From Bryobacteraceae bacterium (GTDB taxonomy: Bacteria > Acidobacteriota > Terriglobia > Bryobacterales > Bryobacteraceae): a DNA stretch of 64,000 nt. Of this stretch, positions 1 through 64,000 are shown piece by piece (position 1 is the stretch's first letter; each line of letters opens with the position of its first letter). The translations under genes and the position numbers were made by a program. The DNA lies in assembly GCA_025056455.1 (NCBI GenBank), contig JANWVY010000004.1:1-64000 (forward strand). The letters are read 5' to 3'. Below the pieces are notes generated by a model. It worked only from the letters and a program-made list of their open reading frames with translations, had not been told where the DNA came from and made no database searches.

Positions 1-1
1 G

Positions 2-442
2 GGCGACTGGCGGTATATCGAGACGATGTACCGTCGAGGCTACACGAAGGGGTGCGAGGCGTCGAATGACGGGCAGAGGAGGTTCTGTCCGACGCGGACG
101 CTGACGCGCGGAGAGATGGCGGTGTTCATCATCCGCGCGAAGATGAACGCGGTGTTTCCGACGGTGACGAGCGGGGCGTTTACGACGACGAGCTGCCAGC
201 CGCCGGGGACGCAAGTGGGACAAGTTGGGGATCAGTTTGGGTTGTTTGTGGGCTGTTCGCCGTACTTTAGCGACGTGCCTGCGACGCATCCCTTCTTTGC
301 GTTCATCCAGAAGATGAGGGAGCTGCGGATTACCAACGGGACGACGTTGTCCACGCCGACGGCGCTGGGGACGTACACACCGGAGGGGACGCTGACCCGG
401 GGCGAACTGATGACCTTCCTGGTTCGCGCCTTCTTCCCGTAA
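2..442 (+). CDS. SLH-repeat surface protein, C-terminal part (5' end outside window)
   Basis: The reading frame is open to the left edge, so only the C-terminal ~146 residues are visible. They contain S-layer-homology-like repeats: a first unit with KGCE and a CPTRTLTRGEMAVF stretch, then a cysteine-containing linker, then YFSDVPATHPFFAFIQKMRE followed by LTRGELMTFLVRAF at the very end. The same layout (aromatic-Ser-Asp-Val start, His-Pro-Phe-Phe, Lys-Met-Arg-Glu, Thr-Arg-Gly-Glu end) occurs three times at the C-termini of the proteins at 6011-8188 and 8937-11060, so this is a third, more divergent member of the family. In characterised SLH proteins these domains bind pyruvylated cell-wall polysaccharide; a CsaB-like pyruvyltransferase gene lies at 12040. 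A strong terminator follows 26 bases downstream. What the missing N-terminus does is unknown. Confidence 0.8.
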   Translation, partial: GDWRYIETMYRRGYTKGCEASNDGQRRFCPTRTLTRGEMAVFIIRAKMNAVFPTVTSGAFTTTSCQPPGTQVGQVGDQFGLFVGCSPYFSDVPATHPFFAFIQKMRELRITNGTTLSTPTALGTYTPEGTLTRGELMTFLVRAFFP

Positions 443-468
443 TCTCGCAAACAATATCGGCAAACAGT

Positions 469-510
469 GAGATGGAGCCCGGCCGCCACGGCTGGGCTCC
501 ATCTCTTTTT
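469..510 (+). terminator. Rho-independent terminator after the SLH gene
   Basis: A perfect 12-bp inverted repeat (469-480 GAGATGGAGCCC with 494-505 GGGCTCCATCTC), with a 13-base loop, is followed directly by TTTTT (506-510). It ends the transcript of the truncated SLH gene. Confidence 0.92.
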
Positions 511-524
511 GGAGGAACACTTCT

Positions 525-1538
525 CTGGATACGACCGCCCTTCTCAGCCAGGCAGAAACCTTGGTCGATCAAGGCCGATACCTAGAAGCGATTCCCGTGC
601 TCACGGAAATCGTGGCGACGAAACCCTGTCCAGCTGTGGCGCTGTTTTGGATGGGGCACTGCTGCTATCTGACGGGAGGACCGGGGCAAGAGGCACTCGA
701 CTATTACGCCAGCGCTGAAAGATATGGTTACTGTGCTCGGCAGGTGAATCTTTACCGCGGAATCGTGCTTGCCGAATCGGAAAGATATAGTGAGGCGCTC
801 GAGGCATTTCGCACGGCGCAGCGGTCCGGCGACGAGCGTGAAACCAAAGTCCCAGCGAAGCCGTATGTCGAACAACTCGAGCGAATCCTAGCCGGCAGAG
901 CGAGTCCAACAGACTTTTATTTCCCCCCTCCACACCTTCCCCACTTGAACGGGACATGGCTCGAGGAAGCATCCGTGCCGCAGTCCCAGCAGTTCATGAT
1001 CGACTGCCTACCGGCACTACGGAAACTATTCGGTAACATCGGGAAATCGCCGATTCGCCTCCTCGACGTCGGCACAGCCACTGGCGCTGGCGCAAATGTG
1101 ATCGCGACACTCTACGCCGGATCGATCCTTGGCTACTCGGTGAAGGTCGATGCAATCGACCTCATTCGGAGATACCGGGCGTACGCACGGCGAGCCTTTC
1201 CCCGCGTGAACTACCTGTGCGGGGATCTGTTCCGTCTGCCTGAGACGGACCAGTGGGACATCACCGTGTGCAGCCACACCATTGAACATCTCGCCGACCC
1301 TACCCCCCTCATCGAGGAATGCCAGCGCCGTGCCGCTTATTACGCTCTGTTTTATGCCCCCTTCGAAGAAAAGCAGCTCATACCAGGGCACTGGAAGAGC
1401 GTTGATGAGGAGTTTGTCTTGGGGCTGAACCCGCTGTGGTGGGAAATTGGTGAGAGTCCTGGTTGGAAACATCCCCACGACGAGATCTCTCGGACTGTGC
1501 TGTTCGTCCTTCGCGGCAAAGCCAGAGTCAATCGATGA
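525..1538 (+). CDS. TPR-like protein fused to a class I SAM methyltransferase
   Basis: The protein has two parts. An N-terminal ~110 residues resemble tetratricopeptide helices (pattern ALLSQAETLVDQGRYLEAI and later RYSEALEAFRTAQ). A C-terminal Methyltransf_23/11-type domain has the SAM-binding LLDVGTATGAG motif, an acidic VDAIDL strand end and CSHTIEHLADP, typical of methyltransferases acting on small molecules or glycans. The substrate is unknown. An obvious start codon is missing: TTG at 561 is possible, but a Shine-Dalgarno GGAGGA at 511-516 points to CTG at 525, which also completes the first TPR helix. The 3' end overlaps the convergent radical SAM gene by 11 bases. The surface-polysaccharide neighbourhood suggests a glycan-modifying role (inference). 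Confidence 0.75.
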   Translation: MDTTALLSQAETLVDQGRYLEAIPVLTEIVATKPCPAVALFWMGHCCYLTGGPGQEALDYYASAERYGYCARQVNLYRGIVLAESERYSEALEAFRTAQRSGDERETKVPAKPYVEQLERILAGRASPTDFYFPPPHLPHLNGTWLEEASVPQSQQFMIDCLPALRKLFGNIGKSPIRLLDVGTATGAGANVIATLYAGSILGYSVKVDAIDLIRRYRAYARRAFPRVNYLCGDLFRLPETDQWDITVCSHTIEHLADPTPLIEECQRRAAYYALFYAPFEEKQLIPGHWKSVDEEFVLGLNPLWWEIGESPGWKHPHDEISRTVLFVLRGKARVNR

Positions 1539-2949
1539 TCTCGAGCATCAGCCGGCCTAGTGTCGCTGCGGCGCCGTCAGGTGCGACTCCTTCCACGCTA
1601 AGCTCGTAGCAACCCTTAGAAAGTGCCGGAAGCCAGACCATGGTCCGCCAACCCGATTGCTCCAACTCCTGGCGTTGATATTTGGCCGCAATGTCAGAGC
1701 GGGCATAGAAATACCGCACGGACCCAACTTCTGAGCCTGCCAAGCTGAGCTTTACCTCCTCGATCGGAGCCCCGTAACGGGAACTCGCGGCCCATCCCGA
1801 CAGGTAGAGCCGGTCGCGACTCCGAGCACGGAGAACAGGCCCGCCATCGACGGCTCCAAAAACGGGGTCGGCGGGCAGCGCGGGCTTTATGGACTCCAGC
1901 GGAAGCAAATCCGGCTTCCGCGGTGGTCGAGGCAGCTCGGAACGCAACGAAATGGGTCGGCCAAACAGCTTGTCGCCGAATGGGATCCTTGCTGCGAGTC
2001 TCTGGAGGGCGGCTTTTCTCCGAAAAGCCTTCACTTCCCGCACGTATTCGCCTCGGTGATATAAGCTGAGAGGCCGGGTGACCAAGGGTTCGTCCACCAG
2101 CGCGCGATACATCTCCGTACAACCAATACATTCGTCTAGCGTGCAGGCAACCGCCTCACGGGGTAACGGTGGAGGCCCCTCTGTAAAGAGATTTTGGAAG
2201 GCTCCGACACAGTACACCTGAATCTGGCCGTCATATAGGACGTAATAGCTGAGCGCAGGATGCCAGCACAGCCGCCCGCGCGTCTTTGGCCGAATCACCT
2301 TGTACTTGACGTCTATCGGGACGTTGTAGCGCTCGATTAAATCCATCTCCCGGTCGGACCGGACAGTCCGACCAAGATAGACCCCGGTAGGGTTCATGGG
2401 CGACAAGTTCACGAAGAACCCGTCGCGCTCCACCTCCTCCAGATGCTTCTCGAACACGTCCAAATTCTCGGGCGCCAGGACGAAATTCAGCATCTCGACG
2501 TGAAAACCGTGTTTCCGAATGGAGCGTACGCGCCGGAAAAACGTCGCAAAGTCAACCTCCTTGGGATGGAAGGCAATATTCAAGGACAAACGCGACTTAT
2601 CAACGTCGGCAAAATAAGCCGGATCCCAGCTCCCGTTCGTGTCAATCTGGATGCTATACCGCGGCATCGCCAGCACACCCAGCAAGAGCTTGCGAAAGTT
2701 TTCGCGGTCTAGGAAAGGCTCTCCGCCGGTGATTTTGAGCAAAATGTCTTTTTGCGGAAACGCCGCAAATGCCTCAATCCAGCGCTCCACCGGATAATGG
2801 TCAAAGGCATGATCTTGAGGAGTACCGGATCTTGTCCGCTTGTGAAAAACCAACACTGGACAGTAATCACAGCTGTAGTTGCACCAAGAGGTGATGTGCC
2901 AGGCGATGCGGACTGAATCAAGCAAACGGGCTGGAAGCGGATAAGTCAC
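1528..2949 (-). CDS. Radical SAM protein with C-terminal beta-sandwich-like domain
   Basis: A CX3CX2C [4Fe-4S] motif at Cys23, Cys27 and Cys30 (WCNYSCDYC), the TGGEP SAM-binding motif near residues 75-80 and a following (beta/alpha) pattern identify a radical SAM enzyme. A cluster of later cysteines (CTLDECIGC, ~residues 270-280) resembles the auxiliary-cluster (SPASM/twitch) region. The last ~110 residues look like a separate beta-rich domain of the type found attached to glycan-acting enzymes; this is read from sequence character only. The start is GTG (codon 2947-2949). It is the last gene of a minus-strand operon after the glycosyltransferase and epimerase, separated from the epimerase stop by 14 bases. 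The substrate is not recognisable; a surface glycan or lipid precursor would fit the neighbours. Confidence 0.82.
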   Translation of the reverse strand: MTYPLPARLLDSVRIAWHITSWCNYSCDYCPVLVFHKRTRSGTPQDHAFDHYPVERWIEAFAAFPQKDILLKITGGEPFLDRENFRKLLLGVLAMPRYSIQIDTNGSWDPAYFADVDKSRLSLNIAFHPKEVDFATFFRRVRSIRKHGFHVEMLNFVLAPENLDVFEKHLEEVERDGFFVNLSPMNPTGVYLGRTVRSDREMDLIERYNVPIDVKYKVIRPKTRGRLCWHPALSYYVLYDGQIQVYCVGAFQNLFTEGPPPLPREAVACTLDECIGCTEMYRALVDEPLVTRPLSLYHRGEYVREVKAFRRKAALQRLAARIPFGDKLFGRPISLRSELPRPPRKPDLLPLESIKPALPADPVFGAVDGGPVLRARSRDRLYLSGWAASSRYGAPIEEVKLSLAGSEVGSVRYFYARSDIAAKYQRQELEQSGWRTMVWLPALSKGCYELSVEGVAPDGAAATLGRLMLEIID

Positions 2950-2963
2950 CGATGACTCCCATT

Positions 2964-3743
2964 TTACTTTGGACGCGCGTGTTCGAGACTGCCATCGACA
3001 AACCGAAACACGGTTTCCGCCGAACGCGGAATCTCAGCGTACTGGCTGATCTTCGAAATGCTCACGTTGTAGCGGACCACCGGGCTACCGGGTTGAACGA
3101 GCACATCCCTGCCGAGGTGCGCGATTACATCCTTGAGACAGACGACACCTTGGCCGCAAAGATTGAACACCTCCCGCGTGGTCTGCTCTGCCAGGCTCAG
3201 AATGATGCGAGCCGCGTCGTCGGTGTGAAGAAACTGAAGCTCACTCCGAGGATCAAGCCACAAAGGACCTCCCTGGAGAATGTCATAGATGGCGTTCTTT
3301 TTTAACCCCGGACCAACAAAGCCCCCGAGCCGGAAGATTAACCAGTCGCTGGCGGCGTGTTGAACGCACTGTTCTGCCAAATATTTGTGAAAACCGTACG
3401 GGCTTTGGGTTGACGGAGCCAAGGCGGCCGTTTCCACTGTGGATTCCGGACAACTGCAATCGGGGTAGACATCGCAGGAAGAGAGATAAATGTACCGCTC
3501 GAAGCGGAAGTCCAGCAGACTGGCGCGAACGCTGCGAACCGAGGCGTCAAAATCCTCCATCGGACGTTGGCGGGCGAGAGGTTTGCGCGAGTTCCCATTG
3601 GCGTTAATCAGAAGTTTGCAGCTGCGGCCGACGAACTCGGAATAGTTCTGCCGGTCGATCACCACGCACTCGACCTGGTGCTGGGCGAACCAACGCGCAA
3701 AAGCCGACCCAACAAATCCCCGCCCACCGATGAGAAAGATCAT
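2964..3743 (-). CDS. NAD(P)-dependent sugar epimerase/dehydratase (extended SDR)
   Basis: The start at ATG 3743 is chosen because the protein then opens directly with the Rossmann motif MIFLIGGRGFVGS (GXXGXXG); longer in-frame starts would run into the upstream gene. At 259 residues it is short for the family (usually 300-340). The catalytic YXXXK is present as YGFHK, preceded by a SSCDVYPD segment that supplies the usual serine. The family interconverts or dehydrates nucleotide-activated sugars. It begins 4 bases after the glycosyltransferase stop, so the two genes are translationally close and probably act in the same glycan pathway. The exact sugar substrate cannot be read from sequence. 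Confidence 0.85.
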   Translation of the reverse strand: MIFLIGGRGFVGSAFARWFAQHQVECVVIDRQNYSEFVGRSCKLLINANGNSRKPLARQRPMEDFDASVRSVRASLLDFRFERYIYLSSCDVYPDCSCPESTVETAALAPSTQSPYGFHKYLAEQCVQHAASDWLIFRLGGFVGPGLKKNAIYDILQGGPLWLDPRSELQFLHTDDAARIILSLAEQTTREVFNLCGQGVVCLKDVIAHLGRDVLVQPGSPVVRYNVSISKISQYAEIPRSAETVFRFVDGSLEHARPK

Positions 3744-3747
3744 GCCT

Positions 3748-4842
3748 CTATTTTCGAAACAGCTGGTCTTTGAACGCAGCGAGCAGTTGATCGGCCCGAG
3801 CTTCCCAACTTTCTTGAAGGGCCACAGCGCGACGCGCCCGGCGGAAATCGGTATTCGTCTCACCGAGAGCTTTCTTGAGCTGGGCAGAAAATTCTTTTGG
3901 ATTAGAACCCACGTAAACGAGCTTCCCAAAGCGTTGAACCTCAGGCAACGCCGCGCTGACAACAGGCAGGCCACAAGAGAAATACTCGTAGAGTTTGATT
4001 GGGTCGGTGGCCAGCGTAAGAGGAGTTCGAAGGAAGGGAATCAAGGCGACATCAAACTCCGTCATCACTCGAGGAAGATCCTCATACGGGATCTCACCGC
4101 GAAACTCGATGTTGGAGAGGCGCTTGAGACGGTAAAGACGGGCATCTTCCACCCGGCCGACGAAAACAAAGCGTACTGACGGATGGTCTTGGGCCGCTTG
4201 CTCGACCGCCTCGAGGTCAAACCAATCATCCAGGGAACCCACATATCCCGCTACCTTCCCCCTTCCTTCGGCAAGCAACGGAAAATGTGCTACGTCCACC
4301 GCATTACGAACCACGATTGCAGGCTTAGCCTCGATCCTGTAGCGTTCTGCCATCTGGAGCCGTAGCTTCTGCGAAGAGAAGACAAGCAGGTCAGCAACCG
4401 TCACCAGATGGTCTTCCGCTGCAACAATTTCCCCCGCCACACGGCGAAATCCTGCTAGCCAGTCATGACAGTCATAGACCAAAATGGAGGGAACTTGAGC
4501 TTGGATGCGGATTGCTGCCTGGGTCCAAACTGGAAACTGCGCCAGGATGACCAGCCTGTGCACGCCGAAAGGCTGCAACAAATCTACCAGCGCGGCCGCG
4601 AGTGTGTCCGACTCGGATTGAGTCAGCAGGCGGTGGTGATAAACGGGCTCCCGTGGAAGGCCTACATGCAACTCCCAAATCCGGTCCGCTAACTGACAAG
4701 TTCGTAAGGGTTGGCCTAGGCGCACCGGATAGTCGAATTCCCGACCAAGATGCGGACTCAAATAAAAACAGCGGTAACCCCGGTGAGCAAAGGCTCGCGC
4801 AAGGTGTTGAGGCCGTTGAGTGCGGGCGTGCCAGTCCACCAT
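3748..4842 (-). CDS. Glycosyltransferase, GT4-like GT-B fold
   Basis: The C-terminal half carries the GT4 signature: GYVGSLDDWFD, then EVAL-type IPFLRTPLTLATDPIKLYEYF and GLPVVSA, i.e. the donor-sugar-binding E/D-X7-E-like region with KLYEYFSCGLPV. The N-terminal half matches glycosyltransferases that start with FLPMVDWHARTQRP. ATG 4842 is the first canonical start, but the frame stays open upstream to a TGA at 5029-5031, and the ~62 upstream codons read like genuine protein (including a WDYPEWNPAQP segment leading straight into FDVLFLP). The true N-terminus is therefore probably longer, using a rare start, or the gene has lost its 5' end. First gene of the operon with the epimerase and the radical SAM enzyme; divergent from the ABC ATPase. 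Confidence 0.83.
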   Translation of the reverse strand: MVDWHARTQRPQHLARAFAHRGYRCFYLSPHLGREFDYPVRLGQPLRTCQLADRIWELHVGLPREPVYHHRLLTQSESDTLAAALVDLLQPFGVHRLVILAQFPVWTQAAIRIQAQVPSILVYDCHDWLAGFRRVAGEIVAAEDHLVTVADLLVFSSQKLRLQMAERYRIEAKPAIVVRNAVDVAHFPLLAEGRGKVAGYVGSLDDWFDLEAVEQAAQDHPSVRFVFVGRVEDARLYRLKRLSNIEFRGEIPYEDLPRVMTEFDVALIPFLRTPLTLATDPIKLYEYFSCGLPVVSAALPEVQRFGKLVYVGSNPKEFSAQLKKALGETNTDFRRARRAVALQESWEARADQLLAAFKDQLFRK

Positions 4843-5057
4843 GGGTAAAAAGAGAACATCGAAGTTTTGTGCTGAGGGAGCTGGCTGCGCCGGATTCCAC
4901 TCCGGGTAGTCCCAACACCGCCTCCAGGCGTCGGGCCGTGCAGAAGGAAAAATACGAAAATAAAACCACTTGAGATAGAAGGGCCGGAGTAACTCTTTTT
5001 GGCGTTCGAAGCGGATGCCTTTATCTTCTCATGTCTGCATGCTAAGTTGATAGGTTT

Positions 5058-5792
5058 GTGGCGTTCATTCAATTTGAAAACGTTTCCAAGACGTTTTTGA
5101 GAAGCAACTCCCGTCTGCTGCTGCGAAGTTTGCTGTTTAACCGTGTCCGGGCCAGCGGCGAGCAGCCTTTTTATGCCCTGAAGAATGTTTCGTTTCAAAT
5201 CCGGGAAGGCGAGACGGTCGGGGTGGTGGGCCGGAATGGGGCTGGGAAAAGCACGCTGCTCAGTCTGATCGCAGGTCTCTCCTACCCGGATGAAGGTAAG
5301 GTCACGGTTGAAGGACGTGTCGCTGCGCTGCTCGAGCTTGGCTCAGGGTTCCATGGCGACTTAACCGGGCGGGAAAACGTTTTGCTCAATGCTTCTCTTC
5401 TGGGCCTCTCGCGCAAGAAGGCGCTCGAGAAGTTCGACGAGATTGTTGAGTTTTCTGGGGTGGGGGATTTTATCCATGAGCCTCTCCGTACGTACTCCTC
5501 CGGCATGGTGATGCGCCTGGCCTTCTCCGTCGCCATCCATATTGAACCGGCCTTCTTGATCATCGATGAAGTGCTTGCCGTGGGTGACGCCAGCTTCCAG
5601 CAGAAGTGTTATGAGAAGATCATGCAATTTAAGCGGGAGGGACGCGGACTGCTCTGCGTGTCGCATGCCGGCAAGACTATTCAGCAACTGTGTGACCGCG
5701 CCTTGTGGCTGGAGCACGGGGAATTAATCATGGACGGCAGAACGGACGAGGTCGTGGCCGCCTATGGTGGACAGAAGCTTGTTGAGATCTGA
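5058..5792 (+). CDS. ABC transporter ATPase, Wzt/TagH (polysaccharide export) type
   Basis: This is a 244-residue nucleotide-binding protein with Walker A GRNGAGKST (58-66), a Q-loop region, the signature YSSGMVMRLAF, Walker B FLIIDEVLAVGD and the H-loop VSH. The motif LAVGDASFQQKC and the FXNVSKTF start are typical of ATPases that export O-antigen, teichoic acid or capsule chains. Start is GTG 5058. It lacks the C-terminal carbohydrate-binding extension of longer Wzt proteins. No partner permease (Wzm) is present in the window, so it is an orphan here or pairs with a distant gene. Divergent from the glycosyltransferase operon. Confidence 0.88.
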   Translation: MAFIQFENVSKTFLRSNSRLLLRSLLFNRVRASGEQPFYALKNVSFQIREGETVGVVGRNGAGKSTLLSLIAGLSYPDEGKVTVEGRVAALLELGSGFHGDLTGRENVLLNASLLGLSRKKALEKFDEIVEFSGVGDFIHEPLRTYSSGMVMRLAFSVAIHIEPAFLIIDEVLAVGDASFQQKCYEKIMQFKREGRGLLCVSHAGKTIQQLCDRALWLEHGELIMDGRTDEVVAAYGGQKLVEI

Positions 5793-5842
5793 GATCCTCC
5801 TTGCCTGCCGGTATCCTGCTGGTGCTGAACTAAAATTGGGGC

Positions 5843-5871
5843 TTGACAGAAGTAGAGGATCAGAGTGAAAT
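5843..5871 (+). promoter_or_regulatory. Candidate sigma-70 promoter
   Basis: A perfect TTGACA (5843-5848) is followed 17 bases later by TGAAAT (5866-5871, 4 of 6 match to TATAAT). It lies in the 218-base gap after the ABC ATPase and about 33 bases upstream of the terminator hairpin at 5904, so the predicted transcript would be only ~60 nt unless read-through occurs. Seen in sequence only. Confidence 0.4.
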
Positions 5872-5903
5872 ATGGGTAACACTTCTCGACCATCAAAGAT
5901 CCG

Positions 5904-5940
5904 CGGCCTAGGAGAGATGTTGCTCTGCTAGGCCGTTTTT
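5904..5940 (+). terminator. Rho-independent terminator
   Basis: An 8-bp inverted repeat (5904-5911 CGGCCTAG with 5928-5935 CTAGGCCG), extended by an inner AGAG/CTCT pairing (5913-5916 with 5923-5926), is followed by TTTTT at 5936-5940 and a further T-rich stretch. It lies downstream of the ABC ATPase and upstream of the SLH gene. A second hairpin without a U-tract (5958-5965 with 5977-5984) follows. Confidence 0.85.
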
Positions 5941-6010
5941 ATCTCTTTTCAGTCCTAGCGAGGCAGGGTTTTGGGCTGTCTCGCAGGGTAGCCTTCAAAG
6001 TGATCTATCA

Positions 6011-8188
6011 TTGATCTTGATCTTTCTCCGGTTGGAGCGTGCGGTGTCTTTGCTAGGTTTTCTGACTTGGGTCTGGATTGATCTCGCCTTGCTGTCCACG
6101 GTATCCAGTCTCTTTGCGCAAACCACCGCTGTTGGGGTTACTAGGATCAGTGGCGTCCTCGATCCGTCCCATCCCCCGCCCCCCTTGCCGCAACCTGGCC
6201 CGCGGTTCTCCCGCGGACATTCGGTCATTCCCTGGGAAGAGTATTTGATACGAAAGGAACAACTGGCGTTGCGATCACCGATTTCCCAAGGCCCGCCTCG
6301 GCTCGATGCTGTGGATTGGACCAGTCTCGGGCGGTCGCCCCAAGCCTTGCTTCTTCAGCCGCTGGCCCTGAGTCCAACAACGAGTTTCGAAGGGATCCAG
6401 CAGACGAACGTGACTCCGCCGGATCCCGATCTCGCGGCTGGACCCGAGGACTTGATCCTTGTGGTCAATACGAGTTTTGCCCGCTATTCAAAAGAGGGCC
6501 TGCAAACCAATCTGCTGACCGCTCACCAATGGTTTTCGAGCATCCTTCCCTCAATCTGTCCTTCCGGTCCTGAGTTCTGCCGGTTTTTTGACCCCACAGT
6601 CCGCTACGACCAATTTCACGGACGTTTCCTCATTCTGATCGGGGCAGAAGATATGCTGATGGGGCGCAACAGTTTTGTCCTCTCGGTTTCCAACGGCGCT
6701 ACTTTCGCAAGTGGCTGGAGACACTGGGCCTCAGATGCCGGCCTAGTTGGGGCGACGCAAACCAACCTCACGCTCGACTTTCCCCAACTCGGCTATGACA
6801 CGAACGCTGTGTACATGACTGGGAACATGTTCTCCGTTCGAGGACTTCAGTACGCCAAAGTGCGAATTTTGAGGAAAATTGAACTGTACAATCCGGCGAC
6901 TACGACTCTCAGCTTTCGGGACATCATCGACCTGAGAAATGAGGACGACACTAAAGTCACCACGCTGCAACCGGCGCTGTGGCGAGGCCGACCGGGCGGG
7001 ATTACTGAGCCCGGAATCCTGGTCAACGCCTCGGATACGCCAAACGCGGATTATCTAACTGTGTGGCGGATTCAAAATCCGTCTAGCGATGCGCCCACAG
7101 CCGTTCGTTCCACGATTCGTGGCATTTGGCGTTATGACTACCCCGCCTTCTTCGCGCAGCAGGGCTCCTTGTTGCGAATTGATGCGGGAGATTCTCGCGT
7201 TCTCAAAGCTGTTGTGCGGAATGGTGTACTCTTTACGGCCCGTGATACCGGTTATGTGACCGATCCGACGACCGTGACTTATGACCGAATTGACTTGGCG
7301 TCAAACCGGGCTACGCTTCAAGCGCGTCACATTGCGGGTTCCTTTTTTTACCCCGCCTACGACATTCCGGCCAGCCTCGGCCCGGGGAACACGCTTCCCA
7401 ACAAGCTGATTACGGGCACGGCGACGGATGCGAACGGGTCGCCGACTTTTATTGGCATCCTGGAAGTAAAAGCAGGAGAGTCGCCCTATGAGGGCAGCGC
7501 TCGCTGGGGCGATTACTTCGGCGGCGCGGTCGACCCTGTCCACGGCGGACTTTGGGTCTACGGCGAGTATGCGAAAAACCGGGGAGCGGCGGCGGGAAGA
7601 TGGGGATCGTGGGTAGCCTATTTCCCGTGGTCAACGACGCCGCAATTTAACGATTTGACGTCGTCGAATCCTTTCTACCACCACATCAACGTCCTTCGCT
7701 TGTGGTCAATCACCAGCGGGTGTACGGCCACCAGTTATTGTCCGGCCGCAAATGTAACGCGCGGACAAATGGCCGTGTTCGTGGTCCGTTGTCTGCTAGG
7801 CGACTCGTTTGCTTTCCCAGAAACCCCCTACTTTACTGATGTCCCTTCCACGCACCCCTTCTTCAAATACATTCAGAAGATGCGTGAGCTTAACATCACT
7901 TCCGGTTGCAGCCCCACGGCCTACTGTCCGGATGCGAATGTCACGCGGGGAGAAATGGCGGTGTTCCTGGTTCGCGGCAAGTTCCGCCCGCTGTTTGGAG
8001 AAAATTTCCAGTTTCCTGAGAGCGCCTATTTTAGTGATGTAGCTGCGACCCACCCCTTCTTTAAACATATCCAGAAGCTGCGTGAGCTCGGCATCACGAG
8101 CGGATGCACACCGACAAGCTACTGCCCGAATGACTTTGTGACGCGAGAGCAGATGGCTGCCTTTTTGACGCGGGCTTTTCTCAATTGA
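6011..8188 (+). CDS. Secreted protein with N-terminal propeller-like region and three C-terminal SLH repeats (paralog A)
   Basis: A hydrophobic N-terminus ending near SLFAQ looks like a signal peptide. Residues ~110-530 form a conserved region with PDPDLAAGPEDLILVVN and a later VRYDQFHGRFL, a style I associate with secreted beta-propeller-type proteins. Three SLH-like repeats follow (about 543-605, 606-672, 673-725), each ending in VTRGQ, VTRGE or VTREQ. Each repeat has a Cys pair (SGCxxxxYC) where classical SLH domains have glycine, which may form a disulfide outside the cell. Start is uncertain: TTG 6011 lacks a clear Shine-Dalgarno, while GTG 6044 has GGAG 6 bases upstream. Followed with a 4-base overlap by hddC; close paralog of 8937-11060. 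Probably exported and attached to the cell surface (inference). Confidence 0.82.
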   Translation: MILIFLRLERAVSLLGFLTWVWIDLALLSTVSSLFAQTTAVGVTRISGVLDPSHPPPPLPQPGPRFSRGHSVIPWEEYLIRKEQLALRSPISQGPPRLDAVDWTSLGRSPQALLLQPLALSPTTSFEGIQQTNVTPPDPDLAAGPEDLILVVNTSFARYSKEGLQTNLLTAHQWFSSILPSICPSGPEFCRFFDPTVRYDQFHGRFLILIGAEDMLMGRNSFVLSVSNGATFASGWRHWASDAGLVGATQTNLTLDFPQLGYDTNAVYMTGNMFSVRGLQYAKVRILRKIELYNPATTTLSFRDIIDLRNEDDTKVTTLQPALWRGRPGGITEPGILVNASDTPNADYLTVWRIQNPSSDAPTAVRSTIRGIWRYDYPAFFAQQGSLLRIDAGDSRVLKAVVRNGVLFTARDTGYVTDPTTVTYDRIDLASNRATLQARHIAGSFFYPAYDIPASLGPGNTLPNKLITGTATDANGSPTFIGILEVKAGESPYEGSARWGDYFGGAVDPVHGGLWVYGEYAKNRGAAAGRWGSWVAYFPWSTTPQFNDLTSSNPFYHHINVLRLWSITSGCTATSYCPAANVTRGQMAVFVVRCLLGDSFAFPETPYFTDVPSTHPFFKYIQKMRELNITSGCSPTAYCPDANVTRGEMAVFLVRGKFRPLFGENFQFPESAYFSDVAATHPFFKHIQKLRELGITSGCTPTSYCPNDFVTREQMAAFLTRAFLN

Positions 8189-8940
8189 GGGGCGTTTTGG
8201 CAATCCAGGTTGTTGCATCGCCGACAGTGATTCTTCTTGCCGGGGGATTTGGCACTCGGGTCCGTGAGCTGTATCCCGACCTGCCCAAGCCCATGATTCC
8301 CGTGCTCGGCGAGCCGTTTCTCGAATGGGAATTTCGCTACTGGGCGGCCCAAGGCTTTCACCGCTTTATCGTGTCGCTCGGCTATTTAGCGCACGTGGCC
8401 GAGAGTTACTGTGCGAGCCGGCGAAGTTCTGAGCTTACGATTGAAACGGTGGTCGAGCCCACTCCGCTAGGAACAGGTGGCGCGCTTCACTATGCGGCAA
8501 GCTGCAAAGGAGTGAGTGAGCCCTTTGTTGCGGCCAACGCGGATTCTCTGCTTTTGACCAGCATTCAACCTGCCGCGGACGCCATGTGTGACCCGGCGGT
8601 TGACGGCGTGCTCTTTGGCATTCCTGTGGAGGACGCAAGCCGTTACGGGAGTCTCGAGGTCGAGGGTCAACTTCTCATGGGATTTCGTGAGAAGAGTCCA
8701 GGTCGAGGGATCATCAACGCGGGGGTTTATGTCTTGCGCCCTCGCCTGCTTGAGCGGTTTCCGGCGTCTGGCCCTCTCAGTTTAGAGTCGGAAGTCTTCC
8801 CTTTCTGGTTAGCAAGCGGCGCTAAGTTTCTTGTCATCGAGACTGAGGCTCCTTTTCTCGACATTGGAACGCCGGCCAGCTTCCGGCAGGCCGAGGAATT
8901 TCTTGGTAAACACTTTCCTTCAGGAACGATTTTCAGATGA
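8185..8940 (+). CDS. hddC: Sugar-1-phosphate nucleotidyltransferase, HddC-like (heptose 1-phosphate guanylyltransferase)
   Basis: The protein opens with LAGGFGTRVRELYPDLPKP, the nucleotidyltransferase signature, with LGEPFLEW and the glucose-1-phosphate-thymidylyltransferase-like pattern EPTPLGTGGAL. At 251 residues it matches stand-alone HddC/RfbA-type enzymes. HddC makes GDP-D-glycero-alpha-D-manno-heptose from heptose 1-phosphate and GTP; the assignment rests on the kinase HddA encoded 2 kb downstream, because this superfamily is hard to subdivide by eye. Start is TTG 8185 overlapping the SLH stop, or TTG 8197. The stop overlaps the next SLH gene by 4 bases (ATGA), so paralog A, hddC and paralog B look translationally coupled. 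Confidence 0.75.
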   Translation: MRGVLAIQVVASPTVILLAGGFGTRVRELYPDLPKPMIPVLGEPFLEWEFRYWAAQGFHRFIVSLGYLAHVAESYCASRRSSELTIETVVEPTPLGTGGALHYAASCKGVSEPFVAANADSLLLTSIQPAADAMCDPAVDGVLFGIPVEDASRYGSLEVEGQLLMGFREKSPGRGIINAGVYVLRPRLLERFPASGPLSLESEVFPFWLASGAKFLVIETEAPFLDIGTPASFRQAEEFLGKHFPSGTIFR

Positions 8941-11060
8941 TTCGAATCGCGGTCTTCGTTACGGTCCTGTCCCAAGCGGCTCTGGCCCAGCCTAGCGCCT
9001 GGGGTCAATCGAAAGCGGGCGCCGCGTTGGATCCGCTCCAGATCATCCCTGCGGCTGGTAACCCGAAGGAAGAGAAACCAGAACGGACGGTGCTGCCAAG
9101 GGAAGAATGGGAGCGGCGGACAAGGCAAGGGGTTGAGCGCCCTCAACCCTGGGGGCCGAGTGGAGTAGAAGTGGTGGACCTGCTGACCATCGGGCGATCT
9201 CCTAGTCCGGGCTTCCGGCAGCCCCTGGCTCTCAGCCCTACGCTGAACTTTGAGGGTTTGGAGGACACGTTCAGTAGTCCAGCTGATACAGATATTGCCG
9301 CGGGTCCTGAAGACCTCGTGCTGGTGGTGAATTCAACCATCGCCCGGTACTCCAAGCAAGGGCAACGGACCCAAGCAGTTTCCCTGCTTCAGTGGTTTTC
9401 GAACCTGCTCCCCACGATCTGTCCATCGGGCGCCGAACAATGCCGCATTTTCGAGCCCTCCGTGCGATATGACTCCCTGCAGGGCCGTTTTCTCTTGCTT
9501 GCCTATTCGCAAAACCGGGCGAATAACCGGACTCATTTTCTCCTCTCGGTGTCCCACGGAGCGACCTACGCCAGCGGCTGGCGGAACTGGGCCCTCGAAG
9601 CGAATCTCAATGGGGGCACACCCACTTCTTACGAGGTCGCCAATCCGCAGCTCGGTTATGACAATACGGCGGTCTATTTGACGGGCAACATGTTCAGTGG
9701 AGAAACTTTCGTTTACTCGAAAGTCCGGATCCTCAAAAAAACAGAACTTTACCGCAGCTCAACGGCTAACCTCACCTATCGCGATTTTTGGGATTTGCGG
9801 AACGCAGATGACACCGTTGCAGTGAGCCTGCGTCCAGCAATTTTACGAGGGCGTTCTGGAAACATCGACTATGGTGTGCTGGTAAACGCCCCGATTTCTC
9901 CCAACGCTGACTATTTGACAGTGTGGCGGGTCGAAAACGCCGCTTCGGATAATCCCACAATCAGACGTTCTACGGTGAGCGGGCTTTGGCCCTTTGACAT
10001 CCCAGCTGCAATCCCGCAAGCCAGCACCAACGTCAGGCTGGATACGGGTAATTCCTTCGTGCAGAAGGCAATCGTGCGTGATGGAATTCTCTTTACGGCA
10101 AGAAACACGGGGTACGCGGCAGACCCAACAACAGTAACCTACGACCGCCTGGATCTCGCCGCCGGACGCTTCACCTTGCAAGCCCGGCTTTTTGGCGGCG
10201 TCTTCTTTCATCCCGCTTACGATGTTCCCGCCAGCTTAGGCGCGTCCAATGCCCTTCCGAACAAACTGATTGCCGGAACCACCACCGATACCTCTGGCGG
10301 CTTGACTTACGCTGGGATAACCGATGTGAAGGCTGGGGAGGACCGCTACGAACGCCTGACAAACAATCGAGCTCGTTGGGGATCCTCCTTCGGAGCCGCA
10401 ATCGATCCTGTGCAGGGAGGGTTGTGGGTCTATGGCCAGTATGCGAAGCCACGAGGAACTTCCTCGGGAGTTTGGGGTAGCTGGGTGAGTTACTTCCCTT
10501 GGACCACGCCTCCGCAGTTTGCGGACGTCCCCACAAACAATTTGTTTTCCGACTTTATCCATGTGATGCGTCTGTGGTCCATCACCACGGGATGTGACGC
10601 CCTCAATTTCTGTCCCAGTGGAAACGTCACCCGGGGACAAATGGCCGTATTCGTTATCCGGGCCTTGTTCGGCGAGAACTTCTCGTTTCCGGGGCAACCG
10701 TATTTCAACGACGTTCCTGTAACTCACCCTTTCTTTAAATACATTCAGAAAATGCGGGAGCTGAACATTACCTCTGGTTGCACCCCGACAACCTATTGTC
10801 CAGACACGAATGTGACCCGGGGGCAGATGGCGGTGTTTCTCATTCGAGGCAAATTGCGTTCCTTGCTTGGGGATAGCTTCGAGTATCCTTCAACGCCTTA
10901 CTTCAGTGACGTGCCCTCTACCCACCCCTTTTACAACTTCATTCAAAAGATGCGGGAATTGGGGATTACATCAGGCTGCACGCCAACCAGTTACTGCCCC
11001 GATGCAGCTGTGACACGGGAACAAATGGCGGCATTCATAGTGCGCGCCTTTCTCAATTAA
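8937..11060 (+). CDS. Secreted protein with N-terminal propeller-like region and three C-terminal SLH repeats (paralog B)
   Basis: Paralog of 6011-8188 along its whole length (707 versus 725 residues). It has a signal peptide (IRIAVFVTVLSQAALAQ), the same ADTDIAAGPEDLVLVVN start of the conserved region, the same CPSGAEQC cysteine pair and VRYDSLQGRFLLL, and three SLH-like repeats (about 527-587, 588-654, 655-707) ending in VTRGQ, VTRGQ and VTREQ. The repeats are better conserved between paralogs than the region just after the signal peptide, as expected if the anchor is under the strongest constraint. Start ATG 8937 overlaps the hddC stop. hddA begins 3 bases after its stop. Function of the exposed part is unknown. 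Confidence 0.85.
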   Translation: MIRIAVFVTVLSQAALAQPSAWGQSKAGAALDPLQIIPAAGNPKEEKPERTVLPREEWERRTRQGVERPQPWGPSGVEVVDLLTIGRSPSPGFRQPLALSPTLNFEGLEDTFSSPADTDIAAGPEDLVLVVNSTIARYSKQGQRTQAVSLLQWFSNLLPTICPSGAEQCRIFEPSVRYDSLQGRFLLLAYSQNRANNRTHFLLSVSHGATYASGWRNWALEANLNGGTPTSYEVANPQLGYDNTAVYLTGNMFSGETFVYSKVRILKKTELYRSSTANLTYRDFWDLRNADDTVAVSLRPAILRGRSGNIDYGVLVNAPISPNADYLTVWRVENAASDNPTIRRSTVSGLWPFDIPAAIPQASTNVRLDTGNSFVQKAIVRDGILFTARNTGYAADPTTVTYDRLDLAAGRFTLQARLFGGVFFHPAYDVPASLGASNALPNKLIAGTTTDTSGGLTYAGITDVKAGEDRYERLTNNRARWGSSFGAAIDPVQGGLWVYGQYAKPRGTSSGVWGSWVSYFPWTTPPQFADVPTNNLFSDFIHVMRLWSITTGCDALNFCPSGNVTRGQMAVFVIRALFGENFSFPGQPYFNDVPVTHPFFKYIQKMRELNITSGCTPTTYCPDTNVTRGQMAVFLIRGKLRSLLGDSFEYPSTPYFSDVPSTHPFYNFIQKMRELGITSGCTPTSYCPDAAVTREQMAAFIVRAFLN

Positions 11061-11063
11061 CCC

Positions 11064-12047
11064 ATGATTATCACCCAAACGCCGTTCCGTATTAGTTTCT
11101 TCGGTGGCGGCACAGATTATCCCGACTACTTCGAAAAATATGGTGGAGGCGCTGTTATCGGTACCGCCATCGATCACTCAGCTTATCTGTCCGTAGCGCG
11201 ATTCTATTCCAAGTTATTCGATTATTCGATCCGCATTGCTTACCGCAAGGTGGAATGTGTGCGGACCATCGATGAGATCGAACACGCCCCGTTTCGTGAG
11301 TGCCTGCGACACTGCGGCATCACCGGAGACGTTGAGATCAATTACACCGGGGAGCTGCCCTCGTTTTCCGGCCTAGGTTCCTCTTCGAGCTTCGTTGTAG
11401 GTCTTCTGAACGCATTGCACGCGTTTCAGGGGAAAGTGAGGCGCCCTCTCGATTTGGCGATTGAGGCGATTTTACTAGAGCAAGATGTCCTCAAAGAGGC
11501 CGTGGGCTGTCAGGACCAGGTGTTTGCGGCATTAGGGGGCTTCCGCCTCGTTGAATTCCGGCGCCGCGATGACATTGTCGTCCATTCGGTTCCCATGAAG
11601 CCAAACCGGCTGGAGGAACTCGAAGGCCAGCTGCTGTTGCTGCATACTGGAATCAAGCGGCGGGCTGCGGATGTTGCCAATCACTATATTCGGAAGCTCG
11701 AAGAGCAGCGCAAGCAGCTGGTTCGCATGCGCGAAATGGTGGACGAGGGTTACGCCATTCTTACTGGTGGTGGGGAACTTACCAAATTCGGCGCCCTGCT
11801 TGATGAAGCGTGGATGTTAAAGCGATCTCTTGATCCGAATATCTCGAATCCCGAGATAGAATCAATCTATCGCCGAGGAGTCGAAGCAGGCGCGCTAGGC
11901 GGAAAGTTGTTAGGCGCTGGCGGCGGTGGTTGTATCCTGTTTTTCGTCCCTCAGGAAAGGAGGAAAGCCGTCCGGGATAGTCTGCCCGAACTAACGGAAA
12001 TACCCATCCAGATTAACTTCCCCGGCAGTCATATCATCCATGCCTAA
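11064..12047 (+). CDS. hddA: GHMP kinase, HddA-like (D-glycero-D-manno-heptose 7-phosphate kinase)
   Basis: The N-terminus TPFRISFFGGGTDYPDYF is the hallmark of the HddA branch of GHMP kinases, and the GHMP phosphate-binding loop is PSFSGLGSSSSF. The C-terminus has the KLLGAGGGGCILFF motif. Length 327 residues fits. HddA phosphorylates heptose 7-phosphate at C1 to give the 1,7-bisphosphate in the GDP-heptose pathway known from S-layer glycan synthesis in Aneurinibacillus. The phosphatase (GmhB) and isomerase (GmhA) of the route are not in the window. Start ATG 11064, 3 bases after the SLH paralog B stop; overlaps the next gene by 8 bases. Confidence 0.88.
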   Translation: MIITQTPFRISFFGGGTDYPDYFEKYGGGAVIGTAIDHSAYLSVARFYSKLFDYSIRIAYRKVECVRTIDEIEHAPFRECLRHCGITGDVEINYTGELPSFSGLGSSSSFVVGLLNALHAFQGKVRRPLDLAIEAILLEQDVLKEAVGCQDQVFAALGGFRLVEFRRRDDIVVHSVPMKPNRLEELEGQLLLLHTGIKRRAADVANHYIRKLEEQRKQLVRMREMVDEGYAILTGGGELTKFGALLDEAWMLKRSLDPNISNPEIESIYRRGVEAGALGGKLLGAGGGGCILFFVPQERRKAVRDSLPELTEIPIQINFPGSHIIHA

Positions 12048-13776
12048 CGCTGTACGGGTGGTAATTAGCGGCTACTACGGATACCAAAACACGGGCGATG
12101 AAGCGATTTTAGGTGTCCTGCTCGAGCAACTACGGACCTATTTTCCCCAGCTTCAGGTTCAAGTAATCTCGGGCGCACCGGAGGAAACGGCCTCGGCTTA
12201 CGGGGTGGAGGCCATTCTCTGGAGCGATCCGCTAGCCATCGCCCACGCCATTGCCGAAGCGGATTTTGTCATCACGGGTGGCGGCGGAATCTTTCATGAT
12301 TATGGGGGCTTCCAGGAGTACGGTCTGCTCACTGAAGGCAACTGGGGACTCAGTTTTCACGTAACAGCAGGGTTGCTCGCTGCGGTTTTTCGCAAGCCGC
12401 ATTTCCTTTACTCCGTGGGCGTGGGGCCGATCTTTTCCGAGCAAGGCAGGAGCTTCGTGCGGGCAATTTGCGACAGCGCAGCGCTGATCTCGGTTCGCGA
12501 CGAAGGCTCGGCCCAGTTGCTCGCAGAGCTCGGTGTGGCACCGGCGCAAATACACGTCACAGCTGATCCTGCCTTTTTATTGAAACCAGCCTGTGAAGCG
12601 CGCCTTCAGGAAATTTTCGAACGAGAGGGAGTTCCAGCCAGCAACAACCGACTTGTGGTCGTCCTGCGCCATTGGGATCAAGGAGTCGATCCCAATCACT
12701 GGGAGCCGCAGGTGGCTGACGCGTTGCGGGCCATTCGAGACCGTCACCAGGCTCAGATTCTGTTTGTTCCCTTTCAGACTTTGCCTGGTCAGCAAGAAGA
12801 TGACCGGGCTGTGGCGCGGCGTTTCAAAGCGGCGGTTGGCGGTCGCAATGTGTTCCTCTTAGAAGGCCGATATGCTCCAGCCGAACTGGCAGCCGTGCTC
12901 CGCTCAGCGAAGTCGGTGTTAGGCATGCGTCTGCATGCGGTAATTCTCTCGCTCGTTGTTGGCCGGCCCTTTGTGGCACTCCTCTATGACCGGAAGGTGG
13001 AGGATGTCGTGCTTCGCGCGGGCAAGCCTCGCTGGGGGATTCGCTTCGAGGAGCTTTCGCGCAACCAGCTTATCGAGCGGCTCGAAGCGTCCTTTTCTGA
13101 GGCGCCAGCCGACGCGAACCGTTTCAAATTGCTGGCCGCAGAAACCATCCAACTGGTCCGCCAGGGTTTTGCGAACGGCGTGAAGCCCTTGCCGGAAACG
13201 ACCCTTGCGCTGTGGCGAAACGCGACCTTGAGCCTTCTTCGTTCCAACGCAGAACTGCGCACGGGAATACGTGAGCAGAAGATGAACTACGAATATCAAG
13301 TACGAGTGCAGCAGCAACGCATCGAGGACTTGCAGGCTCAAATTCCCGAAAGCACGAGCTGGAAGGCGCTGCTCGAAGAGCGTGAGGCGCTCAAGAAAGA
13401 GTGCGAGGAGCGGCAACGAAACTTGGACGGTTTGGCGAGAGAACTTGAGGGCGAGAAAGCTCGTGGCCAGATCCTAGCTGTGGAGATCGAACAGCTCCGC
13501 CAAAACCAGCAAATGCTCCAGAAGTTACACCGCGACACGGTCCAAGACTGGGAGACCTATTACGAAAATCTCAACCGCTGTCTAGCCCTCTACCGCAATC
13601 AAAAGCCCTGGCGGGTGATGTTGGCGCTCCGCAAAGGCTACCTCGTTTTTGTACGGAGGGGATGCTTGCCGGCCATCCGCTGGGGAATTTCGTTGCTGCT
13701 TGGACGAGGCGAGATTGAAACCGAGCAGCTAGAATTTCCGGCGCGACCCAAGCCCCGGGAGATTACCCGAATTTGA
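12040..13776 (+). CDS. CsaB-like polysaccharide pyruvyltransferase with C-terminal coiled coil
   Basis: Residues 1-~370 match the polysaccharide pyruvyltransferase family: SGYYGYQNTGDEAIL at the start, ITGGGGIFHDYGG, a VRDEGSAQLL segment, ADPAFLL, and GMRLHAVILSLVVGRPF with the family's conserved arginine and histidine. CsaB transfers pyruvate from PEP to ManNAc of the secondary wall polymer and so creates the ligand of SLH domains. Unlike the usual ~350 residues this protein has 578: residues ~406-506 are a charged heptad-rich coiled coil, followed by a ~70-residue basic tail. The extension could mediate oligomerisation or membrane recruitment (inference). It closes the SLH/heptose operon. 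The 3' end overlaps the convergent cytochrome gene by 48 bases. Confidence 0.87.
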   Translation: MPNAVRVVISGYYGYQNTGDEAILGVLLEQLRTYFPQLQVQVISGAPEETASAYGVEAILWSDPLAIAHAIAEADFVITGGGGIFHDYGGFQEYGLLTEGNWGLSFHVTAGLLAAVFRKPHFLYSVGVGPIFSEQGRSFVRAICDSAALISVRDEGSAQLLAELGVAPAQIHVTADPAFLLKPACEARLQEIFEREGVPASNNRLVVVLRHWDQGVDPNHWEPQVADALRAIRDRHQAQILFVPFQTLPGQQEDDRAVARRFKAAVGGRNVFLLEGRYAPAELAAVLRSAKSVLGMRLHAVILSLVVGRPFVALLYDRKVEDVVLRAGKPRWGIRFEELSRNQLIERLEASFSEAPADANRFKLLAAETIQLVRQGFANGVKPLPETTLALWRNATLSLLRSNAELRTGIREQKMNYEYQVRVQQQRIEDLQAQIPESTSWKALLEEREALKKECEERQRNLDGLARELEGEKARGQILAVEIEQLRQNQQMLQKLHRDTVQDWETYYENLNRCLALYRNQKPWRVMLALRKGYLVFVRRGCLPAIRWGISLLLGRGEIETEQLEFPARPKPREITRI

Positions 13777-14814
13777 GGGTCCAGCCGCGCCTGAGCCGCG
13801 GTTCCAGAAGGCCAGCAAGTCTCCCATCTCTCCTCCGCCAAAGCGCGGCCAGCTCGTCATCTTGGATTCCTTCCAGAGGGGGTAATGGCTCCACACAGCG
13901 CCCAAGGCGCGAGCCGAATCCACGGGTTTCCGTTGAGCCGACCCGGCATGGCAGTTGCCGCATCCCCGGGCCTCAAACACCTGTCTCCCCCGAAGTGCAT
14001 TGCCCGGTTCCTCGAAGTAGCCGAGCTTCCACAAATACGCGAGAAGATCCGCCATCTCCGGCTGTGATAGAGGGGCCGGATCGCGCGTCAACATGGGAGC
14101 GTGATTCCACAGGGCGGCCGCTAATTCCGCCAAGCCGTGCCCCGAAGAGGATGGATCGAGTGCGAGCGCACCACGATGGCATTCCGAGCACTCGCGGTTG
14201 TGAAAAAGTTGCTCGCCTCGTTCCGCACTGCCTGCGATTGGGGGCCCAACAGAGTGTTTTGAAGTCGCGCGAGAGGCGAAGAAAGACAAAAGATCCCTCA
14301 TGTCGTCCGTGGTCAGACTCGGCCACGCCATGCGTCGAATTTCCAGCGCTTGTTCCATCACCTCGCGATGGCGCCACATGGCGTGCAGAAGGGCTGGTGG
14401 ATTGCCAACCACCTTCCAACGAGAAACGCTAGCGAGTTCATGGCAAGTTGCGCACTGCAGTTTCGTGAATCGAAGGCTGCCGCGCCTAGCATCCCCGGGA
14501 GATTCAAAATAGCCGGCGGCGAAAAAATAAGCCAAAATATCTTCACAATCCTCGCGGGAGGGCATCGTGGCGAGCTGGCCCCGGGGCGAAGACCAAATCT
14601 GAGGAGCATGGCCCCAAATTACGCCAATGAGCCGGGAAGGACTGAGACGAGATTGAAAGAACTGATTCGAACCTCCTTTGTCCCACATGCTGCCGAGCCA
14701 GTGACAGCTCGTGCAACCTCGGGCCTGAAGCTGCTGGCCGCCGCGAGCGGGATTTCCGAGCCCCAAGCCAAGCAAGGCTGGGAGCGTAAAAACCATCACA
14801 ACGGCCCCAATCAT
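13729..14814 (-). CDS. Exported tetraheme c-type cytochrome
   Basis: There are four CXXCH heme-binding motifs in order: CTSCH, CATCH, CSECH and CGNCH, each in a similar ~85-residue unit with a downstream Trp-rich 'LxxxxWxH' helix and a 'MxDLLxF/Y' helix. That repetition suggests two duplications of a monoheme cytochrome c module. Start ATG 14814 gives a signal peptide (MIGAVVMVFTLPALLGLGLG); an alternative start lies at 14865. Predicted location is the periplasm, as an electron carrier; the partner enzyme is not evident. Divergent from the carotenoid operon. Its 3' end overlaps the convergent pyruvyltransferase gene by 48 bases, so the C-terminal ~15 residues are read antisense to that gene. 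Confidence 0.87.
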   Translation of the reverse strand: MIGAVVMVFTLPALLGLGLGNPARGGQQLQARGCTSCHWLGSMWDKGGSNQFFQSRLSPSRLIGVIWGHAPQIWSSPRGQLATMPSREDCEDILAYFFAAGYFESPGDARRGSLRFTKLQCATCHELASVSRWKVVGNPPALLHAMWRHREVMEQALEIRRMAWPSLTTDDMRDLLSFFASRATSKHSVGPPIAGSAERGEQLFHNRECSECHRGALALDPSSSGHGLAELAAALWNHAPMLTRDPAPLSQPEMADLLAYLWKLGYFEEPGNALRGRQVFEARGCGNCHAGSAQRKPVDSARALGAVWSHYPLWKESKMTSWPRFGGGEMGDLLAFWNRGSGAAGPSNSGNLPGLGSRRKF

Positions 14815-14959
14815 GCGGCTTTCCCTTTCCGATTCTGCCACGGCTTCGATTATGAGGGCTGCCATGCAGGCTAACCGGCGGACCGCAAGATTTCGACGTC
14901 CAGGGAATTTTTGTGAACCCCTGGTGAAGGCTGTGGAATCTCAATCAACAAGCCAGCCT

Positions 14960-15775
14960 ATGCTGCCTTCTGTCTTACCCGATCTGGAAACGGATCGAAA
15001 ACAAGTCGAGCAACATTTAGAGCAATTGCTCACCCGCCGGGGGGACGAAAGCAGCGCCGTGCTCGAGGCCATGCGTTACTCAGTTCTTGGCGGAGGGCAG
15101 CGGTTGCGGCCACTGTTGGCTTTCCGAGTGGCGCGAATGCTGGACGCAGAATACCCCGAGGTCTTACAGACCGCCTCGGCGGTTGAACTTCTGCACTGCG
15201 CCTCTCTGATTGTCGACGACTTGCCGTGTATGGACAACAGCGCCGTGCGGCGCCGCCGCCCCTGCACGCACGTGGCCTTTGGAGAAGCGACCGCCGTGTT
15301 GGCCGCGTTCGCTTTGGTGGCGCTGGCTGCTCGATGCCTACTTGAGACGGGAGCTTCCGGTTGGAAGCGAGAGCGTTTGCTCGAGTTTCAAGCCCGGTTG
15401 CTTCAGACCCTGGACTGCTCTAGTCTGATTGCCGGCCAAGATCTCGACCTCAGGCTGAAGGGCCATGCCCGCGACGTTGCGCGGAGCCACATCTCCGATC
15501 TGAAGACTGTTCCTTTGTTTCAGCTGGCTGTGGCCGCAGGTGCAGTGTTCGCCGATCTGGAATCAGGCGCTTGGCAGCGTTTGAAGATGCTGGGCCGTGA
15601 ATTTGGTCTGTCCTACCAGATGACGGATGATTATCTAGACGGAGAGGGCGAGAACCCTGCGGCGGTACGTTTCCAGCTGGAACGTACCCGGGAGTGCGTC
15701 CGCTTCTTCGGGCCTGGTGCGAAGGCCCTCGAGGATTTATTGGATTATCTGCATGACAAGGCATTTCGCGCTTGA
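14960..15775 (+). CDS. Short-chain polyprenyl (geranylgeranyl/farnesyl) diphosphate synthase
   Basis: The first Asp-rich motif DDLPCMD is at residues 86-92 and the second (DDYLD) near 223. The conserved GGQRLRP near residue 45 binds IPP. The enzyme condenses IPP with allylic diphosphates. The position at the head of a crtI-crtB operon argues for geranylgeranyl (or farnesyl) diphosphate supply for carotenoids. ATG 14960 is preferred because it leaves the usual ~36 residues before AMRYSVL; GTG 14924 is an alternative, and a longer frame would overlap the divergent cytochrome. It overlaps crtI by 23 bases. Product chain length (C15 or C20) cannot be fixed by eye, so I give no gene symbol. Confidence 0.88.
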   Translation: MLPSVLPDLETDRKQVEQHLEQLLTRRGDESSAVLEAMRYSVLGGGQRLRPLLAFRVARMLDAEYPEVLQTASAVELLHCASLIVDDLPCMDNSAVRRRRPCTHVAFGEATAVLAAFALVALAARCLLETGASGWKRERLLEFQARLLQTLDCSSLIAGQDLDLRLKGHARDVARSHISDLKTVPLFQLAVAAGAVFADLESGAWQRLKMLGREFGLSYQMTDDYLDGEGENPAAVRFQLERTRECVRFFGPGAKALEDLLDYLHDKAFRA

Positions 15776-17300
15776 GGAGAGCACTGGTACGCGGGTGCTC
15801 TCCGCGACCCAGGCTAAACCCAGAGTGGTCGTCATTGGGAGCGGTTTTGGCGGCCTGGGCGCCGCCGTGCGCCTGCAAGCACGCGGTTACCAAGTGGACT
15901 TGCTCGAAGCGCGAGACCAGCTCGGCGGGCGCGCCTACGTCTACCGCCAGGATGGTTTCACATTCGATGCGGGCCCGACGGTTATCACGGCGCCGTTCTT
16001 GCTCGAAGAGCTGTTTGCCGAAGCGGGCCGCAAGATGAGCGATTTCGTCCAAATCGTTCCGGTCGATCCCTTCTATCGCATCGAGTTTCACGACGGACGA
16101 TTCTTTGAGTACAACGGCGATGAGCGGCTCACCGAAGAGCGCGTGGCGGCCTTCTCGCCTTCGGATGTCGAGGGCTACCGGACGTTGATGCGGAAGGCGC
16201 GGGCCATCTTCAACAAAGGATTTCTCGAACTGGCCGACCGCCCCTTCTTGAAATTCACGGATATGCTCAAGGTGGTTCCTGACTTGGTCAGGCTTGAGTC
16301 TTATCGGACTGTAGCTGGCTTGGTCCGACAACATATTCGTGATCCGCTGCTGCAACGCGTCTTTAGCTTCCATCCTTTGCTGGTGGGCGGCAATCCCTTT
16401 CAAACCACATCCATCTATGCCCTGATCCACACGCTGGAGCGCCAATGGGGAGTTCATTACGCAATGGGCGGAACGGGCGCTGTGGTGCGTGCCTTGGGTG
16501 ACTTGTTCCGGCAAATCGGTGGGCGCGTCCACTTGAATACGCCCGCCGAGCGGATCGATGTGAAGGGAAAGAGAGTGGTCGGCGTAGAAGCTGCGGGTGG
16601 CCGTTACTTTCCCTCAGATGCCGTGATTAGTAATGCCGACGTCGCTAACACCTACCGCAAGCTGATCGACGAGCGGTTCCGGCGCAAGAACACCAACGCA
16701 AAATTCGAGAAGATGCGGTATAGCATGTCGCTGTTTGTGTACTATTTCGGCACAAACGTGCAGTACCCGGAAATACGACACCACACCATCATTCTGAGCG
16801 AGCGCTATCAAGGACTGCTCGATGATATTTTCAACCGAAAAGTTTTAAGCGAAGACTTTTCGCTGTATCTCCACCGCCCGACGGCAACGGACCCATCCAT
16901 GGCGCCAGGGGGGTGCGACTGCTTTTACGCCTTAGTTCCCGTTCCCAATCAAGCAAGCGGCATCGATTGGAGCCAAGAGGCCCGGCCTTTCCGCGACCGG
17001 ATTGTAAAGTTTCTTGAATCGCGGTATCTGCCTGGTCTCTCCCAGCATGTGGTCACCGAACGCTGGTTCACGCCGCTGGATTTTGAGCATACCCTAAACA
17101 GTTACCTCGGCTCTGCGTTTTCCTTTGAACCGGTGTTCACGCAATCGGCTTGGTTTCGCCCGCACAACGCCAGCGAAGATCTTGATAATTTGTTCTTCGT
17201 CGGAGCGGGCACACATCCAGGTGCGGGGGTGCCCGGCGTGCTCTCGTCGGCGAAAATCGTTGGGGAACTTGTATGCGAACGGATTCCGGTGCGCAACTAG
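15753..17300 (+). CDS. crtI: Phytoene desaturase (CrtI family)
   Basis: FAD-binding Rossmann motif VIGSGFGGLGAAVRL followed by LLEARDQLGGRAYVY and FDAGPTVI, all standard for CrtI/CrtN desaturases. The C-terminal FVGAGTHPGAGVPGV is the CrtI bacterial phytoene dehydrogenase signature. Length 515 residues is usual. It introduces double bases into the colourless precursor (phytoene, or diapophytoene if the chain is C30). Start ATG 15753 lies inside the end of the prenyl synthase gene, and the 3' end overlaps crtB by 28 bases, so translation of the three is probably coupled. Confidence 0.93.
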   Translation: MTRHFALEESTGTRVLSATQAKPRVVVIGSGFGGLGAAVRLQARGYQVDLLEARDQLGGRAYVYRQDGFTFDAGPTVITAPFLLEELFAEAGRKMSDFVQIVPVDPFYRIEFHDGRFFEYNGDERLTEERVAAFSPSDVEGYRTLMRKARAIFNKGFLELADRPFLKFTDMLKVVPDLVRLESYRTVAGLVRQHIRDPLLQRVFSFHPLLVGGNPFQTTSIYALIHTLERQWGVHYAMGGTGAVVRALGDLFRQIGGRVHLNTPAERIDVKGKRVVGVEAAGGRYFPSDAVISNADVANTYRKLIDERFRRKNTNAKFEKMRYSMSLFVYYFGTNVQYPEIRHHTIILSERYQGLLDDIFNRKVLSEDFSLYLHRPTATDPSMAPGGCDCFYALVPVPNQASGIDWSQEARPFRDRIVKFLESRYLPGLSQHVVTERWFTPLDFEHTLNSYLGSAFSFEPVFTQSAWFRPHNASEDLDNLFFVGAGTHPGAGVPGVLSSAKIVGELVCERIPVRN

Positions 17301-18175
17301 CAGAACTTTACCAGGAAGCGAGCCGGATTACGGCGCAGGGATCCAAAAGTTTTTACTTTGCTACCCGCTTCTTTCCGAAGCCACTGGCGCAGTCGGCTTA
17401 CGCGGTTTACTGGTTCTGCCGCTACACCGACGATTTGGTGGACGAGGCCCCGAGCTCTGAAATTGCCTCCCAACAACTCGAGCATTGGGCCGCGCTCGTG
17501 GAGAAGGCTTTGCGCGAGGGCGCATCGGATCATCCCATCCTGAAATTATTCCTGGACGCTGCCGCCAAACACGGTATCCCGGCCGAGTATCCCTTGGAGT
17601 TGATCGAGGGCATGCGCATGGATGCACGGCGGACCCGCTACGAAAACTTCCAGCAACTACGGTTGTTCTGCTACCGCGTAGCCTCTGTCGTGGGCTTGAT
17701 GATGTCCCACGTGATTGGTTTTCGACCGCCAGCTCTTGAACACGCGATTGATCTTGGCATCGCCATGCAGCTGACCAACATTCTCCGCGACATTGGAGAA
17801 GACCTGAGACGTGACCGGATCTATCTTCCCAGCGAGGAAATGGAGCGTTTCGGCTACAGCGAGGGCCAACTTCGCAGTCGCATGCGCAACGATGCTTTTC
17901 TTGAGCTCATGGCTTTTCAAGTGGCGCGGGCCCGCCACTACTACGACCAGGCCCTGCCCGGTATTGCCTTGCTAAACCCGGAAGGGCGTTTCGCGGTGAA
18001 AGTTGCGGCTGACGTCTACGCAGCGATTCTGTCGCAGATCGAAGTTTTGGATTACGACGTATTTGAGCGACGGGCCGTGGTTCCAGCTGGCATCAAGTAT
18101 TGGTTAACGGCAAAGTCGCTGGCCCTTCCCGTTGCCCGCCACAGCTTGACGAGGATGGCGTTTTGGAGGGGCTGA
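17273..18175 (+). CDS. crtB: Phytoene synthase (CrtB, squalene/phytoene synthase family)
   Basis: SKSFYFATRFFP near residue 25 and the first Asp-rich motif DDLVDE (53-58) are followed by the second motif in NILRDIGEDLRRDRIYLP, which together are diagnostic for trans-prenyl head-to-head synthases. The enzyme joins two GGPP to phytoene (or two FPP to dehydrosqualene). At 300 residues it is the normal size. Start ATG 17273 lies 28 bases inside crtI. The next gene starts 4 bases after its stop behind a GGAGGGG ribosome-binding site. Confidence 0.92.
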   Translation: MRTDSGAQLAELYQEASRITAQGSKSFYFATRFFPKPLAQSAYAVYWFCRYTDDLVDEAPSSEIASQQLEHWAALVEKALREGASDHPILKLFLDAAAKHGIPAEYPLELIEGMRMDARRTRYENFQQLRLFCYRVASVVGLMMSHVIGFRPPALEHAIDLGIAMQLTNILRDIGEDLRRDRIYLPSEEMERFGYSEGQLRSRMRNDAFLELMAFQVARARHYYDQALPGIALLNPEGRFAVKVAADVYAAILSQIEVLDYDVFERRAVVPAGIKYWLTAKSLALPVARHSLTRMAFWRG

Positions 18176-18179
18176 AGCG

Positions 18180-19592
18180 TTGTTCTACCGCGCATCGCTT
18201 GCGGCGCTAACTGGCGTCTTATTGCATCTTGCTTCTCAGTGGGCGTTTGGCTCCCCGTTGCTGACAGATCGCATCGCCGAGTGGATCATGGCGCGAACGC
18301 CGCACGCTTCCGCATTGTGGATTCTCGAAACGTTCGGCGCTTGGGCGAAACCGTTTGCAGCAACTGGCGGACTTGCGACCTTAGGAGCCATTCTGTGGGC
18401 CGCATCTTGGTTGAAAAGCCCGTTGCGCCAGGGGATGATTTGTGCGCTCGGTTATTTCAGCTTGTGCCGGCTTCTGGGTGATTCCCTCTGGGTGGCCAGC
18501 CTTTCTTTCTGGCTCCCTGCGCTCGCGGTTCTACTCGCCTTGGGCCGCGAAACAAGAAGCTCGCAAGGAGGAATGTTGCCCAGGCGGAGATCGTTCCTTG
18601 TCTCTGCTTGCCTTTCGCTAGGTACTGGCGTGGTCGCTCTGGAATGCTACTTGCGAAACGAGGCTTTCTCTCGCAAGGCGAGAGAGCCTGTCCCGCTCGA
18701 TCCGTTCACGCCTCCGCGCGAACAGGGAAAATTTGCCCCTCCAATTGTGCGTCCAGCTGTTACGCCTGTCCGGGAGTTTTACGGGATGAGCAAAAACGCT
18801 GTGGATCCGTTGATCGATCCTGCCCGCTGGCGTCTTCGCGTTACCCTGGATGGCAAGCCTTGGCGCGAGTATCGCTATGCGGAATTGCTCAGCTTGCCGC
18901 GCACGCAGCGTTATGCGACGCTGCGTTGCATCAGCAATACGCTGCGGTCGAATCTCATGGGAAACGCCTTGTGGTCTGGCGTTTTCTTTTCCCAAATTAT
19001 CGATCGCAGGGAGCTTCCAGCGGACGTCGTGGAAGTGGCGATCCTTGGGGCTGACAGCCATGGCGACAGCTTTCCGCTTGATTATATTTTCTCCACGCAT
19101 GCTCTCCTGGCCCTCGGAATGAACGGCAAAACTCTCGAGCGCAAACACGGATTCCCCCTACGCCTGGTCGCGCCTCGATACTTCGGCTTCAAAAACGTAA
19201 AGTGGATTGAGGAAATCCGCTTCGTCAAAACACCGTATTATGGGACGTGGCCCCGCATGGGTTATACCAAAGAAGCCCTGGTGCACACTTTCAGCTACAT
19301 TGACCGGATCCTGCCGGCGCAAGAAGGGTTTTTGGTGGGTGGCATTGCGCTGGCGGGAGACCGGGGTATTCAGAGAGTGCAGATCCGGGCTGATCAAGGG
19401 GCGTGGTTTGATGCCGAGCTGGAGCCTCCCCTCTCTCCCTACGCCTGGACCCGCTGGCGTGGTGTAATTCCTGTAAAAAGCGCCACAACGATCGAAGCGC
19501 GGGCGCAGGATGGGTTGGGAAACTGGCAGGCCACAGAAGAAAGTCCTTTGTTTCCGAGTGGAGTGAGCGGACCAACCATCCGAAGAATCTAG
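18180..19592 (+). CDS. Membrane-anchored molybdopterin-dependent oxidoreductase (SuoX/MsrP-type domain)
   Basis: The first ~150 residues contain several hydrophobic helices (about four membrane segments). A periplasmic-type Oxidored_molyb domain follows: EFYGMSKNAVDP, the cofactor cysteine in LRCISN (Cys250), ADSHGDSFPLDY, NGKTLERKHGFPLRLVAPRYFGFKNVKW, then a dimerisation-type C-terminal domain. The family binds Mo-molybdopterin through that cysteine and catalyses oxygen-atom transfer, as in sulfite oxidase or methionine-sulfoxide reductase. Start TTG 18180 is supported by GGAGGGG at 18165-18171. Its place inside the carotenoid operon is unexpected; it may oxidise or hydroxylate the pigment, or simply be co-transcribed. 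Confidence 0.87.
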   Translation: MFYRASLAALTGVLLHLASQWAFGSPLLTDRIAEWIMARTPHASALWILETFGAWAKPFAATGGLATLGAILWAASWLKSPLRQGMICALGYFSLCRLLGDSLWVASLSFWLPALAVLLALGRETRSSQGGMLPRRRSFLVSACLSLGTGVVALECYLRNEAFSRKAREPVPLDPFTPPREQGKFAPPIVRPAVTPVREFYGMSKNAVDPLIDPARWRLRVTLDGKPWREYRYAELLSLPRTQRYATLRCISNTLRSNLMGNALWSGVFFSQIIDRRELPADVVEVAILGADSHGDSFPLDYIFSTHALLALGMNGKTLERKHGFPLRLVAPRYFGFKNVKWIEEIRFVKTPYYGTWPRMGYTKEALVHTFSYIDRILPAQEGFLVGGIALAGDRGIQRVQIRADQGAWFDAELEPPLSPYAWTRWRGVIPVKSATTIEARAQDGLGNWQATEESPLFPSGVSGPTIRRI

Positions 19593-19594
19593 GT

Positions 19595-20746
19595 GTGATT
19601 GTCCCTTTTGCTTTATTTCTTCAAAACTGGCACGAGCTGGATTTCTACCTCGGCGGGCCGGACGATCTCGACCGGTTTCCTTACAGCGCACCGGTTTCGG
19701 TCCTGTTGGCACTTTTACTGGCCTATTTTCTATACAAGGCCAGAAAGAACTATCTAGCGTTTCCCGAGCTGCCTGTAGTCCACGACGAGCGCCCAGCGAA
19801 CGTCACCGTGATCATTCCGGCCCGAAACGAAGAACGAAACATTGCAGCCTGTGTGTCCAGCTTCCCTCACACCCGGGTGATTGTTGTGGACGATCACTCC
19901 GAAGATCGCACCGCAGAGATCGCGGCTCAGCACCAGGCGGAGGTGATTCCGGCTCCAGAATTAGCCAAGGGAATCTTGGGCAAGCCGAATGCCTGTTTTG
20001 CAGGTGCACAGCGGGCAACGACTAGCTACGTCTTCTTTGCCGACGCCGACACCCGTTACCGGCCCGAGTTCCTACCCTCGGCGATCCGCTATGCCGAAGA
20101 GCACGAGTGTGTTTTGGTAAGCGGATTTCTCAAGCAGGAGACTGTGACCCTCGCGGAGAAAATTCTAATTCCCTACGCCTTTGCGCTTTATTTTACGGGC
20201 GTGAACGCGCGCCGGGTGCACGATGAGAAAGCTCCCGAGTTTCTCGCCAACGGCCAGTGCATGCTTTTTCTCCGGGCCGCTTACGAGTTTCTCGGCGGTC
20301 ATATGGTGGTGAGAGATAGCGTGATTGAAGACGTGGCCCTCGCCATGAAACTCAAGCGACACCGGATGAAACTCAACCTGGTGAGGGCTGAGCATCTCGG
20401 GGCCGTGCGGATGTATGACTCGCTAGGCGCCATCTGGCGGGGCTTCAAGAAGAACTCTTTTCGATTTTTACGGGTGAACCGCCGCACGGGCCTTCAGGTG
20501 ATCTTTTCCTCGATTCTGCTGACCAGTGTGTTGCCGGTGGCTTGGTGGCTTGCCTGGGAAGAGCAGTGGGGATTTCTCGCAGCGCTTTTGGTCGTGCCGC
20601 CCGCTTTTCTGAGGCCTTGGTATGGCGGTTTCTGGCGTGCTTGGCTGGCGTTCCCCGCCATTTATCTCTTCCAGCTAATCGCCCTGGATGGAATGATCTC
20701 CACCTTGCTGGGCGCCGGCACAGTTTGGAAAGGGCGGAGGGTTTGA
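19595..20746 (+). CDS. Membrane glycosyltransferase family 2 (CrtQ-like)
   Basis: An N-terminal membrane helix (SVLLALLLAYFLY) is followed by a GT-A domain: VTVIIPARNEERNI, VVDDHSEDRTAEI, the metal-binding FADADTR (Asp150/Asp152) and VIEDVALAMKLK in place of the usual ED acid. Two or three C-terminal hydrophobic segments follow. This arrangement matches the glycosyltransferase that glucosylates carotenoid carboxylates in staphyloxanthin synthesis (CrtQ). Context (crtI, crtB, then an acyltransferase) supports transfer of sugar to a carotenoid. Start GTG 19595; the upstream stop is 2 bases before it. Confidence 0.82.
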   Translation: MIVPFALFLQNWHELDFYLGGPDDLDRFPYSAPVSVLLALLLAYFLYKARKNYLAFPELPVVHDERPANVTVIIPARNEERNIAACVSSFPHTRVIVVDDHSEDRTAEIAAQHQAEVIPAPELAKGILGKPNACFAGAQRATTSYVFFADADTRYRPEFLPSAIRYAEEHECVLVSGFLKQETVTLAEKILIPYAFALYFTGVNARRVHDEKAPEFLANGQCMLFLRAAYEFLGGHMVVRDSVIEDVALAMKLKRHRMKLNLVRAEHLGAVRMYDSLGAIWRGFKKNSFRFLRVNRRTGLQVIFSSILLTSVLPVAWWLAWEEQWGFLAALLVVPPAFLRPWYGGFWRAWLAFPAIYLFQLIALDGMISTLLGAGTVWKGRRV

Positions 20747-20758
20747 AGGGAGGCCGTC

Positions 20759-21475
20759 GTGTCGAGCCAGCTTCGCTACGCAGTCCCCTGGAAGCAAGTC
20801 TTTGGGCTTAGCCCAGCGATTGCGGCAGGACGGCGGCATTCGGTTTCCGCCTTTGCCGCCGCAGTCGTAGCGCGCATGGACCCTCCTCCCCTGGCCCTTG
20901 GGGTGGAGAATTTACCCCCAGATGCGCGCTTTGTCCTGGCGGCAAATCACTACCAAAGGAAAGGGATGTGGATTCTGCATCCGGCTAGTGCGATTACGCA
21001 AGTCATCGCCGGCCATTACGGCCCCGAAGAACCCCCCGTTCGCTGGATTGTGACGGCAAACTGGCCTCGGTGGCGCATCGGTCCCTGGACGTTCCCTTCT
21101 CCCGGAGACATTCTCTTGCCCAAGGTGGCCTACGCACTGTGGTGTTATCCGGTTTCGCTAGCAGGCGCCAACCCGCAGTTCACGGCGCGTTCCCTGCGTC
21201 AACTTCTCAGAGACGCGCCGAAGTTGACCCGACCCCTGGGCTTATTTCCGGAGGGCGTTCGAGGCTCCGCCGGACAGTTGACCGAGCCGCTTGCCGGCGT
21301 TGGGCGTCTCATCCGGCTTCTTGCATCCACTGGGATGCCACTCGTGCCCGTAGGTATCTCCGAGGCAGGACGGTTGATCCTGCGCTTTGGCCCCTTGCTC
21401 TCACCCGATACGTTACTGGACGCCGACGATCCGGCGAAACTGGCGATGCGTCACATTGCCGCTCTCTCGGGATGA
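20759..21475 (+). CDS. Lysophospholipid-acyltransferase-like protein (PlsC family), probable carotenoid-glycoside acyltransferase
   Basis: The family motif NHX4D is altered to NHYQRKGM (His64 kept; the Asp position is Gly69), whereas the FPEGVRG block near residues 163-169 and LVPVGI are conserved. The family moves acyl groups from CoA or ACP to hydroxyls. In staphyloxanthin-type pathways the final step acylates the sugar of the glycosylated carotenoid, which fits its position directly behind the glycosyltransferase. Loss of the motif aspartate leaves catalytic competence uncertain. Start is GTG 20759, 12 bases after the preceding stop; last gene of the operon. Confidence 0.68.
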   Translation: MSSQLRYAVPWKQVFGLSPAIAAGRRHSVSAFAAAVVARMDPPPLALGVENLPPDARFVLAANHYQRKGMWILHPASAITQVIAGHYGPEEPPVRWIVTANWPRWRIGPWTFPSPGDILLPKVAYALWCYPVSLAGANPQFTARSLRQLLRDAPKLTRPLGLFPEGVRGSAGQLTEPLAGVGRLIRLLASTGMPLVPVGISEAGRLILRFGPLLSPDTLLDADDPAKLAMRHIAALSG

Positions 21476-21600
21476 GGCCGTCTGTTTCTGCTCCCTTGGG
21501 CGGTGCGATGGACCTGCTAACGCGAGCGACAGGGTGCGGGAAAATCCATCAAGCCATCTAGCTGTAGTCAATCCGTAACATTTTTTCGAGATCCTGAGAC

Positions 21601-22920
21601 GTGGATCTTCTCTTTCGCGACGGCTTGGATACAGGAAAGACGGTTCTCCTCATTCTTTCTCTCCTGATTGCATGTGGCTTCGAATTTGTGAATGGTTTTC
21701 ACGACACGGCCAACGCCGTAGCGACGGTGATCTACACCAGAAGCATGAAGCCCTGGCATGCTGTTGTCTGGTCGGGCATTTGCAATTTCCTCGGAGTTTT
21801 TGTGGGCGGTATCGCCGTTGCGATGGCGATCGTGAACCTGCTTCCGGTTGAACTGTTGGTATCGAAGGGTGCTGGGCCGGGGCTAGCCATGGTGCTTGCG
21901 CTTTTGCTGGCTGCGGTGGCCTGGAATTTAGGCACGTGGTACTTCGGACTTCCTGCCTCGAGCTCGCACACGATGATTGGAGCGATCTTGGGGATCGGGC
22001 TGGCAAATTCTCTGCTGCCGGGTCATTCTTTTGGCGCGGGGGTCAACTGGCGCAAGGCGCAAGAAGTTGGCTTAGCGCTGCTCATCTCGCCGCTGATTGG
22101 CTTTGGGGTTTCCTATCTCCTTCTGAAGCTGGCGAAGGTCCTCATTCCCTCACCCGAACTGTATACGGCGCCGCGCGGGGACCGGCCGCCCGTGTGGTGG
22201 ATCCGGGCCATCTTAATTGGGACGTGCACAGGGGTCAGCTTTTCCCACGGCTCCAACGACGGCCAAAAGGGCGTCGGGTTAGTGATGTTGATTTTAATTG
22301 GAATTTTGCCCGTCACCTATGCGCTGAATCCGCACTCGCCGCCGGCAGAAATCCGGAAAGCGTATGAGATTGCCGAGCAGCAGAAAGCCTCCACGCCAGA
22401 GCTCGCTGAAGCTGCGCAATTGCTGGCCGGCCGCTCGTCGACCCTCGAGGTGCCTTCCCACCGGAGGATTGATCTGCGGCGTAACCTTATTTTGGCAGAT
22501 GCCCGGTTTCGGGAGCTTGGCCTGGAGGGTGGCGCTGCACTCCGTCGGTTGACCGACTATGCGCCTACCTGGGTGATGGTGATGATCGCCCTCTCGTTAG
22601 GGATTGGAACGATGATTGGGTGGCAGCGCATTGTGGTGACGGTAGGGGAAAAAATTGGCAAGAGCCATCTGACGTATGCACAGGGCGCCGTTGCGGAAAC
22701 GGTGGCCATGATGACAATTGGTCTCAGCGCGCTCACGGGCTTGGCCGTCAGCACGACACACGTGCTCTCCTCGGGCGTGGCCGGGACCATGGTCGCTGCG
22801 GCGTCTGGGCTCCAGATGTCGACGGTGAAAAAAATCGCCTCCGCATGGATTCTGACGCTCCCCGTGTCGATGCTGCTGAGCGGCTCTATCTTCTTGGTCT
22901 TGCGCTTGTTTTTGAAGTAG
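21601..22920 (+). CDS. Inorganic phosphate transporter (PiT family)
   Basis: Contains both PiT signature repeats: GFHDTANAVATVIYTRSM near residue 37 and the second half FSHGSNDGQKGVGLVML. About ten hydrophobic helices and a central hydrophilic loop (residues ~245-310) are visible, with total length 439 residues. The protein is a low-affinity H+- or Na+-coupled phosphate symporter in the inner membrane. Start GTG 21601. It stands alone after the carotenoid operon. No PhoU-like partner gene is adjacent. Confidence 0.93.
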   Translation: MDLLFRDGLDTGKTVLLILSLLIACGFEFVNGFHDTANAVATVIYTRSMKPWHAVVWSGICNFLGVFVGGIAVAMAIVNLLPVELLVSKGAGPGLAMVLALLLAAVAWNLGTWYFGLPASSSHTMIGAILGIGLANSLLPGHSFGAGVNWRKAQEVGLALLISPLIGFGVSYLLLKLAKVLIPSPELYTAPRGDRPPVWWIRAILIGTCTGVSFSHGSNDGQKGVGLVMLILIGILPVTYALNPHSPPAEIRKAYEIAEQQKASTPELAEAAQLLAGRSSTLEVPSHRRIDLRRNLILADARFRELGLEGGAALRRLTDYAPTWVMVMIALSLGIGTMIGWQRIVVTVGEKIGKSHLTYAQGAVAETVAMMTIGLSALTGLAVSTTHVLSSGVAGTMVAAASGLQMSTVKKIASAWILTLPVSMLLSGSIFLVLRLFLK

Positions 22921-23055
22921 GCCGGAGCGATCTTAAGGGCGACAGCTGAGGCCGCGGAAGAGGGTTACACGAGTTGAGCAGAGCGCTTTCGCCCGGAGCT
23001 GCTGAGACCCGCCGCACGGCAGGTAAAGCGAAGCGCCGCAACCAGCCACGCCCTT

Positions 23056-23367
23056 TTAATAGCGCTTCAACCGGGAACGGATCCGCTTGGCAAGTTTCTC
23101 AATTTCCTCGGTTTTTTTAATCATGCCCAGCGAGAGCACATGCCGGCCACTTTTCTCTAGCTCAAGCTTCAGCTCCTCCGACAGCCGGACGAGCTCGGCG
23201 GCATCCTTCAGGGAGGCGTTGTGGTCTGCCTTCAGAATTTCCTCCAATTGGGAACGGCCGTCTGGGAGCCGTGGAAAGTCGTCTTCGCGCCGGGGACCCG
23301 GCTGTTGGGCCGTGGCCGCTACGGCAGCCAGGAGGGCCGTTAACGCAAACCAGCGAAAACGTTTCAT
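23056..23367 (-). CDS. Small secreted protein of unknown function
   Basis: 103 residues. A clear signal peptide (MKRFRWFALTALLAAVAATAQQ) is followed by a charged, mostly helical region: LPDGRSQLEEILKADH, then LKDAAELVRLSEELKLELEKSG and a Lys/Arg-rich C-terminus. The helical part could pair as a short coiled coil. ATG 23367 was chosen because it gives the signal peptide; longer in-frame starts lie antisense to homoserine dehydrogenase. Divergent from that gene with 28 bases between starts. I do not recognise the family; small helical exported proteins of this style are common in Acidobacteriota (recollection). Confidence 0.7.
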   Translation of the reverse strand: MKRFRWFALTALLAAVAATAQQPGPRREDDFPRLPDGRSQLEEILKADHNASLKDAAELVRLSEELKLELEKSGRHVLSLGMIKKTEEIEKLAKRIRSRLKRY

Positions 23368-23395
23368 CGAACCTCCATTGCTATCATAGACCCGA

Positions 23396-24700
23396 ATGGA
23401 CCAAGTAAATATCGGCGTCATCGGCCTCGGCAACGTGGGGCTGGGAACGCTGACGATTCTGGCTGAGAACGCCGCGGAAATCACACAAAAATTGGGCTTT
23501 TCGCTCCATGTAGAGGCGGTTTGCAGCCCCTCGGTTGCGCGCAAGGCTCTTCCTGCTGGGCTGGCCTCTACTTTTCGGACGCCCGACTGGAGGGAAGTGG
23601 TTGCAAATCCGCGGATCCAAATCATTGCCGAATTGGTGGGCGGGACCACGGTCGCCCGAGAAATCATCGAGTCTGCCATCGCGGCGGGCAAATCGGTCGT
23701 CACCGCCAATAAGGAGCTGATGGCTCTCGAGGGGTGCAATCTTTGGGATCAGGCAATCAAGCGCGGAATAAATCTGGCGATGGAAGCCTCGGTGGCTGGT
23801 GGCATTCCGATTCATGCAGTGCTCAGGGAAGGAATTTCAGGCGACCGGGTAGTGGCGTTACAAGGCATTCTGAATGGCACGAGCAACTACATTCTGACTG
23901 AGATCGAGCGTCATGGCGCGGATTTCGACGCCGTGCTCAAGGATGCACAGCGGTTGGGCTACGCCGAGGCGGATCCCTCGGCGGACATTGACGGCTGGGA
24001 CGCGCGGAGTAAACTCGCCATCCTGGCGGCGCTGGCCTTCGGTGAGCGCATCACCCCGGGCGATATCCATACCGAAGGCATCCGGCGAATTTCTCCTATC
24101 GACTTTCAGTACGCCCACCAGCTGGGACACACAATCAAGCTGCTTTGTTCGGCCCGCCGCTCGGAGCAGGGTCTCTTCCTTTCCGTTCGTCCGACACTGA
24201 TTCCTCGGTCCACGATTCTGGCCAGTGTGCAAGGCGCCTACAACGCCATTTGGGTGCGCGGAGCTTACGGACAAGATACTTTTTACTACGGCCGCGGCGC
24301 AGGTCCGCATCCGACGGGGGTTGCCGTGGTCAGCGATCTGATGCGCGTTGCTCGCGAAATTCGAGCTGGTAGCCCGGAGCGCGTCTCACCCTTTGCCCAC
24401 TCACGCCTCGGGGATCAACGGCCGCTTCCGGTGACGCTGCAAAAAAGTGGATACTACCTTCGTTTTCGAGTCAACGACCGGCCAGGCATTATTGCGGCCC
24501 TGGCGGGAATACTGGCTGAGAAACGCATCAGTCTGGATGCCGTGTTGCAGCTTCCTAGCGAGAGCAAACAGGGTCTGCCATTTGTGATTACGTTGGAACC
24601 GGCATATGAGGCTGATGTGCGAGAGGCCCTGGCCCAAATGGCAGGCCTCGACTTTATGGTGGAGCCGCCTCTGGCTCTCCCTATGGAACGCCCAGTGTGA
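23396..24700 (+). CDS. hom: Homoserine dehydrogenase with C-terminal ACT domain
   Basis: NAD(P)-binding GLGNVGLGT at residues ~10-18, then VTANKELMA, EASVAGGIP, the diagnostic LNGTSNYIL and the lysine-containing DARSKLAILA. A C-terminal ACT domain starts at about residue 350 (YYLRFRVNDRPGIIAALAGIL). The enzyme reduces aspartate semialdehyde to homoserine for threonine and methionine synthesis, and the ACT domain normally mediates threonine feedback. Length 434 matches the standard monofunctional form. Start ATG 23396. Confidence 0.95.
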   Translation: MDQVNIGVIGLGNVGLGTLTILAENAAEITQKLGFSLHVEAVCSPSVARKALPAGLASTFRTPDWREVVANPRIQIIAELVGGTTVAREIIESAIAAGKSVVTANKELMALEGCNLWDQAIKRGINLAMEASVAGGIPIHAVLREGISGDRVVALQGILNGTSNYILTEIERHGADFDAVLKDAQRLGYAEADPSADIDGWDARSKLAILAALAFGERITPGDIHTEGIRRISPIDFQYAHQLGHTIKLLCSARRSEQGLFLSVRPTLIPRSTILASVQGAYNAIWVRGAYGQDTFYYGRGAGPHPTGVAVVSDLMRVAREIRAGSPERVSPFAHSRLGDQRPLPVTLQKSGYYLRFRVNDRPGIIAALAGILAEKRISLDAVLQLPSESKQGLPFVITLEPAYEADVREALAQMAGLDFMVEPPLALPMERPV

Positions 24701-24740
24701 GTTGGGGGGAAACAGGGACCGATCCGAGCTGGGAGGGATC

Positions 24741-25388
24741 ATGAGATTACTTGTTCTAACGCTTGTTCTGGCCGCGGCGCAGGCTCAAGTCGCCGAGCAT
24801 GCCAACAGCGGCTACAAGACCAAGGAGGGACGCTCACGAGTCGCACAATCCTTAGCCGCTAGCGACCGTGATGGCCGGCAAAAGCCTCAGGAGCTGGTCG
24901 ATGCGCTCCAGCTTGCGCCTGGAATGACGGTTGCGGACATCGGCGCGGGCATCGGATACATGTTGCCCTACTTCAGCAAGGCCGTTGGCCCGACTGGCAA
25001 GGTGATTGCTGAAGATATTTTTCCGGATTTTCTCGAGCAAGCCCGAGAAACAGCCACCAAACAGGGGCTCTCGAATGTTGAATTTATCCTAGGCACCGAG
25101 CAAGATCCCAAGCTCGCGGAGAACAGCATTGACGTCGCCTTTACCCTCGATGCCTACCATCACTTTAACTATCCCGACAAGATGCTTGCCGCCGTGGCGC
25201 GAGCGCTCAAACCCGGCGGGCGACTCGTCATCGTCGATTTTTACAAAAGCGGGTTCCGGGATCCGGACCACATTCGGCTGGACCGGGATGATGTAATTCG
25301 AGAGGTGGAGAGGTTTGGCTGGAGGCTGCTCTCGAAGCGAGATCACCTGCCCGGCACGCAGTATATTGCGATTTTTGAAAAACGGTAA
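24741..25388 (+). CDS. Exported class I SAM-dependent methyltransferase-like protein
   Basis: ATG 24741 follows a good Shine-Dalgarno (GGGAGG at 24731) and gives a signal peptide (MRLLVLTLVLAAAQAQ). The mature part has a UbiE/Methyltransf_11-type SAM fold: VADIGAGIGYM, EDIFPDF, a TLDAYHHF loop and LKPGGRLVIVDF. The substrate is unknown. A methyltransferase sent out of the cytoplasm is odd because SAM is not known to be available in the periplasm; either the hydrophobic N-terminus is retained as an anchor or the protein has another role. It begins 40 bases after hom; lipoyl synthase follows 65 bases downstream. Confidence 0.85.
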   Translation: MRLLVLTLVLAAAQAQVAEHANSGYKTKEGRSRVAQSLAASDRDGRQKPQELVDALQLAPGMTVADIGAGIGYMLPYFSKAVGPTGKVIAEDIFPDFLEQARETATKQGLSNVEFILGTEQDPKLAENSIDVAFTLDAYHHFNYPDKMLAAVARALKPGGRLVIVDFYKSGFRDPDHIRLDRDDVIREVERFGWRLLSKRDHLPGTQYIAIFEKR

Positions 25389-25453
25389 GATGCAAAGGGC
25401 AACCGAGACGCGGACTCCGACCTGGAAGCATCTGAAGTGAGGGGAGCGTTTTT

Positions 25454-26347
25454 ATGTTTGTACAAATTGAGCTGCCCGCAAGACGGCCGCCATGGTTACG
25501 CGCTCCGGCTCCCGTCGGAGACAACTATCGCGAACTCAAATCGCTTGTCGAACGCCTCCAACTGCATACAGTGTGTGAAAGCGCAGCTTGTCCGAACGTG
25601 GGCGAGTGCTGGAATCAGGGCACGGCGACTTTCATGATTCTAGGTAATGTCTGTACGCGGCGGTGCGGCTTCTGCGCTGTACAGAAAGGGGTTCCGCTCG
25701 AAGTCGATTTTGATGAACCGCGCCGTGTGGCCGAAGCGGTTGCAGCGCTCCGGCTGAAGTATGCCGTTATCACGAGCGTGAACCGGGACGACCGCAAGGA
25801 TGGGGGAGCACTCTTATTCGCCATGACCATTCGCGCCATTCGGGAGCGCGTTCCGGGCTGTAAGGTAGAAGTTCTCGTACCAGACTTCCAGGGTGTACAC
25901 TGGGCCTTGGATTTGGTGCTCGAGGCCAGACCAGATGTACTGAACCACAACCTCGAAACGGTGCCCCGTCTCTACCGGCAGGTTCGTCTCGGCGCTCGCT
26001 ATGAGCGTTCGCTTGCGCTGTTAGCCTACGCCAAGAAGCGCCAACCGGACCTCCCGACCAAGTCTGGTCTTATGCTTGGTCTCGGGGAAACCCAGGAAGA
26101 AGTGCTCCAAGTGATGCGCGACTTGCACGCGCAGCGAGTCGACATTGTCACCTTGGGCCAGTATTTGCGCCCAACGCCGAAACATCTTCCCGTCCTGCGC
26201 TACGTGCATCCCGAGGAGTTTTTGGAATTCAAGCGGCGGGGTGAGGAGATGGGAATCCCACACGTTGAGGCCGGTCCGCTGGTGCGAAGCTCCTACCACG
26301 CCGACCACAGCCACCAGGCGGTGAAAGCGACGCCAGCGTCATGTTGA
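25454..26347 (+). CDS. lipA: Lipoyl synthase
   Basis: Both iron-sulfur clusters are encoded: the auxiliary CX4CX5C (Cys41, Cys46, Cys52) and the radical SAM CX3CX2C (Cys67, Cys71, Cys74). The C-terminal RSSYHA carries the serine that ligates the auxiliary cluster. It inserts two sulfurs into protein-bound octanoyl groups of 2-oxoacid dehydrogenases and the glycine cleavage H protein. Length 297 residues is typical. No octanoyltransferase (LipB) is adjacent. The 3' end overlaps the next gene by 7 bases. Confidence 0.96.
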
Positions 26348-27306
26348 CGCCGCGTGAGGTGCTCCCGGGCGCCTACCAGATCACGCTTCCCCTCCCCTTT
26401 GAACTGTCTTCGGTGAATGTCTATCTGATTCCGCTCGAGACCGGATTTTTGTTGGTCGATTGTGGACTCGGGACAGCGGAGTCTCTGGCGTCGCTAGAAA
26501 CGCAGCTGGCCCAACTTGGGGTTTCCTGGTCCCAGATCCGGGAGATCTTTCTCACGCACACGCATCCTGACCACGTGGGTCAAGCCCCGCGCTTGCTTGC
26601 CCTGACCGGAGCGAAGATAAGCATGCACAGCGACGAAAAGGAGCAACTTGCGCGTATCGCCCGGGGTCCAGCGAATCAACCCGCGTGGCTGGACGAAGCG
26701 CTACGTAGGGCAGGAGTGCCGCGAGCGCTCGTGGAAGGGATTGAAGCGGCCTTTGCCCGTATCAAGCCGAATTTTCCCGACCTCGAGCCGGACCGCGTGT
26801 GGAGGGGAGGAGAGATTTTGGAAACCAGCCTCGGCGAGCTGGAGCTCATCCCTACGCCGGGCCACTCTCCTGGGCATCTCTGTCTGTACTCCAAGCAACA
26901 CCGCACGCTCTTTTGCGGCGATCACATGCTGAAGGAGATCACGCCAAACATCGGCTGGCTAGACGGCCGGGATGCCTTGGGAGAATTCTTGGCTTCGCTA
27001 GAGCGGGTCGCTGAACTGGAAGTGGATACGCTTCTGCCCGGTCACGGTGAACCGTTTCATGGCTCGCAAGCCTGGATTGCCGCCACCAAGACACACCATC
27101 AGAATCGTTGTGAGGTCATTCTTGGGGCCTTAGAGGCGGGTCCGCTGACGGCGCACGAGCTGGTGGGCGCCGTTTGGCCGCAGCCGCTTGCCCCTTTTCA
27201 CCACCGCTTTGCAGTTTTCGAGGTGCTCGCGCATCTTGAGCACTTGCGGAAATGCGGCCGAGTGGTCGAACTGCCTCAGCCTTCGCACTCTTTGTGGAGC
27301 TTGTAG
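26341..27306 (+). CDS. Metallo-beta-lactamase-fold hydrolase with C-terminal winged helix
   Basis: HXHXDH is present as HTHPDH (His73, His75, Asp77, His78), with later [15 protein letters not shown] and LPGHGEP histidine motifs, so both metal sites are intact. The C-terminal ~85 residues (from [12 protein letters not shown]) read as a winged-helix domain of the kind found in LACTB2-like hydrolases. The substrate is unknown; thioester, lactone or RNA hydrolysis are all known in this group. ATG 26341 overlaps lipA. The last 191 bases are antisense to the 3' end of the pseudouridine synthase gene, an unusually long convergent overlap. Confidence 0.85.
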
Positions 27307-28036
27307 CCTGCTGATACCAGCCTTTCCCCGCAAGCGCGTCGACCTCCTCCGGCGTCAACTCCCGATACTTTCCGATTTCGAGGCTGCCGAGGCCGACGGG
27401 TCCGATTGCCGTGCGTACCAACTTGCGGACGCGGCTGCCAATGGCTTCGAGCATGCGGCGTACTTGGCGGTTACGGCCTTCGGTAATGGTGATCTCCAAG
27501 AACGTGTTCCGAGCTCCTGAGCGCAGGAGGCGCACGGTGGCGGGTTTGGTGGGACCGTCCTTTAGGAGCACGCCCCGGCGCAGAGGCTCGAGCGCTTCCT
27601 CGCTGAGTTCACCCGCCGCCTTTACATAATAGGTCTTCGGTACTTTGTAATCCGGATTGGTAATGCGCTCGGCAAAGCGAGTGTCATTGGTGAGCAACAG
27701 CAGGCCGCTCGTATCCAAGTCGAGGCGACCAACCGGAATCACATATTGCTCGACGCCTGTCAGGAGGTCATAAATGGTGGGACGGCCCCTGGGGTCTTTG
27801 TAGGTGGTGAGGTAGCCTTTCGGCTTATAAAGCAGGAGGTAAATCTTACGCTGGGCGCGAATGGCTTTTCCATCCAAAGTTACCTCGTCGCGTTCGAGAT
27901 CTACCCAGTGGTCAGGCGTACGAACCACTTGACCATTGACGCGAACGCGGCCTGCTGCAATCCAGCGGCGAGTTTCCGTGCGCGAGCCGATTCCGGCCTT
28001 CGAAAGCACGCGATCCAGAGTTTTGAGCGGACGCAC
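27116..28036 (-). CDS. 23S/16S rRNA pseudouridine synthase (RluB/RsuA family)
   Basis: An S4 RNA-binding domain (LDRVLSKAGIGSRTETRRWIAAGRVRVN, split here at residue ~8-36) precedes the catalytic domain with the signature VGRLDLDTSGLLLLTND (catalytic Asp) and EGRNRQVRRM. It isomerises a specific uridine of rRNA, probably the RluB site in 23S rRNA. Start GTG 28036. The C-terminal ~60 residues are a basic, Ala/Pro/Arg-rich tail typical of RluB extensions; this tail is what overlaps the convergent metallo-beta-lactamase gene. It follows purH on the same strand with a 23-base gap. Confidence 0.92.
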   Translation of the reverse strand: MRPLKTLDRVLSKAGIGSRTETRRWIAAGRVRVNGQVVRTPDHWVDLERDEVTLDGKAIRAQRKIYLLLYKPKGYLTTYKDPRGRPTIYDLLTGVEQYVIPVGRLDLDTSGLLLLTNDTRFAERITNPDYKVPKTYYVKAAGELSEEALEPLRRGVLLKDGPTKPATVRLLRSGARNTFLEITITEGRNRQVRRMLEAIGSRVRKLVRTAIGPVGLGSLEIGKYRELTPEEVDALAGKGWYQQATSSTKSAKAEAVRPLGRISASAQDARAPRKLQSGGEKGQAAAAKRRPPARAPSADPPLRPQE

Positions 28037-28059
28037 GGAGTGGAACAGGCCAGCGGCCG

Positions 28060-29595
28060 CTAGTGACGAAAATGCCGAATGCCAGTTAACACCATCGCCA
28101 AGCCGAGGCGGTTGGCCGCGGCAATTACTTCCTCGTCTCTGACGGATCCACCCGGTTGAATCACCGCCGTGACGCCGTGCCGTGCCGCCTCTTCGAGGCC
28201 ATCGGGAAAAGGAAAGAATGCGTCAGAAGCTAATGCACTTCCCTCTAGAGGTAAGACTGCCTTTGCGGCTCCAAAGCGCACGGCATCCACACGGCTCATT
28301 TGGCCGGCACCAGCCGCGATCAGCTGTCCAGGACGGGCATAAACAACGGCGTTGGACTTCACGTGTTTAACTACCTTCCAGCCAAAGAGTAACGCCTGCC
28401 ATTCGTCCTCGGTGGGCTGGCGCGCAGTCACGATGCGGCAAGTCGAACGGTCGAGACGGGCTAGGTCCGGAGTTTGCGCCAAGATTCCGCCGCTAATGGA
28501 GCGCAGGGCAAAGCGCGCCTTGCCGCCCGAAGTCACCTCCAGCAGGCGCAGATTCTTCTTGCTGGCAAGCAGAGCTAGAGCTTGTTGGGAGTAGCCGGGT
28601 GCGGCAATGGCCTCGACAAAGGTTTTTGACACTTCTGCCGCCGTGCCAGCATCGAGCGCCCGGTTAAAGGCGAGCACGCCGCCAAATGCCGAGACCGGAT
28701 CAGCTGCATAGGCCTTGCGGTAGCTTTCTTCAAGCACCGCGTCTTCAGCACATCCGCAAGGATTGGTGTGTTTGATAATGGCCGAAGCAGGCTGCTCAAA
28801 CTCCTGAATCAACTGCCAGGCGGCATCGAGATCCAGCAGATTGTTATAGGAAAGTTCCTTGCCTTGTAGCTGTTTGGCGCCCGCGATTCCCTCCCGACCA
28901 GCGGCATAGAGCGATGCCACCTGATGGGGGTTTTCTCCGTAGCGCAGGGCCAAGCGCCGGGGAAGCTGGAGATTCAATACCTCCGGCATCCCTTGGTCTG
29001 TCTCGTCCCACTGCGCCAGCTTCTCCGCGATCGCAGAATCGTAGGCAGCAGTGAGGGCGAAGGCTTTTTTTGCCAGTCTCCAATGCGTGCCCGTGGACAA
29101 AGAGCCTCCGCTTGCGCGTAGCTCCTCGAGCAAGCTCGTGTAGTCGTCTGGAGAAACCACAACAGCGACATCCAGATAATTCTTGGCGGCAGCGCGAATC
29201 ATCGTAGGCCCGCCAATATCGATGTTTTCTATCAGGCGCTCGAGGGGGACACCCGGCTCGGAGGCGACCTTTTCAAATGCGTAGAGATTCACTACCACCA
29301 TGTCAATCGCCTGGATGCCGTGCTCCGCAAGGGCAGCCATGTGATCGGCCCGGCTCCGGACGGCAAGGATGCCGCCCGCAATGTTGGGATGGATCGTTTT
29401 CAGGCGTCCATCCATCATTTCTGGGAAGCCAGTTACCTCGGCAACGTCAAGGACTTTTAGTCCATGGTCGCGAAGCAAGCGCGCAGTGCCGCCCGTAGAA
29501 ATCAGCTCGACTCCAAGTTGAACGAGGCCGCGGGCAAACTCAACCGCGCCAGCCTTATCAGTGAGGCTCAAGAGAGCCCGGTGAATTTTCGCCAT
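28060..29595 (-). CDS. purH: Bifunctional AICAR transformylase / IMP cyclohydrolase
   Basis: The N-terminal MGS-like domain ([44 protein letters not shown]) is the IMP cyclohydrolase, and the C-terminal part ([44 protein letters not shown]) the transformylase. It performs the last two steps of purine synthesis. Length 511 residues is normal. In the characterised enzyme the transformylase lysine and histidine lie in the KHTNPCG block, both present. Divergent from the isocitrate dehydrogenase gene. Confidence 0.96.
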
Positions 29596-29655
29596 TCAAA
29601 CCCCTCATTTTCCCATAGGACTTTGATAGCTGAAGTCGCTCGCTACAATGGAGGG

Positions 29656-30663
29656 GTGCTCCACAGGGTTACGGTTTTGCCGGGCGACGGCATCGGGCCG
29701 GAAGTGATCCAAGCAACGGTGCGCGCTGTTGACGCCACAGGCGCGAAAATTGACTGGCAGTGGGTTGAGCTTTCGGGCGATTTGATCGAAAGAACGGGTC
29801 AGTCCGTGCCGGATACCGTGCTCGAATCCTTGCATTTGAACCGGGTGGGCCTCAAAGGCCCAGTGGCGACCCCCGTGGGAGGTGGCTTTCAAAGTGTCAA
29901 TGTGGCCCTGCGCAAGCGGCTCGATCTGTTCGCCAACGTCCGCCCGGTGCGCTCGTTGCCGGGCGTGAAAACGCGATTTCAAGATGTCAAGATCGATCTC
30001 GTGATTTTCCGGGAAAATACTGAGGATCTCTATTCGGGCCTGGAACACGAGGTAGTGACCGATGTCGTGACGAGTCTGAAAGTGATTACCCGGGCGGCCT
30101 CGGTCCGCATCGCGCGCTACGCATTTGACTATGCTCGCCGGAACGGCCGGAAGAAAGTGACCGCCGTGCATAAAGCCAACATCATGAAACTAGGCGACGG
30201 GCTGTTTCTCCGCTGCTGCCGCGAAGTGGCCCGCGAATTTCCCGAAATCCTCTACCAAGAGCTTATTGTGGACAATGCCGCCATGCAGTTGGTGTTGCGG
30301 CCGGAGACGTTTGACGTTCTCCTTTTGCCTAACCTCTACGGTGACATTGTGTCGGATCTGGCAGCGGGGCTCGTTGGTGGCTTAGGCTTGGTGCCCGGGG
30401 CGAACATGGGCGAGAAATACGCTTTGTTTGAGGCTGTACATGGGAGCGCGCCCGACATCGCCGGGAAGGGAATCGCAAATCCAACGGCATTGATGCAATC
30501 AGCCATCCTAATGCTCCGGCATCTGGGGGAGATCGAAGCCGCCCAAAAACTCGAAAGCGCGATCGAAAGGGTCTACGCTGAAGGAACCACACTCACGGCG
30601 GATGTTGGTGGGAAGGCGACAACCGAACAATTCACCGAGGCCGTTCTTTCCGCTATGGCCTAG
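29656..30663 (+). CDS. NAD-dependent isocitrate dehydrogenase (IDH3-like)
   Basis: A beta-decarboxylating dehydrogenase: VTVLPGDGIGPEV at the start, GPVATPVGGGFQSVNVALRK (the substrate loop typical of NAD-isocitrate dehydrogenase rather than LeuB), FRENTEDLYSGLEHE, the KANIMKLGDGLF lysine region and LLLPNLYGDIVSDLAAGLVGGLG split around the metal-binding aspartates. It oxidises isocitrate to 2-oxoglutarate in the TCA cycle. GTG 29656 gives 335 residues, the usual size. TTG 29623 with an upstream AGGA is an alternative that would add 11 residues. Divergent from purH, so the short intergenic space must hold both promoters. Confidence 0.88.
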   Translation: MLHRVTVLPGDGIGPEVIQATVRAVDATGAKIDWQWVELSGDLIERTGQSVPDTVLESLHLNRVGLKGPVATPVGGGFQSVNVALRKRLDLFANVRPVRSLPGVKTRFQDVKIDLVIFRENTEDLYSGLEHEVVTDVVTSLKVITRAASVRIARYAFDYARRNGRKKVTAVHKANIMKLGDGLFLRCCREVAREFPEILYQELIVDNAAMQLVLRPETFDVLLLPNLYGDIVSDLAAGLVGGLGLVPGANMGEKYALFEAVHGSAPDIAGKGIANPTALMQSAILMLRHLGEIEAAQKLESAIERVYAEGTTLTADVGGKATTEQFTEAVLSAMA

Positions 30664-30707
30664 AGCCTCGCCTCCCTGGGCCGAAGAAATGAATCCAAGA
30701 TTCTCCT

Positions 30708-31952
30708 ATGTCAAAAACGTCGCTCGAGAAGAGCAAAATCAAGATCGTCCTGCTCGAAGGAATCCATCCGAGCGCTCAAGAGCAGTTCAAGTCCGATGGT
30801 TACTCGGATGTGCATGTGTATCCAAAGGCATTCGCCGGGGACGAATTGCTGGAGGTCGCAGGCGACGCCTATATTCTGGGAATCCGTTCCAACACGCAGT
30901 TAACGGCGAGCTTTTTTGAGAAAGCGTCGCGGCTCATTGCCGTCGGTTGCTTTTGCATCGGCACCAATCAGGTGGATGTTGATGCTGCACAGCAAAGGGG
31001 CATCCCGGTCTTCAACGCCCCATTTTCGAATACGCGAAGCGTGGCGGAGCTCGTCCTTGCGGAGATTATTTTTCTTCTGCGTGGGGTGGCGGAGCGGAAC
31101 GCTGCGGCCCACCGCGGCGCCTGGCTCAAGTCCGCCGGCGGTTCCCATGAGGTCCGCGGCAAGTGCTTGGGCATTGTGGGCTATGGACACATCGGGACCC
31201 AGGTAGGCTTGCTGGCGGAAGCTCTCGGCATGCGTGTCATCTACTTCGACATTGAGACCAAGCTGGCGCTTGGAAATGCCAAGCCCGTGGGTTCGCTCGA
31301 TGCGCTGCTTGAGGCGGCTGACGTCGTGACGCTGCATGTCCCCGAAACTCCCCAAACCTTTCGCATGATTGGGGCTGACCAGCTTGCGCGCATGAAACCG
31401 GGCGCCAAGCTCATCAATGCCGCACGCGGCAGCATCGTGGACATCGATGCGCTGGTCCAGGCGCTTGAATCCAACCATCTTTCCGGGGCAGCCATCGACG
31501 TTTTTCCCCAAGAACCTCGCAACAACCAGGAAGAGTTTATTTCCCCCTTGCGCCGCTTTGACAACGTGATTCTAACTCCACACATTGGTGGCTCTACGGA
31601 AGAGGCGCAAGAGAGTATCGGCCTGGAGGTCTCGGGAAAGCTGATCAAGTACAGCAACAATGGATCCACCTTGAGCGCGGTCAATTTTCCGGAAGTGTCG
31701 CTACCCGAGCATCCCGGCAAGCACCGACTGTTACACATTCACCGCAACCAGCCAGGCGTTCTCTCGCACATCAACCGGATCTTCTCCGAACGGAGCCTCA
31801 ACATCGCTAGCCAGTATCTAGAAACCTACGGGAAGGTGGGCTATGTGGTGATTGATATCGAAACCGAGGAAGAGGACTCGATGGAGACGCTGCAAATTAA
31901 GAGGAGACTTGAAGAGGTTCCAGGAACAATCCGGACGCGAATCTTGTATTAG
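30708..31952 (+). CDS. serA: D-3-phosphoglycerate dehydrogenase, E. coli-type with ACT domain
   Basis: The NAD-binding motif is GYGHIGTQVG, catalytic Arg/Glu/His elements are in NAARGSIVD, IDVFPQEP and TPHIGGSTEEAQ, and a C-terminal ACT domain begins at HRNQPGVLSHINRIFSE. At 414 residues it corresponds to the short serine-inhibited SerA type rather than the ~530-residue form with the extra domain. It commits 3-phosphoglycerate to serine synthesis. Start ATG 30708. The last codons abut the convergent HAD hydrolase gene (7 bases between stops). Confidence 0.95.
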   Translation: MSKTSLEKSKIKIVLLEGIHPSAQEQFKSDGYSDVHVYPKAFAGDELLEVAGDAYILGIRSNTQLTASFFEKASRLIAVGCFCIGTNQVDVDAAQQRGIPVFNAPFSNTRSVAELVLAEIIFLLRGVAERNAAAHRGAWLKSAGGSHEVRGKCLGIVGYGHIGTQVGLLAEALGMRVIYFDIETKLALGNAKPVGSLDALLEAADVVTLHVPETPQTFRMIGADQLARMKPGAKLINAARGSIVDIDALVQALESNHLSGAAIDVFPQEPRNNQEEFISPLRRFDNVILTPHIGGSTEEAQESIGLEVSGKLIKYSNNGSTLSAVNFPEVSLPEHPGKHRLLHIHRNQPGVLSHINRIFSERSLNIASQYLETYGKVGYVVIDIETEEEDSMETLQIKRRLEEVPGTIRTRILY

Positions 31953-31959
31953 GGGCGTC

Positions 31960-32640
31960 TTAAAAGAGTTGGCGGAGATCGGAAAAGCGGGAAACAATGT
32001 GCAAGCGGCCATCTGCGACCAGCTCATGACGTTCCAGATGCCAGGTGTAGTCATGGGGAACGTAAACAGCGCCCAGGCCCGCTTGGAGCGCCGGATTAAT
32101 GTCTGATTTTGGGGAGTTACCAATCATCCAGGCGTTCTCCGTCACCAGCCAGTGTTCGCGGACGAGCTGGCGGTAGGTAGGCAGATCTTTTTCCTTCACA
32201 ATGAAGATGGCGCGAAAGAGAGTCGCAAGACCTGAGGAGTTGATCTTTCTTTGTTGCTCTTGGACATCCCCCTTGGTGAGAAGGAACAAATCGTGGCGCT
32301 GAGCGAGATATTCGAGGGTTGGTGGCACTCCCTCAAGAATCACCACCGGGTGGTCGTGAATGCGGCGCACAATCTCTCGAACTGCCTCGATTTCAGAGCA
32401 AGCAAGTTCACGCTCATGGAGGCGCTTGAAACACTCCAGCAGATTACGTCCGAAATTGGCTGCGCCGTAGCCGTAAATTTGGATGTTCGTCAGCTCGATC
32501 TCGTCTAATACGTCCCGGATTTGGCGGCGGCTGAGTGTGGGGTGGTTTAAGAGGTCGCAGAACTCCTCGAAAGCGCGCTCGAAGTAGATGCTGCTTTCCC
32601 AAAGCGTATCATCGGCATCGATGAGCAGGTGCTGCCTCAC
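31960..32640 (-). CDS. HAD-superfamily hydrolase
   Basis: The catalytic DXD motif is DADDT at residues 8-12 (nucleophile Asp8, acid Asp10), with LLTKGD as motif II, a lysine in IVKEKD, and GNSPKSDINPA as the acidic motif IV. The helical cap is inserted between motifs I and II. Length 226 residues fits a phosphatase of the phosphoglycolate-phosphatase-like group. The substrate cannot be read from sequence. Separated by 15 bases from the LON-domain gene on the same strand, so probably co-transcribed with it. Confidence 0.85.
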   Translation of the reverse strand: MRQHLLIDADDTLWESSIYFERAFEEFCDLLNHPTLSRRQIRDVLDEIELTNIQIYGYGAANFGRNLLECFKRLHERELACSEIEAVREIVRRIHDHPVVILEGVPPTLEYLAQRHDLFLLTKGDVQEQQRKINSSGLATLFRAIFIVKEKDLPTYRQLVREHWLVTENAWMIGNSPKSDINPALQAGLGAVYVPHDYTWHLERHELVADGRLHIVSRFSDLRQLF

Positions 32641-32655
32641 TGGGTTTCTTCAAGC

Positions 32656-33288
32656 TCAGTTTGCTTCAAACGGGATAATTTTGCTGTGGCCGTTACGGGG
32701 CGCAACGGCACGGATTTGTTCGGTGTGGCTCCAGCGTCGCAGATAGACGGGATAATACTCGACGAGCGTTTCAAGCCTCTGGACCTCGCTTCGCAAGCAA
32801 AGTAACTGCTGGCGAAAATCGACGTCGGTCACGATTTGAGCGAGCTGGAAGCTAAGCTGCGGGTCATCCCATTTCGGCTCCTCAATCTCCTCATGGGTGA
32901 CTCGCAGAATCTTGCGGAAGCCTTCCACTGCACGGAGGCGGAGCGTGAAATCAGGGGGCGAAAGTTCTTCGTCGTCGAAAAAGGAGACGCGGCCCCGCAA
33001 AAAGGAACGACCTTCCACCAGTTCATGAATCTCGAAGCGGCGCCGACCAGCAGTGAGAATGTCGAAACGGCCGTCTGCATAGCGTTGCACCACACGTTCG
33101 ACTGTAGCCGTACAACCCGTGTTGACCACTCCTCCCTCGCGGGCGAGGACCACGCCAAACTCGCTCCTGGCCTCGATCGCTTCGCCAATCATTTCCCGGT
33201 AGCGCTCCTCAAAGATATGAAGCGGCAAAGCTGTGCGCGGGAACAATACCAGAGGAAGAGGGAATAAGGGCAGGATCTCCTCGCGCAT
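32656..33288 (-). CDS. LON-substrate-binding-domain protein (stand-alone)
   Basis: ATG 33288 opens directly with EEILPLFPLPLVLFP, the signature start of the LON N-terminal domain, followed by LHIFEERYREMI and GVVLAREGGVVNTGCTA; longer frames extend into the divergent SDR gene. At 210 residues there is no AAA+ or peptidase domain. Stand-alone LON-domain proteins of this size are widespread and often annotated as peptidase S16, but their activity is unknown; they probably bind protein substrates. Only 54 bases separate its start from the divergent SDR gene. Confidence 0.87.
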   Translation of the reverse strand: MREEILPLFPLPLVLFPRTALPLHIFEERYREMIGEAIEARSEFGVVLAREGGVVNTGCTATVERVVQRYADGRFDILTAGRRRFEIHELVEGRSFLRGRVSFFDDEELSPPDFTLRLRAVEGFRKILRVTHEEIEEPKWDDPQLSFQLAQIVTDVDFRQQLLCLRSEVQRLETLVEYYPVYLRRWSHTEQIRAVAPRNGHSKIIPFEAN

Positions 33289-33342
33289 GGTACCATTATG
33301 GCTTCCTATCGCCTGCCGGGCAATTTTGTACGCGGCCTCTGC

Positions 33343-34125
33343 ATGGAAATCCAAGGAAAAGTTGTTTTGATCACCGGCGCCTCGGAAGGAATTGGCGCCG
33401 CCTGCGCAGCCGAATTTAGCCGACAAGGGGCGCAGCTTTCTCTTCTCGCGCGGCGAGAAGACTTGCTGCGCCGCGTGGGCGGAGACAAGGCCGTGATCAC
33501 GCCCGGCGACGTCACCCAAGAAGCGGATCGCCGCCGCGCCGTGGAGGCGACCCTTCACCGTTATGGCCGCATTGATATTTTGATCAATAATGCTGGCGTG
33601 GGTTTGTATGCGCCTAGCTGGAAGGCGCCATTCGATTCTGTCCGGCGCATGTATGAAGTCAATTTCTTTGCGGCGCTCGGCATGATTCAACTCGTTGTTC
33701 CGCACATGCGTCAGCAACGGACCGGGATGATTGTCAACGTAAGTTCCATTGCTGGGAAAGTTACTTTACCCTGGCTAACGCTCTACTCGGCGTCCAAGCA
33801 CGCTCTGAGTTCCCTTACTCAGGGTTTACGGATGGAATTGAAACGCGATGGCATTCACGTCATGTTAGTTTGTCCAGGATATGTGTCGACGCGATTCCAG
33901 CAAAACATCTTGGTTGGTCAAGTGCCCGGTTCGGTGCAGAGCAGCAAGCGGTTTCGTATTACGCCGGAAGAATGTGCGGCGGCGATTGCAGACGGTGTGG
34001 AGAGACAGAAAAGAACTGTCCTAACACCGCGGACTGGATGGTTGTTTGTCCTGCTCGCTCGCCTTTTCCCTAAATGGGTGGACTCGACTTTGGAGCAGAT
34101 GTACTGGCGGGGGGAACAGGCATGA
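33343..34125 (+). CDS. Short-chain dehydrogenase/reductase
   Basis: Classical SDR: VVLITGASEGIG cofactor motif, DILINNAGVG, a serine in IVNVSSIAG and YSASK catalytic Tyr/Lys. A hydrophobic C-terminus (RTGWLFVLLARLFPKW) could associate with the membrane, as in lipid-acting SDRs. Length 260 residues from ATG 33343; ATG 33298 is possible but would leave only 9 bases to the divergent gene. It overlaps aroK by 4 bases, starting an aroK-gck-TPR operon. Substrate unknown. Confidence 0.88.
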   Translation: MEIQGKVVLITGASEGIGAACAAEFSRQGAQLSLLARREDLLRRVGGDKAVITPGDVTQEADRRRAVEATLHRYGRIDILINNAGVGLYAPSWKAPFDSVRRMYEVNFFAALGMIQLVVPHMRQQRTGMIVNVSSIAGKVTLPWLTLYSASKHALSSLTQGLRMELKRDGIHVMLVCPGYVSTRFQQNILVGQVPGSVQSSKRFRITPEECAAAIADGVERQKRTVLTPRTGWLFVLLARLFPKWVDSTLEQMYWRGEQA

Positions 34126-34658
34126 ACCTTAAGCTCAAGCGCACTCCCGGCATCTATTTAGTTGGATTCATGGGCTGCGGCAAGAGCACGGTTGGAAAAA
34201 AGCTCGCCGCTGAATTAGGTTGGACGTTTGTCGATTTGGACGAAGATATTGAAGCCGAGCAAGGTATGAGCATTGCCCAGATCTTCGCCGAAAAAGGTGA
34301 GGCGGAATTTCGGGCCATTGAAAGCCGACTTCTGGCGGAACGCATTCAGCAAATCCGAAGCCTGTGTCCCCTGGTCCTGGCGTTAGGGGGCGGGGCATTT
34401 GTTCAGCCACAGAACCTCGCCCTGATCCTCGCCAACGGGGTTTCGATCTGGCTGGATTGTCCGTGGGAAAAAATCAAGCAAAGAGTGGCCGAGAATAACG
34501 ACCGGCCGCTGGCGCGCGATCCGGAGCGCTTTGAGGAGTTGTTCCGGCAGCGCCGGGCAGCTTATGCCCAAGCGGATTATCGAATCGAAATTCGGAGCGA
34601 TGATCCTGTGTTGGTAGTGCAAGAGATTCTAGCGATTCCAGGGTTATTTGACCGATGA
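34122..34658 (+). CDS. aroK: Shikimate kinase
   Basis: Walker A GCGKSTVGK, the shikimate-binding DLDEDIE (D-X-D-X2-I) and FRAIESR arginine, and LGGGAFVQP are all in place, followed by the lid region NNDRPLA. It phosphorylates shikimate in aromatic amino acid synthesis. 178 residues, normal. Start ATG 34122 overlaps the SDR stop (ATGA), and its stop overlaps the glycerate kinase start the same way. Confidence 0.95.
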   Translation: MNLKLKRTPGIYLVGFMGCGKSTVGKKLAAELGWTFVDLDEDIEAEQGMSIAQIFAEKGEAEFRAIESRLLAERIQQIRSLCPLVLALGGGAFVQPQNLALILANGVSIWLDCPWEKIKQRVAENNDRPLARDPERFEELFRQRRAAYAQADYRIEIRSDDPVLVVQEILAIPGLFDR

Positions 34659-35983
34659 CAGAAACGAAGCTCCGCCGCGACGCGATCCAAATCCTCCGGG
34701 CATCGCTCGCGGCGGCGGATCCTGTGCAAGCTGTCAAAAGGCATGTGCACGTCATGGGCGATCAGCTGATCGTCGGCCGCAGACGTTATTCGCTGAGCAA
34801 GTTCGAGCGAATTTTTGTCGTCGGGGCAGGTAAGGCGAGCGCCGCCATGGCGCTGCCCGTTGAGCGAATGCTCGGTCGGCGGATTACAGCGGGTGCGATC
34901 AACGTCAAATACGGGCATACGGCAAATCTCAAATGGATCGAACTTCAAGAATGCGGGCATCCAGTTCCAGACAGAGCCGGGCTTGAGGGAACGCAGCGGA
35001 TTGTCGAACTGGTCCGCGCTGCGCAAGCCCGTGATTTAGTGCTTTGTTTGATTTCTGGGGGAGGATCCGCCTTGCTGCCGGCTCCGGCCCCCGGCATTAC
35101 GCTCGAAGAGAAGCAGGAAACGACGAAGCTGTTGCTGGGCTGTGGGGCGACCATTCATGAAATCAACGTGATCCGCAAACACCTTTCGACGCTCAAGGGC
35201 GGGCAGCTGGCGCGGCTTGCTTTTCCGGCCACCCTGGTGGCCCTTATTCTCTCCGATGTGATTGGGGACAAACTCGATGTCATCGCTTCCGGGCCCACTG
35301 CAGCCGATGAATCCACCTTCGCTAACGCCTTAAAAATTTTGGAAAAGTATGCGCTCCTGGAGCGGGTGCCGCCGGCAGTGAAAGCTCGCCTCGAGGCTGG
35401 GGCGAGGGGCGAAATTGCTGAGACGCCGAAGCCAGGCGCGGCTGAGTTGTCAAAAGTGCAAAATCTGATTGTGGGGAGTAACCGGCTGGCTGTGGATGCG
35501 GCCCAGCGAAAAGCCCAACAGCTTGGCTATCGAACGCTCGTGTTGTCGACCTCAATCAGCGGCGAAACGCGAGACATCGCGGCGATGCATGGAGCCATTG
35601 CCCGGGAAATCGTGGAGTCCGGACGGCCGGTCCGGCGGCCAGCTTGCGTGATTAGCGGGGGCGAAACCACCGTCACGCTGCGTGGATCAGGCAAGGGGGG
35701 AAGAAACCAGGAGTTCGCGCTAGCGGCGGCGATTGAAATTGGCGGCTTGGAGAGAACGGTCATCCTCAGTGCGGGAACGGATGGAACCGATGGCCCGACA
35801 GATGCGGCAGGAGCGGTTTGCGATGGTAGGACTGTTGAGCGCGCGGAGCGTAAGGGCTTGAACGTGTTTGATTTTCTCGCTCGAAACGATTCGTATCACT
35901 TCTTTGATGCCCTCGGGGACCTGCTTCGCACTGGGCCCACGAACACCAATGTGATGGATATCCGGTTGATTCTGGTGGGGTGA
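34655..35983 (+). CDS. Glycerate 2-kinase (GckA/MOFRL family)
   Basis: A DUF4147-type N-terminal domain (VVGAGKASAAMA, CLISGGGSALL, HEINVIRKHLSTLKGGQLA) and a C-terminal MOFRL domain (CVISGGETTVTLRG, GKGGRNQEFALAAA, SAGTDGTDGPTDAAGA, NTNVMD) define the class II glycerate kinase. It phosphorylates glycerate at C2, feeding the serine or glyoxylate route into lower glycolysis; serA for serine synthesis lies 4 kb upstream. 442 residues, full length. Start ATG 34655 overlaps aroK; followed after 6 bases by a small TPR gene. Confidence 0.92.
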   Translation: MTETKLRRDAIQILRASLAAADPVQAVKRHVHVMGDQLIVGRRRYSLSKFERIFVVGAGKASAAMALPVERMLGRRITAGAINVKYGHTANLKWIELQECGHPVPDRAGLEGTQRIVELVRAAQARDLVLCLISGGGSALLPAPAPGITLEEKQETTKLLLGCGATIHEINVIRKHLSTLKGGQLARLAFPATLVALILSDVIGDKLDVIASGPTAADESTFANALKILEKYALLERVPPAVKARLEAGARGEIAETPKPGAAELSKVQNLIVGSNRLAVDAAQRKAQQLGYRTLVLSTSISGETRDIAAMHGAIAREIVESGRPVRRPACVISGGETTVTLRGSGKGGRNQEFALAAAIEIGGLERTVILSAGTDGTDGPTDAAGAVCDGRTVERAERKGLNVFDFLARNDSYHFFDALGDLLRTGPTNTNVMDIRLILVG

Positions 35984-35989
35984 GCGACG

Positions 35990-36340
35990 ATGGGTTTTTG
36001 GCGGGAGTTGATTGAATCAGCGCTTGATCGCGAAACGCTGCTCGAGGAACGCGAACAGGTCGAGTGGATTGCTCGGGATCCAACCAACGCCCAACCCTAC
36101 TATAATTTGGCGCAGCTCCGCCGGATGCAATGGAAACAGGAGGAAGGCTTGGCTTTGCTGCTCGAGGCGGTACGGCTACGCCCTTCGTTTGCGGAAGCAC
36201 ACCTGGCGCTCACCGAAGTCTATGCTGTGATCGGGGATTATCGAGCTGCCTGGAAACACGCTCGTCTGGCACAGGCAAATGGTCGCAGCTCTGGCGTTGA
36301 ACTCCTTGAGCGGTACGGCATTTCTGAGTCAGCTGAGTAA
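35990..36340 (+). CDS. Small tetratricopeptide-repeat protein
   Basis: 116 residues with two TPR-like units: NAQPYYNLAQLRRMQWKQEE followed by a second helix pair, then FAEAHLALTEVYAVIGDYRA. There is no signal peptide, so it is probably cytoplasmic. Last gene of the SDR-aroK-glycerate kinase operon, 6 bases after the kinase. TPR proteins mediate protein contacts; the partner is unknown. Its 3' end overlaps the convergent thioesterase gene by 12 bases. Confidence 0.8.
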   Translation: MGFWRELIESALDRETLLEEREQVEWIARDPTNAQPYYNLAQLRRMQWKQEEGLALLLEAVRLRPSFAEAHLALTEVYAVIGDYRAAWKHARLAQANGRSSGVELLERYGISESAE

Positions 36341-36724
36341 TTTTGCCTGCACCCGCTGGGCAAACCGGGCAATGTGAATCACGAAGCGCTCGTGCGTTCC
36401 TTCCGCAATCTTCTCCTTCTCATCGAAGGCTTCCACTTTGCACCGCACGCGGCGGTCCTGGACCTGAATCACCTCGGCGCAGCAGCGAATGCTCATGCCG
36501 AGCGGCGTCGCGGCTAGATGACGGACATCGACGTGAGTGCCCACACTATCAAAACCCTCATCCAGATAGGTTTTGATCATATTCCTCGCGGTCATCTCAA
36601 GCAGCATAATCAGCCAAGGCGTGGCGAGAACGCGGGCTTGCTCTAGCCCTAAGAAGTCGATGGCGATTTCGCTTGTCACCAGGCGCCTAAGCTCGCCTCG
36701 GGCTCCAACCGGTATCTCGGCCAT
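36329..36724 (-). CDS. Hotdog-fold thioesterase (fluoroacetyl-CoA thioesterase-like)
   Basis: 131 residues with the hotdog pattern: an N-terminal strand, VLATPWLIMLLEMTARNMI helix with the catalytic-type glutamate, then VGTHVDVRHLAATPLGM carrying the conserved histidine, a positive pattern for the FlK/YbaW-like group. The C-terminus has EGTHERFVI, the typical final strand. These enzymes hydrolyse acyl-CoA thioesters; the natural substrate here is unknown, and resistance to fluoroacetate should not be assumed. Divergent from the ROK regulator. Confidence 0.83.
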   Translation of the reverse strand: MAEIPVGARGELRRLVTSEIAIDFLGLEQARVLATPWLIMLLEMTARNMIKTYLDEGFDSVGTHVDVRHLAATPLGMSIRCCAEVIQVQDRRVRCKVEAFDEKEKIAEGTHERFVIHIARFAQRVQAKLLS

Positions 36725-36759
36725 GCAGAATATGGTACCGCGACCGGAGAGAGCCTGAT

Positions 36760-38037
36760 GTGACGAATGTGATAAAAAGTGGGGTCTTGGTGCACAAATC
36801 GATTTCTCCTGTTACATTTACAACTCAAGGAGCGCTGGGCAAGTCAGCCTTGCGCCAAGCCAACGAGCGGCTCGTTTTGAATGCGATTCGTGAACATCCA
36901 TGGTTGTCGAGGGCTGGGATTTCCCGCATCACCGGCCTTTCACCGAGTTCGGTGACCTTTATCGTGCAACGCCTGGCGCGCGAAAAGCTGATCCAGGAGG
37001 GCGGGACAGAGCTAGCGCCTCGAATTGGGAGGCCAGCGACGAATCTGCGCTTGACGCCGGGAGCGCGCCTGGCGATTGGTGTGGAGCTCCGGAGCGCAGC
37101 AAGCCGGGTGGCGCTCGCCGATTGGACGGGCCAAATTCTCGATGTTCAGGAGGTGGGCTGGCAACCAGGTGCAGCGGAAATGTTGCATGCAATCCGTCAA
37201 CGGGTGCAGCTTTTTCTTGCCTCGAGACCGGCGAGCCGTTTTCTTGGCGTTGGGCTGTCGGCCCCGGGGACCTGGGACCGGGGCACAGGAACTCTGACCT
37301 CGGCCGTCAATCTCGGCTGGCAGCAGGTGGCAGTCCAGGCAGGGCTTGCAGAAGGACTCAACGTACCCTTTTATTTTGATAACAATGCAAATCTTTCTGC
37401 GCTTGGAGAGCGGTGGTTCCGCTCGGCTCAGGATCAGGGAATGGACAACTTCGTTTTCGTGACCTTATCGGGCGGCCTTGGGACCGGTATTTTAGTTGGG
37501 GGACAGGTCTTGCACGGGGCGTTCGGCCGGGCTGGCGAATTCGGGCATATGACCACGCATGCGGCTGGACGGCGCTGCCTTTGCGGCAACCGCGGCTGCT
37601 GGGAAGAGTACGCCTCGGACCGGGCCCTGGTTCGGCTCTACGGTTCCCTCGCGAGAACGGATGGAAATCTCCAGGCCCAGGAAATTGCCAGGCTGGCGCT
37701 AAAAGGGGATGCGGCCGCGCGGCGGGCGATTCGCGAGGTGTCCCGGGAGCTGGCGCTGGGCTTGGCCAATTTGATTCTCGGTCTTAATCCAGAGACGATC
37801 GTGTTGGACAGCTGGGCGGCGCTGGCTTGGGATCTTGTCGAGAAAGGGGTGTGGGCAGCGCTGCGAGCCCGGGTGCCTGAAGCTTGGCTTGAGGGAGTTC
37901 GGATTCGCCCTTCGTCGCACGCGGAGGATTCTTCGCTCCTTGGCGCCATTGCCCTGGTTTTGGCAAACTTCTTTCACAGTTTCGAGCCCTCCCCGCGCCA
38001 GATCTCTCCCACCCGCGTACGGATCCGCAGAACGTAA
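36760..38037 (+). CDS. ROK-family transcriptional regulator / sugar kinase homolog (NagC/XylR-like)
   Basis: The N-terminal ~80 residues form a winged helix-turn-helix (LVLNAIREHPWLSRAGISRI, then LSPSSVTFIVQRL). A ROK domain follows, with phosphate-loop-like SAPGTWDRGTG and the zinc-binding GRRCLCGNRGCWEEY. Length 425 residues is normal for ROK repressors. Such proteins bind operators and release them on binding a sugar ligand. Start is GTG 36760. The gene next downstream on the same strand is myo-inositol oxygenase (75 bases), so it may control that gene (inference). Confidence 0.9.
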   Translation: MTNVIKSGVLVHKSISPVTFTTQGALGKSALRQANERLVLNAIREHPWLSRAGISRITGLSPSSVTFIVQRLAREKLIQEGGTELAPRIGRPATNLRLTPGARLAIGVELRSAASRVALADWTGQILDVQEVGWQPGAAEMLHAIRQRVQLFLASRPASRFLGVGLSAPGTWDRGTGTLTSAVNLGWQQVAVQAGLAEGLNVPFYFDNNANLSALGERWFRSAQDQGMDNFVFVTLSGGLGTGILVGGQVLHGAFGRAGEFGHMTTHAAGRRCLCGNRGCWEEYASDRALVRLYGSLARTDGNLQAQEIARLALKGDAAARRAIREVSRELALGLANLILGLNPETIVLDSWAALAWDLVEKGVWAALRARVPEAWLEGVRIRPSSHAEDSSLLGAIALVLANFFHSFEPSPRQISPTRVRIRRT

Positions 38038-38111
38038 AAATACTTTCAAACTTTGCCCTTCCAAGGTAAGCTGAATTTATACAGTGATAGAAAAAACTAG
38101 GACTGCAACCA

Positions 38112-38951
38112 ATGTCTGAGACACCCTATTCAGTAGTGGAACAATGGGAAGCCCACTTACGGGAGCGTTACAGGCCGAACCGGCAGCGAAGCGAGTTCCG
38201 AAATTACGAGCAGACTACCCCGGGGGTGCGCGAGCTGTACCGGCAGAATCACATGCGCCAGACCCGGGATTTCGTCCTGGCGAAAAAAGCCGAATATACT
38301 CGCCTGAATAAGGCGAAGATGAGTGTTTGGGAGGCGATGGCGGCTCTCGATACTCTAGTGGACGACAGCGACCCGGACACCGATTTGAGCCAGACGGAGC
38401 ATAACTTTCAGACCGCGGAGGCGGCTCGCCGGGACGGTCGCCCGCGCTGGTTTATTTTGGCCGGGTTATTACACGATTTAGGGAAGGTGTTGTGCCTGTT
38501 TGGCGAACCGCAGTGGGCTGTGGTTGGGGATACGTTTCCGGTGGGCTGTGCCTGGTCAGAAAAGATTGTGTTTCATGAGTTTTTTGCCGAGAATCCAGAC
38601 CGAAATGTACCCCAGTATCAGACCAAGTTAGGCGTTTACTCAGAAGGCTGTGGTCTAGACCGTGTGGACTTGTCTTGGGGGCACGACGAGTATTTGTATC
38701 ACGTTCTGAAACCGTATTTACCGGAAGAAGCGCTTGCGATCATTCGCTACCATTCTTTTTATCCGTGTCATCGAGAGGGCGAGTACACGTACCTGATGAA
38801 TGATCGGGATCGCGAATTGTTTTATTGGGTTCGCGAGTTCAATCAGTATGATCTCTATTCGAAGTCAGACGACCGGCCGGATTTGACGTCCTTGCGGCCG
38901 TTTTACGAGGATCTGGTGAAGGAGTACTTGCCTGCCAAGCTGGATTGGTAG
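38112..38951 (+). CDS. Inositol oxygenase (MIOX)
   Basis: The whole protein follows eukaryotic MIOX: FRNY near residue 29, [61 protein letters not shown] and FNQYDLYSK. All six di-iron ligands are identifiable (His97, His121, Asp122, His191, His214, Asp247). It cleaves myo-inositol with O2 to D-glucuronate. 279 residues, close to the mammalian 285. By eye the gene looks more AT-rich than its neighbours, compatible with transfer. No other inositol or glucuronate gene adjoins it. Start ATG 38112 behind AGGACT; a weak promoter-like TTGCCC/TTTATA lies at 38053-38081. Confidence 0.95.
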
Positions 38952-38969
38952 GCAGGTAGGTGGTTGGGT

Positions 38970-39770
38970 TTAGTCGGCGAAGGCGTGGCTTGAGTGAATG
39001 CCAGCTGATTGCAGGGCAACTGCCATCTTTTCGAGAGCCGATTTGTGGATTTGGGAGACTCGGCTTTCGTTAATGCCTAGCAAGCCTCCGATCTCTTTCA
39101 TGGTCATCTCGTTGGTGTAGTACAGAAGCACGACGCGCTGGTATCGTTCGGGCAAGGTTTTCATGGCCTCCGCGAGGATGCTTCGCAACTGTTGGCGGAC
39201 GCACATGCGGTCGGGCTGAGTTTCTGGTTTGGAGGGGAAGTCTGGTGCGGGCAAGTCGTCTTGATCGTTGGCGCGACTACTTGCGGAGATCAATCCGACG
39301 CTGCGGAGGTCGACCATGATTTGGCGCCAGCGTTCGACCTCGACGCCGAGCTTTTCGGCGACTTCGGCTTCGGTGGGATTGCGATGAAGCTGAGCCGCTA
39401 GATCACGGGTGATGGCTTCGACCTGTTTATGACGCCGGCGGAGATCGCGTGACGCCCAATCGAGTTGGCGAAGGCTGTCTAGGATGGCCCCTTTGATGCG
39501 GTGTTTGGCGTAGCTAGAAAAGACAACCTTTTTGTCGGGGTTGTATTTGCTGGCGGCGTCAAACAATCCGAGGATTCCAGCATGCACCAGGTCATCGAGG
39601 TCGACGTGTACGGGGAGGTTTTCATGGACCCGGACAGCGATCGCCTTGACCAGTGGGAGATGTTCGAGCACCACGCGATCTCGTTTTGAGATTCGGTTTG
39701 TGTGCAGAGGCGCGGTCTTGGGAGTAAGGGCAACCGTCTGGCTGGCGCGTGGTTTCGAATTCTTCTTCAT
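38970..39770 (-). CDS. RNA polymerase sigma factor, sigma-28 (FliA/WhiG) family
   Basis: Region 2 is present as HLPLVKAIAVRVHENLP and LDDLVHAGILGLFDAASKY with the -10-binding FSSYAKHRIKGAILDSLRQLDW (split around residue ~75-95). Region 3 contains LHRNPTEAEVAEKLG, and region 4 LPERYQRVVLLYY with MKEIGGLLGINESRVSQIH. That order and spacing are those of FliA/WhiG rather than of the housekeeping factor. ATG 39770 is chosen because of AAGGAAG 9 bases upstream; a 26-residue longer start (39848) exists. No flagellar gene lies in the window, so its regulon may be motility elsewhere, or surface structures. Convergent with MIOX. Confidence 0.9.
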   Translation of the reverse strand: MKKNSKPRASQTVALTPKTAPLHTNRISKRDRVVLEHLPLVKAIAVRVHENLPVHVDLDDLVHAGILGLFDAASKYNPDKKVVFSSYAKHRIKGAILDSLRQLDWASRDLRRRHKQVEAITRDLAAQLHRNPTEAEVAEKLGVEVERWRQIMVDLRSVGLISASSRANDQDDLPAPDFPSKPETQPDRMCVRQQLRSILAEAMKTLPERYQRVVLLYYTNEMTMKEIGGLLGINESRVSQIHKSALEKMAVALQSAGIHSSHAFAD

Positions 39771-40200
39771 GGGTTTTTCTTCCTTGGTTGCCTTTTTGTA
39801 CTGCCTGGCTGTCATGTTGCTCGATCGAATTGTTTTGTTCACGTCCATGTTCCCTGATGTTCCTGGTGTGTTATGCCGTTTCTACTGCTTCCTTTTCCTT
39901 CGCTCTGGAATTCGGAACGCGCTCGCCCTGGAGTAGGGAATGCCCTCGTGCTGCGTTTGGAACACCCTCGCCCGCTTGCGCCCTTCTCAGCTGCGCTCCT
40001 GCTCTGCTGTCTGCCTCTGCTCTGCTGTTTGTAACTCCCGGCGAAGGGGCGATTGGGATCTCTCTCACTGCATGCGTTACGCTGAAGCCCTTTCCGGCAT
40101 GTCGTGGATCCAAATCCTCCCCGACCTGCGATCTGCGTGGATCGTCCCCGACGTGCGGTCTCCTGAACCCTCGCTGGTCTGCGTTGCGCTTTCGCCTTCG
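39771..40200. other. Non-coding low-complexity stretch upstream of the sigma factor gene
   Basis: No convincing reading frame on either strand. The sequence is C/T-rich on the plus strand with irregular near-repeats (e.g. around 39990-40040, CTGCTCTGCTG- and CTGCCTCTGCTC-like). It probably contains the sigma gene promoter near 39780-39900 on the minus strand. Several overlapping open frames exist but are cysteine/proline-rich and have no protein-like pattern. Confidence 0.6.
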
Positions 40201-40560
40201 CCTGCCGGTGGTTGACGTCCCCTGCCGGTGGTTGTTCTCCCCTACCAGTGGTTGTCCTTCCCCCTACCATTGGTTGCCTCCTCTACCAGCGATTCAGCCC
40301 TCCCCTGCCGGTGGTTGACGTCCCCTGCCAGTGGTTGTCCTCCCCCCCTATGATTGGTGGCCTCCCCTGCCGGTGGTTGACCTTCCCCCTATGATTGGTG
40401 GCCTCCCCTGCCAGTGGTTGTCCTCCCCTGCCAGTGGTTGTCCTCCCCTGCCAGTGGTTGACCTTCCCCCTATGATTGGTGGCCTCCCCTGCCAGTGATT
40501 CAGCCCTCTCCTGCCAGTGGTTGCCCTCCCTTCAGCTCTGTCCTGCCAGTGGTTGCCCTC
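40201..40560. repeat. Minisatellite array, ~17 units of ~20 bp
   Basis: Tandem units with consensus CCTGCCAGTGGTTGNCCTCC; the first two (40201-40220, 40221-40240) are exactly 20 bases. Units alternate between the GCCRGTGGTTG type and a CCTATGATTGGTGGCCTCC variant that appears three times. Because the period is not a multiple of three and unit lengths vary (19-23 bases), it is not a protein-coding repeat. Plus strand is pyrimidine-rich. Confidence 0.92.
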
Positions 40561-40954
40561 CTTTTTGACGGGGCTGAGTTGCAAGCGAAGGTCCCAACTG
40601 GCAGGAGGGGCCCTCGAAGAAAAGTGATTCGACGCTTAATTTTTTTCACTATGAATCGCTTAGCAGGCCAGCCGCAGAGCTTACTTCCCCTTGGTCCATC
40701 CTCCTTACTCCATGGAGTGTCCAGATTCGGAACGTGTCTGCGGGACTGGCTGTTCCATCCTGAAACACTTGTTCCATCTTGAAACGGGTCCTGGGAAAGT
40801 ACCCGAACCGACCAATCCAGTCTCATCAGGATTCTGTCTCGATTCAGCTTATCGGTTCGGGAAGTTTTGTGAACCTTCTGAAAACGCTGAGCCCGATCGT
40901 CAGCTTTGCCTTAGCAGAATCTCCCCCATGGGCGGGTAGTCCCAGGCAAGCGTT
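40561..40954. other. Non-coding region with operator-like repeats
   Basis: No supported gene. It contains a perfect 12-bp palindrome ACTCCATGGAGT (40707-40718) and a tandem pair of 15-mers (see separate entry). A T7 run at ~40641-40647 is not preceded by a strong stem. Otherwise I see nothing. Confidence 0.5.
40752..40785. repeat. Tandem pair of imperfect palindromic 15-mers (operator-like)
   Basis: GTTCCATCCTGAAAC (40752-40766) and GTTCCATCTTGAAAC (40771-40785) differ at one base and are 19 bases apart. Each is itself an imperfect inverted repeat (GTTCCA / TGAAAC, 5 of 6 positions pair) around a 3-base centre. Two dyads on nearly the same face spacing look like binding sites of a dimeric regulator. 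Confidence 0.45.
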
Positions 40955-41218
40955 CTAGTCCTCCTCTTGTTCTCGATCAAGCCGCAGCTTGGCCAGCCAG
41001 GTCCGCACGCCAAAACTTGCGAGGACGATTAGAGTGACCACGCGTAGCTTACCGCTTAAGGTAGCCGCGGCAAGCAAACAGAGGCCGACGTGACACCCCA
41101 TAGCGATCCGAAAGCGAAGGTTCTGTTGCAAGTCGATAGCCCTGGCCTGGCTCGCAGTGTGTTGTAGCGCGGTGGGTTCTAAGCAGACAACTTGCACCCA
41201 GCTGCAACCACTCGACAT
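40955..41218 (-). CDS. Small putative membrane protein
   Basis: 87 residues: a polar N-terminus with three cysteines, then two hydrophobic segments (MGCHVGLCLLAAATLSG and VVTLIVLASFGVRTWL) and a charged tail LRLDREQEED. Positioned 100 bases after the CpaE-like gene on the same strand, so possibly co-transcribed. No family recognised, and no strong ribosome-binding site is visible; it could be a chance frame, although the two-helix pattern with a charged end is protein-like. Confidence 0.4.
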   Translation of the reverse strand: MSSGCSWVQVVCLEPTALQHTASQARAIDLQQNLRFRIAMGCHVGLCLLAAATLSGKLRVVTLIVLASFGVRTWLAKLRLDREQEED

Positions 41219-41318
41219 CTTTTAGACTATCGAATCGCTGAACCAGGCGACCTTTTAACTAGGTTTGAGACACTTGAAGATCGGGTCATCAACTACGCTC
41301 AACGGCACCCCTGATCCT

Positions 41319-42539
41319 TCAACTGGCGCGGCCGAAAAGCGAGAGGAGCCCCGAAAGCGCCGAGCTTTTCTTGCTCCCCGAGTCCTTGGGGCGCAGCTCA
41401 GGTACCAGCTGACTCGCCAAGTACGCGACACTTTTGCCAAACATCGACCCTGGGGCAACCGCTTTTCCCGCCAGCAAGGCCTGCTGAACCGTCTCGTAAT
41501 CGCCGGGCAGGAGATGGTCGACGTCACACTGCATGGCCGTCTCAATCACTTCCCGGCTGAGCCCGTATTCCTTGCTATAACGATTCACAATCAATTTCAC
41601 CCGGGAGCGATTGACATGGTTCGATGCAAGATAGGAGAGGGAACGTTGCGCGGCTTGCAGGGCTGGCAGTTCATTCGTCGTTACGAGGAGAATGTCGTCA
41701 CTGGCGCGCGCCAGCGACAAATTCCACTCGCCAAAGACCGAACCGGCGTCCACAATCACAAAGTCATAGAGGGTTCGGGCAAACTCAACCACTAGACTCC
41801 CATCCCTCAGCTCATGAAGCTGATCATGAACCGTATCGGGAGACAACAGAATGTCCATGCCGCCGCTTTGCGTCACGATTCCCCTCCACACATCTGCGTC
41901 TAATGAAGTCGAACGCGACAGCGCATCGAGAAAACTGTAGCTGGATTTGAGCTTCATCAAGAAGGAAACCGTTCCGGTGAGCGGGTCCAGATCCGCCAAG
42001 AGCACCTTTTTGCCGCCCAGTCGCTTGAAACAGTGCGCTAAGTTCGCCGCGACAGTACTCGCTCCACAGGCGCCCTTCGCTGGAAAAACACAGAAGACCC
42101 TGCCGCGAGAGGGCGCTCCAAGCTCGCTGGCTTGCAGGCTGACCAAACGCGCCAGGGCCGTCTCTAGCTGCTCCGGATCAAACGGATGAACGAGAAATTC
42201 CGCCGCACCTTGACGCATCGCGCGGAGAATCGTGTCCGGATCTTTCGTTGACAACAACACCACGATCTTCAGGCCCGGCTGAATCCCCAATAGCTCCCCG
42301 ATCAGCGCCAAGGCTCTTTCCGTGTCCGACAGCAGATCCAAGAAACACAGATTCGGTCCTTGCGGGCCACTCAGTTCGACCAGCCCCCGCCTCTCTGGAT
42401 AGGTGTTCATTTCAAACAGCGGTGTGCTGGGAAGAAATTGCGCCAAAAGAGGCGAGAATTCCGCAAGGAGCGCCGGGTTCGGACTGATGATCAGCGCCTT
42501 CCAGTTTCCTGATTGTGATGCTAGCTCCGGTCGGCCCAT
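41319..42539 (-). CDS. CpaE/TadZ-like ATPase (receiver-like domain plus MinD/ParA fold)
   Basis: Residues ~12-135 resemble a response-regulator receiver (ALIISPNPALLAEF, LCFLDLL, LKIVVLLSTKD, AMRQGAAEFLVHPFDPEQL). Residues ~146-380 are a MinD-type ATPase with deviant Walker A KGACGAST (155-162), VLLADLDPLTG and DFVIVDAG. TadZ/CpaE proteins localise the Tad pilus machine to the pole. This gene is far from the tad operon at 60.6 kb, which begins its own cpaE at 63509, so it is a second copy. The C-terminus is lysine/serine-rich. It sits between two minisatellite regions. Confidence 0.85.
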   Translation of the reverse strand: MGRPELASQSGNWKALIISPNPALLAEFSPLLAQFLPSTPLFEMNTYPERRGLVELSGPQGPNLCFLDLLSDTERALALIGELLGIQPGLKIVVLLSTKDPDTILRAMRQGAAEFLVHPFDPEQLETALARLVSLQASELGAPSRGRVFCVFPAKGACGASTVAANLAHCFKRLGGKKVLLADLDPLTGTVSFLMKLKSSYSFLDALSRSTSLDADVWRGIVTQSGGMDILLSPDTVHDQLHELRDGSLVVEFARTLYDFVIVDAGSVFGEWNLSLARASDDILLVTTNELPALQAAQRSLSYLASNHVNRSRVKLIVNRYSKEYGLSREVIETAMQCDVDHLLPGDYETVQQALLAGKAVAPGSMFGKSVAYLASQLVPELRPKDSGSKKSSALSGLLSLFGRAS

Positions 42540-42860
42540 TTTCTGTACTTAACGTCCGTCTCTCCCCCGATCCCAACTGAACCCCGAAGTCCAAATCGCT
42601 TCGAAACTACCAACTGCTGAGAATGACGGACGGGTGTGGTTCCATGTGAAGGCGCTAGTCGCCCTCACCTCACTCAGAGCTTCGATCGGCTGGAGGGGAA
42701 GAAAACATGAGGGCCCGCTACGAAGTCGCAACCGTCCAGAAAGCAAAGTCAGTGCCATCTGGTCCTACACAAAAACCGTGAGAATCCTCTTGCTTGCAAT
42801 TGACTAAGACTAAAGGAATTCCTTCCGATACCTGCCTAGTAGGGGGGGCACGCCAGGGGG
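42540..42860. other. Intergenic region upstream of the CpaE-like gene
   Basis: No gene seen. The stretch holds the minus-strand promoter region of the CpaE-like gene and a short hairpin (around 42645-42667, GTGA..TCAC outer arms with GGCG/CGCC inner arms). A GGGGGAGAGA purine run lies ~25 bases upstream of the CpaE start. Confidence 0.4.
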
Positions 42861-42975
42861 GAGGCCAGCGAGAGGGCGCCAGGGGGAGGCCAGCGAGAGG
42901 GCGCCAGGGAGAGGCCAGCGAGAGGGCGCCAGGGAGAGCGATGCAAGGGAGAGCGATGCCGGGGGAAGCGATGCC
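42861..42975. repeat. Purine-rich tandem repeats: 3 x 25 bp then 3 x 15 bp
   Basis: Three units of exactly 25 bases start at 42861, 42886 and 42911 (GAGGCCAGCGAGAGGGCGCC plus AGGG/R). They run straight into three units of exactly 15 bases (42931-42945, 42946-42960, 42961-42975; consensus AGGGAGAGCGATGCC). Both arrays are G/A-rich on the plus strand. Confidence 0.92.
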
Positions 42976-43002
42976 GCCCGGGAGGAAAGCGAGAAGCGCG
43001 AG

Positions 43003-43197
43003 AAGGGGAGGCAACAAGGGGAGGCAACAAGGGGAGGCGCCAAGCGGAGGAGACAAGGCGAGGAGACAAGGGGAGGCGACAAGGCGAGGAGACGAGGCGA
43101 GGAGACAAGGCGAGGAGACCAGCCAAGGCAAGAACGTGACGCGGGCAAGGCGGTAGGCGCGAGGCGAGAGGGTGAGGCGAGAGCGCGAGGCGAGAGG
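43003..43197. repeat. Purine-rich 13-bp minisatellite (9 + 3 units)
   Basis: Nine consecutive units of exactly 13 bases occupy 43003-43119, consensus AAGGSGAGGMRAC (e.g. 43055-43067 AAGGCGAGGAGAC, identical at 43081 and 43107). After 39 less regular bases, three more 13-mers follow (43159, 43172, 43185; GYGAGGCGAGAGS). 13 is not a multiple of three, so the array is not coding. Confidence 0.92.
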
Positions 43198-43364
43198 GGG
43201 AGGCGGGCAACGGCTCTCGGCCCAAGGCAAGAAAGGAAACCTGAACGAATGCCACAGCAGTGGAACATCCGAAGAAAAACAATTCGCCCGAAGGAGAACC
43301 AAAAGTCCTAGCGAGATCCAACAGCGGAAAGGAAATCGTAAGAGAGAAAGCGGGGGTGTTCAGA

Positions 43365-44024
43365 ATGCAAGAAACGATTACGGTGGGTGCCTGTGAGACC
43401 CAACCATTGCTAGCCATCGGCCTCGCATCTGTGCTCGCCGAGCAGCCAGGTTATGAGTTTGTGGGCGCCGTCCAGAGGCTAGAAGAAGCCTCGGTCTTGA
43501 CCAGATCCATTCGACCCCGTGTGATGATCCTAGACAAAACCTTCGGTGTTCAAGCCGTTTTGGAATGGATTGCAAATCACAAACCTTTAACCTCGGTTCC
43601 CGTGAACGAACGCCAAGCTGGCCCAGCGATCGTCGTATGGGGTTTCTCCCTCTCGGAGGCAGAAACACTCCGCTTCCTCCAAGTCGGAGCTAAAGGCATC
43701 CTCCGCAAAACCGCGGATCCGGCTAAACTATTGGCCTGCCTCCAGGCAGTAGCCTCGCGAACCAGCTGGATCGAGGATAGCTTATTCCGAGAAACCATTC
43801 GTCCCGAAAGACCCCATCGCAGTGAACTTACCCCACGTGAGCAGCAAGTCATGCAGCTCGTCGAACAGGGACTCAAAAATAAAGAGATTGCCCGCCAGCT
43901 CGGCATCCGGCCAGGAACGGTTAAGATTCACCTCAAGCATATCTTCGAAAAAACTGGAATCCGGGGCCGTTACGGTCTTGCCCTGAGCGGGATGAAAGAC
44001 AAGGGGATTTTCGCCACGCTGTAA
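43365..44024 (+). CDS. LuxR/NarL-type regulator with atypical receiver domain
   Basis: C-terminal HTH of the LuxR class: LTPREQQVMQLVEQGLKNKE, then IARQLGIRPGTVKIHLKHIF. The N-terminal ~130 residues have receiver-like strands (VMILDKTFG, VVWGFSLSEAE, GAKGILRK), but the acidic pair after the first strand is missing (TVGACETQPLLAIGL), so phosphorylation at Asp60-region is doubtful. ATG 43365 was chosen for the domain start. Longer frames run into the purine repeats. It precedes tldD by 22 bases and looks like the first gene of that operon. A paralog lies at 57791. Confidence 0.85.
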   Translation: MQETITVGACETQPLLAIGLASVLAEQPGYEFVGAVQRLEEASVLTRSIRPRVMILDKTFGVQAVLEWIANHKPLTSVPVNERQAGPAIVVWGFSLSEAETLRFLQVGAKGILRKTADPAKLLACLQAVASRTSWIEDSLFRETIRPERPHRSELTPREQQVMQLVEQGLKNKEIARQLGIRPGTVKIHLKHIFEKTGIRGRYGLALSGMKDKGIFATL

Positions 44025-44046
44025 ACGGCAATGCTATGCTGAGGGC

Positions 44047-45765
44047 GTGTGGCAGCTCGCTCTCCTGTTCCCACTGATATTCGGGGAGATCCGCGGGCTT
44101 GCGCAAAATGCTTCCCCCCTACTTGAAACACTCTCTGCCGAGTTGCAGCGAAACTTTCTCGAACTCCAAGCAAAAGCTGACCCCCCGCCCTACTTCATCG
44201 CTTATTCTGTGGTGGAGGAAGAATCACAAACCGCCGCCGGCAGCTTCGGTTCGTTGCTTAACTCCGCTGGTGGGCTCACGCGTAGCCTCGATGTAACTGT
44301 CCGGGTTGGGAGTCCAAAACTCGACAACTACCACAGGATGCGGGGCGATGTGGCGCAGTTTGCTTCTGCCCTCCCTCTCCCCGTAGAAGACAATCCGAAC
44401 GCCATTCGACGCCGAGTGTGGCTTGAAACGGATCGCGTCTACCGCCTGGCCTCGCAGCGACTGATTCGTATCCGGGCTAACACCCAAGTGAAGGCGAGCG
44501 AAGAAGATCCATCCGACGATTTCTCGGCCGCGCCTGTCTCCACCTATATTGAACCGGTACGCCGGCTGAGCTTCTCACAGACGGAATGGAATGCGCGCAT
44601 CCGTCGCCTCTCCCAAGAGTGCAACAAACATCGTGGCGTTCTCTCTTGCCTGGTATTAATCGTGGCGGCCCGACAAACGAAGTATTTCGTTAATTCTGAA
44701 GGCACCCGTCTCCAACACGGCAGAACATTCGCCCGGCTCAGTATCCAGGTTCGTGGAAAAGCCTCCGATGGCATGGATTTGCTGGCGACGAACCACTTCG
44801 ACGCGGTCACCGCGGATCGGCTTCCCAAGGAAGAGGCCTTGCTCGCCGCCGTGAAAAAGTCCTGTGAACAGCTCACTGCCCTTCTCAAAGCTCCACCGGT
44901 CGACCCCTTCGTGGGTCCCGCCATTCTGTCTGGATCCGCCGCCGGTGTCTTCTTTCACGAAATCTTCGGTCATCGCATTGAAGGCCATCGCCAAAAGGAT
45001 GAAAGCGAGGGCCAAACCTTTACCAAAAGTGTCGGTAAACCCGTCCTGCCTGAATTTTTATCCGTCATTTCGGATCCAACCCGCGACTCGATCGGCAAAG
45101 TCGACCTCAGCGGCTCCTACCGCTACGATGATGAGGGTGTCCCGGCCCAAGCCGTGCGTGTTGTGGAACAGGGTATTCTCAAGTCGTTTCTCATGTCGCG
45201 CTCACCAATCCGCGGCTTCCCCACCTCAAACGGACATGGACGGCGACAAGCCGGCGCTGAAGTCGTTTCCAGGCAATCGAATCTGATTGTAGAGTCGTCA
45301 AAAGCGGTGGAGCCTGCCCAGCTGCGGATGTTGTTGCTAGAAGAAATCAAGCGGCAAGGCAAGCCTTATGGACTCTACTTTGAACAAGTGACCGGGGGCT
45401 TCACGACAACCGCCCGTCAAGGGCTACAAGCGTTTACCGTAATTCCACTGATTGTTTACCGCGTGTACGCGGATGGGAGGCCGGATGAGCTCGTGCGCGG
45501 CGTCAGCATCGTCGGGACGCCGCTCGCCAGCTTTTCGAAAATTCTCGCCACTTCCAATGTGCCGGAGGTGTTCAACGGCATTTGCGGAGCAGAATCTGGC
45601 AACGTCCCGGTTTCTGCCGTCTCCCCAGCGCTGCTGGTTTCCGAGATCGAAATTCAACGTCAGCCTGCGGGCCTCGACTCCCCACCCCTGCTGCCCAGGC
45701 CCAGCTTACCCGACAGCGCCGATCTCAAAACGGCCGCGCAAACCGGGCGCGAGAGGCAACATTGA
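44047..45765 (+). CDS. Secreted TldD/PmbA-family metallopeptidase
   Basis: The zinc-binding HEXXXH of TldD is intact as FFHEIFGHRIEGH (His304, Glu305, His309). The TldD-type flanks GPAILSGSAAGV, SDPT and a C-terminal IYR/VRG-rich barrel half are present. Unlike cytoplasmic TldD this protein has a hydrophobic signal-like N-terminus (MWQLALLFPLIFGEIRGLAQ) and 572 residues instead of ~480, so it probably works in the periplasm. TldD/TldE heterodimers cleave unfolded peptides. Start GTG 44047. It overlaps the second family member by one base. Confidence 0.88.
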   Translation: MWQLALLFPLIFGEIRGLAQNASPLLETLSAELQRNFLELQAKADPPPYFIAYSVVEEESQTAAGSFGSLLNSAGGLTRSLDVTVRVGSPKLDNYHRMRGDVAQFASALPLPVEDNPNAIRRRVWLETDRVYRLASQRLIRIRANTQVKASEEDPSDDFSAAPVSTYIEPVRRLSFSQTEWNARIRRLSQECNKHRGVLSCLVLIVAARQTKYFVNSEGTRLQHGRTFARLSIQVRGKASDGMDLLATNHFDAVTADRLPKEEALLAAVKKSCEQLTALLKAPPVDPFVGPAILSGSAAGVFFHEIFGHRIEGHRQKDESEGQTFTKSVGKPVLPEFLSVISDPTRDSIGKVDLSGSYRYDDEGVPAQAVRVVEQGILKSFLMSRSPIRGFPTSNGHGRRQAGAEVVSRQSNLIVESSKAVEPAQLRMLLLEEIKRQGKPYGLYFEQVTGGFTTTARQGLQAFTVIPLIVYRVYADGRPDELVRGVSIVGTPLASFSKILATSNVPEVFNGICGAESGNVPVSAVSPALLVSEIEIQRQPAGLDSPPLLPRPSLPDSADLKTAAQTGRERQH

Positions 45766-47495
45766 TGCGCTTGCTCAAATTCCTGTTCGGATTTCCCGTG
45801 CTGGTCTTCGCGCAGCAGGACACAAACGACGTTGTTCTCAGGGCCATGAAGGATGAAATGGCCCGTAGCCGCGCTCTCCGGTTAGTCGATGCCCCTCCTT
45901 ATTTTGTCGAATATACCCTCGATGACGCGGATCTGTACCTTGCGGGGGCATCGCTCGGTGCGCTCATTCGCGAGCGCCGCAGCCGGCTACGCGCGCCCCG
46001 AATCCGGGTTCGCGCGGGTGAGCCAAAGCTGGATAACTCGAACCACATTTTTAGCGACGTTTACCGCGGAGCTCGCTACGATGCAACCGAGTTCCCACTC
46101 GATGACCATTACGATGCCCTCCGCCTCGCCTTCTGGTTGGCCACCGACCGCGCTTATAAACAAGCCTTGGAGGCGCTGGCCAGAAAAAAAGCGTCGCTAA
46201 AAAACATAAGCGAGTCGGATCGCCTGCCAGATTTCAGTCCTGCGAGCGTGGTGTCGCTCATCTTGCCGGTGCCCAAGCGCTCCTTCGATGAAACGAAATG
46301 GCGGGACAGGCTCCGAGACATTTCCGCGGTGTATCGCGCCTATCCGGACATCTTTTTTTCGGAGGTCACACTGGGGATCTCCAATACGACCTCTTACCTC
46401 GTCAACAACGAGGGAACTGAGGTCCGTATGCCCGATTTTCTCACCACGTTCCGCATTCGCGTTTCCACCATGGCCCCAGACGGGATGCCCATTCGGGATT
46501 ACGCTGAGTTTCTCACAACCGATGTGGACCAGCTCCCGTCAGAAAGTCAGTTGAAGAAGGCAGCGCAGGAAACCGGTGACCAAGTCAGCGCCCGGCGAGC
46601 CGCACCCTATCCCGAAAATTATTCGGGCCCGGTGCTCTTTGAAGGAGTTGCTGGTCCCCAGCTCCTAGCCGAAACTCTGGGTCGACATTTCTCCCCGCCC
46701 CGGAGGCCAGTGAGCGATCCCGAACGGCCAATCAATTTTCTCCCCGGAGAGTTGGAAGGAAGGTTGGGGTCGCGAATCTTGCCCGAATGGATGGATGTGC
46801 TCGATGATCCGACGCAAAAGACCTGGCGTGGCACAACTTTACTCGGTCACTATCCAGTCGACATCGAAGGCGTTCCACCGAAACCGGTCGTGTTGATCGA
46901 AAAAGGCGTACTGAAGAGCTTTCTTTCCACCCGGCAACCGCTACCCGGTCAGGAAGGCTCCAACGGTCATGCCCGTTTACCAGGGCCTTTGGGAAATAAC
47001 TTAGCCGTAGCTGGAAATCTCTTCTTCCGCTCGTCCCAAGTAACCGCCGTTTCCGACTTGCGGAAAAAGCTGCTCGATCTTTGCCAGCAGCGGGGAAAAG
47101 CATACGCCTATGTCGTTCGCAAAATGGATTTTCCTTCCACCGCTTCGGCGGACGAATTGCGACGAATTAGCAGCGGGCTTTCAGGACGCCCGGTCAGCAT
47201 TCCCTTGCGGCTTTACCGCCTTTATCCGGATGGGCGAGAAGAAATGGTGCGCGGGCTTCGATTCCGCGCCTTTACGACCCGGGCGTTACGGGATATCCTA
47301 GCCGTGAGCGACGAGCTGTATCTTTTCCAATATCTCGAGAGCGGAGCTCCCTTCGCCCACATGGACGTTTCTGGCTACGTGGCTGGGGTCTCTGTAGTGG
47401 CTCCGGCGCTTTTGTTTGACGAACTCGAGCTCGAAAGGATTCCGGGGGAACTGCCGAAACCGCCTGTTGTTTCCCCTCCCCCCTTGATTCCGTGA
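45765..47495 (+). CDS. Secreted TldE/PmbA-like protein lacking the zinc motif
   Basis: Same family as the preceding gene (APPYFVEYTL, VRAGEPKLDN, YLVNNEGTEVR, LDDPTQKTWRG, VLKSFLSTRQP), but the HEXXXH position reads QLLAETLGRHF, with no His-Glu pair. This mirrors bacterial TldE/PmbA, the non-catalytic half of the TldD-TldE dimer. A short hydrophobic start (MRLLKFLFGFPVLVFAQQ) suggests export together with its partner. ATG 45765 overlaps the tldD-like stop. Proline-rich C-terminus. LptF-LptG follows after 6 bases. Confidence 0.86.
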   Translation: MRLLKFLFGFPVLVFAQQDTNDVVLRAMKDEMARSRALRLVDAPPYFVEYTLDDADLYLAGASLGALIRERRSRLRAPRIRVRAGEPKLDNSNHIFSDVYRGARYDATEFPLDDHYDALRLAFWLATDRAYKQALEALARKKASLKNISESDRLPDFSPASVVSLILPVPKRSFDETKWRDRLRDISAVYRAYPDIFFSEVTLGISNTTSYLVNNEGTEVRMPDFLTTFRIRVSTMAPDGMPIRDYAEFLTTDVDQLPSESQLKKAAQETGDQVSARRAAPYPENYSGPVLFEGVAGPQLLAETLGRHFSPPRRPVSDPERPINFLPGELEGRLGSRILPEWMDVLDDPTQKTWRGTTLLGHYPVDIEGVPPKPVVLIEKGVLKSFLSTRQPLPGQEGSNGHARLPGPLGNNLAVAGNLFFRSSQVTAVSDLRKKLLDLCQQRGKAYAYVVRKMDFPSTASADELRRISSGLSGRPVSIPLRLYRLYPDGREEMVRGLRFRAFTTRALRDILAVSDELYLFQYLESGAPFAHMDVSGYVAGVSVVAPALLFDELELERIPGELPKPPVVSPPPLIP

Positions 47496-47501
47496 ATAGC
47501 C

Positions 47502-49826
47502 ATGATGGGGATTCTGAGCCGAACTCTCTTGAAGGAGACGGCCGCGGGCGCCCTGCTCGGAACCACGCTTTTCACCTTCATCTTGTTCTTGCGCAGTCTG
47601 GGGCGGCTCTTCGAGCAACTCGTCACCAGCCGCTCAGACCTGGACCAAATCGGAGCTCTTTTCCTGCTCATCATCCCGCCGGCGCTGACATTTACGATTC
47701 CTGTCGGAGTTCTCGTAGGAGCCTTGATCGCGCTCGGCCGCATGTCTGGAGATGGGGAGATCATCGCCATGCGTGCGGCGGGCATTCCCAGCCGGCGGCT
47801 GCTCATCCCCATTCTCTTGTTCAGCTTCGCCGGTTTTTGCCTCGCCTTCTATACCTCCTGCTTTCTGACTCCCTGGGCCACCCGTGAAACCTACCGTATT
47901 CTCAATCAAATTGGGGCCGCCCAGCTGACTGCCGAAATTCGTCCCCGAATCTTCGAAGAGCAATTTCCCAACCGTGTCCTTTACGTCGAGGACGTGGTTC
48001 CGGGCCCCGTCGTGCGTTGGAAACGGGTGCTGATTGCTGACATGCGACCTCCTGCGGAACGGGATGGGGCAGGGGAACGGGGTGAAGGTCCTCGCATTAC
48101 GCTGGCCCTAGAGGCGCTTGCCACCCCCGATTTAGCTCAAAACCGAATTCAATTGTCTTTGCTTAACCAAAGTAGCTTCGAAGTGGGAAAAGACCCGGCC
48201 GAATACTTCAGCACGGCGGCGCCACGCGGAGAGCAAGCGCTAGACGCACCCCGTCGAAGCGAACAAAAGGCACGCGACTTTCAAGAGTTGGAGATGCTAC
48301 CGCTGTACAAGCAGGCCAAAGTCTCCGTAGAGGCCGCGATCGAATTTCACCGCCGGCTTGCTTTACCGGTAGCCTGTCTCATTCTAGGAGCCTTGGCGGT
48401 CCCGCTCGGCGTGACTTCTCGAAAAGGGGGAAAATCCTCAGCGTTTGCCTGGACGGTGGGCCTCGCCTTCCTCTACTACATGGGTCTGATCAGCGCGATA
48501 GCCGTTGCGAGACAAGGGGCGCTTCCTCCTGGAATTTCCGTATGGCTCCCAAATCTTCTGTTTCTTGCTTTGACCCTTGTTCTCCTGACCAAGGTCGAGG
48601 CGCCATCTGACCGCGAGTGGGGATCTGGTCTGAGGGATGTGGTGGCCACGATCGCCAGGCGACTTGTCGAGCGCTTCTCGCCCGGCCAGAAAAAGACTTG
48701 GCGCCAGGGCGCCACACGTTTCCCGCTCGTCCCGCAAATAATTGATACCTATGTGCTATCTGCCTTCTTTTACTATTTTGTGGCGTTGGTGGCGGCCTTC
48801 GTCCTCATGACTCATGTTTTTACCTTCTTCGAACTTTTGGGAGACATCATCAAGACCCGCACGCCAATGCCGCGCGTAGGGACATTCCATTTTTTCCTTT
48901 CGCCCCTCCTCATCTATGATTCAGCTCCCATGGCGGTGCTTGTGGCGGTTTTGATTACCTTCAGCCTGTTGTCTCGCACCAATGAAATTACTGCCTTTAA
49001 GGCTTGCGGAATCAGCGCCTACCGGCTAACAGCCCCAATTCTCATCGCAGGCTTTTTACTCAGCGGAGGCTTATTCGCCTTCGACTACTACATCGTTCCC
49101 GAAGCCAACCTCATTCAAGACGCCATTCGCAATGAAATCAAGGGGCGTCCCCCGCAGACCTTTCTCTCACCGAACCGGAAGTGGATTTTCGGGCGTGGCC
49201 CTTGGATCTACCACTACAAGCACTTCGATTCCTCGTTAGGGCTCATGGCCGGCGTCAGCGTGTTTGAAATCGACCGAAACCGGTTCGAGTTGCGCCGCCA
49301 TATCTACGCGGATACGGCACGCTGGGAACCCTCCCTCAAACGCTGGGTGTTCCAAAACGGCTGGATGCGCCGCTTCCAGGGAATCCGCGTCGTGGAATTT
49401 CAGGACTTTCGAGGTCTGACGGCGACCTTTCCTCATCTCGAGGAGCCCCCCACTCACTTCTTAATGGAGGGCAAGCAGGATAAGCAAATGAACTTTCAGC
49501 AGCTGGCCGCCTATATTCGCGAGCTACAACAAAGCGGCATTGATACCTTAAAACTACAAGTGCAGTATCACAAGAAATTTTCCGTACCGCTCTTTGCGCT
49601 CATCATGGCCCTGCTTTCCGCTCCGTTTGCCTTCTTCTCGGGAACACGAGGCGCGATGGCCCCAGTCGGGATTGCCCTGGGGATTGCCATCTGCTATCTG
49701 ACCATCAACCGTCTTTTTGAGCAGCTGGGAAACTTTGGTCAACTTTCTCCGGAGTTCGCCGCTTGGAGCCCGGATCTCATTTTCGGACTCGCCGGTCTAT
49801 ATCTCCTCATGCGCGTCAGGACTTAG
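47502..49826 (+). CDS. Fused LptF-LptG LPS export permease
   Basis: 774 residues comprise two consecutive YjgP/YjgQ permeases. The LptF half (1-~400) has [51 protein letters not shown] (split), [10 protein letters not shown] and a periplasmic beta-jellyroll region. The LptG half (~409-774) starts with [20 protein letters not shown] and has [12 protein letters not shown] and a second jellyroll. Normally LptF and LptG are separate ~360-residue proteins that form the LptB2FG inner-membrane transporter which extracts LPS. The fusion fixes 1:1 stoichiometry. Its 3' end overlaps the convergent radical SAM gene by 4 bases. Confidence 0.9.
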
Positions 49827-50857
49827 CGCTCTGAGATTTGAACTAATTTCTGCTGTGTTCGGTTACGCATCTCAACCGGTGGGATCGTCTGGGGATCGCG
49901 CCAAAAATCGAGATAAGCAGTTTGGTGGACGCAGCTGACAGTGCAATAGGGCGCGCAAGCTTTCTGTGTTCGATATTCGCGCCGGATATCTTCGACCGTG
50001 TACTCCTCGAGCGGTTTTCCCGGATAACCCCGTTGTTGCGAGCAGTAATGCACAAGGCCGTCCTCACAAACATACAAATACCGCGCCCCAGCGCGACATC
50101 GCCAATGATTTGGCCGCCCTTCTGCAATCGCGTCCTGAAAAAAGTTCAGCCGCGAATAACTGCGCTTGCCTTGATTCTTTAAGGTGCGATAGATCTCCCG
50201 TTCCCGCTCTCGCAACGGACGAAGCTGACCATCGGAATCGTGAATAATGCCAATCGTCGAGGTGAAACCCAGTTCGATGGCGCGCTGACTGATCTTGAGG
50301 GCGTCTTCAGGATTGCGGATGCCTCCGCCCACGACCGAATTGATATTGACGTGAAACTTCGCATGCTCGGCTAACCACCGCAGCCGCTGATCGAGCACTT
50401 TCAGGCTCTTTTTAGAAACCTCATCGGGCAGGACGTTGTCGATGGAAATTTGCATGTGGTCGAGGCCAGCGTCGTTCAGCCGCTGGATGCGCTGCACGTT
50501 GAGCAGATATCCATTGGTGATCAATCCCGCAATCATTCCTTGCTTGCGCATGCGTCGAATGATCTGGTCTAGTTCGGGGTGGAGGAGCGGCTCGCCCCCG
50601 CTGATTGTGATTACCGTAGTTCCTAACCTGGCCAACAGGTCAACTCGGCGCAGCATGGTTTCCAGGGGCACCGGCGCCGATACACTGTCATATTCGTTGC
50701 AATAACCACAGTCCAGATTACAGCGGCGGATGGGAATCAAATGCGCCAGGATGGGGTGATCGGTCGAGATTAACCCTTTCACCACCATCCGAATTTCGCG
50801 AAATCGCCGGTTTAGGAAGCGGAGACTGCGGCTTAGTCGCAAACCTGTTTGACCCAT
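49823..50857 (-). CDS. Radical SAM protein with C-terminal cysteine region
   Basis: CX3CX2C at Cys46, Cys50, Cys53 ([10 protein letters not shown]), the [13 protein letters not shown] motif and a barrel pattern ending around residue 250, then [21 protein letters not shown] and a further CAPYCTVSC cluster that fits a SPASM-type auxiliary Fe-S site. 344 residues. Enzymes of this shape modify peptides or act in cofactor or lipid maturation; the substrate is not evident and no precursor peptide gene is adjacent. Separate from the radical SAM gene at 1528. Confidence 0.85.
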
Positions 50858-50944
50858 GGACTCCTATTTATTCAAGCACAAGAAAAATGGAAGGCGATAG
50901 GTTGCGGAATTAAAACCACCGTTCGCGCCACTCAAAGGCTTCAA

Positions 50945-51727
50945 TCACGGTTTTTTCGGTTGCGGGCTCGGCGGGGTGGCCGGTTTGGCTTCCTGGTCCT
51001 CAAAGCGGATTACCACATCGCTCTTAAATTGCTTATAGTCTTCATACTTAACGGTCATGCGAATGGGCTGCGGACCGCTTTGAAACATTAACGTATCGTT
51101 AGCTACCGTGTAAGTCGGAAACCAAAACTTGCCATCAATTTGTTCGCGGTAGGTTTCAAACTTAGGAAATTGCTGGTCGCTGCCTTTTTTCAGCAAGCCA
51201 GTCGCCCGGCCATAGGTTTTAACGATCTGAAGATCTCGATCATCAACGTAAATCAAGCCGCTGAAATAGCGAGCGCCGGGCTCCATCTTTTTCGGCTTCA
51301 CGGCAAAGACATAGCACGGGATCTCATCCAGGGTTTCCTTGCCCAAATAGCGCACATGATACTTATCGATGTCAGCGGTTGTTAAGACGAAGGGCTGCAC
51401 ATTCCGTAAATCCTGTTCATCTTCTGGGGTCAGTTGCAGATTCCGGAGCGTGGAGACAGGCGCCCGGACAACTTTCTCGGTTCTTTTCCCGTCGTTGGTG
51501 AAGATAATGTCAGATACCATTTCGTGACGGCCCCGCACGTTCCCTGCTTCATCGAGCTCCAGCACCCGAACCGACTGACGGTAGGTGTAGTTTTCCCGCG
51601 CTTTGGCAAACTCTGATTCCTTCGCGGCGAATTTCCGAATAATGTCTTCTACTTCGGCCGGCGTGAGATTCGTGTCAGCGCCGAGTAACCCCCACGCAGC
51701 CGCAAGAACCACCATAAGCCCGCGCAT
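50945..51727 (-). CDS. Exported LolA-like lipoprotein-carrier-fold protein
   Basis: ATG 51727 sits behind a strong Shine-Dalgarno (AGGAGGT) and encodes a signal peptide (MRGLMVVLAAAWGLLGAD). The mature part has the repeated antiparallel pattern of the LolA/MucB-like fold: IIFTNDGKRTEKVV, YVFAVKPKKMEPGARYFSG, IYVDDRDLQIVKTYG, FETYREQIDGKFWFPTYT. A proline-rich tail closes the 260-residue protein. Such proteins bind hydrophobic ligands or lipoproteins in the periplasm; the ligand is unknown. Monocistronic between the acyl-CoA dehydrogenase and the radical SAM gene. Confidence 0.75.
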   Translation of the reverse strand: MRGLMVVLAAAWGLLGADTNLTPAEVEDIIRKFAAKESEFAKARENYTYRQSVRVLELDEAGNVRGRHEMVSDIIFTNDGKRTEKVVRAPVSTLRNLQLTPEDEQDLRNVQPFVLTTADIDKYHVRYLGKETLDEIPCYVFAVKPKKMEPGARYFSGLIYVDDRDLQIVKTYGRATGLLKKGSDQQFPKFETYREQIDGKFWFPTYTVANDTLMFQSGPQPIRMTVKYEDYKQFKSDVVIRFEDQEAKPATPPSPQPKKP

Positions 51728-51777
51728 TCGTTCACCTCCTCGAAATCCGACGCAGGACCGAAACTCGCGGTTTCCGT

Positions 51778-52953
51778 CTAGCGCCCTAGCAACTGTTTGG
51801 CGATGGTCATCAGCTGCATATTCGTTGTACCTTCGTAGATTCGGCCAATTTTCGCATCGCGATAAAGCTTTTCCACCGGATAATCCTTCGTAAATCCGAC
51901 GCCACCAAAAATCTCGATGGCCTTCGAAGCTACGTTTTCGGCCACCTGGCTCGCAAAATATTTCGCCATAGCGGACTCGCACACAAAGGGATGACCCCTC
52001 TCACGGAGTCTGGCCGCGTTGTAAACCAGTAACCGCGCCGCCGCCACATCGGTCGCCATCTGCGCCAGCTCAAACTGCACGGCCTGAAATTCCGCGATGG
52101 GTTTGCCAAATTGCTTCCTTTGTTTCGCGTAGGCGAGAGCGTGATCAAGGGCGCCTTGAGCCAGCCCCGTCATTTGCGCACCAATGGCAATGCGACCTTC
52201 GTTGAGCGTTTCGATGGCGATTTTATAACCTTTACCAACTTCCCCCAAAACGTTCGATTTCGGGACTGGACAATTGTCCAAGATCACTTCGCAGGTGGAA
52301 GAAGCTCGGATTCCAAGCTTGTCCTCTTTCCTGCCCACTTGAAAGCCAGCAAAGTTTCTTTCCACTAAAAAACACGTGATTCCTTTGTAGCCAGCTTCCG
52401 GATTCACATTGGCGAAGACGAGAAAAAGCCCTGCCTCAGCGGCGTTAGTGATCCAGAGTTTGCGTCCTGTGAGCAGAAAGTGATCACCGCAGTCGATCGC
52501 CCGGGTCGCTAGCGAGAAAGCGTCCGAGCCCGAACCGGCCTCTGAGAGAGCATAAGAGGCCGTGGTGTTGGCCGCCAGGCGTGGAAGATACCGCCGCTTC
52601 TGTTCCTCATTCGCAAATCGCAAAAGCGCATTGTTGACGAGCGTGTTCTGCACGTCGGCGATCACCGCGGCCGCCGGATCCACCGCTGCTAGTTCCTCAA
52701 TCGCGAGCACGGCTTGAAAGAATGAGCCCCCCTGGCCGCCGAACTCCTCGGGAATTTCGATCCCCATGAGTCCCAGTTCAAACATTTGCTCCAGGAGATC
52801 TTTGCGGAATTCACCCGCCTCATCCATCTGCCGTACCCAGGGCGCAATTTGTTGCCGGGCAAACCGCCGAACGGTGTCTTGAAACAGGCGATCTTCCTCA
52901 CTCAACACGGTGAGAGGCGAAACAGGAAACGTCGTTGGCGCCAAGCTGGCCAT
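51778..52953 (-). CDS. Acyl-CoA dehydrogenase
   Basis: FAD-binding and substrate signatures: SYALSEAGSGSDAF, GRKLWITNAAEAGLFLVFA (split), GIRASSTCEV, AKQRKQFGKPIAEFQ, FGGVGFTKDYPVEKLYRDAKI (split) and the catalytic-base position in IYEGTTNMQ (Glu374). 391 residues, full length. It oxidises acyl-CoA to enoyl-CoA with electron transfer flavoprotein as acceptor. The sequence style is close to short/branched-chain enzymes, but chain preference cannot be fixed. Divergent from the GT-C-like gene. Confidence 0.92.
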   Translation of the reverse strand: MASLAPTTFPVSPLTVLSEEDRLFQDTVRRFARQQIAPWVRQMDEAGEFRKDLLEQMFELGLMGIEIPEEFGGQGGSFFQAVLAIEELAAVDPAAAVIADVQNTLVNNALLRFANEEQKRRYLPRLAANTTASYALSEAGSGSDAFSLATRAIDCGDHFLLTGRKLWITNAAEAGLFLVFANVNPEAGYKGITCFLVERNFAGFQVGRKEDKLGIRASSTCEVILDNCPVPKSNVLGEVGKGYKIAIETLNEGRIAIGAQMTGLAQGALDHALAYAKQRKQFGKPIAEFQAVQFELAQMATDVAAARLLVYNAARLRERGHPFVCESAMAKYFASQVAENVASKAIEIFGGVGFTKDYPVEKLYRDAKIGRIYEGTTNMQLMTIAKQLLGR

Positions 52954-53068
52954 ATCTCATAGTCTTAGCCGGACGGGCCCAGACTGCAAGCCCTGGTGGC
53001 GATCTTCCAGGTCCCGTTGTGCGAGAATTGGAACTTCTTCGTCTCGGACGCCGCCCGAAGGAAAGCCA

Positions 53069-54808
53069 ATGTCAGACTGGCTCAGAAACCTCCGAGAGGA
53101 TTTTTTCGAGCGTACGGTCCTCTATCCCGTTGAGGCCGTACTGCTCATCCTCTGCGTGCTCCTGTTTCACATCCCCCAGCTCAAAACGTCTCCCCTAAAT
53201 CGTCTCGTGCGCTGGCTCCATCGAATTTCCCGTCACCAGTTGGCCTGTTTGCCGCTCCTTTTCCTGCTCGCGTTGCTCGGGGCCAGCCTCGTCGACGGCG
53301 GAGCGTTTCCTCCCCCAGGCGTCCACGACGAATTTAGCTACCTACTCGCCGCCGAAACATTCGCGGCGGGCCGGGTCACCAACCCGCCCCACCCCATGCG
53401 CCGTTACTTCGAAACCATTCATGTGCTCCACGAACCCAGCTACATGTCCATGTATCCGCCAGCTCAAGGTTTCGCTCTGGCGATCGGAATCCTGCTAACA
53501 GGCCAGGCCCTTTGGGGAGTCCGGTTGAGTGTGGCGGCGCTCTGCGCCGCGGTGTACTGGATGCTCCGCGGCTGGACCCGGCCTTATTGGGCCTTGCTTG
53601 GCGGCCTGATTTGCGCCGTCCGCATCGCCTGGTTTAGCTATTGGTCCCACAGCTACTGGGGGGGAGCAGTTTCCGCCCTCGGAGGCGCTCTCTTGTTAGG
53701 CGCCGCAGGCCGAATCCTCAAAGAACCGGCCGACCAAACCCAGGCCGACCTCTGGCGCCACGGTTTCCTGCTTGGCCTTGGCGCTCTAATTCTCGCCAAT
53801 AGCCGCCCATTTGAAGGAAGCGCTTGCACGGTTTGTGTACTCGCTTGGGTCCTCGCCAAGCGCTGGGGTCGGGTGCCGAAAACCGTGGCCGCGGGCTTCG
53901 CCATCACCCTCCTTTCGGGCGCGATTGCAATGTGTTACTACAACTATAGAATTACAGGCCACCCCCTCCAGCCTCCTTACCTGTTAAATCGCAAGCTCTA
54001 CCAGACACATGGAAGTTTTCTCTGGGAAAAATCCGACTTCAGTAAAACATATTCTTTTCCGGAGCTCGCTCGGTTCTACCGCGAATCGGAGGGCTATCCC
54101 GAAAAGCTGGGCTACTGGCCGATTCAGGTGGATAAACCCAAGCGTGTTTGGTTCTTCTTTCTCGGTCCGGTGCTTACACTCGGCTTGCTTGGCGCAGCCA
54201 GCTGCTGGCGGTTGCCGTCGCTCCGCCTTCCCTGGCTGATGATCCTACTCGGTTTTTTTGCCTGCCACCTGTTGGTGCGATGGGATATTCAACCGCATTA
54301 TTTTGGTCCTGCCCTCGGCGCTTTGTATGTTGTGCTGGGCGAGGGTTTCAGAGGACTCTGCGCTTGGCGCTGGCCGGCCCGGCGCACTGGACGAACTCTC
54401 GCTGCAGCTGGTCTTGCCGCTTGTTTTGGGATGGCCGCGGTACGATTCGCTGCCCCTTCCTTGGGAGTCAAAGTGTTCCAAGAAATCACCTATCCCTGGT
54501 ACAGTTATGGCGCCCTATCGAACTTCCATCGCCAGCAGGTTGAAAACAAACTCGAGTCCATGCCGGGAAAGCATCTCGTGCTGGTGGAATACAGCGCCGA
54601 CCACCGCCCAGAAATGGAGTGGGTTTACAATCACGCCCAGATCGATGAAGCCCGGATCGTCTGGGCGAGATATTCCCCCGAGCCGGGCCGGATGAATCCC
54701 TTGCTCGATTACTATCGGGATCGCAAGATCTGGTGGATCAATCCGGACCATGACCCGCTCCGAGTGGTGAACTATCGTGATATCCTCCAGCAGAGAATAC
54801 AAAAATGA
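53069..54808 (+). CDS. Polytopic membrane protein, GT-C (PMT-like) glycosyltransferase candidate
   Basis: 579 residues with about ten hydrophobic helices. The first luminal loop contains HDEFSYLLAAETFAAGR, the Asp/Glu-containing motif typical of GT-C enzymes that use lipid-linked sugars (PMT/ArnT-like). A large C-terminal soluble part (from ~480) ends in WWINPDHDPLRVVNYRD. Start ATG 53069 follows GAAGGAA. Acceptor is unknown. It forms an operon by a 4-base overlap with the small gene at 54805. Confidence 0.78.
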   Translation: MSDWLRNLREDFFERTVLYPVEAVLLILCVLLFHIPQLKTSPLNRLVRWLHRISRHQLACLPLLFLLALLGASLVDGGAFPPPGVHDEFSYLLAAETFAAGRVTNPPHPMRRYFETIHVLHEPSYMSMYPPAQGFALAIGILLTGQALWGVRLSVAALCAAVYWMLRGWTRPYWALLGGLICAVRIAWFSYWSHSYWGGAVSALGGALLLGAAGRILKEPADQTQADLWRHGFLLGLGALILANSRPFEGSACTVCVLAWVLAKRWGRVPKTVAAGFAITLLSGAIAMCYYNYRITGHPLQPPYLLNRKLYQTHGSFLWEKSDFSKTYSFPELARFYRESEGYPEKLGYWPIQVDKPKRVWFFFLGPVLTLGLLGAASCWRLPSLRLPWLMILLGFFACHLLVRWDIQPHYFGPALGALYVVLGEGFRGLCAWRWPARRTGRTLAAAGLAACFGMAAVRFAAPSLGVKVFQEITYPWYSYGALSNFHRQQVENKLESMPGKHLVLVEYSADHRPEMEWVYNHAQIDEARIVWARYSPEPGRMNPLLDYYRDRKIWWINPDHDPLRVVNYRDILQQRIQK

Positions 54809-54987
54809 CCGACTGGAAAGCGATTGCTCAGGCCCGGGGAGTGGTTTGGGAGGAGTCGCTCGAAGCCCGGCAAATCGCTACTTTGATCACACTTGAGTCG
54901 ACTCTGTCGGTGCTGGTCCAGACTCTGCCGTTTGAGCTCGAGCCGGCGCCTGTTTTTTCTCCCTTGGTGTTGCCAGAAGAACCATGA
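54805..54987 (+). CDS. Small AtzG/GatC-like adaptor (DUF4089-type)
   Basis: 60 residues. It starts with the 4-base ATGA overlap of the GT-C-like gene and ends overlapping the amidase start. The C-terminal LPFELEPAPVFSPL pattern recalls AtzG-type (DUF4089) proteins, which clamp an amidase as GatC does in the tRNA amidotransferase. The N-terminal helix (WKAIAQARGV) and following leucine-rich helix fit a GatC-like hairpin. Assignment is from short-motif resemblance plus gene order. Confidence 0.6.
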   Translation: MTDWKAIAQARGVVWEESLEARQIATLITLESTLSVLVQTLPFELEPAPVFSPLVLPEEP

Positions 54988-56372
54988 AGACCATTCAACA
55001 GGCGGCGCAAGCCCTCCGCACCCGGCAAACCACCAGCGAGCAACTCACCCAGGATTGTCTTCGACTGATCGAACGACACCGGGAAGTCAACGCCTTTATC
55101 ACCGTCGTGGAGGAGCGCGCGCTTGAACAAGCTCGCCAGCTTGACGCTGAACTTCAGCGCGGCTTGGACCGCGGCCCGCTTCACGGCATTCCCATTGCCC
55201 TGAAAGACATGTTTGAAACAAAGGGCATCCGGACGACGTGCGGTTCCCGCCTATTCGCCGACTACGTTCCAAACCGGGATTCAGCGGTGGCTGAGAAGCT
55301 CAGCGCCGCTGGCTGTGTCTTGCTTGGCAAGACGAACCTCCACGAGCTAGCCTACGGCATCACCTCCTCTAATCCCCACTTCGGCTTCGTTCACAACCCA
55401 TGGAACCGGGAGCGAATTCCCGGCGGTTCCAGTGGCGGGTCCGCTGCAGCGGTGGCTCTGGGCATGGCGTTTATGGCCATGGGAAGCGATACAGGCGGCT
55501 CGATCCGGCTTCCTGCTGCCTTTTGTGGTGTGATTGGCCTAAAGCCGACTTATGGCAGGGTGAGCCGCTACGGTGTCCTGCCGCTCGATTTTACTCTCGA
55601 CCACATGGGCCCGTTGGTCAGATCTTGCCGAGATGCCGCAGTCGTCTTGCAGTGTTTAGCCGGTCCCGACAGTCGCGACCACACATCGTCCCAACTTCCC
55701 CCGGACAACTACGTACCGTCGCAGCCAGTCTCGGTGGCCGGCCTGCGGCTAGGCCTACCGGAAAACTATTATTTCGACCGTGTCCTGCCAGAAATCGCCG
55801 CCCTGGTCAAAGGCTTGGCAGCCCGTCTCGAAGAACTGGGCGCGAGAGTGGTCCCAGTCCGCGTTCCCGACATCGAGTCCCTCAACCTCGTTGGCCGCAT
55901 TATTCTGCTGGTTGAGGCCGCCGCCGCGATGGAGCCCTTCTGGCACCGGCGCGAGGAATTCGGCTCGGATGTGCTTGCTCTCATTGACCAGGGCCGGCTG
56001 CTGTCCGGCACGCAGTATGTACAGGCCCAGCGCTGCCGGAGAATGTTCCAGCTTGAGTTTGCAAAATTGCTAGAAAGCGTGGATTGCCTGCTTACTCCCA
56101 CCGCTCCCACTCCGGCCCCCAGAATTGGTTCAGTTACCGTTGTCATTCAGGATGAACCCGAGGACACGCGTCTGGCGATGACCCGCTTCGTGCGCGGTGT
56201 GAATGTCCTCGGCCTTCCCGCCTTGTCTCTGCCCTGCGGACTGGTCGACGGTCTGCCGGTCGGAGCCCAACTCATGGGAAGGCCTTTCGAGGAAGCCCTT
56301 CTGCTCCGCGTGGGTGCGGCGCTTGAGGACGTGGGTGCGGTGACAGTTCCACCTGTCGCTCAAGCTGTCTAA
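54984..56372 (+). CDS. Amidase (amidase-signature family, AtzE/GatA-like)
   Basis: The Ser-cisSer-Lys triad is present: Lys74 in IALKDMFE, cis-Ser149 in IPGGSSGGSAAA, and nucleophile Ser173 in DTGGSIRLPAA. Length 462 residues matches GatA/AtzE. The sequence GLKPTYGRVSRYGV is shared with GatA, but no gatB adjoins. With the small protein at 54805 it resembles the AtzE-AtzG amidohydrolase pair. Substrate unknown. The next gene begins 23 bases downstream. Confidence 0.9.
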   Translation: MKTIQQAAQALRTRQTTSEQLTQDCLRLIERHREVNAFITVVEERALEQARQLDAELQRGLDRGPLHGIPIALKDMFETKGIRTTCGSRLFADYVPNRDSAVAEKLSAAGCVLLGKTNLHELAYGITSSNPHFGFVHNPWNRERIPGGSSGGSAAAVALGMAFMAMGSDTGGSIRLPAAFCGVIGLKPTYGRVSRYGVLPLDFTLDHMGPLVRSCRDAAVVLQCLAGPDSRDHTSSQLPPDNYVPSQPVSVAGLRLGLPENYYFDRVLPEIAALVKGLAARLEELGARVVPVRVPDIESLNLVGRIILLVEAAAAMEPFWHRREEFGSDVLALIDQGRLLSGTQYVQAQRCRRMFQLEFAKLLESVDCLLTPTAPTPAPRIGSVTVVIQDEPEDTRLAMTRFVRGVNVLGLPALSLPCGLVDGLPVGAQLMGRPFEEALLLRVGAALEDVGAVTVPPVAQAV

Positions 56373-56395
56373 CATGTTGAGAAAAGGAGTTCATC

Positions 56396-57700
56396 ATGCC
56401 GGTTAGCCGCAGGAGCTTTCTACAGACCGCGGCGCTTGCCCAAACTTCTCCACTTCCATCCGCGTCTCCCAACGATAAGATCCAAATCGGTGTCCTTGGG
56501 GCCGGAGCCCGGTCCCACGAGCTTATGCAGCGGTTGCTCGAACTGCCAGCGGCGAAGATTGTCGGTGTCTGCGACGCCTATTCGGGTCGCCTAACACGGA
56601 CTGTCGAGCGTGTTGGCAAACAGGTGAAAACTTACCCCTCACACCACGAGCTGTTCGCTGATCCCTCCATCGATGCGGTTCTCGTTGTCACCCCCGATCA
56701 CTGGCACCGAGACATGGTGCTCGAGGCCTTTCGTCGCGGAAAAGACGTGTACTGCGAAAAGCCTCTTACTTACCGCTCGTCAGAGGGGCCAGAAATCATT
56801 GCTGCTGCCCGCCAAACCAAACGCATTCTCGTGGTGGGTAGCCAGGGCGTCAGCTCGGAGACGCAGCGCAAGGCCCGCGAGTGGATTCGCAGTGGACGGC
56901 TCGGGCGAGTAACCATGATTCGCGCCGCCTACAATCGGAACACCGCTTCTGGGGCTTGGATTTATCCGATCCCCCCTGACGCCTCCCCAAAAACGGTGAA
57001 TTGGGACCTCTTTCAAGGGCCTGCCCCGCGGCGTCCTTTTAGTCTCGAGCGGTTCTTTCGCTGGCGTTGTTTTGAGGATTATTCGGGCGGCATCGCCACC
57101 GATCTTTTTGTCCATTTGTGCACCACAATCCACTATCTGATGGACGCCAAAATGCCAAGCCGGGTCCTGGCCATGGGGCAACTGTATCGGTGGACCTCCA
57201 GCCGTGACGTCCCCGACACGCTTAACGCCATTTTGGAATACCCCGAGGGTTTCACCGTTAACTTGAGCTCCACCTTTAACAACCAGTTTTCCTCAGAAGC
57301 GGGTTTTCACATCCTCGGCACGGAGGGCACGATTACTTTAGGCGATGGGCTCAGTTTTTATGCCGAGCACGCGGTGGAAGACAACCGGTGGATCGTCGAG
57401 AGCTGGCCCACGAAACTCGAGCAGGAATACTATCGGGATCCCAAGGTACGGGAGTCGGAAATGCCCCACAGCGGCCCTTCCCGTCTCCAGGCCATCTCGG
57501 AGCACTACCGGGCGACTGGGTCTGATCCCACCCTCAACCATTTATCGGCGTGGCTCGAAGCCATTCGGACCCGGAAACCGCCCTACGAGGACGCCGTCGT
57601 CGGCCACCGCGCCGCAGCCTGTGCTCACATGGTCAACCGTTCGGTGAAAACCCGGGCCCTCGTGGAGTGGGATTTTGCCCGTGACGACATAAAAAGCTAA
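56396..57700 (+). CDS. Tat-exported Gfo/Idh/MocA oxidoreductase
   Basis: A twin-arginine signal (SRRSFLQTAAL) opens the protein. The Rossmann fold follows (KIQIGVLGAGARSHELM, VVTPDHWHRDM, the EKP motif in CEKPLTYRSSEG), then the Gfo/Idh/MocA C-terminal alpha/beta domain (GGIATDLFVHLCTTIHYLMD). Length 434. Exported family members with a Tat signal act on sugars with tightly bound NAD(P); the sugar here is unknown. Last clear gene of the GT-C/amidase run. Confidence 0.88.
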   Translation: MPVSRRSFLQTAALAQTSPLPSASPNDKIQIGVLGAGARSHELMQRLLELPAAKIVGVCDAYSGRLTRTVERVGKQVKTYPSHHELFADPSIDAVLVVTPDHWHRDMVLEAFRRGKDVYCEKPLTYRSSEGPEIIAAARQTKRILVVGSQGVSSETQRKAREWIRSGRLGRVTMIRAAYNRNTASGAWIYPIPPDASPKTVNWDLFQGPAPRRPFSLERFFRWRCFEDYSGGIATDLFVHLCTTIHYLMDAKMPSRVLAMGQLYRWTSSRDVPDTLNAILEYPEGFTVNLSSTFNNQFSSEAGFHILGTEGTITLGDGLSFYAEHAVEDNRWIVESWPTKLEQEYYRDPKVRESEMPHSGPSRLQAISEHYRATGSDPTLNHLSAWLEAIRTRKPPYEDAVVGHRAAACAHMVNRSVKTRALVEWDFARDDIKS

Positions 57701-57790
57701 GAAGCTCCACCGAAAACACTCCTCTCACAGTCCACTTTCCGAGCGAGCTCTAAATCCTCGACCGTTCCAGGCCGATAGACCAACTGGATT

Positions 57791-58477
57791 GTGAACATTA
57801 CCACGCTGTTTGCCTGTGACTGGCAGCCGATTGTCATCGAAGGCCTCAAGCGCGTGCTTGAAGGCCTCGAGGAGTTTCGTTTGCTTGGCGCAGCGATGGT
57901 ACCGGCCGAAGCGCTCGCTCAGATCAGCGAGCTCAAACCCCAGATCGTCTTGCTCGACCAAGCTGGTGGATCAAAAGCTGTTTTTCGCCTGCTATCAGCA
58001 ATCCGCGCCGAAGCGCCCCACAGCAGTCCGGTCCTGTGGGTGGCTGATCTTGCCGAAGTTGAATGCTTTCGCGCCCTGCAACTTGGCGCGCGCGGAATTC
58101 TAAAAAAAACCTTGCCCGTCGCATCGCTGGTAGAGTGCCTCCGCGCCGTGGCGAGCGGAAACATTTGGATGGAGAACTCGCTGCTTGATTCTGGCGCAAG
58201 CCCCTTCACCCGCCGGCAAATTCCGCGCCTAACCCCCCGCGAACGCGACATCGTCAGCTGTCTTTGCCGGGGGATGAGAAATAAGGAGATTGCCGCCGAA
58301 CTGGCCATCACGCCGGGAACGGTGAAAGTACACCTGATGCACATTTTCGAGAAGACCGGCGTAAAAGACCGTTTTGAGCTCGCCATTCACGGGCGGAAAC
58401 TGCTCGGCCTGGATTCGGACACCCCGAAACACTCCATCCATCAAACGGAAAATCCCGCTCGCGCTGACCACAGTTGA
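57791..58477 (+). CDS. LuxR/NarL-type regulator with atypical receiver domain (paralog of 43365)
   Basis: 228 residues. The HTH reads LTPRERDIVSCLCRGMRNKE, IAAELAITPGTVKVHLMHIFEKTG, closely matching the regulator at 43365-44024. The receiver half (LFACDWQPIVIEGLKRVL, IVLLDQAGG, GARGILKKT) retains a likely phosphoacceptor aspartate but only one acidic residue after strand 1. Start GTG 57791. It overlaps nothing and is followed by the membrane protein gene, whose Shine-Dalgarno lies at its stop, so the two are probably co-transcribed. Confidence 0.86.
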   Translation: MNITTLFACDWQPIVIEGLKRVLEGLEEFRLLGAAMVPAEALAQISELKPQIVLLDQAGGSKAVFRLLSAIRAEAPHSSPVLWVADLAEVECFRALQLGARGILKKTLPVASLVECLRAVASGNIWMENSLLDSGASPFTRRQIPRLTPRERDIVSCLCRGMRNKEIAAELAITPGTVKVHLMHIFEKTGVKDRFELAIHGRKLLGLDSDTPKHSIHQTENPARADHS

Positions 58478-58488
58478 GGGAACTCTTC

Positions 58489-60117
58489 ATGGCGTCTCAT
58501 CCCGTCGCTGACCAACAGAACCTCGGCTCCGAAGTGCACTCACTCGGCTCCTCTGCCCGGAGAGTCGCGCAAGTGCTCTTGCCCTCTTTCTCGGATTTTC
58601 TCTTTCTTGCGGTTTTCATCTGGCTGTTTGCGACTGGCTCTGGGGCCTGGCTGTCATTGCTCGGAGACGCCGACTCGGGCTGGCACATTCGAACCGGCGA
58701 CTGGATTCGCCAACATCGAACCGTTCCTCAGGTGGACATCTTTTCTTTTGTAAAACCCGGGCATCCGTGGTTTGCCTGGGAATGGCTCACCGACGTGATC
58801 TTCTCCGTGGTGCACCAGCTCGCCGGCTTGAAAGGCTTGGTGCTGTTGGCGGCAGTCCAGATTTCTTTGTTTGGCACGATCTTATTCCGCCATATGATCT
58901 GGCGGGGTGTGACGCCGTTTGTCGCCCTCACGGTCAGCCTCCTGGTTTTTGGCGCATCCTCCATTCACTTTCTTGCCCGGCCGCATGTGGTCACCCTGCT
59001 GGCCCTTACCCTCTCCATGTGGCTCATCGACGCTGACAGGCGCCAGCCTTCCGCCAGAATTTGGACTCTCGTTCCCATCACGGCGGTTTGGGTGAACCTC
59101 CACGGAGGGTTTCTGGCTTTGATTGCCTGTCTTGGCTTGCTGACGGTAGGTACGATGGTGGGGGCACTGTCAACGGATGGATGGGTCCTGCAGGGGTCTG
59201 GCTGGCGCCAAGCCAAACGGTATGCCCTCCTGACCATGGCCTGTGGCGCGGCATCGTTACTTAATCCCTATGGATGGAAACTCCACGCCCACATTGCCAG
59301 CTACTTGCAATCGAGCTTTATCAAAGACAACGTCCAAGAGTTTCAATCGCCCACCTTCCGCTCCGAGCATGCCTTGCAGTTTGAGGTGATGCTCTTTCTG
59401 GCTCTAATTACCGTTCTCTACCTGATTGCCAAAAGAGACTTTGTCGCCCCGCTTTGGATCGCCTTCTGGGCGCATGCGGCGCTGGGAAGCGTGCGCCACG
59501 TGCCGCTATTCACAATCGTCGCCGCGCCGTTTGTGGGCCAGGCCTTAACCGAACTTTGGAGCCGCTGGATGGAGCAGGCGCCTCGCAGCTCGACACGTGG
59601 TGTGCTGGCTAGCCTCTCCCGCGACATGGCTCCGAATTGTCGAAGGTCGAGCTGGCTGATTCCGGCGGCGATCCTCTTTTTCTGTCTCGCTCCCTCTCGC
59701 CTAGTCCGCTGGCCTGAGGATTACCCGAGTGTCGTTTTCCCCGTTCAGATGATGGCCAAATACGGGGAGCGGCTCGCAGAGGCGAAAACTCTGATGCCCG
59801 ACCAGTGGGCCGACTATGCCATCTATCGCCACTATCCGAAGCAAAAGGTTTATGTGGACGGGCGGAGCGATTTTTTTGGAGAGCAGATCGGCTACGAGTA
59901 CTTGCAAATGGCCCAGGGGCACTGGAACTGGAAGCAGCTGCTTGACAAAAACGGCTTCCAGTATGTCTTGTGCCCGCCGAAATGGCCCCTAAGCTCTTTG
60001 CTCAAGCTGGACCCAACCTGGGCTCTATTGGCCGACGATGGTCAAGCTCTGTTGTTTGAACGCCGGGCTCAGCCCCCGGTCCAGACGTCAAGCCATGCCT
60101 CCGTTGGGCAACCCTAG
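58489..60117 (+). CDS. Polytopic membrane protein of unknown function
   Basis: 542 residues with roughly ten to twelve hydrophobic segments, beginning after a polar ~30-residue N-terminus. After the first helix a luminal-type loop (GDADSGWHIRTGDWI, then FSFVKPGHPWFAWEWL) has the Asp-containing pattern seen in several GT-C-like families, and the C-terminal soluble part has VDGRSDFFGEQIGYEY. ATG 58489 is preferred over TTG 58474 because GAGGGA lies 7 bases upstream. I do not recognise a named family; a lipid-linked glycosyltransferase is possible. Confidence 0.72.
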   Translation: MASHPVADQQNLGSEVHSLGSSARRVAQVLLPSFSDFLFLAVFIWLFATGSGAWLSLLGDADSGWHIRTGDWIRQHRTVPQVDIFSFVKPGHPWFAWEWLTDVIFSVVHQLAGLKGLVLLAAVQISLFGTILFRHMIWRGVTPFVALTVSLLVFGASSIHFLARPHVVTLLALTLSMWLIDADRRQPSARIWTLVPITAVWVNLHGGFLALIACLGLLTVGTMVGALSTDGWVLQGSGWRQAKRYALLTMACGAASLLNPYGWKLHAHIASYLQSSFIKDNVQEFQSPTFRSEHALQFEVMLFLALITVLYLIAKRDFVAPLWIAFWAHAALGSVRHVPLFTIVAAPFVGQALTELWSRWMEQAPRSSTRGVLASLSRDMAPNCRRSSWLIPAAILFFCLAPSRLVRWPEDYPSVVFPVQMMAKYGERLAEAKTLMPDQWADYAIYRHYPKQKVYVDGRSDFFGEQIGYEYLQMAQGHWNWKQLLDKNGFQYVLCPPKWPLSSLLKLDPTWALLADDGQALLFERRAQPPVQTSSHASVGQP

Positions 60118-60579
60118 GGCCAAGAAAAAACCTGCCTCTCACCTAATGAAAACCCCCGATTCGACCGAACTCTAGGAGGGGGGAGTGATCGAAACCATGC
60201 GATTTGGCAAGGCGGGCGCAAAGCTCCGCCCAGCGGTGGTCGCAAAGAAAGTGGAAGCTGTTCATTCTGCAGAGAATTTCGGCCTTTCAGCCCAAGGTAA
60301 GACGCCGGCTCCGAAAGGCCGTCGAAGCCCGGGCCAAGAGCCTGGTAGCTGGTGCCTGCCATCCGGAATCACCTTAGCCGAGTTTGCTCTTCAGTCTGGA
60401 TTTCTGGCCTCGAGTCTGTGGGCCGCGGCGAAGGGGTCGGCTCCTCGTCGTGCAGAGCCTGAGCTGTATCGGTTTCCCTCCCTGCTTGCGCAAGATTCAG
60501 ACCGCATACCCGCCGGGCAGGGTTGTAAGCCTCGAGCCGAGAATCCGAGTTCCATCCCCCAAAAGGTGAAGCTGTAGCC
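60118..60579 (+). other. 462-base leader region of the tad operon
   Basis: No convincing gene: one 130-codon frame (60185-60577) is Ser/Pro/Arg-rich and not protein-like. It holds two stem candidates: GGCGG/CCGCC near 60210-60230, and a 9-bp perfect stem CGGCCTTTC (60280-60288) with GAAAGGCCG (60313-60321). No Flp pilin gene, which often precedes cpaA, is visible. Confidence 0.5.
60280..60321 (+). promoter_or_regulatory. Candidate structured leader hairpin
   Basis: A 9-bp perfect inverted repeat (60280-60288 / 60313-60321) encloses a 24-base loop, ~260 bases upstream of cpaA. No U-tract follows, so it is not a typical terminator. Could be a structured 5' leader or chance. Confidence 0.3.
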
Positions 60580-61032
60580 ATGACGGGTCAACTGTGGATC
60601 GCCTTGTTGGTGGGCTTAGTTGCTTCGGCCGAAGATCTCTGGCGGCGAAATATTTCGAATTGGATTCCGGCTACCGCCTGTGTGGTGGGATTTGCCTGGC
60701 AGGTTTCACAACGAGGCTGGATCGGCGTCTGGCAGGCCTTTGCTGGATGTGCCGCTGGTTTTGCTGTGTTTTTGGCGTTTTATCTTCTCGGTGGCATGGG
60801 CGGAGGCGACATCAAGCTCATGGCTGGATTTGGCGCCTTGCTCGGCCTGGATCGGATTTGGGAAGCCGCTTTGTGGACGGCCATTCTCGGCGCTTTACTC
60901 GCTGTCGCCGTCCTCGGTTTCCATGCCGCAGTTGGATTCGTGAGGAAAGAAGCGAAAGCTCGTCAACCCAAGGCGATTCCCTATGCTCCGGCAATCGCTG
61001 CAGGTGTTTGCCTTTCGTTAGTACCTCACTAA
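60580..61032 (+). CDS. cpaA: Prepilin peptidase, CpaA/TadV type
   Basis: 150 residues with about five hydrophobic helices. The two catalytic aspartates of A24 peptidases appear as SAEDLWRRNISNW and GGMGGGDIKLMAG (GXGD motif). Short prepilin peptidases without the methyltransferase zinc domain belong to the Tad system; it cleaves Flp-type pilins at the inner membrane. First gene of the tad operon. The pilin itself is not in the window. Confidence 0.92.
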   Translation: MTGQLWIALLVGLVASAEDLWRRNISNWIPATACVVGFAWQVSQRGWIGVWQAFAGCAAGFAVFLAFYLLGGMGGGDIKLMAGFGALLGLDRIWEAALWTAILGALLAVAVLGFHAAVGFVRKEAKARQPKAIPYAPAIAAGVCLSLVPH

Positions 61033-61125
61033 AGAAAGTTCCACAAGCAGACGATCATCCATGAGGCAACCATTGTGGGACGAAGCTCGCTCTCAAGGAG
61101 AGTGCCCTTTTAGGAGATTGATTCT

Positions 61126-62016
61126 ATGGATCGCAGGTTCATCACGGTGTTAGGCGTGAGTCTCGTGTTTGCGTTGCTTGTTTCGAGTTTGTTCTATCAA
61201 ATGACGGCGCGCGCAGGAGCTCCGAGGAAAGTCGACCAAACGGAAATGAAAGATTTGGTTGTGGCTGCCAAACCTCTCTCCGTGGGAATCACGGTAAAAC
61301 CTGCAGATGTCAAAGTCACCAAGGTGGCTGCTGACCAATTTCCCAAGGGTGGTTTCTCCAAAGTCGAAGAGGTGATTGACCGGCCGGTGATCAGCAACAT
61401 TCTTCTCGATGAGCCTCTGCTTGAGGGCCGTCTGGCCACACGGGGCAGTGGACTGGGCATTGCGCCAATTATTCCAGTTGGGATGCGGGCGGTCACGGTC
61501 CGTGTCAACGACGTGGTTGGCGTGGCAGGATTCGTAATGCCCGGCATGAGGGTGGATGTTCTGGTTACCGGCCGCCCGCCGGGCCAGGACGGCACAGTGA
61601 CTACCACTGTGCTTCAGAACATCCTCGTGCTGACGGCAGGAACAACGACTCAGCCCGATGCGCGAGGGCAAGCCATCAATGCCCCCAACGTGACCTTGCT
61701 CGTGACGCCGGAGCAGGCCGAAATTTTGACCTTAGCCAGCAACGAAGGGCGAATCCAGCTGGTGCTCCGCAACGGCGCCGATCAGGCCATTGAGCGCACG
61801 CCGGGCAGACAACTTGCCGAGCTGTTTGGAACCGCACCAAAACAACAACAACGGCACGCTGAAGAGGCTCCGAGGCCCCGGCCCCGGCCGGTGGTTGTCG
61901 CGCAGGCCGCACCTGCGCCGCCGCCCCCACCTCCTGCGCCGCCGGTGGATCAGGTTGTCGTCATTCGCGGCAACCAAAAAACGGTGGAAACAGTTTCTAA
62001 CCTCACCAACCCCTAG
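61126..62016 (+). CDS. cpaB: Tad pilus assembly protein CpaB/RcpC
   Basis: One N-terminal membrane helix (FITVLGVSLVFALLVSSLF), an SAF domain with VAAKPLSVGITVKPADV, then the RcpC domain with IPVGMRAVTVRVNDVVGVAGFVMPG (split) and VDVLVTGRPP. The C-terminus is proline-rich (~residues 245-275). It is periplasmic/inner-membrane and bridges to the secretin. Start ATG 61126 behind AGGAG (61112-61116). A 7-bp hairpin (61088-61094 / 61098-61104) sits just before the ribosome-binding site and could modulate translation. Confidence 0.92.
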   Translation: MDRRFITVLGVSLVFALLVSSLFYQMTARAGAPRKVDQTEMKDLVVAAKPLSVGITVKPADVKVTKVAADQFPKGGFSKVEEVIDRPVISNILLDEPLLEGRLATRGSGLGIAPIIPVGMRAVTVRVNDVVGVAGFVMPGMRVDVLVTGRPPGQDGTVTTTVLQNILVLTAGTTTQPDARGQAINAPNVTLLVTPEQAEILTLASNEGRIQLVLRNGADQAIERTPGRQLAELFGTAPKQQQRHAEEAPRPRPRPVVVAQAAPAPPPPPPAPPVDQVVVIRGNQKTVETVSNLTNP

Positions 62017-62070
62017 CGTCAGGACGAGTTGAAACCAGGAAAAGGGAGACAGGAAGTGGGAGAAAACTCA

Positions 62071-63450
62071 ATGATCGAAACCACTTGCATCGACGCCGGC
62101 CGTATGGTTCACCGCTTGGCGGCAATCCTTGGCTTCATGGCCCTGGCGGCTGTGGCCCAAACCGCAGACGACATCCGCGTTTCGGTCGGAAAAAGCGTTG
62201 TCATCGATTATCCAGAGGACATTGCGCGGATCTCGACCTCAAGCCCTGACGTTGTGGACGCAGTTCCGGCCACCACCCGCGAGATCCTACTTCATGGCAA
62301 ATCGCTCGGCTCTTCTACCGTCATCGTGTGGTCCAAATCCGGCCAGCGCAACTTCTATAACGTCAACGTTGAGCCGAACCTGGAACCTTTGCGCAAGCTT
62401 CTGAAAGAGACATTTCCGAGTGATGACATTCAGGTGCAGGCAGCGCGCGATTCGCTCTCGTTGACTGGGCGCGTTTCAAGCCAAGCCGTCGCCGATCGGG
62501 CGCTTGCTCTTGCTACACCCTACGCCAAAAGTGTTGTGAACAACCTGACCCTGGCGGCGCCTCCCGTCGAAAAGCAAATCGTGCTGCGGGTGAAATTCGC
62601 CGAGCTCAACCGCAGTGCGGTCTCAGCCTTTGGGGTGAATTTGCTGTCCACCGGCGCCTTGAATACAGTCGGCCGCACGACGACACAACAGTTCCAAGCG
62701 CCGGCGGGAAACAACATTCGCTCAAGCATCCCTGGCAGGAACGAGGGTTTTGCTTCCGAGTTCACCATCTCTGACGCGTTGAACGTGTTCATGTTCCGGC
62801 CGGATTTGAACCTCGGTGCGTTCATCAAGGCTCTGCAATCGATTGGGCTGCTACAAATCCTTGCCGAGCCGAACTTGGTGACCACCAACGGCAAAGACGC
62901 CAGCTTCCATGTGGGCGGCGAATTTCCTGTGCCAGTGTTGCAAGGGGGCGCGAACGCGGGAGCCGTAACCATTCAGTTTCGAGAATTCGGCATCCGTCTG
63001 AACTTCAATCCGCAGATCACGCCCAACCGCACAATTAAGATGCATGTTCGGCCCGAAGTCTCCACGATTGATTTAGCCAATGCTGTTACCTTCAGTGGAT
63101 TCACAATCCCGGCTCTAGCCACGCGCAAAATCGAAACCGATATTGAACTGGGCGAAGGGCAAAGCTTTGTCATTGGCGGACTGCTTGATGATCGTGTCAC
63201 GGAATCCTTCAGCAAGATACCTGGCCTAGCGAATATTCCGATCTTAGGCGCGCTGTTTCGAAGCCGGGAAGAGCGAAAAACGAAAACCGAGCTCGTGGTT
63301 TTGGTGACGCCCGAAATCACCATGCCGCTGAATGCGACCGATCCCAAGCCGTTGCCCTCTTTCCCCAGCGAGTTTTTGCCCAACACGACGCCAAACGCGC
63401 CAACGCCCGCTCGGGTGCCGTATGCGAGTCCTAGGAAATCTTCGAAGTAG
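62071..63450 (+). CDS. cpaC: Tad secretin RcpA/CpaC
   Basis: An N-terminal signal segment (LAAILGFMALAAVAQ) precedes the pilus-formation N domain (KSVVIDYPEDIARISTSSPDVVDAV, split), a BON-type domain (SLSLTGRVSSQAVADRAL) and the secretin core (FKALQSIGLLQILAEPNLVT, VGGEFPVPV, RKIETDIELGEGQSFVIGGLL split). The C-terminal tail is Pro-rich. It forms the outer-membrane pore for the Tad pilus. ATG 62071 with upstream GGGAGA is preferred over TTG 62029. Followed by cpaE at 63509. Confidence 0.92.
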   Translation: MIETTCIDAGRMVHRLAAILGFMALAAVAQTADDIRVSVGKSVVIDYPEDIARISTSSPDVVDAVPATTREILLHGKSLGSSTVIVWSKSGQRNFYNVNVEPNLEPLRKLLKETFPSDDIQVQAARDSLSLTGRVSSQAVADRALALATPYAKSVVNNLTLAAPPVEKQIVLRVKFAELNRSAVSAFGVNLLSTGALNTVGRTTTQQFQAPAGNNIRSSIPGRNEGFASEFTISDALNVFMFRPDLNLGAFIKALQSIGLLQILAEPNLVTTNGKDASFHVGGEFPVPVLQGGANAGAVTIQFREFGIRLNFNPQITPNRTIKMHVRPEVSTIDLANAVTFSGFTIPALATRKIETDIELGEGQSFVIGGLLDDRVTESFSKIPGLANIPILGALFRSREERKTKTELVVLVTPEITMPLNATDPKPLPSFPSEFLPNTTPNAPTPARVPYASPRKSSK

Positions 63451-63508
63451 TGAGAGGCAAGGTCTACTGCGAATGGAAGAGGACGGAGTCTAGACCAAGG
63501 AAAACGCC

Positions 63509-64000
63509 ATGGCCTTCCGCACACCGCGCGATCTCGAGCTGACGGCTCTTTTAATCTCGCCCAATCGCGAGCTGGCGGATGCCTTCTTGGCTACCGTACC
63601 CGTGGTAAGAGGCTTTCAGATTCTGGCGGATCTGCGCACCTACCCGCACCTGCAAACACTGGAAATCAGGCTCCGTCAACTGCGTCCCGAAGTGGCTTTC
63701 GTGGATCTGACCTCCAACCTCGAGCAAGCGGGTGAAATTATTCGTTACTTGTCCTCGCTCAAGCCCCCGGTCTTCGCCATCGGGTTGCACTCCCACAACG
63801 ACTCCGAGGCGATTCTGCATTCCGTGCGCCAGGGCGCGAGCGAGTTTCTTTATGCTCCCTTTGACGTGGAAGTGCAGCAAGAAGCGCTGGCGCGACTTCG
63901 CCGACTACGCCAGCCCGAAGCAGGCGAAGAAGAGCAACAAGGCCGCATTCTGGCTTTTTCAAGCAGCAAACCCGGCTCCGGAGCTTCCACGCTGGCTACG
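63509..64000 (+). CDS. cpaE: CpaE/TadZ ATPase, N-terminal part (runs off the window)
   Basis: The frame from ATG 63509 is open to the last base (164 codons). It has an atypical receiver domain (LISPNRELADAFLATVP, VAFVDLTSN, SVRQGASEFLYAPFDVEV) and, just before the edge, the deviant Walker A KPGSGAST of MinD-type ATPases. Same architecture as the isolated gene at 41319-42539. TadZ/CpaE directs Tad pilus assembly; in typical loci tadA (the secretion ATPase) follows. Confidence 0.88.
   Translation, partial: MAFRTPRDLELTALLISPNRELADAFLATVPVVRGFQILADLRTYPHLQTLEIRLRQLRPEVAFVDLTSNLEQAGEIIRYLSSLKPPVFAIGLHSHNDSEAILHSVRQGASEFLYAPFDVEVQQEALARLRRLRQPEAGEEEQQGRILAFSSSKPGSGASTLAT

Follow-up and report, generated by a model that had tools for sequence, protein, structure and literature searches.

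A putatively exported TldD-like pair with an apparently separately derived zinc-less subunit, linked to lptFG in one acidobacterial family

The TldD/TldE (PmbA) protease of Escherichia coli (MEROPS M103; PDB 5NJ5 and 5NJC) has the same fold in both subunits, with the HExxxH and Cys ligands of its metal site in one subunit only. PMC5810440 assigns the third metal ligand to Cys454 of TldD, describes TldE as a copy of TldD after loss of the catalytic centre, and treats TldD/E as one protease. LmbIH/LmbQ and CcbIH/CcbQ are likewise pairs within the TldD family and are listed with activity on amide bonds; LmbIH and LmbQ are listed as N-deacetylases (PMC12945683), and their membership in the TldD family is documented (PMC4351081). 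These proteins, compared here by description, are encoded in secondary metabolism clusters, unlike the pair that is the subject of this report. In PMC5881292 a TldD is named among the proteases of a Leptospira exoproteome, beside ClpP and HslU. The literature searched contained no account of a TldD/E pair that is exported.

The window, which is the whole 64,000-nucleotide stretch of DNA that was analysed, contains the open reading frames of the initial annotation at the positions given there, with a tldD-like gene and a zinc-less gene running into a gene for a fused LptF-LptG permease (Table 1). The tldD-like stop and the partner start overlap by 1 base and the partner stop lies 6 bases from the lptFG start, a spacing that is operon-like; the E. 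coli tldD and tldE genes, in contrast, are about 1 Mb apart. Both halves of the permease reach the equivalog cut-offs of the Lpt system proteins, that is LptF (TIGR04407, residues 4-363, 300.2 bits, cut-off 230) and LptG (TIGR04408, residues 413-771, 292.7 bits, cut-off 240), but they form one polypeptide here. The fusion is not special to this locus, and LptF and LptG are on one polypeptide in most of the phylum-sample matches listed; the literature searched, which included passages of PMC10094684, showed nothing on it. The regulator upstream had been called atypical, and its NarL-type receiver does have one acidic residue where a pair is usual. It is only mildly atypical, since the phospho-acceptor Asp is kept in 36/36 rows with a letter at that position and the Lys in 37/37. 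This LuxR gene is often found together with a divergent CpaE-like gene.

Table 1. Features of the tldD-like, partner and lptFG locus
Feature	Position	Strand	Remark
Source DNA: Bryobacteraceae bacterium GCA_025056455.1, contig JANWVY010000004.1	1-64,000	forward	
LuxR/NarL-type regulator	43365..44024	+	likely start Met36 of listed ORF 43260-44024
Exported-looking TldD-like zinc subunit P0002, 572 aa	44047..45765	+	
Signal-peptide-like N-terminus of P0002, residues 1-19, GLA then QN	44047..44103	+	cleavage site inferred
HEIFGH zinc motif of P0002, residues 304-309	44956..44973	+	E. coli TldD 262-267
Cys513 of P0002 in CGAESG, third metal ligand	45583..45585	+	E. coli Cys454
TGATG, stop/start overlap of the pair	45763..45767	+	
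Zinc-less exported-looking partner P0003, 576 aa	45765..47495	+	
Signal-peptide-like N-terminus of P0003, residues 1-16, VFA then QQ	45765..45812	+	cleavage site inferred
Residues 302-307 of P0003, AETLGR, where P0002 has the zinc motif	46668..46685	+	
Fused LptF-LptG permease P0004, 774 aa	47502..49826	+	
Radical SAM gene, convergent	49823-50857		

Both subunits match the PmbA_TldD C-terminal domain (PF19289, cut-off 22 bits), P0002 with 104.2 bits and P0003 with 51.3 bits, and TldD models also match P0002. The N-terminal domain PF01523 has no match at E 0.001 in either protein and none at the window locus; the N-terminal part of P0002 still aligns to TldD by structure (model range 24-540). 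The predicted monomer models (pLDDT 86.8 for P0002 and 85.1 for P0003) align with E. coli TldD over 442 residues (Z 36.1, 3.5 A) and 436 residues (Z 26.2, 4.1 A), respectively, and indicate that both subunits adopt the TldD fold across nearly the entire chain. The pair differs from E. coli TldD/TldE in having signal-like N-termini, in being without a PF01523 match, and in length (572 aa for P0002 and 576 aa for P0003, compared with 481 and 450 aa).

The reading of the two proteins as a zinc-motif protein and a zinc-less partner is borne out by alignment, in which H304, E305, H309 and C513 of P0002 correspond to H262, E263, H267 and C454 of E. coli TldD, while the HEIFGH motif and the distant Cys are absent from P0003. 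P0002 so retains all three metal ligands, and P0003 has lost them. From 105 loci a set of 99 TldD-like proteins and 73 partners of at least 530 aa was assembled, leaving out short, cut or interrupted proteins unmended (for example the L063 TldD and the L095 partner). HE..GHR is present in 99/99 of these TldD-like proteins and CGAESG, which stands where E. coli TldD has CGKEGQ, in 98/99 (L019 is unmatched), whereas HExxxH occurs in 0/73 partners; several genomes are in the set twice because two locus collections overlap. Arg362, Glu270 and the ligands are retained in 29/29 paired and 3/3 lone rows. The cleft differs in detail from that of E. coli TldD, since Lys456 and Asp272, the residues that tether its clamp, are replaced, the former by Ala in 32/32 rows and the latter by His in 20/29 paired rows.

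Export signals had been proposed for both proteins, and signal-like N-termini were found in 78/79 TldD-like and 74/77 partner genes of related loci, far above control genes treated with the same choice of start (6/30 CpaE-like, 8/35 LuxR, 1/5 radical SAM and 0/3 acyl-CoA dehydrogenase genes). It is very improbable that these hydrophobic segments are something other than export signals and that the pair is cytoplasmic like TldD/E. Such a reading draws on the way the calls were made, in that the start codon giving maximal hydrophobicity was taken for each gene, which favours hydrophobic starts. That same choice nevertheless gives far fewer signal-like starts in the controls, canonical TldD/E proteins mostly lack such N-termini (3/38 under a different start rule), and 14/74 partners carry an xRRxF Tat-like motif. 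The signal-like N-termini argue against a cytoplasmic location, and both subunits are probably exported.

The partner had been described as TldE-like, a label that the phylogeny does not uphold. The exported TldD-like proteins, their partners and the lone exported TldD-like proteins group together (support 100/100) against canonical TldD plus TldE, the partners forming a clade supported at 100/99 whose sister group is exported TldD (87/96), and a grouping of partner with TldE was rejected (p-AU 0.00016) on 27 hand-chosen rows out of 78. The larger, 74-row alignment leaves out the L178 rows and two duplicate rows; for tree rows from L143 on, translation ran from stop to stop, the last 640 residues were used, and HExxGH decided between the labels zinc subunit (motif present) and partner (motif absent). 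The genome of the window locus also has canonical TldD and TldE, on G000 contigs 1 and 3. They share 52% identity with E. coli TldD and 41% with E. coli TldE, respectively, belong to the same family as the pair and fall outside the exported clade. Profile comparison also favours a separate origin, with E 6e-121 over 540 columns for exported zinc subunit and partner, against 3e-20 for partner and canonical TldE and 3e-11 for partner and canonical TldD. On the other side, the partner profile scores closer to canonical TldE than to canonical TldD, support for the exported TldD clade is moderate, and the tree software flagged long branches meeting. On the tree the zinc-less partner is best taken as a separate duplicate inside the exported lineage and not a TldE orthologue, so that this inactive subunit would be derived separately from that of E. 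coli. Because it is sister to exported TldD, apart from canonical TldD plus TldE, it appears that an active/inactive TldD pair evolved on a second occasion. Identities of the two subunits correlate across 22 loci (rho 0.73), with 0/1000 permutations as high.

The pair's model matches 68 genomes of a phylum sample of 396, with two adjacent matches in 59 of the 68, and the pair is mostly encoded by neighbouring genes; absences are provisional because at most six candidates were scored per genome. Three genomes have a lone exported TldD for which a partner was not found, and the partner is therefore not always needed. All seven genomes of one group (g10) hold the exported pair and are without a PF01523 match, and canonical TldD/E was not found in them, which we count in favour of a role separate from that of canonical TldD/E. 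The genome G010 looked pair-less, but this is probably an assembly gap, since its LptFG match extends to the last position of the contig (4433 of 4433). In another, G019, a divergent ORF that by eye is thioredoxin-fold-like lies upstream of LptFG; the pair is absent from this 5.1 kb contig, and the genome is 81% complete with canonical-type matches only. Of the 50 records from a search of plasmids, a single one spans 80% or more of the query, and its identity is 23%. The best 80 of at least 500 loci all have acidobacterial titles as read, and these do not show the outer range.

The bearing of the permease on function depends on how far the gene order extends. In the family, LptFG follows the pair in 66/69 loci (median gap 6 bp), with an estimated gap of at most 60 bp in 62/66; L042, L052 and L077 lack it there despite more than 6 kb of sequence. 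Outside the family it adjoins the pair in 0/40 loci (39 genomes of other acidobacterial groups), 36 of which have at least 2.5 kb downstream, and in 44 genomes with both places among the matches listed it lies on a separate contig or at a distance of 0.77 Mb or more. The synteny named earlier as a check is thus conserved within the family and absent from the loci of the other groups, and the link between pair and LptFG is local to one family.

We consider it reasonably probable that the two proteins are subunits of a periplasmic, self-enclosed TldD/E-type zinc peptidase that trims unfolded peptides and that one family has drawn into its LptFG operon, with export, dimerisation and substrate each putative. 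Both subunits would be secreted, mostly by Sec-type signals and for some partners by Tat-like ones, and would form a heterodimer, a closed shell that holds a single metal site. Unfolded peptides would thread into this shell and be clipped with the promoted-water mechanism that E. coli TldD is proposed to use; clearing or trimming of peptides in the envelope is the likely task. In the Bryobacteraceae type the pair lies ahead of lptFG and has kept that place, which would give co-expression with LPS export that is not required for basic activity. Against this reading stand the N-deacetylases within the TldD family, the replacement of the two clamp residues and the three genomes in which an exported TldD is alone.

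The earlier suggestion links the pair to LPS export, in quality control of the envelope or in maturation, with the pair acting on the Lpt bridge, LPS or a peptide transported along with LPS. It keeps its footing in the exported-looking pair and its apparent operon with LptFG. The block stays while its flanks change, the commonest other gene family downstream of LptFG being present in just 5/59 loci covering that place. The suggestion does not hold generally: besides the loci without the linkage described above, LptFG is matched in 376/396 phylum-sample genomes and the pair's model in 68. An LPS-specific function was set back as the default reading because the linkage is absent outside the family, and we regard this role as rather improbable. 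A stronger form, which is doubtful to a further degree, would have the Bryobacteraceae-type exported shell take a working role in LPS export, as a self-enclosed periplasmic hydrolase that needs no ATP, evolved as a pair independently of TldD/E and co-expressed with LptFG, editing LPS or clearing stalled or damaged Lpt bridge peptides.

It is also unlikely that the pair acts as an amidohydrolase on an envelope substrate other than a peptide, such as amino sugars or a lipid head group that it would N-deacetylate. The family includes N-deacetylases listed in lincosamide pathways, and the cleft departs from peptidase TldD at the Lys456 and Asp272 positions, but the retention of Arg362, Glu270 and the ligands argues against such a role, as does the closest solved structure among those listed, peptidase TldD; the structural argument is weak because no N-deacetylase of the family is among the structures listed. 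Maturation of a RiPP, with the pair removing the leader from a secreted modified peptide, would fit the convergent radical SAM gene and the trimming of several RiPP leaders by TldD/E reported in PMC10885120. We hold it to be highly improbable and set it aside, the radical SAM neighbour not being conserved: its family is present in four family-set loci, directly behind the block in three (L033, L035 and L039), and the protein scores below every curated cut-off among the matches listed (25 of 51 NCBIfam models). Neighbours outside the family were likewise discarded as a clue to function, having no common theme except some envelope enzymes. Those of the pair in the f4 group are an M48 peptidase, a HIT protein and an RlpA-like protein; an M23 peptidase adjoins the lone genes of f29, and DUF3604 is a neighbour in f50.

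The pair carries two cautions, namely that motif loss alone is insufficient for naming the second gene TldE, and that gene order in one family is insufficient for inferring an LPS function. The architecture of one active and one inactive subunit appears here, it seems for a second time, in an exported-looking lineage, and this second pair would permit a direct test of the advantage that an inactive subunit brings and of how a shell of this kind functions in the envelope.

The four plus-strand genes for a LuxR/NarL-type regulator, an exported-looking TldD-like protein (P0002), its zinc-less partner (P0003) and a fused LptF-LptG (LptFG) have operon-like spacing. The window's genome (4.98 Mb, 98.9% complete) also encodes the canonical proteins, TldD on contig 1 and TldE on contig 3. 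An operon of the tldD-like gene and its partner, both with export-like N-termini, and of LptF-LptG, as proposed by the initial annotation, is real and well conserved, judging from gene spacing, motifs, N-termini and the loci of the family (family code f1 plus the close-relative set). Between the LuxR gene and a divergent CpaE-like gene lie tandem repeats rich in G and A, with period lengths of 13, 25 and 39 bases.

Positions of the pair operon and of nearby features in the window
Feature	Position	Strand	Remark
G/A-rich tandem repeats	42851-43205		
LuxR/NarL-type regulator	43365-44024	+	likely start
TldD-like gene (P0002)	44047-45765	+	
Zinc-less partner (P0003)	45765-47495	+	
Fused LptF-LptG	47502-49826	+	
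Second LuxR/NarL-like regulator	57791-58477		presumed
CpaA-, CpaB-, CpaC-like genes	60580-63450		presumed Tad pilus genes

Profile searches gave matches of P0002 to TldD models and to the PmbA/TldD C-terminal domain; P0003 matched this domain more weakly, and neither protein matched PF01523, the N-terminal domain. Identity between the two proteins is 33% across 522 alignment columns, whereas 18% is given for E. coli TldD and TldE in PMC5810440. Structural alignment with E. coli TldD covers almost the full length of the AlphaFold models of P0002 (30 rows, pLDDT 86.8) and P0003 (24 rows, pLDDT 85.1), at Z 36.1 (442 residues, 3.5 Å) and Z 26.2 (436 residues, 4.1 Å), respectively; for P0003 the best TldD chain scores 26.2 and the best TldE chain 24.5. 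In a 78-row alignment P0002 has H304, H309 and C513 at the positions of the E. coli metal ligands H262, H267 and C454, and E305 at that of the base E263; all four are kept in 29/29 paired and 3/3 lone exported TldD rows. Two clamp-tethering residues of E. coli TldD are replaced in the same alignment, with Ala at the K456 position in 32/32 exported rows and His at the D272 position in 20 of the 29 paired ones (residue roles as described in PMC5810440). Ala, Arg and Met occupy the ligand positions of P0003, and across 26 partner rows the five most frequent letters there include neither His nor Cys. In a larger set, in which some genomes are counted twice, HE..GHR is found in 99/99 TldD-like proteins, CGAESG in 98/99 (L019 being unmatched) and HExxxH in 0/73 partners. 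A third TldD type with HES[CI]GH, separate from E. coli-like TldD in the tree, occurs in some family and order genomes (L183, L185, L191 and L207).

When the start codon was picked for maximal hydrophobicity, a strongly hydrophobic N-terminus was found in 78/79 TldD-like and 74/77 partner genes; control genes treated alike gave 6/30 (CpaE-like), 8/35 (LuxR), 1/5 (radical SAM) and 0/3 (acyl-CoA dehydrogenase). Read by eye, many N-termini of the pair finish with a site of the signal-peptidase type, AxA or A-Q. The motif RRx[FWLMI] lies near the start of 23/74 partners (the stricter xRRxF in 14/74) and of only 3/76 TldD-like proteins, which suggests that some partners use Tat; the catalytic subunit mostly looks Sec-type. 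The two subunits of a pair may thus leave the cell by different routes. Twin-arginine partners stand beside a Sec-looking catalytic subunit at L055, L056, L061, L081, L082, L084, L090, L098 and other loci.

The partner had been described as TldE-like, an assignment that the phylogenetic evidence contradicts. In the 78-row tree, exported TldD (exD; 29 rows, support 99), exported partners (exE; 26 rows, 98) and three lone exD rows lie on one side of a branch (100), with canonical TldD and TldE on the opposite side. A careful tree built on 27 selected rows recovers the exported group (100/100), exE (100/99) and exD (87/96), and a clade of exE with canonical TldE is rejected (log-likelihood 77 lower, p-AU 0.00016). 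Long branches meet in these trees, as a tree-building warning indicates, and in a 74-row tree the exD label needs two changes owing to the placement of the lone rows. The sole contrary hint is that the exE profile is closer to canonical TldE (3e-20) than to canonical TldD (3e-11), but both scores fall far below the exD-exE comparison (6e-121, 540 columns); exD against canonical TldD gives 7.5e-16. The trees, the AU rejection and the profile scores are best explained if the zinc-less partner lost its active site in a second event, separate from that in TldE.

Linkage was assessed in the best 80 of at least 500 loci, the closest relatives of the window, which are uninformative on other groups; their titles name Bryobacterales, Bryobacteraceae, Solibacter and other Acidobacteriota. 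LptFG follows the partner in 66 of the 69 loci that reach at least 1.5 kb past its stop; the estimated gap has a median of 6 bp and measures ≤60 bp in 62 and ≤150 bp in 64 of the 66. Between exD and exE the gap is ≤60 bp in 70/76 loci. Other neighbours are less stable: LuxR was detected in 37/80 and CpaE in 30/80 loci, some being too short to reach there, and 3′ of LptFG, a place that 59 loci cover, the commonest gene family is shared by no more than 5. The three-gene block is therefore a real unit in the family. Outside the family, in contrast, LptFG adjoins the pair in 0/40 loci from 39 genomes (33 with ≥5 kb on each side, 36 with ≥2.5 kb downstream). Among the 44 non-family genomes with both places among the matches listed, pair and LptFG share a contig in 9, where they are at least 0.77 Mb apart, and lie on different contigs in the others; they are linked in 3/3 family genomes of the same phylum sample. 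LptFG matches occur in 376/396 genomes, most of those listed covering the full fused length. The fusion (~780 residues; 774 in the window) is widespread in the acidobacterial sample, with two separate partial matches in some genomes. Synteny is thus kept within the family and absent from the loci sampled beyond it; the link is a local, family-level arrangement that may matter there and does not define the role of the pair.

With regard to the regulator, its reported atypicality is partly borne out: the receiver carries a single acidic residue where two are usual, and the phospho-acceptor Asp and the Lys are kept. CpaE is present in 30 of the 37 loci with LuxR, and what we take to be a second, similar regulator adjoins presumed Tad-pilus-like genes, so the LuxR regulator may serve pilus genes as much as the pair operon.

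A model covering the N-terminal half of the exported type (E 0.001, at most six candidates scored per genome) matched 68 of 396 acidobacterial genomes. The matches in three of them (G239, G350, G385), with scores of just 20-21 bits, are probably to canonical proteins; a lone exD is present in three genomes of family code f29; and single genomes have exD and exE on different contigs (G081), exE with exD cut by a contig end (G320) or two pieces of exD (G328); in the remaining 59 two matches are adjacent, exE being just a fragment in G352. The pair occurs patchily, with 34 matching and 9 non-matching genomes in f4, and in the 78-row tree the order-mates of the window (f3) group with f23 and f50 rather than f1, which suggests transfer or differential loss. 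Identities of exD and exE correlate (rho 0.73, 22 loci, 0/1000 permutations), as can be obtained from shared history alone. The pair is present in 7/7 sampled genomes of genus code g10 (G020, G022-G025, G027, G028), in which profile search found no PF01523 match; these apparently lack canonical TldD/E, so the exported pair seems independent of it. Exported TldD-like genes that stand alone occur at L180, L181 and L182; they have HEA[VL]GH and CGAESG, no zinc-less partner was found for them, and they are possibly a homodimeric or pre-duplication form. All three adjoin a gene of one family, in which the member tested is an M23 peptidase.

PMC5810440 and PMC10885120 describe E. coli TldD/E as a heterodimer that is closed and has a single metal site on its inner wall; by their account, unfolded peptides probably reach the interior by a narrow channel and are shortened there. 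As the exported pair has the same fold, ligands and active/inactive division, a periplasmic TldD/E-type version is the most economical reading, with secretion, dimer, metal and peptide substrate all predicted, and any advantage of expression together with LptFG putative. Other specificities can occur within the TldD family: Amm12/13 release a C-terminal dipeptide (PMC12424672), and LmbIH/LmbQ are listed as N-deacetylases (PMC12945683). No published description of an exported TldD/E-type pair was found in the open-licence literature searched. The interest of the pair lies in its exported look and in the second origin of its inactive subunit.
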